From assembly GCA_024698325.1 (NCBI GenBank), contig JAILRG010000093.1, positions 1 to 33,926 of the forward strand: 33,926 nt of DNA, read 5' to 3'. Each line of letters opens with the position of its first letter. Within the stretch, counting starts at the first letter, position 1. The notes below the pieces were generated by a model. That model made no database searches and was not told the DNA's origin. It saw only the letters and a list, made by a program, of their open reading frames with translations. Made by a program: the position numbers and the translations under genes. This document shows, piece after piece, positions 1 to 33,926 of the stretch. This DNA comes from Treponema sp. Its GTDB lineage: Bacteria; Spirochaetota; Spirochaetia; Treponematales; Treponemataceae.

Positions 1-2
1 CG

Positions 3-1457
3 AAAGAAAACGACTGGAAGTATAGTTTAGCTAGCTATGCTTTAGGAGCCACCGTCGTCAAATGTTCCGACGGCGATGTAGACTTGATTTTATTTATGAC
101 AGACGTCTCCAACATAAAGGGTGCGGCCAGCGACAGCAGCACCTTCGACCAAACGGTAAGCGGAAGCGGCAGCGAAACAGAGCCCCTCATCTTCAGCCCG
201 AGTGTCGACAAGATACAGATTCCGCTGAAAACTGAGCTGACATTTACCTGCGATACCACCGCCGCCAACGATATATGTACCGTCGATGCAGGAACAGCTG
301 TAATCACTCTGACCCTGGCAGACAATGCACGCAGTGAAAAAGCTGGCGAAACCGGCATAATACGCATCCTGGGAAGTGACAACAGTCACGTGATACCAGT
401 GTATGTGAAGGTGCCCGCTAAAACCGTCTCAGCAACAGCCCTTTCCTCGCTTACAGAGGAAGAATATGAGGCTGTAAAGATTGTCACCCTTGACAGCACG
501 GAGGGAATGGAAAAAATACTTGACTTGGCAAACGGCGGAAAAACCTTTGAAGGAAAGACGATTACCCTGGAAGCGGACGTTGAGATGCCTGTCGGTAAAT
601 ATTTTGTGAATGCATTCAGTGGAACCTTAAACGGAAACGGTAAGACTATCTCCGGCTTGAGCGGAGTAAACGCTTTGTTTCAGAAAATTGATACAAATGG
701 CGTTGTGGAAAACCTTACACTAAGGGGAAGTTCAACCGAAGCAGGCTTTGCATATATGGTCAATGGTGCCGTTAAAAATTGCATAAGCGAAGTGACGGTA
801 AACGCAACGAGTGGCTATGCTGGAGGCATTTGTGGAATGACCGGCAGCGCGGCGGTAATTGATTCATGCATAAACCGGGGACCAATTACGGTTTCTGATG
901 CAAAGTACTATGTTGGCGGCATAGTTGGCTTTGGTAATACTCTTATCCGTAACTGCATAAACGAAGGAGAAATAAACGCTGAAACGTCAGATCATGTGGG
1001 AGGAATTGTCGGTAAGCAAATATATACTGGCATTGAAAATTGCTACAACAAAGGTGCTGTCAGTGGCAATTCGGATGTCGGCGGAATCTGTGGAATAATT
1101 ACCGCAGCAAATGGTAGCAGGCCTTATATTACAAACTGCTACAGCACTGGTACTGTTACCGGTAAAGAGGCCGGTACAACCACTATCGGTGCAATCCTGG
1201 GACAGGCAGAAGATGACTCCGACACTGTTGTCAGTGCCACATATGTGTACGCGCTTACCGGCGCTGCTGACCGGGCAATCGGCGCGCACTCCGGAGATGC
1301 AAGCGCAGATTCAGCGCAACTGCTTTCTGCCTCAGAGTTTGCAACGCTATACACAAGCTTGAACTCCTGGGTAACGGCCAATACAACTTCCTCCACCGAG
1401 CCTGAATATAAGAGCTGGAAAGCCGGAAGCGACGGCTACCCGACATTCGCTGACTAA
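3..1457 (+). CDS. GLUG-repeat surface/secreted protein, C-terminal part (5' truncated by window edge)
   Basis: The frame is open from base 3 with no start needed, so the gene begins upstream of the window. TTG 84 and ATG 96 are internal codons, not convincing starts. The visible part begins with a beta-rich region, then a segment with GTLNGNGKTISGLSG typical of bacterial adhesin-like beta-helix proteins. From about base 810 to 1200 come four to five copies of a unit of the form GGIxG...I.NC.N.G.I (for example GGIVGFGN and IRNCINEG), which matches the GLUG motif family. The frame ends in a short tail with SWKAGSDGYPTF. Such proteins are usually exported and face the surface, but the signal peptide would lie outside the window. 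No catalytic motif is visible. The family call is fairly firm; adhesion is only inferred. The gene converges on the phosphofructokinase gene. Confidence 0.7.
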   Translation, partial: KENDWKYSLASYALGATVVKCSDGDVDLILFMTDVSNIKGAASDSSTFDQTVSGSGSETEPLIFSPSVDKIQIPLKTELTFTCDTTAANDICTVDAGTAVITLTLADNARSEKAGETGIIRILGSDNSHVIPVYVKVPAKTVSATALSSLTEEEYEAVKIVTLDSTEGMEKILDLANGGKTFEGKTITLEADVEMPVGKYFVNAFSGTLNGNGKTISGLSGVNALFQKIDTNGVVENLTLRGSSTEAGFAYMVNGAVKNCISEVTVNATSGYAGGICGMTGSAAVIDSCINRGPITVSDAKYYVGGIVGFGNTLIRNCINEGEINAETSDHVGGIVGKQIYTGIENCYNKGAVSGNSDVGGICGIITAANGSRPYITNCYSTGTVTGKEAGTTTIGAILGQAEDDSDTVVSATYVYALTGAADRAIGAHSGDASADSAQLLSASEFATLYTSLNSWVTANTTSSTEPEYKSWKAGSDGYPTFAD

Positions 1458-1460
1458 GCC

Positions 1461-1486
1461 AGCTGTAGCCAGCTTTAGCTACAGCT
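1461..1486. terminator. Inverted repeat between convergent genes, possible bidirectional terminator
   Basis: AGCTGTAGC (1461-1469) and GCTACAGCT (1478-1486) form a perfect 9-bp stem with an 8-nt loop. It lies in the 21-bp gap between the GLUG gene and the phosphofructokinase gene, and its right arm covers the stop codon of the latter. Neither strand has a good T-run after it, so it is a weak intrinsic terminator at best and may act as an mRNA 3'-end barrier. Confidence 0.4.
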
Positions 1487-2735
1487 TAAAAAGACGCGGA
1501 AGTCCTGCTTCCATGCGCAGCGCCGGTTCCCCCTGAATAAGCGGGCGTATGTAGTCGACAGCTTCTTCTGTAACATAGCCGTCGGTAATCCACTCTAACG
1601 GCACTTTCTTTTCAATGTTTGCAATACTGTGGACGTCAGCGCTTTCGGTGCCGCACTGGTACGGTTCCTGCGACAGGCGTGTCAGTGCGATAACCTTTCC
1701 TGTCTCTCCGCTAAGGGCTGCCTGTACGCCCGCACTTCCTGCCAGGAATGCTTCGTTTATGTCCGTAAGGCTTGCGGCGTGGGATGCACAGCGCTGCAGT
1801 GTGGATAGCTCGATGGAGCGGCATTTAATGCCAGGAATCATCTGCTTTACATAGGTTTCAAGATACTTTCCGGCGCCGCTCATCATTTTGTGGCCAAAAG
1901 CGTCGGTTGCAGCGCCCTGGGAAGACAGTTCGCAGACAAAGCGGCCGTCTGCAAGGCGGATTCCCTCGCTGATGACGGCTACAACGGAATGCTTTTCTTT
2001 TGCAAGGGCGGTAACTTTCTGCAGAAAGGCTTCCGGCTCGAAGGGCGTTTCCGGAAGGTAAATCAGGTCTGCGCCCTCATTGTCGGAAGCTTTTGCCAGC
2101 GCCGCGCTTGCAGTAAGCCAGCCGGCATTTCTTCCCATGATTTCGAGGATGGTGACAGCTTCCACATCGTAGACGCGGCAGTCGCAGACAAGCTCGCGCA
2201 CGGCGGTTGCTATGTATTTTGCGGCGCTTCCGAATCCCGGCGAGTGGTCGGTGCAGGCAAGGTCGTTGTCGATGGTTTTGGGAACGCCGATAAAGCGAAC
2301 CGGGCTTTTGATGACAGAAGCGTAATCAGAAAGCTTTTTGATGGTGTCCATGGAGTCGTTTCCGCCGATGTAGAAAAACGCTCCGATGTCGAGGTCTGTA
2401 AGACGTGCGAAGATAGCTTCGTAGGGCGTTTTGTCTTCGGTGTATTCGGGCAGCTTGTAGCGGCAGGAGCCGAGCGCAGATGCCGGCGTGCATTTTAAAA
2501 GCTCTATGTCGGCGTCAGTTTTAAGGACTTTCGTCAAATCGGTGATTTCGTTCCGCAAAAAGCCTTTGATGCCGTGGTTCATGCCGTAGATTCCGGTGCA
2601 TCCGGCCTTTTTTGCCGCTGCAAAGACGCCGGCAAGGCTTGCGTTTATGACTGCTGTAGGACCGCCGGACTGGCCGACGACAATGTTCTTAATAGATGAT
2701 TGCATATTATGCTGTTTTGTTGAAAAGAGTGGCAT
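1479..2735 (-). CDS. pfp: Phosphofructokinase, pyrophosphate-dependent type by signature residues
   Basis: A 418-residue PfkA-family enzyme that phosphorylates fructose 6-phosphate to fructose 1,6-bisphosphate in cytosolic glycolysis. The N-terminal donor loop GQSGGPTAVINAS is at about 21-33, the donor-selective loop GGNDS at 124-128, and the catalytic PKTIDND at 152-158 with base Asp156. IMGRNAGWL follows in the middle. At the two positions that separate donor types (E. coli Gly104 and Gly124) this protein has Asp127 and Lys153, the combination known from PPi-using enzymes. This makes the reaction reversible. Asn126 replaces the usual Asp103. The start at 2735 is preferred because a TATAAT box sits 7 nt upstream and no Shine-Dalgarno precedes either Met1 or Met11. 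It is divergent from cimA. The family is certain; donor preference is inferred. Confidence 0.9.
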   Translation of the reverse strand: MPLFSTKQHNMQSSIKNIVVGQSGGPTAVINASLAGVFAAAKKAGCTGIYGMNHGIKGFLRNEITDLTKVLKTDADIELLKCTPASALGSCRYKLPEYTEDKTPYEAIFARLTDLDIGAFFYIGGNDSMDTIKKLSDYASVIKSPVRFIGVPKTIDNDLACTDHSPGFGSAAKYIATAVRELVCDCRVYDVEAVTILEIMGRNAGWLTASAALAKASDNEGADLIYLPETPFEPEAFLQKVTALAKEKHSVVAVISEGIRLADGRFVCELSSQGAATDAFGHKMMSGAGKYLETYVKQMIPGIKCRSIELSTLQRCASHAASLTDINEAFLAGSAGVQAALSGETGKVIALTRLSQEPYQCGTESADVHSIANIEKKVPLEWITDGYVTEEAVDYIRPLIQGEPALRMEAGLPRLFKL

Positions 2736-2771
2736 GCTTTACATTATAGCTTCTTGATTCGTTGACCTCAA
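2736..2771 (-). promoter_or_regulatory. Promoter of the phosphofructokinase gene, leaderless geometry
   Basis: Read on the minus strand, TTGAGG (2766-2771) is followed by a 17-bp spacer and TATAAT (2743-2748). Then come 7 nt and the ATG at 2735. The expected transcription start falls on the base before the start codon. Its -35 box shares bases 2766-2767 with the -35 box of the cimA promoter. Confidence 0.7.
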
Positions 2772-2796
2772 GCCTTTTTATCAGCATAATACGCCC
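2762..2796 (+). promoter_or_regulatory. Promoter of cimA, leaderless geometry
   Basis: TTGACC (2762-2767), a 17-bp spacer and CATAAT (2785-2790) lie directly before the ATG at 2797, with only 6 nt between. The predicted transcription start is the A of the start codon. No Shine-Dalgarno is present. The -35 box overlaps that of the divergent phosphofructokinase promoter by two bases. Confidence 0.7.
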
Positions 2797-4398
2797 ATGG
2801 CTACAAAAAAGATTTCAATTTTGGATTCAACGTTACGGGACGGCGCTCAGGGCGAAGGTATCAGCTATTCAGTGCAGGATAAGATTAACATTGTCCGCGC
2901 ACTTGATGAAATTGGCGTTGCTTATATTGAAGCCGGAAATCCCGGATCAAATCCCAAGGATATGGAATTCTTTGAAGAAGCAAAAAAGCTTAAGCTGCAG
3001 AATGCAAAGCTTGTTGCGTTCGGTTCGACGCGGCGCAAGGGCAGTTCCTGCGCAGAAGACGCAAATCTGCAGAGTCTTTTGGCTGCAGAAACAGAAAACG
3101 TCGTCATTTTCGGTAAATCCTGGGATTTTCAGGTGACCGATGTGCTTCATGCCACTTTAGAAGAAAACCTTGACATGATTACCGATACGGTGGCTTACCT
3201 GACAAAGCATGGCCGTAACGTCATATATGATGCGGAGCATTTTTTCTCCGGCTACGAGGCAAACGCCGCGTATGCCATGCAGACGCTTGAAGCTGCGGTA
3301 AAAGGCGGGGCTACGGTTCTCTGCCTGTGCGAGACAAAAGGCGGCTGCATGCTTGATGACTGCCGCCGCATCACGAAGCAAGTCGTTGAAAAATACGGCC
3401 AGGCTGTCGCTGTCGGCATTCATACGCATAACGATTCCGGGCTTGCAGTGGCAAACAGCCTGACCGCTGTAAGCGCGGGCGCAACCCACGTGCAGGGCGT
3501 TTTCTTAGGCTTTGGCGAGCGGACGGGTAACGCAAATCTTTCGACGATTATCGGCGACCTGCAGCTTAAAATGGGATACGAGTGCATTCCTTTAGACAAC
3601 ATGAAGCTTTTGACGCCGATTGCAAAGCGCATTGCAGAAATCACCAATATCGCGCTCGATAGCGGCATGCCCTTTGTCGGCTCTAACGCGTTTGCCCACA
3701 AGGCAGGCATGCACATCGATGCGGTGCTTAAAAATCCGGTCGCCTACGAGCATATTACCCCCGAAAGCGTTGGTAACGGACGCGTCTTCCTGATGAGCGA
3801 AGTTGCTGGTCGCAGCATGATAATCGAAAAAATTGCCAAATTTGACAAAACAATCACCAAGAACAGCCCGATTGTCGCCGAGATTGTGCGCAAGGTTAAG
3901 GATCTGGAGCACGAAGGCTATCAGTTTGAGGGCGCCGACGGAAGCTTTGAGCTTTTAGTGCGCAAGGCAATCGGTAAGTATCAGCCGTTCTTTAAGCTGC
4001 ATTACTACAAGACAAGCGGCGAGATTCCGCTTATCGGCGAAAATCTGTACGCATTTGCCCAGTTAAAGCTGGAAGTGGACGGACACATCGAGCTTTCTGC
4101 CGGCGAGGGCATGGGCCCGGTTAATGCGCTCGACCTTGCGTTGCGAGCAGCCCTTAAGCCGTTCTATCCGTCGGTTGAGCAGATTCGCCTGACAGACTAC
4201 AAAGTCCGCGTACTTGACGGAAAGAGCGCCACGGCTGCCCGCGTCCGCGTACTTATCGAAAGCTCTGACGGAACGGATACCTGGACGACAATCGGTGTAA
4301 GTCATGACGTCGTCGAAGCTTCGTGGATGGCGCTTGTCGATTCGTTTGAGTACAAGCTGATAAAAGACGTGGAAAAGAGATTCCAGAAGCTTTTGTAG
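2797..4398 (+). CDS. cimA: Citramalate synthase
   Basis: A 533-residue enzyme of the LeuA/homocitrate synthase superfamily that condenses acetyl-CoA with pyruvate to (R)-citramalate, the first step of threonine-independent isoleucine synthesis. The catalytic barrel starts with LDSTLRDGAQGEG (Arg14, Asp15). The metal ligands GIHTHND lie at 208-213 (His209, His211), and GERTGNANL follows. Residues from about 400 to the end fit the LeuA-type dimerisation/allosteric domain that binds the end product. DGAQGEGISYS and the full length favour CimA over 2-isopropylmalate synthase (usually DG.Q.PG). The ATG at 2797 is fixed by the overlapping promoter. leuB at 15074 could supply the later 3-methylmalate dehydrogenase step. 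No leuCD genes are in the window. Confidence 0.9.
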   Translation: MATKKISILDSTLRDGAQGEGISYSVQDKINIVRALDEIGVAYIEAGNPGSNPKDMEFFEEAKKLKLQNAKLVAFGSTRRKGSSCAEDANLQSLLAAETENVVIFGKSWDFQVTDVLHATLEENLDMITDTVAYLTKHGRNVIYDAEHFFSGYEANAAYAMQTLEAAVKGGATVLCLCETKGGCMLDDCRRITKQVVEKYGQAVAVGIHTHNDSGLAVANSLTAVSAGATHVQGVFLGFGERTGNANLSTIIGDLQLKMGYECIPLDNMKLLTPIAKRIAEITNIALDSGMPFVGSNAFAHKAGMHIDAVLKNPVAYEHITPESVGNGRVFLMSEVAGRSMIIEKIAKFDKTITKNSPIVAEIVRKVKDLEHEGYQFEGADGSFELLVRKAIGKYQPFFKLHYYKTSGEIPLIGENLYAFAQLKLEVDGHIELSAGEGMGPVNALDLALRAALKPFYPSVEQIRLTDYKVRVLDGKSATAARVRVLIESSDGTDTWTTIGVSHDVVEASWMALVDSFEYKLIKDVEKRFQKLL

Positions 4399-4416
4399 CG
4401 CCCGATGGTGCTTGCA

Positions 4417-4454
4417 TGCGCTGCTGCTTGTGCGGGGGCCTGCGCTGCTGCTTG
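4417..4454. repeat. Short direct repeat behind cimA
   Basis: TGCGCTGCTGCTTG occurs at 4417-4430 and again at 4441-4454, giving a 24-base period in a GC-rich patch between the cimA stop and a T7 run at about 4485-4491. It is not part of an open gene. It may be a degenerate stem region or a local duplication. Confidence 0.5.
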
Positions 4455-4502
4455 CGCTCGGTGCCGATTGCGCGCAGTGCATCATTTTTTTAGTTCTTAA
4501 GC

Positions 4503-4516
4503 TGAATACGCTTACA
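4503..4516. promoter_or_regulatory. Candidate LacI/CcpA-type operator
   Basis: TGAATACGCTTACA is an imperfect palindrome around a central CG, with flanking GC on each side extending the symmetry (GCTG...CAGC). It differs from the cre-like consensus for LacI-family regulators at one fixed position. It sits about 45 bp upstream of the -35 box of the lacI-type gene. The site is plausible but untested. Confidence 0.35.
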
Positions 4517-4518
4517 GC

Positions 4519-4560
4519 AAAGCCTTTTTGAGGAACATGTCCTTAAAAAGGCTTTTTTTT
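4519..4560 (+). terminator. Intrinsic terminator after cimA
   Basis: Arms AAAGCCTTTTTGAGGA (4519-4534) and TCCTTAAAAAGGCTTT (4540-4555) pair over 16 bp with one G-U pair and a 5-nt loop. The stem ends in an uninterrupted T run to 4560. This is the strongest terminator in the window and isolates cimA from the sugar locus. Confidence 0.9.
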
Positions 4561-4561
4561 A

Positions 4562-4601
4562 TTGACAGCAGGTAGTTTTGCTGTATACTGAAATCAGTTA
4601 C
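4562..4601 (+). promoter_or_regulatory. lacI-type gene promoter with an internal inverted repeat
   Basis: A perfect TTGACA (4562-4567), a 16-bp spacer and TATACT (4584-4589) predict a start near 4596, leaving about 6 nt before the ATG at 4602. ACAGCA (4565-4570) and TGCTGT (4579-4584) form an inverted repeat lying exactly between and touching both boxes. This is a natural place for an autoregulatory operator. Confidence 0.7.
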
Positions 4602-5612
4602 ATGAAAGCAGTTTCAAAGCAGAGTACCATTTACGACGTCGCCAGGCTGGCAGAAGTCAGCGCTGCAACCGTATCCCGGGTTCTGAATGAGCCGGACAAG
4701 GTTGCCCCGGAAAAGCGCCGTCGCGTACAAGAAGCAATACAGTCCCTCAATTTTGTGCCTAAGGCAGACGCTGTGGCAAAGGCGCGCCGGGCATACCGCA
4801 AGATAGGCGTTGTCGCGCCCTTTTTTACGCAGCCTTCGTTCATGGAGCGCCTGCGCGGCATCGCTTCGGTTTTGGGGGCGGAGCATTACGAGCTAGTCAT
4901 CTATGCGATTTCCACGGAAGAGGATCTGTCAAACTACGTGCAGATGCTGGTAAATACCCGTCGCGTGGACGGACTCATTCTGCTTTGCGTGCGGCTGGAA
5001 GATGAGGTGCTTTCGCTTCTGCACTCGGCGCCGTTCCCGGTGTGCTTTGTGGAGAATGAGTATGAGGGCTTTGACAGCGTGACCGTACAGAACCTGAAGG
5101 GCGGCCAGCATGCGGCGCAGTTTCTGTACGAAAAAGGATGCGTGCGCCCCGGGTTTATCGGCGAATCTTCACGGCTTTCCTATGCTGTAAGCGCAACAGA
5201 GGACCGCCTGCAGGGGTTCCGCTTTTATTTTGCGAATCAGGGCATCATCATCCGGCCGGAGCATATCTGGATTGGCGAGTTTACTGATAAAAAGCTGGAT
5301 AAGGGCATTGATGATTTTCTTTCGCAGGCAGTCCTTCCAGACAGCGTATTCTGCTCCAGCGATGTGATTGCGGCGCGCGTCATCCGCATGGCGGCAAGAA
5401 AGGGTATTTCGATTCCGGAGGACATGAAGGTAATCGGCTTTGACAATATCGATATTGCGGAATATCTGGGACTGACTTCTGTCAGCCAGAATCTGGAATA
5501 TTCCGGAGTGATGGCGGCGCAGCTTGTGCTTGCCCGCTTAAAAGAAAGCAACCGCGGAATTACGACTATGCAGGTTTCGCTTTCGGTAATTGAACGGGAG
5601 AGTACCGGCTAG
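4602..5612 (+). CDS. LacI-family transcriptional regulator of the sugar locus
   Basis: A 336-residue cytosolic repressor. The N-terminal helix-turn-helix STIYDVARLAEVSAATVSRVLN lies at about 7-28. It is followed by a hinge region and, from about 70, a periplasmic-binding-protein-like effector domain ending in VIGFDNIDIAEYLGLTSVSQ and a conserved tail. An in-frame TTG at 4578 is rejected because it lies inside the promoter spacer; ATG 4602 fits both the domain and the promoter. It directly precedes the ABC transporter and glycosidase genes, so it most likely senses the sugar handled there. A 7-bp hairpin covers its stop codon and there is no clear promoter before the next gene. Co-transcription is therefore likely. 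Confidence 0.88.
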   Translation: MKAVSKQSTIYDVARLAEVSAATVSRVLNEPDKVAPEKRRRVQEAIQSLNFVPKADAVAKARRAYRKIGVVAPFFTQPSFMERLRGIASVLGAEHYELVIYAISTEEDLSNYVQMLVNTRRVDGLILLCVRLEDEVLSLLHSAPFPVCFVENEYEGFDSVTVQNLKGGQHAAQFLYEKGCVRPGFIGESSRLSYAVSATEDRLQGFRFYFANQGIIIRPEHIWIGEFTDKKLDKGIDDFLSQAVLPDSVFCSSDVIAARVIRMAARKGISIPEDMKVIGFDNIDIAEYLGLTSVSQNLEYSGVMAAQLVLARLKESNRGITTMQVSLSVIERESTG

Positions 5613-5623
5613 AGACAGCCGGT
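5604..5623 (+). other. Hairpin at the lacI-type gene stop codon
   Basis: ACCGGCT (5604-5610) and AGCCGGT (5617-5623) form a perfect 7-bp stem with a 6-nt loop spanning the TAG stop. No T run follows. A processing or partial attenuation role between regulator and transporter is possible. Confidence 0.4.
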
Positions 5624-5663
5624 GTATGTATAGAGTGTTCTTAAAAAGCTAAAAGGGGGCTAT

Positions 5664-6956
5664 ATGAACAAGATTGTGATGTTTGGCGCATGCGCGCTTG
5701 GCGCTGCGGCACTGCTTGCAGGAACGACCGGCTGTAATAAAGACAAGCCGCAGGTAAAAGCTGATGATGGCAGCATCCGTGTTGAGGGTGCGTTCCGTGG
5801 CGAGGAAGAAGCTCGCTTCCAGGAAATCGTGAAAATTTTTAACGAGCGGTACCCTCAGTACCATGTAACGTACGAAGGCAGCCCTGATTTTGAAGTGCAG
5901 ATTCAGGTGGAGACTCAGGCAAACACGCCGCCGGACATCGCCGCCATTCCGCAGCCCGGTACGATGAAGCGCTTTGCAGAAGCCGGTTACTTAAAGCCGC
6001 TGGACACTTCTGTCGTTGCAGCCGTCGACGCAAACTATGCGCCGGTCTGGAAAGAGCTGGGAAGCCATAACGGTACGCTCTACGGCATTTTCCACCGCGT
6101 AAACGCAAAGAGCTTTGTCTGGTACAACAAAAAAGAATGGGCAAAACGCGGCTACAGCGTGCCGAGAACATGGGATGAGCTTTGCGCACTCGAAGACAAA
6201 ATGGTGGCAGACGGTGTGACTCCGTGGTCGATTGGCTTCGAAAGCGCAGCCGCTACCGGATGGCCGGGAACAGACTGGCTTGAGGACATGGTGCTCCGCA
6301 CTGCAGGCCCGGTTGTATACGACAAATGGGTAAATCACGAGATTCCGTTTGACGCCCCGGCCATCGTTAAGGCGCTTAAATACTGCGGCGAGATTTTCCT
6401 GAACAACAAATACGTGTATGGCGGCGCTGCTAATATCGTAACGCTGAACTATGGCGACAGCATAAAGCCGTTGTTCGAAAATCCGCCGAAAGCGATGATG
6501 AACCGTCAGGGAAACTTTATCACCGGCTTTATGCAGCAGGAAGTACAGGCTAATCTGGAGGAAAATGTCGGCGTATTTGCGCTTCCCGGAATCGATCCGA
6601 AATGGGGAACTCCCGTTCTCGGCGGCGGCGACCAGTTTGTAGCCTTTACTGATAAGCCCGGCGTAAAAGAATTCCTCACCTTCCTGACGACATGGGATGC
6701 CTGCGCTCCGTGGGCGCGCATCGGCGGTGCCCTGTTCCCGCACAAAAATCAGGATTTTGGTGACTACGGAAACAGCCTGGAGCGGCAGATTGCAGAAATC
6801 CTCGTAAATGCCTCGGTATTCCGTTTTGACGCATCCGATTTGATGCCTACAGAAGTCGGTTCCGACTCATTCTGGACTGGAATGGTCAACTATGTCAGCG
6901 GCGCAGAGACTGCAGAAGAGTGTCTGAAAGTCATTGATGAGAGCTGGCCGCGCTAA
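5664..6956 (+). CDS. ABC sugar-binding lipoprotein, alpha-glucoside (AglE-like) type
   Basis: A 430-residue extracytoplasmic solute-binding protein of the family-1 sugar type. The N-terminus MNKIVMFGACALGAAALLAG is followed by TTGC, a relaxed spirochete-like lipobox, so it is probably a membrane-anchored lipoprotein. Features such as FNERYPQYHV, TPPDIAAI, GWPGTDWLEDMVLRT and GGGDQFVAF match sugar-binding proteins. The GWPGTDW...VYDKWVNHEIPF stretch resembles AglE proteins that bind sucrose, trehalose and maltose (from memory). The start ATG 5664 has AGGGGG about 5 nt upstream. It is the first transporter gene after the regulator and is followed by a stable hairpin and two permease genes. The family is certain; substrate is inferred. 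Confidence 0.88.
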   Translation: MNKIVMFGACALGAAALLAGTTGCNKDKPQVKADDGSIRVEGAFRGEEEARFQEIVKIFNERYPQYHVTYEGSPDFEVQIQVETQANTPPDIAAIPQPGTMKRFAEAGYLKPLDTSVVAAVDANYAPVWKELGSHNGTLYGIFHRVNAKSFVWYNKKEWAKRGYSVPRTWDELCALEDKMVADGVTPWSIGFESAAATGWPGTDWLEDMVLRTAGPVVYDKWVNHEIPFDAPAIVKALKYCGEIFLNNKYVYGGAANIVTLNYGDSIKPLFENPPKAMMNRQGNFITGFMQQEVQANLEENVGVFALPGIDPKWGTPVLGGGDQFVAFTDKPGVKEFLTFLTTWDACAPWARIGGALFPHKNQDFGDYGNSLERQIAEILVNASVFRFDASDLMPTEVGSDSFWTGMVNYVSGAETAEECLKVIDESWPR

Positions 6957-6964
6957 CTGGTACG

Positions 6965-6987
6965 GCACGGCGCTTATGGCGCCGTGC
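6965..6987 (+). other. Intercistronic stem-loop after the binding-protein gene
   Basis: GCACGGCGC (6965-6973), loop TTATG, and GCGCCGTGC (6979-6987) form a perfect 9-bp GC-rich stem with no T run. Such stems after binding-protein genes protect the upstream mRNA or partly attenuate, giving more binding protein than permease. Confidence 0.65.
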
Positions 6988-7009
6988 TGCTGTTGTAAAA
7001 GGAGTGTGT

Positions 7010-8101
7010 ATGGCTGAAACACGGAAACTTGCTGCCCCTGTGACGGGCATAGACATTGTAAAGACAGCTGGTGTCGTCTTGTGTACGGTTCTGGTTAGTG
7101 CCTGCGGGTTTATGCTGCTCAGGGCAAATGTACTTTCTCAGATTCCAACGACAATCATTGCCATTATGTGGGGCGTATCGACTGTCGTCTTGATTTTCTA
7201 TTCACTTAACCTGCTGGCTCAGATTTTTCCGACGAAAATCTACAACAAGATTGTTCCCTATATTTTTATCGGGCCTGCTGTTCTGATTATGGGCTGGTAC
7301 CTTTTCCTTCCGACACTGCGCTCTCTTTTCCTAAGCTTTATGGACAAAACAAGCGCGCATTTTGTGTGGTTCGATAACTATGCGTACCTGTTCACCGACC
7401 GCTCCATGCTTGTTTCCATCCGCAATACGCTTATCTGGCTTGTATGCGGCACGGGATTCAGCGTGCTGATTGGTCTTGTTGCGGCAATACTTGCAGAAAG
7501 AAGCTATATCGAAAAGGGGGCCAAGACCTTCATATTCCTGCCGATGTCGATTTCACTTGTTGGCGCCGGCGTCATTTTTAAGTTCATGTATGCGGCCAAA
7601 TTCGGCGGGGCAGAGCAGATTGGCCTTCTGAATGCTGTACTGGTTGCGCTTGGCGGCGAGCCGCAGAACTGGCTGGGAAAGGCTCCCTGGAATAACCTGT
7701 TCCTGATTGCTATTTTCGTCTGGCTGCAGACCGGCTTTGCGCTCGTCGTCCTGTCAGCGGCGCTTAAAGCGGTCCCCGAGGACATGATAGAAGCCGCCCG
7801 CATTGACGGCGCCTCTGAATTCCGCATCCTGATGCAGATAATCATCCCGAATATCCGCGCCTCGATTATCAGCGTTTCTACGACAATCCTGCTTGCAGCA
7901 CTTAAATGCTTCGATATCGTCTATTCTATGACGAACGGCATGTTCGGAACTGAGGTCCTCGCAAGCCAGCAGTACAAGCAGATGTTTACGGTCCAGAACT
8001 ACGGCCGTGGTTCTGCCATCGCCATTCTGATTTTACTCGGCGTAAGCCCGGTCATTTACTATAACCTTAAAGAATTCCGCAACAGGGAGGCATTCAAATG
8101 A
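7010..8101 (+). CDS. ABC sugar transporter permease (MalF/AglF-like)
   Basis: A 363-residue inner-membrane permease with about eight hydrophobic segments. Two extra N-terminal ones (about residues 20-39 and 48-70) precede the usual six. The cytoplasmic coupling motif EAARIDGASEFRILMQIIIP, which contacts the ATPase, is intact. ATG 7010 is preferred over the in-frame GTG 7004 because AAAAGGAG (6997-7004) is ideally placed 5 nt upstream of the ATG and overlaps the GTG. The extra N-terminal helices and KIYNKIVPYIFIGPA resemble AglF-type permeases. Its last codons overlap the next permease gene by four bases, so the two are translationally coupled. Confidence 0.9.
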   Translation: MAETRKLAAPVTGIDIVKTAGVVLCTVLVSACGFMLLRANVLSQIPTTIIAIMWGVSTVVLIFYSLNLLAQIFPTKIYNKIVPYIFIGPAVLIMGWYLFLPTLRSLFLSFMDKTSAHFVWFDNYAYLFTDRSMLVSIRNTLIWLVCGTGFSVLIGLVAAILAERSYIEKGAKTFIFLPMSISLVGAGVIFKFMYAAKFGGAEQIGLLNAVLVALGGEPQNWLGKAPWNNLFLIAIFVWLQTGFALVVLSAALKAVPEDMIEAARIDGASEFRILMQIIIPNIRASIISVSTTILLAALKCFDIVYSMTNGMFGTEVLASQQYKQMFTVQNYGRGSAIAILILLGVSPVIYYNLKEFRNREAFK

Positions 8102-9006
8102 AAACGCTCGAAAAAAATACCCGTACGCCCGGGCGGCTTATCATCACCATTATTCTCGTAGCCTTCTGCATGTTGTGGACTGTGCCGACGCTGGGCATTT
8201 TTGTTACCTCGTTCCGAACCGGGGATGCGGCAAGCTCTTCCGGCTGGTGGAAAGTATTTTCTGATTTGAAGAGCCTGACGCTGGATAATTACAATCAGGT
8301 GCTTTTCGGTCAGCGCTACAGTGTCGGAAATGCGACCGGAACTGCAAGCGTTCGCGGCGCTACGATGCTTTCGGCATTCCTGTCCTCAATAACCGTAACG
8401 CTTCCATCTGTGATTATTCCAATCCTGATAGCGGCCGCCGCTGCCTACGGCTTTGCCTGGCTTGACTTTAAGGGCAGAAACGTCATGTTTGCAGGCATTA
8501 TCGCGCTTCTTGTAGTTCCCCTGCAGATTTCGCTGATTCCGATTCTGCGCGATTACAACAAGATTGGCTTAAACGGAAGCTATCTGGGCATCTGGCTTGC
8601 GCATACCGGTTTTGGTCTTCCGCTTGCAACGTACATGATGTACAACTACGTTTCATCCCTGCCGCGATCGATTCTGGAGTCGTCATTTATGGACGGTTCA
8701 AGCCACTTTACGACGTTCGTGCGCCTGATTCTGCCGCTGTCAGCGCCTGCAATCGCGTCTTTTGCCATCTTCCAGTTTATCTGGGTCTGGAACGACATGC
8801 TCGTAGCGCTCGTGTTCTTAAGTGGAGCCGGGCAGAAAGTGCAGGTTGTTACTGTCAGATTGATGAATATGGCTGGAACCCGCGGTACTGACTGGCACCT
8901 TCTGACGGCAGGCGCTTTTGTCTCGATGATCCTGCCGCTGTGCGTCTTCCTCGGCTTGCAGCGTTTCTTTGTCCGCGGACTACTCGCGGGTTCAGTAAAG
9001 GGGTAA
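8098..9006 (+). CDS. ABC sugar transporter permease (MalG/AglG-like)
   Basis: A 302-residue permease with six predicted membrane helices, forming the second half of the translocation channel. Its ATG shares an ATGA overlap with the previous stop and has GGGAGG upstream. The coupling motif reads ESSFMDGSSHFTTFVRLILP, with Ser-Ser in place of the usual Ala-Ala but the key Gly and Pro kept. No ATP-binding subunit gene follows. The importer must use a shared MsmK/UgpC-like ATPase coded elsewhere. Confidence 0.9.
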   Translation: MKTLEKNTRTPGRLIITIILVAFCMLWTVPTLGIFVTSFRTGDAASSSGWWKVFSDLKSLTLDNYNQVLFGQRYSVGNATGTASVRGATMLSAFLSSITVTLPSVIIPILIAAAAAYGFAWLDFKGRNVMFAGIIALLVVPLQISLIPILRDYNKIGLNGSYLGIWLAHTGFGLPLATYMMYNYVSSLPRSILESSFMDGSSHFTTFVRLILPLSAPAIASFAIFQFIWVWNDMLVALVFLSGAGQKVQVVTVRLMNMAGTRGTDWHLLTAGAFVSMILPLCVFLGLQRFFVRGLLAGSVKG

Positions 9007-9010
9007 CAGT

Positions 9011-10846
9011 ATGTATCAGACAATGCTTCAGCAGAATATGGCGTCCCTTACCCGCTGTCTGTATGAGCTGTACGGTCAGCGCTGGGATTTTTACCGCATC
9101 CTTCCGCGGCTGGAAGCTATTATGCGGCAGGCTGCAATCGAACGGAAAAGTGCAGAGGACGGCTATCTCTACAATGCTGACAGGGAAGCGTTCGAAGCTT
9201 TTAAATCCGGTGACAGCAGCAACCGCTGGTACTTGCGCGAGACGACTGTCGGCATGATGCTGTATGTGGATTTGTTTGCCGGAGACCTTGCCGGCCTTAT
9301 AAAGAAAATCCCCTATCTGAAGGAGCTTGGGGTAAACTACGTGCATCTTATGCCGCTGTTTGACTGCCCGAAAGGCGAAAACGACGGCGGCTATGCAATC
9401 AGCTCCTACCGGAAAGTGCAGGCAAAGCTCGGCACAATCGACGATCTTCGGAATGTCGCCGCTGCCTTTCATAAAAACGGCATTCGTCTGGTGCTCGACT
9501 TCGTGTTCAATCACACGAGTGACGAACATGAATGGGCAAAAAAAGCCCTTAAAGGCGACGCAAAATACCGCGATTTCTACTACCTCTACAAGGACAAGGC
9601 CGAAGTCGACAGCTGGAACGCAACCCTGCGGGAAATCTTCCCGACTGTGCGTCGCGGGTCGTTCACCTGGCTTGAAAAGCAGCAGGAATGGGTGTGGACG
9701 ACATTCAATTCGTTTCAGTGGGATTTGAACTACAGTAATCCGGAAGTGTTCCTTGCCATGTGTGAGGAAATGCTTTTTATCGCAAACATCGGCGTTGACG
9801 TACTGCGTCTGGACGCGCTTGCCTTTGTCTGGAAGCAGAAAGGCAGCGTCTGCGAAAGCCTGCCGCAGGCACACACGCTTATTCAGGCATTCCAGTATGT
9901 CGCCCGCATCGCCTGTCCTTCGCTTGAATTTAAGAGCGAGGCCATCGTGCACCCTGATGAAGTTGTCAAATACATCAACGCAAACGAATGCCGCCTAAGC
10001 TACAATCCGCTGCAGATGGCGCTCTTCTGGAATACGGTGGCAACGCGCGACGCCCGGCTTTTGACGCTGTCGCTTAAAAAGCGCTGGCCCGTGCCTCAAG
10101 GCTGTGCCTGGATTAACTACATCCGCTGTCATGACGACATCGGCTGGACGTTCAGCGATGAAGACGCCGCAAGCCTTGGCATTAACGGCTACAATCACCG
10201 GCAGTTCCTTAACCGCTTTTTTACCGGCCGCTTTGACGGCACATTCGCCTGCGGCGAGCCGTTCCAGCTTAATCCAACGACCGGCGACTCCCGAATCTGC
10301 GGTACGATGGCAAGCCTTGCAGGCCTGGAGCAGGCAGAAAAGCTTGATGACCAGATTTTCCGCGAGATGGCTGTCGCCCGCATCAAGATGATGTATGCCG
10401 TGCAGATGGCGCTTCCCGGTATTCCGCTTTTGTATGCAGGGGATGAAAAAGCCGTGTTCAACGACTACAGCTACCGGGATAATCCGGCGAAAAAAGATGA
10501 TTCCCGCTGGGTGCACCGGATTCCTGCCGACTGGAGCGGAAAAAAACGCTGCGCCTCTCAGGAAGAGATAACCGCGTTTGTAAAGGACATCATTGCCCGG
10601 CGCAAGGCTGAGCCAATGTTTGGCGGCAGCGACATTTTCTTCTACGACGTGCAGGACAGCAGCGTGTTTGCATTCCGCAGGGAAACAATCCACGTTGTGG
10701 CAAACTTCTCTGACAGCCCGGCGGCCTTTATGATTGACGCCTGGAGCGAAGACAGTACCGACCTGCTTACCGGCCGTACATTCTGGAATCACCATTTGCA
10801 GCTTCTGGAGCCGTACGAAGTCAGATGGCTCAAGGAAAATCTATGA
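9011..10846 (+). CDS. Amylosucrase-type GH13 enzyme (sucrose-splitting)
   Basis: A 611-residue glycoside hydrolase family 13 enzyme close in plan to Neisseria polysaccharea amylosucrase. The N-terminal helical part covers about 1-75 and a TIM barrel follows. DGGYAISSY near 125-133 and DDSRWVHR keep the residues that close the sucrose pocket by a salt bridge. The catalytic residues are visible: nucleophile Asp268 (VLRLDALAFVWKQ), acid/base Glu310 (FKSEAIVHPDE) and Asp375 (RCHDDIGWTF). All three are offset by 18 from D286, E328 and D393 of the Neisseria enzyme. There is no signal peptide, so it acts in the cytosol. Known members make an alpha-1,4-glucan plus fructose from sucrose, or simply hydrolyse sucrose; the sequence alone does not decide. 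AAAGGGG precedes ATG 9011. Confidence 0.88.
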   Translation: MYQTMLQQNMASLTRCLYELYGQRWDFYRILPRLEAIMRQAAIERKSAEDGYLYNADREAFEAFKSGDSSNRWYLRETTVGMMLYVDLFAGDLAGLIKKIPYLKELGVNYVHLMPLFDCPKGENDGGYAISSYRKVQAKLGTIDDLRNVAAAFHKNGIRLVLDFVFNHTSDEHEWAKKALKGDAKYRDFYYLYKDKAEVDSWNATLREIFPTVRRGSFTWLEKQQEWVWTTFNSFQWDLNYSNPEVFLAMCEEMLFIANIGVDVLRLDALAFVWKQKGSVCESLPQAHTLIQAFQYVARIACPSLEFKSEAIVHPDEVVKYINANECRLSYNPLQMALFWNTVATRDARLLTLSLKKRWPVPQGCAWINYIRCHDDIGWTFSDEDAASLGINGYNHRQFLNRFFTGRFDGTFACGEPFQLNPTTGDSRICGTMASLAGLEQAEKLDDQIFREMAVARIKMMYAVQMALPGIPLLYAGDEKAVFNDYSYRDNPAKKDDSRWVHRIPADWSGKKRCASQEEITAFVKDIIARRKAEPMFGGSDIFFYDVQDSSVFAFRRETIHVVANFSDSPAAFMIDAWSEDSTDLLTGRTFWNHHLQLLEPYEVRWLKENL

Positions 10847-13800
10847 TTTTCACGACGAAACGTTTCGGCGGTGCCGACACTGCCCGGAACGAGACGCTTT
10901 TTACTACAGGAAACGGAAATATCGGATTCCGCGGCGATACTGAAGAAAAAGCCGGCACTGTCCACAAGGGCACGTACATAAACGGCTTTTTCGACAGCGA
11001 GCCGATTCAGTATGGCGAGACAGCGTATGGCTATGCAAAAAATCATGAGACAATACTGAACCTGCCGGACGTAAAGCGCATAGAGCTTTCTGTTGATGGG
11101 CTCCGCTTTGATACGACAGGAAAAACCGGCACGGTTACGGACTTTGCGCTGGAGCTTGACGAAAAAGAGGGCGTCATGCGGCGGCTTACCTGCTGGGAAT
11201 CTGCCGTTAGCGGGAAGAAACGCTCGGTCAGGCTGGAAACAGTCCGGCTTGTTTCCTTTTCGCACCAGGACTGCGCCTGCATCCGCTACAAGGTCACAAA
11301 CACCTCGTCCGAAAGCGAACGCATTTCGCTCGCTTCCTGCATCGATACGGGCGCCGGTAACATTCTTGCAAAAGACGATCCCCGCATTGGCGCAAAGTTC
11401 ACCCACCGGCCGCTTGTCATCGACCGGACGACTGCCGTTGCTGTCACTGTTACGGCCCCTACAGCCTCCGCTGCTAGTGCCGCCTCTGCTGCCAGTTCTT
11501 CCGGCTTTTCTGGCATTCCCGGCACGCTCGGCTTTGACGCGCACACAGAAAAAAGCAGCCTGCTTTTAAGCTGTGCGGTAAGCCACACGCTGGAAGCTGT
11601 TTTCCCTGATAAGCCTGCTCTTCCGCTTTCCATGCGCGACGTTCAGTGCGAAAGGCCCGGACTTCTGGAGTTCGCCGACGTGCTTTCGGAAGACGCTAGC
11701 GGAAGCGTTCCTGCCATCTTTCTTTCCCGGACGCTTAAAGCCGGCGAAAGCCTGATTCTTACAAAATACATCGCATTCTGCACAGCCCGTGCACAAGATG
11801 CTAGGCCCGAAGAGGTACGTGCCCGGGCAGAAAAAGCCTGCGCGGATTTTTCTGCAGGCGGTTTTGAAAAAGCCTGTCAGGAGCAGCAGGCATTTCTTTC
11901 TGACTTCTGGAACATAGCCGGCATCCGCATTGAAGAAAGCTCGGAAGAGGCAGAAAGCGAAAAGTCAAGCGCACAGGACGCGCTGCATTTTAATCTGTTT
12001 CATCTTTTGCAGTCTGCCGGCAGGAGCGGCTCGGTAAGCATTGCCGCAAAAGGACTTACGAGCGAAGGCTATGAGGGACACTTTTTCTGGGATACCGAAA
12101 GCTACGTCTGCCCGGTATTCACCTATACGGCGCCGTATGTGGCAGAAAAGCTCCTTGAGTACCGCGCCTCAATTCTGGATAAGGCACGCGCGCGGGCTTC
12201 TGTCATGGGGCTTAAGGGCGCGCTCTACCCCTGGCGGACGATAAGCGGCGAGGAGACGAGCGCGTATTTTCCTGCGGGAACGGCGCAGTATCACATAAAT
12301 GCTGATATCGTGTATGCCCTTGTGCGCTACCTTTCGGCGCACGACGGTTTTGCTTCTGACCTGGAGCCGGCTTTTCCGCTGGAGACGGCGCGTCTTATGC
12401 TTGCAGAAAGCGCCCGCATGTACTATTCGCTGGGGCACTACAATGCCCGGCGAGATGGAGCATTCTGCATTGATGATGTGACAGGCCCGGATGAGTACAC
12501 GGCGATTGTAAACAACAATGCGTTTACCAACCTGATGGTGCGCGAAACCTTTGAGCTTGCAGCAAATCTTTGCGGGCAGGAAGCGACGCCGGAGGAAAAA
12601 GCCGACTGGAAGAAAGCCGCCTGCAGCATGTACATTCCGTTCGACAAAAAAGAAGGCGTCTATCCGCAGGACGACAGCTTTATGGACAAAAAAGAGTGGG
12701 ATTTTGCAAACACGCCCCGCTCAAACTATCCGCTTTTGCTGCACTATCATCCGCTGGTGATTTACCGTCACCGCGTCTTAAAGCAGCCGGATTTGGTGCT
12801 TGCCCAGTTCCTGCTTTCCGGACGGTTTAGCCTTGCAGAAAAAATCCGCAATTTCCGGTTTTACGAAAAGTACACGACCGGAGATTCGTCCCTTTCTCAC
12901 TGCATTATGAGCATTATGGCATGCGAGACCGGGGATACTGAAAAGGCGCTTTTGTACTTCAACAAAACAGTCCGCATGGATATTGACGACGTAAACGGAA
13001 ACAGCCGGGATGGCATTCACACTGCCTGTATGGCCGGCAGCTGGATGAGCGTCGTCTACGGCTTTGCAGGCTTCCGCGACTATGGCGCTTCGTACAGCTT
13101 TAATCCCCGCCTGCCTGCCGGCTGGAAGCGGCTGCAGTTTTCGCTGTGCCTGAAAGGCTGCGTGCTTGATGTGGCACTTACAGAAGATTGCGCAGAATAC
13201 AGCCTGCGCAGTAAGCCTGCCTTTGCCGGAAATGCTTCCCTGTCGCTTACGCACCGGAACACGGCCTTTAGCCTGCAGCCGGGAGAAAGCCGCCGCTTTA
13301 GCCTGAAAAAGCAGCTGAAAGCCGTGCTTTTTGATTTGGACGGCGTCATCACCAATACGGCGCCGCTTCATTACCAGGCATGGAAGGCGCTTTGTGACGA
13401 GAAGGGCTTGCGCTTTACGCCGGAGATGAATCACAGGCTTTTGGGTATTTCCCGGGAAGCTTCTCTTGAGGTGATTCTTTCGGAAAACGCGCTTCCTAAG
13501 CCGTGGTCAGAAGCAGAGAAGGCGGCTTTCTGCACGCAAAAAAACGAGCGCTACAGGGAGTTGCTTACCTCGCTTACGGAAAACGATATCCTTCCCGGAA
13601 TTCGGGAGCTTTTACAGGCGCTTTCTGAGCGGCATATTCCCTGCGCGCTTGCTTCGAGCAGTAAAAATGCGCCAGCCATACTTGAACGGCTCGGTATAAA
13701 AAAATACTTTTCGGCAGTTGCCGATGCCTCGCGCGTGCAGATGGCAAAGCCCGAGCCTGACCTGTTCCTGGATGCTGCAGAAAAGGCAGGCGTCTGGCCG

Positions 13801-13965
13801 GAAGACTGCGTCGGAGTGGAAGATGCTGCCGCCGGAGTTGCGGCAATCCATGCAGCAGGGATGAAGGCTGTCGGCATAACAACCTCGATGGCATTACCGC
13901 AGGCAGATTTACAGCTTGCTTCAACTGCAGAACTGACGTATGATAAGTTGCTTACGCTTTTTTAG
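10843..13965 (+). CDS. GH65 disaccharide phosphorylase fused to a beta-phosphoglucomutase-like HAD domain
   Basis: A 1040-residue fusion. Residues 1 to about 823 are a GH65 phosphorylase: N-terminal beta-sandwich, (alpha/alpha)6 barrel with GHFFWDTES, catalytic acid Glu551 in TGPDEYTAIVNNNAF, the phosphate-site region DGIHTACMAGSW, and a short C-terminal beta domain. From about 826, AVLFDLDGVITNTAPLHYQAW starts a HAD phosphatase fold with Asp831 and Asp833, then SSSKN and GVEDAAAGV, as in beta-phosphoglucomutase. The first half would cleave an alpha-linked glucobiose with phosphate to beta-glucose 1-phosphate; the second would convert it to glucose 6-phosphate. ATG 10843 is chosen over ATG 10825 because it gives an ATGA overlap with the amylosucrase stop and has AAGGAAA 7 nt upstream. 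An Ala/Ser-rich insert lies near residues 205-222. The disaccharide is unknown. Confidence 0.88.
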   Translation: MIFTTKRFGGADTARNETLFTTGNGNIGFRGDTEEKAGTVHKGTYINGFFDSEPIQYGETAYGYAKNHETILNLPDVKRIELSVDGLRFDTTGKTGTVTDFALELDEKEGVMRRLTCWESAVSGKKRSVRLETVRLVSFSHQDCACIRYKVTNTSSESERISLASCIDTGAGNILAKDDPRIGAKFTHRPLVIDRTTAVAVTVTAPTASAASAASAASSSGFSGIPGTLGFDAHTEKSSLLLSCAVSHTLEAVFPDKPALPLSMRDVQCERPGLLEFADVLSEDASGSVPAIFLSRTLKAGESLILTKYIAFCTARAQDARPEEVRARAEKACADFSAGGFEKACQEQQAFLSDFWNIAGIRIEESSEEAESEKSSAQDALHFNLFHLLQSAGRSGSVSIAAKGLTSEGYEGHFFWDTESYVCPVFTYTAPYVAEKLLEYRASILDKARARASVMGLKGALYPWRTISGEETSAYFPAGTAQYHINADIVYALVRYLSAHDGFASDLEPAFPLETARLMLAESARMYYSLGHYNARRDGAFCIDDVTGPDEYTAIVNNNAFTNLMVRETFELAANLCGQEATPEEKADWKKAACSMYIPFDKKEGVYPQDDSFMDKKEWDFANTPRSNYPLLLHYHPLVIYRHRVLKQPDLVLAQFLLSGRFSLAEKIRNFRFYEKYTTGDSSLSHCIMSIMACETGDTEKALLYFNKTVRMDIDDVNGNSRDGIHTACMAGSWMSVVYGFAGFRDYGASYSFNPRLPAGWKRLQFSLCLKGCVLDVALTEDCAEYSLRSKPAFAGNASLSLTHRNTAFSLQPGESRRFSLKKQLKAVLFDLDGVITNTAPLHYQAWKALCDEKGLRFTPEMNHRLLGISREASLEVILSENALPKPWSEAEKAAFCTQKNERYRELLTSLTENDILPGIRELLQALSERHIPCALASSSKNAPAILERLGIKKYFSAVADASRVQMAKPEPDLFLDAAEKAGVWPEDCVGVEDAAAGVAAIHAAGMKAVGITTSMALPQADLQLASTAELTYDKLLTLF

Positions 13966-13987
13966 GCAGCTGCAAGGAGATCATTCG

Positions 13988-14971
13988 ATGAAAAAAATTG
14001 ATGTGACAGCATTAGGTGAGATATTAATCGACTTTACGTATGCAGGAACAAATGCTGACGGAAAGAAAATCTACGAGGAAAATCCTGGCGGCGCTCCTGC
14101 TAACTGTGTCTGCGCTGCGACAAAACTTGGCGCAAACGGAGCCTTTATCGGTATGACCGGCTGCGACAGCTTTGGCTACGATGTGCGGAAGACTCTGCAG
14201 GAAATCGGAGTTGATACCGGCGCCATGCGTTACACTCAGAAACAGCATACAACCCTTGCGTTTGTCAGCCTTGACGAAAAAGGTGAGCGCACATTCAGCT
14301 TTTGCCGGAATCCGGGCGCCGACACGCAGCTTATGACTGCGGATCTGGACGAGACGGTACTGCAGAATACCCGCATTCTGCATGTCGGTTCGCTTTCGCT
14401 GACCGACGAGCCTGCCCGCAGCGCAACATTTGCGGCAATCCGCATGGTGCAGTCTGCAGGCGGCCTTGTTTCCTATGACCCGAACTATCGGGAAGCGCTC
14501 TGGAACGGCCGGAACGACGCTGTCGCCGAGATGAAGAGCCTGCTTCCCTACGCCGACATCGTAAAAGTAAGCGAAGAAGAGCTTCCCATGCTGCTGGGGC
14601 AGGGCATTACCGTTGAGCAGGGCGCAAGTCAGCTGCTTGCAGGCGGTGCATCTGTCGTCTTTATTACGCTTGGCGCAAGGGGCGTTCACTATGCTGCACG
14701 CACAGCTTCCGGCGAGAGAATTTTCGGTTCTGTCGGCTCTCCGGAAGTAACCGTGGTCGATACCACCGGCGCGGGAGACAGCTTTACCGGCGGCATTCTG
14801 TATCGCTTTACCCGTCGCGAAAAGCCTCTGGATTTTACCAAAGCCGAGCTTGAGTCTGACCTTGTCTTTGCAAATGCCGTCGCCTCTCTCTGCGTTACCA
14901 AACGGGGGGCAATTCCGGCGCTTCCGAGCCTTGCGGAAACCGAAGCATTTATGAAGACGCATATGCTGTAA
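13988..14971 (+). CDS. Fructokinase (PfkB/ribokinase family)
   Basis: A 327-residue cytosolic sugar kinase. The substrate motif ENPGGAPAN near residues 34-42 is typical of fructokinases, and the C-terminal DTTGAGDSFTGG carries catalytic base Asp264. It would phosphorylate the fructose released from sucrose by the upstream GH13 enzyme to fructose 6-phosphate. AAGGAGA (13974-13980) sits 7 nt before ATG 13988, which beats the in-frame ATG at 13940 inside the previous gene. It is the last gene of the sugar locus, 22 bp after the GH65 fusion. Other PfkB substrates cannot be fully excluded, but context and motif agree on fructose. Confidence 0.85.
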   Translation: MKKIDVTALGEILIDFTYAGTNADGKKIYEENPGGAPANCVCAATKLGANGAFIGMTGCDSFGYDVRKTLQEIGVDTGAMRYTQKQHTTLAFVSLDEKGERTFSFCRNPGADTQLMTADLDETVLQNTRILHVGSLSLTDEPARSATFAAIRMVQSAGGLVSYDPNYREALWNGRNDAVAEMKSLLPYADIVKVSEEELPMLLGQGITVEQGASQLLAGGASVVFITLGARGVHYAARTASGERIFGSVGSPEVTVVDTTGAGDSFTGGILYRFTRREKPLDFTKAELESDLVFANAVASLCVTKRGAIPALPSLAETEAFMKTHML

Positions 14972-14979
14972 TTACAGTC

Positions 14980-15008
14980 TTTACTATCTTCTCCAGCTGT
15001 GCTATAGT
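14980..15008 (+). promoter_or_regulatory. Likely leuB promoter
   Basis: TTTACT (14980-14985), a 17-bp spacer and TATAGT (15003-15008) predict a start near 15015, giving a leader of about 59 nt before leuB. The -35 box is only a moderate match. Confidence 0.5.
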
Positions 15009-15023
15009 CTCTGCATACATACT

Positions 15024-15057
15024 AAAGCTGATAAAGTGATACTGCTTTTACAGCTTT
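15024..15057 (+). promoter_or_regulatory. Leader hairpin of leuB
   Basis: AAAGCTGATAAAG and CTTTTACAGCTTT pair at 11 of 13 positions around the 8-nt loop TGATACTG. The hairpin lies between the predicted start of transcription and the GGAGA ribosome site at 15064-15068. It has no T run and no leader peptide rich in leucine codons. It could modulate initiation or mRNA stability. Confidence 0.45.
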
Positions 15058-15073
15058 ATTCCTGGAGAAACGA

Positions 15074-16168
15074 ATGGAAAAGAATATTGCATTGATTCCC
15101 GGCGACGGCATCGGTCCTGATGTAGTTGCAGAAGGCGTACGTGTCTTAAATGCTGTTGCCGCAAAATACGGTCACAAATTCAATTATACAGAAGTTACAG
15201 CCGGTGGTGCTGCTATTGATACATGGGGGAACCCGCTTCCGCAGGACCAGCTGGATATCTGTCTTAAAAGCGACGCTGTCCTTCTCGGCGCTGTCGGCGG
15301 ACCGAAATGGGACAATGTTGCACCCGAGATTCGTCCTGAAAAAGCCCTGCTGGGTCTGCGCGGCGGCATGAAAGTCTATGCAAACCTGCGCCCGGCTGTC
15401 ATGTGGAAGCAGCTTAAAGCCGCTTGCCCGCTTAAAGACGAAATCGTCGGCGAAGGTCTGGACATTCTGGTTGTCCGCGAGCTTACAGGCGGTATTTACT
15501 TTGGTGAGCGCGGAACAAGCGCTGACGGAAAAACCGCATGGGACACAGAAAAATACACCTGGGCAGAAATCGAGCGCATTGTCCGCATGGGCTTTGAATT
15601 TGCGCAGAAACGCCAGAAGCGTCTTGCCGTCGTCGACAAGGCAAACATCCTGAACTCAAGCCGTCTGTGGCGCAAAGTCGCGGAAGAAGTACATAAGGAC
15701 TACAGCGACGTTCAGCTTGACTTCCTCTACATCGACAATGCAGCCATGCAGCTGGTGCGCAACCCGCGTCAGTTCGACGTAATCGCAACAAGCAACATGT
15801 TCGGCGACATTCTTACGGACGAGGCAAGCCAGATTACCGGCTCAATCGGTATGCTCGCTTCTGCTTCTCTTGGTGACGGAAAAGGCCCCGGCCTGTACGA
15901 GCCGATTCACGGTTCTGCCCCGGACATCGCCGGTAAAGATCTTGCAAACCCGCTTGCAACAATCCTGTCAGCGGCAATGCTCCTGCGCTACAGCTTCGGT
16001 CTGGAAACAGAAGCAAAGGCCATCGAAAACGCAGTGAATGCAGTGCTCGATGCCGGCTGGAGAACTGGCGACATTGCTGGCAGCGACCGCGATGCAGTTA
16101 AGGCAAGCGGCAAGCTTGTTGGTACAAAGAAAATGGGCGAGCTTGTTGTCGCAGAACTGAATAAATAG
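15074..16168 (+). CDS. leuB: 3-isopropylmalate dehydrogenase
   Basis: A 364-residue NAD-dependent beta-decarboxylating dehydrogenase, the usual length for Leu[19 protein letters not shown] opens the protein. GAVGGPKWD and the substrate loop [16 protein letters not shown] identify it as LeuB rather than isocitrate or tartrate dehydrogenase. [26 protein letters not shown] and [18 protein letters not shown] supply metal and NAD sites. It oxidises 3-isopropylmalate in leucine synthesis and, in organisms using citramalate, also 3-methylmalate for isoleucine, which fits cimA nearby. GGAGA (15064-15068) precedes ATG 15074. It is monocistronic, bounded by its own promoter and a strong terminator. leuA, leuC and leuD are not in the window. 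Confidence 0.95.
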
Positions 16169-16186
16169 CACAGCCCGCGTATAGCG

Positions 16187-16231
16187 AAAATCCCGCACTG
16201 CAGTGTTGCCATTGCTGCTGCGGGATTTTTT
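16187..16231 (+). terminator. Intrinsic terminator after leuB
   Basis: AAAATCCCGCA (16187-16197) pairs with TGCGGGATTTT (16219-16229). An inner GCAG/CTGC pair extends the stem and a T run ends at 16231. The FHA gene promoter begins 5 bp later. Confidence 0.88.
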
Positions 16232-16235
16232 ATAC

Positions 16236-16271
16236 TTGCACACTCACCGTCGACGGCCTATAATAATTACC
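16236..16271 (+). promoter_or_regulatory. Promoter of the FHA gene, leaderless geometry
   Basis: TTGCAC (16236-16241), a 17-bp spacer and a perfect TATAAT (16259-16264) are followed by 7 nt and the ATG at 16272. The predicted start of transcription is the base before the start codon, and there is no Shine-Dalgarno. Confidence 0.78.
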
Positions 16272-16616
16272 ATGCACGATACTACTATTATGTCATCAAG
16301 CCCGGTCGGGCAGCATCTTGAAAAAATTGCAGATTCAACGCAGGTTTCATACCTGATGTTCAACAAAAAGCGCATTTCTCTGACTGCAAAGATTGTCATC
16401 GGACGGTCTCCTGACTGCGATATTGTCATTGACAACAAGCTTGCCAGCCGTAATCATGCTCTTATCCAGAAAATCCGCGATGAATATTTCTTAAAAGATA
16501 CGAACAGCACAAACGGAACGTTCCTGAACGGCAAGCGCGTGCCGCCGGATAAATATGTCAAACTGAATCCGGGTGATAAAATCACGGTTGGCTCGGTAAA
16601 TCTTGCCATTTCCTAA
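16272..16616 (+). CDS. FHA-domain phosphothreonine-binding protein
   Basis: A 114-residue cytosolic protein made almost wholly of one forkhead-associated domain. The binding loops are visible: IGRSPDCDIVI, then ASRNHALI and DTNSTNGTFLNG. FHA domains dock phosphothreonine peptides, and the Ser/Thr kinase gene two positions downstream is the obvious source of such a ligand. The short N-terminal tail (MHDTTIMSSS, Thr/Ser-rich) could itself be a phospho-site. Earlier in-frame codons upstream lie in the leuB terminator and this gene's own promoter, so ATG 16272 is the start. The phosphoesterase gene follows 22 bp later. Confidence 0.88.
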   Translation: MHDTTIMSSSPVGQHLEKIADSTQVSYLMFNKKRISLTAKIVIGRSPDCDIVIDNKLASRNHALIQKIRDEYFLKDTNSTNGTFLNGKRVPPDKYVKLNPGDKITVGSVNLAIS

Positions 16617-16638
16617 TCCCTTTCTGAAAGGAAACGCT

Positions 16639-17637
16639 ATGGCTGATTACCGGCTTTTTCAGCAGGTGCTGGAACAGTATGCAACGACATCTCTGCTACC
16701 CGTGCGGGATGCACTGATTTCCCGAATAGATGGAGCTGTTGCTGCGCTGGAATGCGAGCGGGGCGGCGTCCGGGATTTAACCTCCTTAACGGCGCTGCCG
16801 CTTGTGGTCGTGCCGGATTTGCACGGACGCCGGGACTTTCTCTATTCGCTTTTATTCTGGCACCTTCCGGCTTCTTTCCGCAATGCACAAAAATACTCCA
16901 TACCTGATGAGCCGCTGCTCTCCCTTCTGATAGAAGGGCTTGTTGCCATAGTCTGTGTGGGTGATATCTTTCACTCTGAGGGGCGGGGTAAAGAACGCTG
17001 GCTCTGCGCCTACAGTGATTACCTTAAGGGAAATGTCACCTCGTATCCGATGCAGGAAGAGATGTGTGAGAATCTGGGGCTTTTGCAGATGATACTGCTG
17101 CTTCAGATGCCTTTTTCTGATATCTTTGTGTGCTTAAAGGGAAATCACGAGAATATACTGAATAAAAACGGTGGCGGCGATTATGCTTTCCGGAAATTTG
17201 CCGAAGAGGGAGAGCAGGTTCGTGCCTTTATGCTGGAAACCTACGGCGAAGAAGTGCTGCAGAAAATCTGGCAGTGGGAGCAGCTGCTTCCGCTTTGTGC
17301 CATTTCCAAAAATTGCGTAATCAGCCACGGAGAGCCTGCCCGCGCTTACACTATGGACGAAATTGTCTCGATGGAAAGCGATGTGGTGGCCGGCTTGACC
17401 TGGACGCGCAATGGCGAGGCAGAAGAGGGCAGTGTCGTGCAGACGATGGAGTCTCTTCTGGGCGCGGAGCGGGCGCGCGATGCAGTCTGGATTGCAGGCC
17501 ACCGGCCGGTGGAAGGCCGGTATGCGCTCCGGCAGAACGGCCGGCTTGTGCAGATTCATAATCCCTGGAAACAGCAGGTGGCATTAGTTTCCGCCGACCA
17601 CAGCTTTAATCCCAAGACGGACATTCTGGAGGTATAG
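16639..17637 (+). CDS. PPP-like calcineurin-type metallophosphoesterase
   Basis: A 332-residue cytosolic protein with the two-metal phosphoesterase signature in order: PDLHGR (Asp60, His62), VGDIFHSEGRG (Asp109), KGNHEN (Asn169, His170), ISHGEP (His230) and AGHRP (His288). GDxxxxxGR-GNHE spacing recalls PPP-type protein phosphatases. It may therefore reverse the phosphorylation made by the kinase directly downstream, though diadenosine polyphosphate hydrolysis is an alternative for this superfamily. GAAAGGAAA precedes ATG 16639. Only 2 bp separate its stop from the kinase ATG, so co-expression is near certain. The superfamily is firm; substrate unknown. Confidence 0.82.
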   Translation: MADYRLFQQVLEQYATTSLLPVRDALISRIDGAVAALECERGGVRDLTSLTALPLVVVPDLHGRRDFLYSLLFWHLPASFRNAQKYSIPDEPLLSLLIEGLVAIVCVGDIFHSEGRGKERWLCAYSDYLKGNVTSYPMQEEMCENLGLLQMILLLQMPFSDIFVCLKGNHENILNKNGGGDYAFRKFAEEGEQVRAFMLETYGEEVLQKIWQWEQLLPLCAISKNCVISHGEPARAYTMDEIVSMESDVVAGLTWTRNGEAEEGSVVQTMESLLGAERARDAVWIAGHRPVEGRYALRQNGRLVQIHNPWKQQVALVSADHSFNPKTDILEV

Positions 17638-17639
17638 CG

Positions 17640-19286
17640 ATGGAGAAAAAATCTTCCGGACAGATTCCCGAAATGATTGGCAAATACCGCATTATGGGGC
17701 TGGTTGCCAAAGGCGGCATGGGCGCCGTATATAAGGCCGTCCACCCGTCGCTTCGCCGGCTTGTCATCCTGAAAAAGCTGACGATTCGCAATAATGCGGT
17801 GGTGCGGGAGCGTTTTAAGCGAGAGGCGCAGATTCTCCTGGATTTGCAAAGCCCGTACATCGTGCACCTGTTTGACTACTTTGTTGAAGGAAGCTCTCAC
17901 TACATCGTCGAAGAATATGTTGACGGCATGTCCCTTGCTTCCCTGATTGAAAAACAGGTGGCGCTGGGAACAGAGCTGTCGCTCCTTATTTTTCTTGATG
18001 CCTGCTATGCCTTAAAGTATGCGCATTGGCAGGGCATCGTTCACCGGGACATAAAACCGGGTAATATCCTGATTTCGCGCCGTGCCGAAGTAAAGCTTGC
18101 TGATTTTGGCATTGCCTCAAGCGAAAAAGACGGAGACGTTGCGCCGGGAAAAGAGCCTGCAAAGAACGCAAAGCAGAATGCCGATGACGATGACAGCGGC
18201 CTTACCCGCATGGGCGTAACGCTGGGAACTCCCGCGTATATGGCGCCGGAGCAGATTGCAGATTCACGCTCGGCAGATAAACGCGCGGACATTTACAGCA
18301 TGGGCGTTATGCTCTACGAAATGCTTACCGGCTCAAAGCCTTTTGATGCAACGCTGTCGGAGGCAACGCTTCAGAAAATCAAAAAGGGCGACTATATCAA
18401 TCCGCGCAAAATCGACAGCTCCATTCCAAAAAACATCTGCCGCATGATACGGAAAATGCTCCGGGCAAATCCTGCGCGCCGCTATCAGTCTGTGGATCCG
18501 ATTATCGCGATTGTGCGGAATTACCTGCAGCGCTACGACACCCATGCAATCCGGGTTTCGCTTGCGCAGGCAGTGCTGACAAGCCGGCAGTTTGCGATTC
18601 CTTCATTTACGCAGAAAAAGCGCATCGGGAGAATGGCGGCCTTGTCTGTTACCGCAGCTCTTCTGCTTTCGGCCGGTGCGCTCTGGCTCTGGGACAGCGG
18701 CCTTGTGCACGCGACCGTTCTCCGGCACTGGTATACGCCTGTCAGCATAACCATGAGCCTGCCGGCGACAGCAAGCGCTGCCAGCGACCTTCCTATCCGG
18801 GCATTCTTTTTTGTTGATGACGATGCGGACATTCCCGAAGTGCCGCACAGCCGCCGCGTGTTTACAAAGCAAAGCGGCGAAGGCGGCCCGGTGTCGCTGT
18901 ATACCATTAAGCCGGTGTATGTGCGTCACGGCAGGTACCGCATAAAGGTCGCCGCCGGCCCGTATGTCGTCTGGGAAACGCTTGCAGTAGGAAAAATTGA
19001 GCGCACCCTGATTCTGGACGATTTCCAGAGCGTGCGGCGGCCGCTTTCGATTCACGCGCAGGCGTACGACAGCAGCACCGGAAAGACTGTGGCTGCCAAA
19101 TTCCAGATTCTGTATCAGAACAAATGGGTCTCGCTGGAAAAAGTGCCTAAGCGGGAGCTGGTGACCGGTTCTGTGTGGCGCATCCGTGCCCAGTGCGCCG
19201 GCTACCGGGAAGCAGTCTTCTCCCTGATATTAGACTGGTACCAGGATGACTTGCGCATTGCAGTCCGCATGGACAGGAATAACTAG
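17640..19286 (+). CDS. Membrane-anchored Ser/Thr protein kinase (Hanks type)
   Basis: A 548-residue kinase. The catalytic domain (about 14-300) has the glycine loop VAKGGMGAVYKA with Ala23 in place of the first glycine, ATP lysine Lys45 (VILKK), HRDIKPGN with Asp137, DFG with Asp155, and GTPAYMAPEQ. Between DFG and APE is a charged insert (about 161-188, rich in Lys/Asp/Glu) that lengthens the activation loop. One membrane helix lies at about 332-351. It is followed by a roughly 195-residue extracytoplasmic beta-rich region with PEGA-like patterns (YRIKVAAGPYVVWET). No PASTA repeats are seen. GGAGG overlaps the end of the phosphatase gene upstream. The gene closes the FHA-phosphatase-kinase unit. 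Confidence 0.92.
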   Translation: MEKKSSGQIPEMIGKYRIMGLVAKGGMGAVYKAVHPSLRRLVILKKLTIRNNAVVRERFKREAQILLDLQSPYIVHLFDYFVEGSSHYIVEEYVDGMSLASLIEKQVALGTELSLLIFLDACYALKYAHWQGIVHRDIKPGNILISRRAEVKLADFGIASSEKDGDVAPGKEPAKNAKQNADDDDSGLTRMGVTLGTPAYMAPEQIADSRSADKRADIYSMGVMLYEMLTGSKPFDATLSEATLQKIKKGDYINPRKIDSSIPKNICRMIRKMLRANPARRYQSVDPIIAIVRNYLQRYDTHAIRVSLAQAVLTSRQFAIPSFTQKKRIGRMAALSVTAALLLSAGALWLWDSGLVHATVLRHWYTPVSITMSLPATASAASDLPIRAFFFVDDDADIPEVPHSRRVFTKQSGEGGPVSLYTIKPVYVRHGRYRIKVAAGPYVVWETLAVGKIERTLILDDFQSVRRPLSIHAQAYDSSTGKTVAAKFQILYQNKWVSLEKVPKRELVTGSVWRIRAQCAGYREAVFSLILDWYQDDLRIAVRMDRNN

Positions 19287-19365
19287 CGGCCGAAAAAAAG
19301 GGACAAAGCGTCTTGTCATTGGGTTCTGTCGCTACAAAATCCTATCTTTTCCTTGCCGACAGGTG

Positions 19366-19388
19366 TATAATGTAAGTATATTACAGCT
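19366..19388 (+). promoter_or_regulatory. Promoter -10 region of lon, very short leader
   Basis: TATAAT (19366-19371) predicts a start near 19378, 11 nt before the ATG at 19389. No Shine-Dalgarno lies in the leader, and no convincing -35 box is found at the right distance. The upstream bases read GTG immediately before the box. Confidence 0.55.
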
Positions 19389-22157
19389 ATGACAGACGAA
19401 ACAAAGAACGAAATAGAAGATATCATACAGTCTCAAAGTAGTGCAGAAGATACTGGCACTCCCGTAGAGGGAGAAGCTCAAGCTGGCTTTGAGCCTTCTG
19501 CAGAATCACAGGCGCCGGAGGCAAAAAAAGCGCCGGAAGAGCCGGTAGCCAAAGACGCACCTGCAGATGCAGCTCCTAAGAAAAAGCGCGGCCGTAAGTC
19601 AAAAGCGCAGAAAGAGGCAGAAGCAGCCGAAGCTGCCGCACGAGAAAAGAGCGATGAAGCCGGCGCATCTTCCGGAGAGCAAAACGAGATTCATATCCGC
19701 ATTTCTGATGGCAGCGGTGGTTCCATCATGCCGATAGACCAGATGCTTCCCAATAAGCTTTTTATCGTTCCGATTCAGGGCCGCCCGATGTTCCCTGGCA
19801 TATTCACTCCGCTTATGATAAGCGCCGGCGAGGATACCAAAGTTGTAGAACGTGCGTATGATGGCGACGGCTTTGTCGGCATCATCATGACCAGAAAGGA
19901 CGAGGACGAGCCGAACATTAATGATTTGTACGAAGTCGGAACGGTTGCACGCATCATCCGTAAAATCAACCTGCCTGATGGCGGCGTAAATATTTTTGTC
20001 TCGACGCTAAAGCGCTTTAAAATCCGCAAGGTCCTTCGTGCGACAAGTCCCATGGCTGTCGCTGTCGAATATCTGGACGATTTTGAGGACGATACGTTTG
20101 AAGTAAAGGCGCTGACCCGTGCCCTTATCAGCGAGATGAAAGAGGTGAGCGAAAATAATCCTATGTTCAGCGAAGAAATGCGCCTGAACATGGTCAATAT
20201 TGATCACCCCGGAAAAATCGCAGACTTTATTGCCTCCATTCTGAATGTCGAAAAAGAAGATCAGCAGAAGGTTCTTGAGCAGATGAATGTGCGTGCCCGT
20301 ATGGAGCAGGTGCTCGTGTTCATCAAAAAAGAGCAGGAGCTTTTGCGTATTCAGAAGAAAGTTCAGAACGAGCTAAACGAACGGGTGGAGAAAAATCAGC
20401 GTGAGTATTTCCTCCGCGAAGAGATGAAGTCCATTCAGGAAGAGCTTGGCACGCAGGCTGGCGGCGGAAGCGATTATCAGAAGCTTAAGGAAAAAATTGA
20501 GGCGTTCGGCTTTACCGGCGAGATAAAAGAAGCGACCGAAAGCGAGCTTGAAAAATTCCATCTGATGGATCCGACGTCAAGCGAATACTTCATGACGAGA
20601 AGCTATCTGGAGCTTGTCTGCGACCTTCCCTGGAAAGAAAGCGAGCCGGAAAACTACGACCTTGCAAAAGCCTACAAGGTGCTCGAAGGTGACCATTACG
20701 GTCTGGATGATGTTAAAAAGCGCATTATGGAATACCTTGCCGTCCGAAAGCTCAAGGCAGACAGCAAAGGCTCCATCCTTATTCTCGTAGGCCCGCCGGG
20801 CGTTGGTAAGACGAGCGTCGGTCACTCGATTGCGAATGCGATGAATAAGCCGTTCTACAGATTCAGCGTCGGTGGTATGCGCGACGAGGCCGAAATCAAG
20901 GGACACCGCCGCACCTACATCGGTTCCATGCCGGGAAAAATCCTGCAGGGCCTTAAAATCACCAAGACAAAAAGCCCTGTCTTTATGATTGACGAAGTGG
21001 ACAAAATGGGAGCCAGCTATTCAGGCGGCGACCCGGCAAGCGCATTGCTGGAAGTCCTCGACCCCGAGCAGAATATCAGCTTCCGCGACAATTACCTTGA
21101 CCTGCCGTTTGATGTAAGCGATGTGTTCTTTATCCTGACAGCAAACACGCTGGACTCAATCCCCGAGCCGCTCCTTGACCGTGCGGAAATCATTCATCTT
21201 TCCGGCTACATCGATCAGGAAAAGCTTGAGATTGCAAAAAAATACCTGATTCCCAAGAATCTGGCGAAAAACGGTCTGGCTAAAAAGCAGGTGTCGTATA
21301 CAAAAGCTGCCCTGCAGCGGATTGCGGAAGAATATGCCCGCGAGGCCGGTGTACGCAATTACGAAAAATGCCTCGACAAGATTCACCGCAAGCTCGTTAC
21401 AGAGGCGCTGACAGGCATTCCTGCAGACGCCAAAAAGAGCATGAACGTAACTAAGCCGGGCGACGCAGAGGACGTAAAGAGCCTTAAGGCAGAGTCCTTT
21501 ACGATTGATGCGCCGGATTTGGAAAAATACCTGGGAAAGCCTGTCTTTGACGAAAGCGAAATCAAAAAGGCTTCCATCCCCGGAACCGCCATCGGACTTG
21601 CATGGACGAGCATGGGCGGCGACACGCTTTTAATCGAAAGCGTTGCCTTCCCCAGCGACAAGGGCGGCCTGCAGCTGACCGGTCAGCTCGGCGATGTCAT
21701 GAAAGAAAGCGCGCAGATTGCAATGAACTGGGTGCGCCAGTACGCGGTCGAGCATAAAATTAAGCCGAGCGAATGGTTTGAGCGCAACACGATTCACCTG
21801 CATATTCCCGAGGGAGCAACGCCGAAAGACGGCCCGAGCGCAGGCATAACGATGGCAACGACGTTCATGTCGCTGATTATAGGACGGACTATTAAGCCGC
21901 ACCTTGCAATGACCGGCGAACTTGCGCTTACCGGCAAGGTCATGCCGATTGGCGGCTTGCGCGAAAAGACTGTGGCGGCAAAGCGCAATGGAATCAAAAC
22001 GATTCTGATTCCAAAAGGCAATGTCAGAGACCTCGAAGAAATCCCTGAGCATGTAAAGACTGGCATCACCTTTATTCCCGTGGGGGATGTGATGGAAGTT
22101 ATGAAGGCAGTGTTCCCGCCGGAAAAAGCAAAGACAAGCGACGGGTACGGATTCTAG
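19389..22157 (+). CDS. lon: ATP-dependent Lon protease with long charged N-terminal extension
   Basis: A 922-residue LonA protease that degrades damaged and regulatory proteins in the cytosol. Residues 1 to about 115 are a disordered-looking Ala/Glu/Lys-rich extension containing KKKRGRKSK, not found in typical 770-820-residue Lons. The LON substrate domain starts at LFIVPIQGRPMFPGIF. The AAA+ module has Walker A GPPGVGKT (Lys474) and Walker B VFMIDEVDKM. The C-terminal protease has Ser817 (DGPSAG) and Lys860 (GGLREKTVAAK), 43 residues apart as in E. coli Lon. All catalytic residues are intact. The next gene's ribosome site overlaps the stop, so lon and the cyclase gene form an operon. Confidence 0.96.
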   Translation: MTDETKNEIEDIIQSQSSAEDTGTPVEGEAQAGFEPSAESQAPEAKKAPEEPVAKDAPADAAPKKKRGRKSKAQKEAEAAEAAAREKSDEAGASSGEQNEIHIRISDGSGGSIMPIDQMLPNKLFIVPIQGRPMFPGIFTPLMISAGEDTKVVERAYDGDGFVGIIMTRKDEDEPNINDLYEVGTVARIIRKINLPDGGVNIFVSTLKRFKIRKVLRATSPMAVAVEYLDDFEDDTFEVKALTRALISEMKEVSENNPMFSEEMRLNMVNIDHPGKIADFIASILNVEKEDQQKVLEQMNVRARMEQVLVFIKKEQELLRIQKKVQNELNERVEKNQREYFLREEMKSIQEELGTQAGGGSDYQKLKEKIEAFGFTGEIKEATESELEKFHLMDPTSSEYFMTRSYLELVCDLPWKESEPENYDLAKAYKVLEGDHYGLDDVKKRIMEYLAVRKLKADSKGSILILVGPPGVGKTSVGHSIANAMNKPFYRFSVGGMRDEAEIKGHRRTYIGSMPGKILQGLKITKTKSPVFMIDEVDKMGASYSGGDPASALLEVLDPEQNISFRDNYLDLPFDVSDVFFILTANTLDSIPEPLLDRAEIIHLSGYIDQEKLEIAKKYLIPKNLAKNGLAKKQVSYTKAALQRIAEEYAREAGVRNYEKCLDKIHRKLVTEALTGIPADAKKSMNVTKPGDAEDVKSLKAESFTIDAPDLEKYLGKPVFDESEIKKASIPGTAIGLAWTSMGGDTLLIESVAFPSDKGGLQLTGQLGDVMKESAQIAMNWVRQYAVEHKIKPSEWFERNTIHLHIPEGATPKDGPSAGITMATTFMSLIIGRTIKPHLAMTGELALTGKVMPIGGLREKTVAAKRNGIKTILIPKGNVRDLEEIPEHVKTGITFIPVGDVMEVMKAVFPPEKAKTSDGYGF

Positions 22158-22165
22158 GAGATGCC

Positions 22166-23659
22166 GTGAAGTATAAGATTCCTTTGATTGCAATTCTGGT
22201 CCTCGCGATTGTGCTTTTTTTTGTTAATCAGCAGGAATCTGTATACATCCGGCAGATTTATGACAGTGCCTTTGATTTTAAAAAAGGCTATCTGCGGGAC
22301 ACTACCAGAAACTTTATCAACGATATCGAGACGACAAAAAATGACTCGATTCTGGTTTTTAACTTTACGGTAGATTTGTGCATCGAAGAGATGTCTTCTG
22401 CCGTTAAAAACCGGCGTACTGCGCCTCAGGCCATTGTCAGGTACTTTGAGGGACGTGCAGATCCGTCCATGTGGGCCGCCGTGCTGGTTGATTCAAAAAC
22501 GCAGAAACTGCTTGGCAGATACGGCTCTGTTATTGGAGATGACTGGGACGGCGATATGGCGCAAGTCTACGGCGGTTTCTGCACGAGCCGGACGATAACA
22601 GATCCGTCGACTTCGCTTACGCTGGTGTATGGCATAACAACTGAACATCTTGAAAAAACAGTGCAGGGGATTTTTACCAGCCGGATTCATAAATACCGTT
22701 TTACCGACGGCGCCTATATCTTTATGTTTAAGGTGAATGATTATGCCGGCGGCGAAAATTTTGCATACCGTTTTGCACATCCTAATCAGCAGCTGGAAAA
22801 TCATTCTGTTTCGACGAAGGGCGGGGTAGCCGGTGAACACTGGTATGCGGACATGCTTGCTGCCATCAGGGAGACAGGTGAATACTTCGGTGAATATGAT
22901 TTTGCAGACCCCGACAGCGGAAAATCAATTCCCCGACTCAGTTATTCCTGCGTGTATGATTCCTATGACTGGATTATTACAATGACGACAGACCGCGATT
23001 TGCTGACAGAATATGTTAACAGCACGTCTGCGGTAAATAACGTAATGCTCGTACGCACCCTGCTGCCAGCGGGCATTGTGGTGATTGCGGTGCTTATTCT
23101 GCTGCTGTTCCTGCAGATGATTCGTGACAGGCGCAAGCTGCAGCACGAAGCAGATGTACTTATCGACCGGATAAACTGGGATGAACTGACGCATGCGAAC
23201 ACCCGCCAGTTTGGAGCCGATGAGCTTGACCACATTTTCAAGAATTTTAAGCATGGATTTGCAAGCCCCGCGCTGATGCTGCTTGACGTTGACAATTTTA
23301 AGGGCATTAATGACACCTACGGCCATGATGCAGGCGATTTGGTCTTGAAAAAAATCATAGAAACCGTGTACGCAAACTGCCGTGCAAGCGATAAAATCAT
23401 CCGCTGGGGCGGGGACGAGTTTGTGGGCATTTTTGACGGCATGAAGCTTGAATATTGTACGCTGTTTGCAGACAAGCTCTTAAAGGCCGTATCTTCCATT
23501 CCCTTTGTCCTTCACGGTAAGCAGGTGTCAGTTACGGTATCGCTTGGTTTTGCTTTTTTCAGGAATGAGGATGCTTCCTACAAGGATGCGCTGAACCGTG
23601 CTGACCAGGCGCTTTATCAGTCTAAGGCAAGGGGAAAAAATCAGGGCCGCGTGTTGTAA
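22166..23659 (+). CDS. Membrane diguanylate cyclase (GGDEF) with extracytoplasmic sensor
   Basis: A 497-residue cyclic-di-GMP synthase. It has a membrane helix at about 4-20, an extracytoplasmic sensor region (about 21-293, Cache-like in layout but not identified), a second helix at about 295-317, and a GGDEF domain from about 337. The active site WGGDEF (415-419) is canonical. An inhibitory I-site RASD (406-409) lies five residues before it, so product feedback is expected. The metal-site motif LLDVDNFKGINDTYGHDAGD is intact. The start is GTG 22166, with AGGAG overlapping the lon stop codon; no ATG fits this frame. Coupling to lon is unusual. Confidence 0.92.
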   Translation: MKYKIPLIAILVLAIVLFFVNQQESVYIRQIYDSAFDFKKGYLRDTTRNFINDIETTKNDSILVFNFTVDLCIEEMSSAVKNRRTAPQAIVRYFEGRADPSMWAAVLVDSKTQKLLGRYGSVIGDDWDGDMAQVYGGFCTSRTITDPSTSLTLVYGITTEHLEKTVQGIFTSRIHKYRFTDGAYIFMFKVNDYAGGENFAYRFAHPNQQLENHSVSTKGGVAGEHWYADMLAAIRETGEYFGEYDFADPDSGKSIPRLSYSCVYDSYDWIITMTTDRDLLTEYVNSTSAVNNVMLVRTLLPAGIVVIAVLILLLFLQMIRDRRKLQHEADVLIDRINWDELTHANTRQFGADELDHIFKNFKHGFASPALMLLDVDNFKGINDTYGHDAGDLVLKKIIETVYANCRASDKIIRWGGDEFVGIFDGMKLEYCTLFADKLLKAVSSIPFVLHGKQVSVTVSLGFAFFRNEDASYKDALNRADQALYQSKARGKNQGRVL

Positions 23660-23725
23660 CGCCCGCAGCTCGCTTTATGAATTCGTAATTATGCCTTAAC
23701 TCTGTGCAATCGGACTGTTTTGCGC

Positions 23726-23740
23726 TATGATACGCGCAAT
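23726..23740 (+). promoter_or_regulatory. Candidate fumarase promoter -10 box, almost no leader
   Basis: TATGAT (23726-23731) places the start of transcription near 23738, 3 nt before ATG 23741. No good -35 box is seen 16-18 bp upstream, so this is a weaker case than the others. No Shine-Dalgarno is present. Confidence 0.4.
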
Positions 23741-25378
23741 ATGAATGTCGAAGATTTTGATTTTATTCCGTTTGCAGATGGTGTTGACCTTGGTGCGGTG
23801 ACAGAAGCCGCATTCAACCGCCTTTCTTTTACGTTTACCGAAAAACATATCCGGCACATCATTGCGGCTGCCCTTGCGCCGGACGCAAGTGACAATGACC
23901 GCTCCGTGTGCGCCGCCCTGCTGAAAAATGCGCAGATTGCCGCAGAAGGGCGCTTTCCGCTCTGTCAGGACACCGGCATTGCGACTGTGTTTGGCTGGCA
24001 GACTGGCTCTCCGCTTGACCTTAGCAGCCGGGTATACGCATCTGGCGACAGTAGCGGAAAGGCAGGGCGAGAGGGCGACGCGTATGAGGCAATCACACAG
24101 GCTGTTTCCCGCGTGTATGATACGCGCAGGCTTCGTTTTTCTACAGCCTGCCCCTCATCTTTTTACGACGAATATGATCCCAAAAATAACCTTCCTGCGC
24201 AAATTACGCTTTTTAGCGGCCGATGCGCACTCGCGCCGGTGCCTCCGTTTGCACTGCAGGCGGGCGGTTCCGGCGCTCTCAGCATGATTTTTACTGCAAA
24301 GGGAGGCGGCTCTTCAAATAAGACCTCGTTTGTAAGTGGCACCAAAGCATACCTTTCGCCAGAGCGCTTTCGTGCTTTTATGCGCGAACAGATTGAGCAT
24401 TTCGGAACGTCTGCCTGTCCGCCCTATACGATTGCTGTGGTAGCAGGCGGCTTAAGCCCGGAACAGAATCTTTTGACGCTTAAGCTTGCAACCTGCGGCG
24501 CTTATGACGACATGACGTATGAGCCGAATCCCGACGGCTTCCGCGACCGGGAGCTGGAAGAAGAAGTGATGAAAATTGCTTGCGAAACCGGCTACGGCGC
24601 TCAGTTTGGCGGCACACGTTTTGCGCTGGAGGCAATTGTGATCCGCCTGCCGCGTCACGGAGCAAGCTGCCCGCTTTCTGCCGGAGTTTCCTGCAGCGCA
24701 CACCGCAATGTAAAGGCGGTTGTTACCGAAAAAGGCTTTTATCTTGAAAAGACCTGTGCAGAGCCTGAGCGCGTGCCGGGCTTTAGCGAGGCTGTTCGCG
24801 GCGGGGAAGCGCACGGCGGGGCCGGCGAGGCTTCTGTCCGTACGGTGCGCACCGACGGAGGCTTATCAGGCGTGCTTGACTCTTTGCGCGGCGCGGTGCC
24901 CGGAGAGCGCGTGCTTGTAAGCGGGCCGATTCTTGTTGCCCGCGATGCGGCGCATGCCCGCTGGAAGGCACTTATTGACGCCGGTAAGCCGCTTCCCGAC
25001 TACTGCAGCCGCTACCCTATCTGCTATGCAGGCCCCGCCCGCACGCCCGACGGAGCTGTCATCGGAAGCTTTGGGCCTACGACAGCCGGGCGCATGGACG
25101 TGTATGCTGAAATGCTGATGAGCCGGGGTGCGGCTCTTGTCACGCTTGCCAAGGGAAACCGCAGCAAGGAGTGGACTAAAGCCTGCGCAAAATACGGCGC
25201 ATTCTACTTAGGAACGCCCGGCGGCATTGCTGCTCTGATTGCAAGCTCTTACATCACCGCGCAGGAAGTGCTGGATTACGAAGACCTCGGCATGGAAGCA
25301 GTGCGCCTGGTCACAGTGCAGAATCTTCCCGCCTATGTGATTACGAATGACAAAGGCGAAGACTTTTATGCGCGCTAA
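23741..25378 (+). CDS. Class I fumarate hydratase, fused alpha and beta parts
   Basis: A 545-residue iron-sulfur hydro-lyase interconverting fumarate and malate, of the FumA/FumB type with both halves in one chain. Candidate 4Fe-4S ligands are Cys75 (FPLCQDTGIATVF), Cys226 (TSACPPYTIAVV) and Cys310 (HGASCPLSAG). GGGSSNKT and the C-terminal GSFGPTTAGRMD support the family. A Gly/Arg-rich linker near 345-375 separates the halves. An extra stretch between the first two cysteines makes that spacing longer than in E. coli FumA. Tartrate dehydratase activity cannot be ruled out. An in-frame TTG at 23720 is rejected because it overlaps the likely -10 box; ATG 23741 is used. It is a lone gene converging on the giant lipoprotein gene. 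Confidence 0.85.
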   Translation: MNVEDFDFIPFADGVDLGAVTEAAFNRLSFTFTEKHIRHIIAAALAPDASDNDRSVCAALLKNAQIAAEGRFPLCQDTGIATVFGWQTGSPLDLSSRVYASGDSSGKAGREGDAYEAITQAVSRVYDTRRLRFSTACPSSFYDEYDPKNNLPAQITLFSGRCALAPVPPFALQAGGSGALSMIFTAKGGGSSNKTSFVSGTKAYLSPERFRAFMREQIEHFGTSACPPYTIAVVAGGLSPEQNLLTLKLATCGAYDDMTYEPNPDGFRDRELEEEVMKIACETGYGAQFGGTRFALEAIVIRLPRHGASCPLSAGVSCSAHRNVKAVVTEKGFYLEKTCAEPERVPGFSEAVRGGEAHGGAGEASVRTVRTDGGLSGVLDSLRGAVPGERVLVSGPILVARDAAHARWKALIDAGKPLPDYCSRYPICYAGPARTPDGAVIGSFGPTTAGRMDVYAEMLMSRGAALVTLAKGNRSKEWTKACAKYGAFYLGTPGGIAALIASSYITAQEVLDYEDLGMEAVRLVTVQNLPAYVITNDKGEDFYAR

Positions 25379-25396
25379 AGCGCTGCTTCTGTCGTC

Positions 25397-25441
25397 CAGC
25401 TGTCGCTGTTGGTGCCGGTGCACGCAATCTGTTGACAGCTG
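25397..25441. terminator. Inverted repeat between convergent fumarase and lipoprotein genes
   Basis: CAGCTGTC (25397-25404) and GACAGCTG (25434-25441) are a perfect 8-bp inverted repeat with a 29-nt loop in the 90-bp convergent gap. It may serve as a bidirectional transcript end, but no T run follows on either strand. Confidence 0.35.
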
Positions 25442-25468
25442 CCGGCGGCGTTGTAGAAACATGGCTGC

Positions 25469-28400
25469 TTATTTTGCGCTCATGTTGATTCTGATGGTCT
25501 TTGTATAGCTCGTCTCGCTTCCCAAATCCCAGCTGAAAGAGGCTGCGCTGTCTTCTCCGCTTGCAAGCGAGCCGTTCTCGTTTGTAAATACGTTCATGTG
25601 CGTAAAGCTTGCCGAGTCGTATGCACCGTACCAGATGCGGTCTACGTTGTCTACGCCGTAAGCGTTTTTAAGGCAGACAGTAAAGGTGTAGTCACTTCCG
25701 TTCATCGTAAAGCCGTTATCGGTTTCGACGACAGTTACCCGGTCATTCTGGCCGTTGGTAGACTCCTCAATCGTGCCAACCAATGTATCGATGCTTGCTC
25801 CCAGCTTTACTGCTTTACCACTTGGGTTCGTCAGATTGAACGTAAGCGCAAGGTACGGGGTGTCGCCCTCATACTGGAAGGCCGGTTTCACTTCAAGGGT
25901 GATGCCGGGGTCGGTGGCTTCGCCCACTGTCCGTGTTGAAAAGTCCACGGTGTAGAAGGCTGTAGATTTTCCAGTTTCATCAAGTGTAACCCAGTAGTCA
26001 GTTCCGTCGACGTTTACTGCCAGCTGGAAGCCGCTTTGTGCAAACGAACTTGCATACCAGGCCGGAGAACTGCCAGTGCCGGAGCTTGTTCCGATGATGT
26101 CGATGCCGCCGAAATAGCTCTTGGTCTCGCCAAGGAAGGTTGATTCATCGGCAATGACAGAGCCAAAGCGGTAGGCGACCATGGTGTCCTGTTTCGGGCT
26201 TGGAATAACGTACTCATACTCTGTGCTTGTGGTGAATGTGCTGGTTTCGGTAATCGTTGTAAGCGTTGGAAGCGCAATGTCAGCGGTGTAGGTGACTGGA
26301 GACACCGTGGTGTCCTGCGCCTGTACGCTGTAGCTTACGCGTACCGTGCGGCCGAGCTTTTTCTGGTAGTAGCTAGCCGGAATTGTAAGCACGGCTTCTT
26401 CGGTAAACTTTGCTCCTGTGCCGGTGTCGGTGGAGCCGTCGAGCGACAGAAGAAGCGTATCGCTGTCAGTGTCGTCTATTGAGTCAGAAAGCAGGGTGAG
26501 CGTTGCGTCGGAAATGGTGGCTTTTTCGTACACGGTCGGCGTTACGACTATGTTTCCGGTAAAGCTTAAAGACGCGCCGACAGTGTAGCTGAGCGTTTCT
26601 GAGTCGAATGAGTCTGCAAGCAGCGTGTTTGTAAACTCATCTGTCGTGCCGTTCTGCACGATTTTTAGCGCGGTGAGCGTTGCTGTCGTGTCTGCCTCAA
26701 CGTAGGCTATCAGATAGTAGACATGTTCTGTTCCGCTTGCCGACGTTACGGTAATTGTAAAGAGCAGGCTGCCAGCGTCATCATCTGTGATTGTGTATGT
26801 GCCACTAAAGGCGCCGGTGGAGTTTGAACCGATTGCCGTTTCGTCATCCCAGCTCGTGTCAGTGGCCGTTGTGATTTTGCTTGTCGCAGAGTGCCGTTTC
26901 GTTACGCTGATTGTCGCTTTTTCAGAGACTGCGGTAGCTTTAAGAGTAATAGTTCCTTTGTCGAGCGTGTATGCAGTTCCGGCGCTGTCAGCAATGTAGG
27001 TGTTGCTGTCTGCGGTACTTGTCCAGTCAAAACCGCTTGCATCCTGTAAGAGCGTCGTTTTTGGCGCTGTCAGCTTTAAACTTTTTAAGCGCGCTTCTGA
27101 GTCGTCAGCGCGGACAATGTAGTAGGTGTAGTCTTTTGAAGTGCCGTTGTTGTCTACGTACAGCAGGACTTTTGTCGTTCCGACAGGAAGAATCGTGCTG
27201 GACTCTTCAACTGTTTCCGGCTGCGTGCGCGTGTAGCCGTCTGCACTGTAGGTTGCGTTACCGATAGAGACTTTCCACTTGTTTGAGATTATTTCGTCAG
27301 TTGCGTCTTCGTGAAGCACTGCATAACTTGCGTTGCTTGCGTTTGTTACAGACGTGCTGTTTGCATCAGCGGTCTGCTCAACGCTTTCGATGCGCACTTT
27401 TGCGTTCTGCTGTGCGACTTGAAGCGAGAGTACGACGCTTTCCACTCTGTTTTCGACATAGATGTATGAGGTACGCGTTGTCGTGTCTATGCCGGTTCCG
27501 TTTCCTGTCCAGCCGCTTACCGTATAGCTTGTGTCGGTCAGGTTCGGCTTAACAAAGGTGTATGATATACCGCAAATGGTTACCTTCGTCGTTCCGTTGG
27601 GAAGGTCTGCCGTCTGTGCATCCACTCCGGTGCCTTTGACGACCTCGCCGAGCGTAAAGTGGTAATAGGGTGCGGCTCCGTCGTCGAGGTAGCTGCATTC
27701 GTCAGTGACTGGTTCTACGCTCGTTGCGCTATTGGCGTAGCCCGTAAACGTCTTGTTTTCATCGCTTCCGTCGTATGCGCTGTTTACCGCCATGTAGGTG
27801 ATGGCGGCATCTTTGTCGAGCGGGCGGAAGTAGAAGTCCAGCTTGTCGGCATAGGTTGTAACCTTTGTGCTTGCGGCGGTGGTTGTATAGGCGACCGTGC
27901 TGCTTGTACGCTGGTCCAAAACAGTTTCTGTGGTTCCGTCTTCATATGTTGCGACAACGACAAGTGCCGTAAGATTCTGGTTTTCGTCGCCCGCCTTGGT
28001 GATGTCCACTGCATGGTAGGTTACGTCGGCGCGTTTTGTTTCCTCGTAGCCGCTTGTGGTCGTGGTGCTTGTGTGGTAGTAGCTGTCACTGGTGGTGCGT
28101 ACCCAGAGCACTTTTTCTAGTGTTTTTGCTGTCACGTCTCCTGTCTGAACGGTGTACGTTCCCGGTGTCGAGCCTGTCTGTGTTGCATAGCTGTACTCAC
28201 TTGTCCACGCATCATCGCCGGGCAGCGTGTCTACGCTGTCAGAAACGCCGTAAGCGACCGTTGTGCGCTTGTTGTTCGGTACGGCGGTAAACTCAACCTG
28301 AGTGACGTCTACGCGGCTGTCAGCGCTCAAGGTCATGGCGTATTTTGCCGTACCTGCAGCACTTTCCCCTGTGTATGAGGTATCAGTCGTAAAACCTGAG

Positions 28401-31006
28401 ACGCCGTTTGCAAAAGAGTCGCTGGGCGTAGTCTCGAGGGACGCGAGGCTTGTGTCGCCGTCGTTTGTCTTTATGACGTAAATTGTGTAGGTGCGGCTCA
28501 CGCCAGATTCATCGGTTACCGTAAAGGTGATGCGCGAAGTTCCGCCGACTAAAGGCACGGTGCTGCCGCTTACGTTCGGCACGGTGCCGTACTTTGTGAT
28601 TGACACCGGCGTCGAGACCTCTGCGTCCTCGCTTGCCGGCGTTGCATTAATCGTGATGGAGTCTGCGTCTTCGTCCGCTGTCAGCGTGTATGTCGTGACA
28701 GCCGGGCTGAAGCTTGGCGTCAGAACGGCGCTTGTTGTGTCATCGCCGTTGATGTCTACGGTAAGCTCGGAAAGCTGTGAGTAGGCAGCCTCGGTTGACG
28801 AGCTGGAGCTGGAAGTCGCGGCGATGTCCCTCGTGAGCGTGATTGTGTAGACTGTGTCTGCTTCTCCGTCAGCGCTGACTGTCGCTGTGACCACTGTAAC
28901 GCCGTATGGAATTGTCGCCGTTATAGCCTGATTGTCGCTGTAGGTGTCGTCAACGGTATATTCGATTACTTCGGCGCAGTCTTCTTCTGTTTGCCCCGTT
29001 ACCGTTTTTGTAGTGACGGTTGTCGTGGTTCCGAGCAGGCTGTCGGTTTCGGTCGTCTCTGTTTCTTCAACGATGGCAGAAAAAGCCTTTGTCTGCACGA
29101 TGCTCCAGGTAATGCTTGCGTCTGTGTCCGCGAGGAAGCAGCGGAAGCCCATGTCGTTGTCGGCGCCGGTAATGCCGGTCACGGTGTAGTCATTGCTGTC
29201 AGCACTGAATGAAATCTGGTTTACGTCCGGATTTTGCGCGCTCAGTACGACAAGTCCCCGGTCTGTTATCAGGCTGATATTCGAGTTTTCCTCATCGCTT
29301 GAGACAATGTTTACGTTTGTTACGACCTGCTTTTTCTTTAAGGTGATGGTGTAGGTGGAGGCGGCGCCGGAGTCAGCGTCGGATGCGGAGGTTACCGTAA
29401 CCACGGTGGTACCGTAGGGCAGGTTTCCCGTGCAGATGGAGGCCGTGCCGTCTTCCGAAAGCGCAAGTGTGCCCGAATCAAGTAAATCAACCTGCTCGTC
29501 AAGGTCAGTATAGGTGCCGCCTGTCTGATAGGTGTAGGTGACGGTGCCGCTTGCGCTTGTGTATGTGGTCAGGTGTGCGGTATAGGTTTGCGTCTGCACT
29601 GCCGTCCAGGTGAGCGTTGTGAACTCTGGCTCTTCCTGAACAAAGCGTATGGTGACCGGGTCGTTTCCGCCGTGTAACTCTGTGACGGCATAGCTTGTTT
29701 TTTGTGCATCGTAGTCGATAAGGTTACCGGTTTTTCCGTTTGCATATACTGCCAGTCCGCTTTCGTTTGATGTGCTGTCAGTGCCGGCTGCTGCTGTAAT
29801 GACATAGCGCTTTGTCAGCGTGATTTTGTATTGCGTCGTGTCTGTTACCAGATCGCCGTCTATGTTTTTATTCTGCGCGGTGATTGTTGCATATACTTCG
29901 GTGGTGCCGTAGGGCAGGTTCGAGGTGACGATGCTTGCTGTCTCTGTTGAGGAGTCATCGTAGCGCAGGAATGGGGTGTTTGACGTAGCGCTGTCGTTTG
30001 CGCCGAGTATGTCAAAGGAAACGCTTTCGGAAAGTGTCTCGAGCTCCTGGGAAATGACGCCACCGGTGTCGTTTGTGACCGGTACATAGCGCTTGGTCTG
30101 GCGTGCGCTCCAGGTAAGCGTTGCCTCCTCGTCAAGCAGGAAGCACTTGAACGTCACCGGGTCGTCGCGGCCGGTCAGATCCCCGGTTGTGTCTAATCCG
30201 CTGGAATCTCCGATTTCGTACTCGAACTGCGTGCTGCTGTAGTTGATGGCATTGTAGCCCGGCTGCGTCGCTTTGATGACGACAAGGCCGTGATCGGTAA
30301 CCGTGTTACCCTCTTCGGTTGAAGAATCTGCTATCGTGGAAATGAACACTTTTGTTACGACAACCCGGTAGGTGCTCGTGTACTGTTCGTCGTCAGCGGT
30401 GATGGTGCAGGTAAGAACGGTAACGCCATACGGAATGTCAGCGTAGATGCGGGAACCGTCGGTACAGCCGGATGCGGCTGCTGTCCGAACGCTCACGTTC
30501 TCAGAAAGAGGCAGGGCTGTCTGGCTGATGACGCTTGAATATGTCACCTCGTTTCCGTCTTTGTCGGTCGTTGTGTGCATTTTCACCTCGGGAACATAGT
30601 TCCAGGTCTGCACTGCCGTCCATGTGACCGTGGCATTGGAATCCTGCGCATAGCAGCGGAATTCTACCGGATCGTCTTTTGCCAGCAGCGGAACGTCGGT
30701 GCCGTTGGTGTAGCCAATCTCGTCAAACTCGCTGTCTTCGTAATCTTTTGGAACCATGCCGACATAGTACGCCGTCTGGTCTTTATCATACGTAATCTGG
30801 TTGTACTCAGGTTCACTTGCCTTGATGACGACAAGGCCGCTCGTAATATTCTTACTGCGCAGGCTGGAGGATGAGTCAGCGGATGTAAGGCTGCTGTTGC
30901 CGGTTTTTTCGCTTCCGTCTGCATTGTAGATGTTTTCAAACAAAGCTGAACAGCCGGTAGCCAGTAAAAGAAGGCCTGTCGCTAGAATAGTCTGAATCGC
31001 TTTCAT
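25469..31006 (-). CDS. Giant repeat lipoprotein with cadherin-like beta-sandwich domains
   Basis: A 1845-residue, Ser/Thr-rich protein. Residues 1-19 end in LLLLATGC, a good lipobox, so it should be lipidated at Cys19 and exported. Four homologous units of about 145-165 residues follow (57-219, 239-399, 416-558, 583-726). Each runs GLVV...Y...DDPV.F.C...A..TWTAVQT... and ends YGVTVVT.T..A....YTITLTK. From about 740 come divergent beta-sandwich modules of the cadherin-like type (LSELTVDINGD...FSPAVTTYTLTAD...YTIYVIK). A C-terminal region ends in SFTHMNVFTNENGS...INMSAK. No enzyme motif is seen. AAAGGAGC precedes ATG 31006. It lies 23 bp behind the OmpA-family gene, so the two should be co-transcribed and may form one envelope structure. 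Confidence 0.8.
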   Translation of the reverse strand: MKAIQTILATGLLLLATGCSALFENIYNADGSEKTGNSSLTSADSSSSLRSKNITSGLVVIKASEPEYNQITYDKDQTAYYVGMVPKDYEDSEFDEIGYTNGTDVPLLAKDDPVEFRCYAQDSNATVTWTAVQTWNYVPEVKMHTTTDKDGNEVTYSSVISQTALPLSENVSVRTAAASGCTDGSRIYADIPYGVTVLTCTITADDEQYTSTYRVVVTKVFISTIADSSTEEGNTVTDHGLVVIKATQPGYNAINYSSTQFEYEIGDSSGLDTTGDLTGRDDPVTFKCFLLDEEATLTWSARQTKRYVPVTNDTGGVISQELETLSESVSFDILGANDSATSNTPFLRYDDSSTETASIVTSNLPYGTTEVYATITAQNKNIDGDLVTDTTQYKITLTKRYVITAAAGTDSTSNESGLAVYANGKTGNLIDYDAQKTSYAVTELHGGNDPVTIRFVQEEPEFTTLTWTAVQTQTYTAHLTTYTSASGTVTYTYQTGGTYTDLDEQVDLLDSGTLALSEDGTASICTGNLPYGTTVVTVTSASDADSGAASTYTITLKKKQVVTNVNIVSSDEENSNISLITDRGLVVLSAQNPDVNQISFSADSNDYTVTGITGADNDMGFRCFLADTDASITWSIVQTKAFSAIVEETETTETDSLLGTTTTVTTKTVTGQTEEDCAEVIEYTVDDTYSDNQAITATIPYGVTVVTATVSADGEADTVYTITLTRDIAATSSSSSSTEAAYSQLSELTVDINGDDTTSAVLTPSFSPAVTTYTLTADEDADSITINATPASEDAEVSTPVSITKYGTVPNVSGSTVPLVGGTSRITFTVTDESGVSRTYTIYVIKTNDGDTSLASLETTPSDSFANGVSGFTTDTSYTGESAAGTAKYAMTLSADSRVDVTQVEFTAVPNNKRTTVAYGVSDSVDTLPGDDAWTSEYSYATQTGSTPGTYTVQTGDVTAKTLEKVLWVRTTSDSYYHTSTTTTSGYEETKRADVTYHAVDITKAGDENQNLTALVVVATYEDGTTETVLDQRTSSTVAYTTTAASTKVTTYADKLDFYFRPLDKDAAITYMAVNSAYDGSDENKTFTGYANSATSVEPVTDECSYLDDGAAPYYHFTLGEVVKGTGVDAQTADLPNGTTKVTICGISYTFVKPNLTDTSYTVSGWTGNGTGIDTTTRTSYIYVENRVESVVLSLQVAQQNAKVRIESVEQTADANSTSVTNASNASYAVLHEDATDEIISNKWKVSIGNATYSADGYTRTQPETVEESSTILPVGTTKVLLYVDNNGTSKDYTYYIVRADDSEARLKSLKLTAPKTTLLQDASGFDWTSTADSNTYIADSAGTAYTLDKGTITLKATAVSEKATISVTKRHSATSKITTATDTSWDDETAIGSNSTGAFSGTYTITDDDAGSLLFTITVTSASGTEHVYYLIAYVEADTTATLTALKIVQNGTTDEFTNTLLADSFDSETLSYTVGASLSFTGNIVVTPTVYEKATISDATLTLLSDSIDDTDSDTLLLSLDGSTDTGTGAKFTEEAVLTIPASYYQKKLGRTVRVSYSVQAQDTTVSPVTYTADIALPTLTTITETSTFTTSTEYEYVIPSPKQDTMVAYRFGSVIADESTFLGETKSYFGGIDIIGTSSGTGSSPAWYASSFAQSGFQLAVNVDGTDYWVTLDETGKSTAFYTVDFSTRTVGEATDPGITLEVKPAFQYEGDTPYLALTFNLTNPSGKAVKLGASIDTLVGTIEESTNGQNDRVTVVETDNGFTMNGSDYTFTVCLKNAYGVDNVDRIWYGAYDSASFTHMNVFTNENGSLASGEDSAASFSWDLGSETSYTKTIRINMSAK
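28829..30838 (-). repeat. Four tandem protein-level repeats inside the giant lipoprotein
   Basis: Four units with the shared core motif TWTAVQT (or TWSARQT, TWSIVQT) at residues 129, 299, 467 and 633, and the shared closing motif YG.T.V..T. They are clearly homologous but diverged, so this is an old duplication and not a recent DNA repeat. Confidence 0.75.
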
Positions 31007-31029
31007 ATCTGTTGCTCCTTTCTGTCTCT

Positions 31030-32670
31030 CTATTCGTTCTTAGTTACGATGAACTCAACACGGCGGTTTTTCCACCAGTTCTGCCTGTCTTCCCACGCCG
31101 CAATGGGATTTGCGCCGCCTTTACCAGTAGCGGTCAGCATTTCCTCCGGAAGTCCGCGCTCCATAAGCAGACCCTGGATTGCCTTTGCGCGCTCGTTCGA
31201 AAGCGGAATCAGCTCTTCGCGGTCTTCGCGCTGCGTGTTCGTCACGTTGTTCGCGTATCCTTCAATCAGGACGCTTACGCTTCCGTGAAGCTTTATCTGG
31301 CGGGCAATGCTGTCGAGCGTTTCCCGGTTTTCTTCCTGCTGTTCCCGCGGAATGCTGTTGAATGTAGCCTTGTCTGCGTCAAAGTGAATGGTGTTGACGA
31401 TGATTTTCCACTGTTTTTCGGGAATGATTACCTGCATAAGAATGCCGGTCTGAATTGCCGTCGTTGCCGTAAGGCTGTCCATTCCGGTGCGCTGGCGGTC
31501 TTTTTCTGCCGGCACGACTGTCAGATGCACGGTGTACACGTTACGGGAGAAAGTAAGCTCTCCGTCGTCGGAGCGGCCGTCCCAGATGACGCTTTCGGGA
31601 AGACTGCCTGTTCCGCTCCAGTGCCTGAATCCGTGATTCTGCGGGTCCCTGATTTCGATTTCCCAGTGTTCCGGCTCCAGTTCAAGCCGTTCTGCACCAG
31701 GCGTGATGCGCACGCTGTCTCCAATGCCGTCGTTATCGGGCGTAAAGTCTGTGTCCGGGCTTGCAGTAAGCGTTGCCGCAGGTTTTTCCCAGGTAGCGGC
31801 AAGTTTTGCCCGTTCTTCTTGAGAGCGAAGCGCTTCCTCTTTTGCAAGCCGCTCTTCCTCTTCGGCTCTGCGTCGTTTTTCTTCTTCTGCAAGCTGCTCA
31901 TCACGCTTTTTCTGTTCTTCTGCTGCCAGTAACGCTTCTTTTGCAGCTTCTTCGCGGCGCTTTTTTGCCGCCCGGTGACGCTGCACGTCAGTTATGATGC
32001 CCAGCGGATATGTGCGTACGCCCAGGTAGATTCTGCTGAAGCCTGCAAAGCCGCCGCCGATGCTTGTGTCATAAAACGCGTCGTAGTCAACGCCGGCAAA
32101 AGGAATCATCATGTCTGTTCCGAGGAAAAACGCCAGTTCCAGCGATGCGCCGTAGAAAAGGCAGTTTGCGCCTTTGTCAAACAGAGATACGCTGTTCATG
32201 CGGTCATCTTCTTTTGCACGCTTTGAAGGATAGTAGTCTGTAGTGATAAAGTTCACGCCGATGCCAGCGCCCGGTACGATTTCGAGCCAGGACGGAAGCC
32301 AGTGAATGCTGTTCTGGGAAAGCACCCGGCGCAATCTGAATATGGCGATATTGTTCTTAAAATTCTGCATCAGGGCATAGGAACCTTTTCCCTGCCCCCA
32401 CTGGTCATGAAAATACTCAAGACCGAAAAGCCACCCGCTCCAGTTGTAGCCAGCGCCGATATAGCCGTTTCCGCCAATGCCCGTCATGGCGATTCTCCCC
32501 TGATTAAAGAATGTCATGGGAAAATTGAGTCCGCCTCCCAGTTCAAAATAGACATGATTCGGAACGATAAATTCCACGGTCGGAAGAAATTTGCCATTGT
32601 CAGGCTCGGCGGCAGCCGGAAAAAGAAAACTTCCCGCCAGCACTGCCAGCAACACAGAAAAACGTTTCAT
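31030..32670 (-). CDS. OmpA-family outer-membrane protein with beta-barrel, coiled coil and peptidoglycan-type domain
   Basis: A 546-residue envelope protein. A signal peptide (1 to about 21, ending FPAAA) is followed by a barrel-like region (about 30-224, alternating aromatic strands, YPLG end). A highly charged Lys/Glu/Ala coiled coil covers 231-295. An Ig-like module with the TDFTPDNDGIGDSV signature and WDGRSDDG resembles FlgD-type domains (about 300-388). An OmpA C-terminal domain spans about 422-546 (IHFDADKATF, SNERAKAIQGLLMERG, NRRVEFIV). In that last domain the usual GHTD of the peptidoglycan site reads GYANN, so the binding Asp is missing while Arg494 remains. GGAG precedes ATG 32670. 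It is first in an operon with the giant lipoprotein. Confidence 0.87.
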   Translation of the reverse strand: MKRFSVLLAVLAGSFLFPAAAEPDNGKFLPTVEFIVPNHVYFELGGGLNFPMTFFNQGRIAMTGIGGNGYIGAGYNWSGWLFGLEYFHDQWGQGKGSYALMQNFKNNIAIFRLRRVLSQNSIHWLPSWLEIVPGAGIGVNFITTDYYPSKRAKEDDRMNSVSLFDKGANCLFYGASLELAFFLGTDMMIPFAGVDYDAFYDTSIGGGFAGFSRIYLGVRTYPLGIITDVQRHRAAKKRREEAAKEALLAAEEQKKRDEQLAEEEKRRRAEEEERLAKEEALRSQEERAKLAATWEKPAATLTASPDTDFTPDNDGIGDSVRITPGAERLELEPEHWEIEIRDPQNHGFRHWSGTGSLPESVIWDGRSDDGELTFSRNVYTVHLTVVPAEKDRQRTGMDSLTATTAIQTGILMQVIIPEKQWKIIVNTIHFDADKATFNSIPREQQEENRETLDSIARQIKLHGSVSVLIEGYANNVTNTQREDREELIPLSNERAKAIQGLLMERGLPEEMLTATGKGGANPIAAWEDRQNWWKNRRVEFIVTKNE

Positions 32671-32854
32671 ATAACTCCAGATTATTATGAAGGGAACTTC
32701 ATTACTTGATAGATACTTATTGGGAAGATTATCATAATTAATTACATAAAGTCACATAATGCAGTTTATTGCTTTTTATTTGAAAAATACTGCGTTTTTT
32801 ACGAAAATAACAACATATTATTGCATATGTGGAAGCGGTTAGCAAGTATTGCTG
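32671..32854 (-). other. AT-rich intergenic region before the OmpA-family gene
   Basis: This 184-bp stretch is markedly richer in A and T than its surroundings and should hold the promoter of the outer-membrane operon. Several weak -35/-10 pairs exist, for example TTGTTA with TATTTT at 18 bp, but none stands out. GCAGT/ACTGC arms near 32761-32793 with a following T run on the plus strand are a weak hairpin of unclear use. Confidence 0.4.
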
Positions 32855-33619
32855 TTAATTGATGCAAAATGCTGTATAAAATGTGGTTTTTAGCTGTGCG
32901 GAAAGCTCTCGTATGCTTGTGCCGCGGATTTCTGCCGCCGCCTGATATACGCGCACAATCTCTTCAGGCGCTGTTTTGCTTTCGCCTTTGAGCGTCTGGT
33001 ACGGTGCATCTGTTTCTAAAAGCAGCCGGTCTGCCGGCAGTGCCCGCACGCAGGAAATGGCGCTTTTTTTGCCGTTAATAATCGGCTTCCCAAAGCTAAA
33101 AAAGCCGTTTACGCCATGACGCAGCAAAGAAAGCGCGTCCTGTTCGCTTCCCATAAACGAATGGAAGATGACCGCCGGAAGCCGGGAAAGCAGCTTGCTG
33201 TCGCGAAAAAGCCGGTCAAGCGCTTTGCGGGTGTGGTTTACAAGCGGTACGCCGTATGTTGCGGCCAGCTCCAGCTGCGCGTGCCAGACCTCTTCCTGCG
33301 CCTGTTCCTGAGAGGCAAACTCCGGCGTAAAAAAATCAAAGCCAGCTTCCCCCACCGCCTGAATGCGTCCCGAGCGAAGCAGCTCCTCTAAAAAGGGGAT
33401 GTTTTCTGTAAGCGGCGCCTGGGGATGTATGCCGAAAGCACTTACTATGCGCGGCGCTTTCAGCCCGGACTCGGCCGCATGCGCCAAAGCACGCGCTATA
33501 AGAGATTCCTGCGCGGCAAATTCCGCCGTGTCGTGGGCACAGGTACAGGCCGCATAGTCAGCAAAGTCCGGCACATGGCCGCACTGCACCAGATGCAGGT
33601 GCGCATCACAAAAAGTCAT
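32855..33619 (-). CDS. TatD-family metal-dependent hydrolase
   Basis: A 254-residue cytosolic protein of the amidohydrolase superfamily. Metal ligands are visible in family order: CDAHLHL at the N-terminus, AVGEAGFDF, PLVNHTRKA, VIFHSFMGS and LLLETDAPY. Members are Mg-dependent 3'-5' nucleases or deoxyribonucleases linked to DNA repair and RNA quality control; the exact substrate of this one is not predictable. The in-frame TTG at 33655 is rejected because it is part of the -35 box; ATG 33619 follows a TATATT box by 7 nt and starts right before the conserved MTFCDAHLHL. It reads toward the OmpA operon but is separated from it by the AT-rich region. Confidence 0.87.
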   Translation of the reverse strand: MTFCDAHLHLVQCGHVPDFADYAACTCAHDTAEFAAQESLIARALAHAAESGLKAPRIVSAFGIHPQAPLTENIPFLEELLRSGRIQAVGEAGFDFFTPEFASQEQAQEEVWHAQLELAATYGVPLVNHTRKALDRLFRDSKLLSRLPAVIFHSFMGSEQDALSLLRHGVNGFFSFGKPIINGKKSAISCVRALPADRLLLETDAPYQTLKGESKTAPEEIVRVYQAAAEIRGTSIRELSAQLKTTFYTAFCIN

Positions 33620-33655
33620 GTACAGAAATATACCTTCTGGGGAAATCGAAAGCAA
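33620..33655 (-). promoter_or_regulatory. Promoter of the tatD-family gene, leaderless geometry
   Basis: On the minus strand TTGCTT (33650-33655), a 17-bp spacer and TATATT (33627-33632) are followed by 7 nt and ATG 33619. An AAGG four bases before the ATG-proximal sequence is too far (about 13 nt) to be a good ribosome site. The geometry matches the pfp and FHA promoters. Confidence 0.65.
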
Positions 33656-33672
33656 GATATACCTTGTATTTC

Positions 33673-33708
33673 AAAAAAAAGGCAGCTCCCGCTCCTTGGG
33701 CCGCTGCC
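33673..33708 (-). terminator. Intrinsic terminator for a leftward transcript from beyond the window
   Basis: On the minus strand GGCAGC pairs with GCTGCC, with an inner CCC/GGG pair, and eight T residues follow (A run at 33673-33680). It stops transcription entering from the right, just before the tatD promoter. The gene it serves is outside the window or is a non-coding transcript in 33709-33926. Confidence 0.75.
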
Positions 33709-33785
33709 GAGCCCGAAACCACCGGAAAAGGCTTTTGCCCCTGCCAGTTCAATGCGGCAGTCGTGTTGCCGACTTTAATAATGGG

Positions 33786-33813
33786 ACCTCTAAAAACTTC
33801 AGTTTTTAGAGGT
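33786..33813. repeat. Perfect 13-bp palindromic hairpin, copy 1 of the CTCTAAAAA element
   Basis: ACCTCTAAAAACT (33786-33798) and AGTTTTTAGAGGT (33801-33813) pair perfectly with a 2-nt gap. The same CTCTAAAAA/TTTTTAGAG core recurs at 33873-33907. It is not inside any supported gene. Confidence 0.75.
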
Positions 33814-33830
33814 AACTTTAAAAATGCGAT

Positions 33831-33863
33831 GTTTTAAGTCGTGATATTTTAACGACTTAAAAC
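33831..33863. repeat. Perfect 12-bp inverted repeat, second hairpin
   Basis: GTTTTAAGTCGT (33831-33842) and ACGACTTAAAAC (33852-33863) pair perfectly around a 9-nt loop. Its 3' end overlaps AAAACTCG (33859-33866), which can alternatively pair with CGAGTTTT (33894-33901). Confidence 0.75.
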
Positions 33864-33868
33864 TCGTC

Positions 33869-33912
33869 GGGTTCTCTAAAAAATTGCCGTAGGCGAGTTT
33901 TTAGAGATACCC
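33869..33912. repeat. 14-bp inverted repeat, copy 2 of the CTCTAAAAA element
   Basis: GGGTTCTCTAAAAA (33869-33882) pairs with TTTTTAGAGA plus ACCC (33898-33912) with one bulged T and a 15-nt loop. Together with the two hairpins to the left it fills the last 140 bases. The remainder of 33620-33926 holds only the tatD promoter and the leftward terminator; I see no supported gene there. Confidence 0.7.
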
Positions 33913-33926
33913 ATAATATAAAAGCA

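Follow-up and report, generated by a model that had tools for sequence, protein, structure and literature searches.

An OmpA-architecture barrel protein and a modular repeat lipoprotein form a co-inherited gene pair in Treponema

Two adjacent genes of a rumen Treponema, encoding an OmpA-architecture barrel protein and a large repeat lipoprotein, are inherited together and exchanged together between species, and the link between them is well supported. Together they may specify a single surface apparatus, in which a barrel anchored in the wall carries a docked stalk lipoprotein with a tip of carbohydrate-binding fold. We consider this reading evenly balanced, with a surface location, wall binding and a ligand that we infer. 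No paper on this gene pair was found in the literature searched. Little is known of the ways in which spirochetes tie a fragile outer membrane to a thin wall and keep surface proteins in place when motility pulls on them.

In the window (the whole stretch of 33,926 nucleotides that was analyzed), both reading frames were confirmed where the initial annotation had placed them, on the same strand and 23 bp apart, with the barrel gene upstream as the first of the pair (Table 1). The AAGGAG in the gap, read by eye, sits 8 nt before the lipoprotein ATG. Both sigma-70-like sites lie within the 184 bp that precede the barrel gene, in a region where the count of such sites is near chance (7 found vs. 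5.3 expected). An Rfam scan of positions 25000-33926 gave no match, and neither did a plasmid collection queried with the lipoprotein.

Table 1. Features of the gene pair, with positions in the window.
Feature	Residues	Positions	Strand	Basis
OmpA-architecture protein gene, 546 aa		31030-32670	minus	ORF, PF00691, model
Predicted signal peptide (ends AAA, followed by EPDNG)	1-21	32608-32670	minus	read by eye
8-stranded beta-barrel	22-221	32008-32607	minus	AlphaFold model and VIA-align
Charged helical spacer (helix 222-290)	222-297	31780-32007	minus	model; relatives
Ig-like module	298-416	31423-31779	minus	beta strands in model
OmpA C-terminal domain	417-546	31033-31422	minus	PF00691 1.1e-10; fold matches
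Gap of 23 bp with ribosome-binding-like AAGGAG (31015-31020)		31007-31029	minus	
Two sigma-70-like sites (32845-32817 and 32755-32728)		32728-32845	minus	consensus matches alone
Repeat lipoprotein gene, 1845 aa		25469-31006	minus	ORF
Cys19 and conserved lipid-proximal segment CSALFENIYNADGSEK		30905-30952	minus	invariant residues
Repeat R1	50-223	30338-30859	minus	hhalign, hmmsearch
Repeat R2	236-403	29798-30301	minus	hhalign, hmmsearch
Repeat R3	412-565	29312-29773	minus	hhalign, hmmsearch
Repeat R4	576-730	28817-29281	minus	hhalign, hmmsearch
Cadherin-like module C5	740-846	28469-28789	minus	PF12733 1.4e-10
All-beta modules S6-S10	847-1590	26237-28468	minus	model, hhalign
Beta-supersandwich domain S11	1591-1845	25472-26236	minus	VIA-align to GH94 N-terminal domain

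Relatives of the lipoprotein occur in 26 of the 196 genomes of the genus, nearly always as a single copy per genome. Lack of co-occurrence of the two genes had been set beforehand as a refutation, and a barrel gene was found to adjoin the lipoprotein relative in 25 of these 26 genomes. This co-occurrence, which was to be looked for in other spirochetes, covers Treponema and one neighboring genus, which has a related pair. In the 24 loci examined (window included), the barrel gene always comes first, on the same strand, with a gap of 2-62 bp as measured from mechanically chosen start codons. One genome (G100) holds a barrel relative without an adjoining lipoprotein, and tip-bearing lipoproteins with the barrel absent occur in three others (G058, G116 and G195). 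Such cases would suit two independent surface proteins that are kept together only by exchange on one DNA piece. We regard this as improbable, as the order and the short gap are constant in loci with different neighbors, and a hitch-hiking partner would be expected to be lost more often than once in 26. The ten genes scanned around the relatives' loci are metabolic, signaling or housekeeping genes with no common functional theme. An L-fucose isomerase relative is the only carbohydrate enzyme among them, so that a glycan role is not supported by the neighborhood.

The trees of the barrel protein and the lipoprotein agree closely, with a Spearman correlation of 0.90 over 18 genomes (0/2000 permutations) and of 0.88 over 15 genomes (0/1000 permutations). 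The rpoB and Lon trees agree with each other at 0.82, while the pair compared with either gives values of -0.11 to 0.04, and the Lon tree is rejected by the barrel data by 540 log units. As the trees of the pair match mutually but not those of rpoB and Lon, the pair travels as one cassette. Two strains named T. bryantii are 98.4% identical in rpoB, 47.3% in the barrel protein and 29.6% in the lipoprotein, and the site that the pair occupies differs between them. The initial annotation had missed that the two genes are exchanged together. Shared history of this kind can arise from linkage, without the need for an interaction.

In the AlphaFold model of the first protein, the barrel, long helix and Ig-like module that had been proposed are all present, and an OmpA domain follows them in that order. 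The barrel has eight strands in the model (mean pLDDT 81) and matches NspA at Z 17.3 and OmpA at Z 15 (VIA-align). The helical spacer differs in length among relatives. For the Ig-like module, 6 of 21 relatives give a weak match to FlgD_ig and 9 give one to CHU_C. PF00691 scores 42.2 bits against a cut-off of 27.2 and is matched in 20 of 21 relatives. Because pTM is low (0.44 for this protein, 0.42 for the lipoprotein half comprising residues 736-1845), the models do not give the relative arrangement of the domains.

By fold, the OmpA domain matches Tp0624 (5jir) and Borrelia Tpn50 (3oon), the latter presumably BB_0167. Tp0624 and BB_0167/BpiP, of the Tpn50 family, are the nearest solved spirochete OmpA domains, and the canonical Asp is replaced in them too. 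The match to 5jir spans only its residues 350-476; the D1/D2 tandem unit of Tp0624 is absent from the barrel protein, which has the barrel, helix and Ig-like module instead. The peptidoglycan motif reads GYANN...ELIPLSNERA and departs from the canonical TD(x)7NxxLSxxRA by T to A and D to N changes with the Arg retained (GYANN and ELIPLSxxRA in the alignments); we therefore class the protein as OmpA architecture and not as a canonical DAP-binding OmpA. This changed motif had escaped the initial annotation. In the same genome, MotB retains TD, three other proteins read TA/TAD and four (barrel protein included) read AN. Given these readings, we did not adopt the idea that the Asp was simply lost in adapting to ornithine in the wall. 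Tp0624, with Asp replaced by Ala, is described as not binding DAP in the relevant part of PMC5104382, and BpiP, with Glu315 in the Asp position, as binding an ornithine-type wall (PMC8092773, in part). The changed motif, the Tp0624 result and the TD of MotB count against the surface reading, in which the OmpA domain of the barrel protein would bind the cell wall.

The lipoprotein opens with a lipobox, LATGC, ending at Cys19, and C19, S20, L22 and F23 are invariant across 20 relatives. Among the lipoproteins in the retrieved loci, the strict motif CSx[LI][FY]E occurs in 11 of 16 that belong to a pair, in 2 of 11 near other Ig-OmpA genes and in 0 of 34 unrelated ones. The remainder is a chain of about ten beta-sandwich modules, of which the four N-terminal ones are true repeats (hhalign E of 8e-18 to 9e-37 among R1-R4). 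The four repeats first noticed by a TWTAVQT core are thus real, although the exact core occurs in repeats 1 and 3 only; repeats 2 and 4 read TWSARQT and TWSIVQT. S7 (1005-1156) is a weaker fifth relative of R1-R3 (E about 2e-6 to 8e-6, hhalign). As for the cadherin-like modules proposed to follow, one stretch (759-845) passes the PF12733 cut-off and the other modules of residues 736-1845 fall below it; these are all-beta in the model without a Pfam family. PF12733 is matched in 15 of 20 family members at E 0.1. It was the only match in a whole-lipoprotein Pfam scan to E 1, with Big_2 absent; Big_2 was also not found in the 20 family members (to E 0.1), and isolated modules gave no Pfam match above cut-off. 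A PDB sequence search with the lipoprotein returned chance-level matches only. Foldseek with the lipoprotein half returned bead-string proteins only, with TM-scores of 0.05-0.21 among the matches listed, and module-level identities are not claimed from these.

The last 255 residues, S11, have no Pfam match. Their model resembles the supersandwich that forms the N-terminal domain in GH94 cellobiose phosphorylases (VIA-align Z 12.8, with an rmsd of 3.3 over 200 residues and 10% identity). This domain was not noticed initially. S11 shares only this fold with the phosphorylase: it lacks the (alpha/alpha)6 domain and ends a lipoprotein. Residues 736-1845 are modeled almost entirely as beta structure, with no GH94/GH116 catalytic domain, and no Pfam glycosidase occurs anywhere in the lipoprotein. 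The claimed absence of an enzyme signature held, and no enzyme family came up. S11 may bind a glycan, which in the rumen could plausibly be a polysaccharide of plants or microbes. An unlikely alternative is a structural coat, an S-layer-like or glycocalyx-like scaffold of lipoprotein fixed to the wall by the barrel, with no adhesive tip and with distal divergence as escape from phages, protists or antibodies. The single copy per genome and the divergent distal half would fit such a coat, and SbsC, Sap and HPI, all from S-layers, stand among the many bead-string proteins that Foldseek matched to the modules. However, S11 has its own conserved fold, with a mean identity above that of S8-S10, and an S11-type domain also ends shorter lipoproteins without a barrel; both points are more in keeping with a terminal domain that has a function than with a unit of a lattice.

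The stalk varies by loss of modules. R2 is lost in three relatives and R3 in several; both are missing in L078, L080 and L081, which retain C5-S11. Lipoprotein length is not conserved (1075-1860 aa). In one clade, the proximal end evolves slowly and the distal half fast: between G024 and G004, identity is 98% for the barrel protein, 98% for R1, 94% for C5, 41-59% for S7-S10 and 77% for S11. Of four close genome pairs, two, both including G004, show this gradient clearly; in the others it is weak or absent. The distal half diverges even where rpoB is 99% identical; this divergence and the cassette exchange look like surface selection and count against a periplasmic strut, in which the outer-membrane-lipidated lipoprotein would stay in the periplasm and, with the OmpA protein, space outer membrane, flagella and wall. 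A chain of ten modules with a tip would also be long for a spacer in the periplasm, and lipoprotein length varies. We hold this reading to be quite doubtful, more so than the coat, even though many T. pallidum lipoproteins are described as periplasmic (PMC7521688, in part) and OmpA domains as a family lie in the periplasm.

In the surface apparatus that we prefer, both proteins would be exported and the eight-stranded barrel of the first would enter the outer membrane; its charged helix and Ig-like module would cross the periplasm, and the OmpA domain would grip the ornithine-type wall by a modified binding mode. The lipoprotein would receive its lipid at Cys19, reach the cell surface and dock on the barrel by its conserved lipid-proximal segment and first repeat. 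R1-R4, C5 and S6-S10, modeled in part, would form the stalk, its length varied by loss of R2 and R3. The distal supersandwich, for which the fold is modeled, may bind a glycan, and a pull on this tip would reach the cell wall. More tentatively, Treponema may possess an exchangeable class of surface apparatus in which a wall-anchored OmpA-type barrel is dedicated to docking a large stalk lipoprotein whose supersandwich tip binds glycans. The Ig-OmpA anchor would also be joined to different barrels, to TPR-helix rods and to different lipoproteins, and species would swap whole base-plus-stalk cassettes, much as pili are swapped in other bacteria. Cultivated strains of rumen Treponema (T. bryantii) provide a barrel-bearing OmpA protein together with a surface candidate that is genetically linked to it. 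Binding of plant or microbial glycans by the tip, if it occurs, would help to explain the attachment of abundant fiber-associated spirochetes; Treponema is listed among the rumen genera attached to fiber (PMC7808268, in part).

Several known systems resemble the pair in part. Gram-negative OmpA shares the barrel fold and the C-terminal OmpA domain, while the pair differs by the helical spacer and Ig-like module, the changed motif and the fixed downstream lipoprotein partner. In T. pallidum, TP0624 and TP0292 are described as having OmpA-like domains without a barrel, and the species is reported to have no OmpA protein that bears one (PMC8407342, in part). Leptospira LigA and LigB are surface-adhesin lipoproteins with 12-13 Ig-like modules, LigB with a distinct C-terminal part, and the relevant part of PMC7821625 describes no OmpA partner. 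The likeness lies in a modular spirochete lipoprotein with a distinct C-terminal part (LigB); the Lig modules are Big_2, of which there are none here, and the C-terminal part differs. The large TonB-dependent barrel of SusC/SusD-type import is not matched by the eight strands found here. OmpA-RcsF of E. coli is comparable only in its working, in that a lipoprotein associates with a barrel of the outer membrane (PMC4942254 and PMC7553776, in part): RcsF threads the membrane via the barrel and signals stress, whereas the Treponema lipoprotein is a large modular protein that is exchanged with its barrel as a cassette.

The description that fits the pair best is that of an OmpA-type anchor with a stalk lipoprotein, swapped as a cassette among rumen Treponema. 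The two-gene envelope system proposed in the initial annotation, an OmpA-architecture barrel gene followed by a repeat lipoprotein gene, was recovered with its coordinates intact on contig C87 of a genome of 2.84 Mb in 148 contigs. Two promoter-like sites lie on the minus strand upstream of the barrel gene, and the 23-bp gap within the pair contains no promoter-like or terminator-like site. Since the number of such consensus matches is near chance, transcription of both genes as a single transcript is considered likely. At the contig end (33660-33926), several TCTAAAAACT-like copies occur in both orientations and are hairpin-capable.

Genes of the pair and its surroundings in the window
Feature	Position	Strand	Remarks
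OmpA-architecture gene	31030-32670	minus	546 aa
Lipoprotein gene	25469-31006	minus	1845 aa; 23 bp after the OmpA-architecture gene
TatD family gene	32855-33655		precedes the pair, 184 bp away
Class I fumarase gene	23720-25378		after the pair, convergent to it

In the AlphaFold model of the barrel protein (18 sequences; mean pLDDT 81, pTM 0.44), eight strands at residues 40-220 are followed by a helix (222-290), which is long in the window and short in several relatives, an Ig-like module (around 298-416) and an OmpA fold (420-544). Foldseek matches the model to Tp0624 (2.5e-7) and NspA (9.8e-7, TM 0.79 on target), and VIA-align Z values are 17.3 for NspA, about 15 for OmpA, 15.0 for Borrelia 3oon (labelled 'Outer membrane protein (Tpn50)') and 14.6 for Tp0624. 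The barrel gene of one relative (G124; L069 4113-5648) is broken by a frameshift or in-frame stop, which may reflect an error of assembly.

The lipoprotein starts with a lipobox at Cys19 and continues through repeats R1-R4, a Cadherin-like module (C5), modules S6-S10 and the tip S11. By profile-profile comparison, R1-R4 are genuine repeats and a fifth segment is related to them; the single Cadherin-like module is all that Pfam recognizes. Residues 736-1845, the part covered by the model (mean pLDDT 79, pTM 0.42), form a chain of beta-sandwich modules. S11 (the last 255 residues) matches no Pfam family and resembles the supersandwich of GH94 cellobiose phosphorylase (Z 12.8; 200 residues aligned at rmsd 3.3 and 10% identity), GH116 and cyclic-glucan synthase being the next fold matches; chain-wide alignments to beta-galactosidase reach only about 9-10, with an rmsd of 13 Angstrom. 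Because the supersandwich fold is common among carbohydrate enzymes, S11 may bind glycans.

A relative of the lipoprotein is present in 26 of the 196 genomes of the genus, and a barrel-type protein adjoins it in 25 of these (some on short contigs with one gene cut), G195 being the lone exception; the pair thus recurs elsewhere, as the proposed co-occurrence check had asked. The barrel gene comes first and the lipoprotein gene second in 24 out of 24 loci examined (the window, 20 others, L089, L094 and L210), with gaps of 2-62 bp under a mechanical start choice. Contig names (n = 20) comprise 18 Treponema and two uncultured Spirochaetaceae, including T. bryantii NK4A124, T. bryantii XBD1002 and ruminant-gut metagenomes. 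No publication on the pair was among the matches listed in literature searches. Across the wider sample of the phylum, no genome outside this genus has the full lipoprotein. Of 245 family genomes, 26 have the barrel domain, and 25 of these 26 belong to this genus; the other (G506) encodes a barrel protein of 720 aa and, 9 bp on, a lipoprotein of 1736 aa in which S11 is recognized (E 3e-17). Barrel matches include one in G094. Not every genome fits strict linkage. In G100 no lipoprotein adjoins the barrel relative, in G141 and G110 other lipoproteins do, and G058, G116 and G195 carry the tip on lipoproteins of ~985-1000 aa with the barrel absent. Lipoproteins of this size with the same S10-S11 tip and no barrel gene (L091 4976-7942, L211 7056-10013, L212 6358-9366) adjoin small lipoproteins beginning Cys-Gly-Gly-Gly-Gly.

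The barrel and lipoprotein trees correlate at 0.90 (18 genomes; 0/2000 permutations). Across 15 genomes, the correlation is 0.88 for the pair and 0.82 for the control genes rpoB and Lon, and all four cross-comparisons of pair genes with controls range from -0.11 to 0.04. Given the barrel alignment, the Lon tree is worse by 540 log units and is rejected; the lipoprotein tree is worse by only 57 log units, yet is rejected too (AU test 0.001). G015 and G104, assigned to T. bryantii XBD1002 and NK4A124, are 98.4% identical in rpoB, against 47.3% in the barrel and 29.6% in the lipoprotein. A 447-aa gene, an acetate kinase in G004, the one scanned, precedes the pair in G015, G004, G024 and G062, and the gene family beyond the pair in G015 and G004 is aminotransferase-like by eye. 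In G148 and G104, other ORFs lie between those two flanking genes and the pairs are located elsewhere.

The acetate kinase/aminotransferase-like interval (L236 5723-6625, L235 3966-6585) is a variable site. Some genomes have the pair there; in G148 it is occupied by an ORF of 300 aa that looks glycosidase-like by eye, and in G104 by a small ORF and a GGDEF-like protein.

Between G024 and G004 (rpoB 99.4% identical), identity is 98% for the barrel, 98% for R1, 94% for C5, 41-59% for S7-S10 and 77% for S11. G062-G004 follows a similar trend, which is slight or absent in G189-G001 and G003-G151. DNA identity drops in blocks, a pattern suggestive of recombination. CSxLFEN, the lipid-proximal segment, is conserved. 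Of the pair lipoproteins, 11 of 16 have it in the strict form CSx[LI][FY]E, compared with 2 of 11 lipoproteins encoded near other Ig-OmpA genes and 0 of 34 others. We read this segment and the identity pattern as signs that the lipoprotein may dock near the barrel at one end and be exposed at its distal end. In L078, L080 and L081, R2 and R3 are gone, with R1, R4 and C5-S11 kept.

The OmpA domain of the window lacks the canonical peptidoglycan motif, with GYANN where the reference chain has GYTDN, and retains the Arg of LSxxRA. Among the eight OmpA-domain proteins of this genome, the MotB-like one has TD, three have TA or TAD, and four, including that of the window, have AN. Tp0624 (Ala for Asp) is reported not to bind DAP (PMC5104382), and Borrelia BpiP (Glu for Asp) is reported to bind ornithine-type wall and not E. 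coli wall (PMC8092773). As these precedents point opposite ways, the window's domain may plausibly bind the cell wall.

Other N-terminal parts also precede this Ig-OmpA C-terminus (about 45-55% identity). One is a different barrel-like region (L095, L098; barrel nature by eye); another consists of TPR-like repeats (by eye) and a charged helix of great length (L097, L099, L100). Several of these loci have large lipoproteins nearby. The anchor ends proteins at L097 4509-6677, L099 4593-7679, L100 3718-6198 and L105 3-2606, which carry ahead of it TPR-like repeats, a Lys/Glu/Ala-rich helix of several hundred residues, or both, and are possibly long periplasmic rods; L105 apparently has two Ig modules. 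A second, unrelated-looking barrel-like type with the same anchor (L095 5646-7337, L096 5930-7621, L098 5259-7028, L215 6348-7715) has other large lipoproteins directly downstream.
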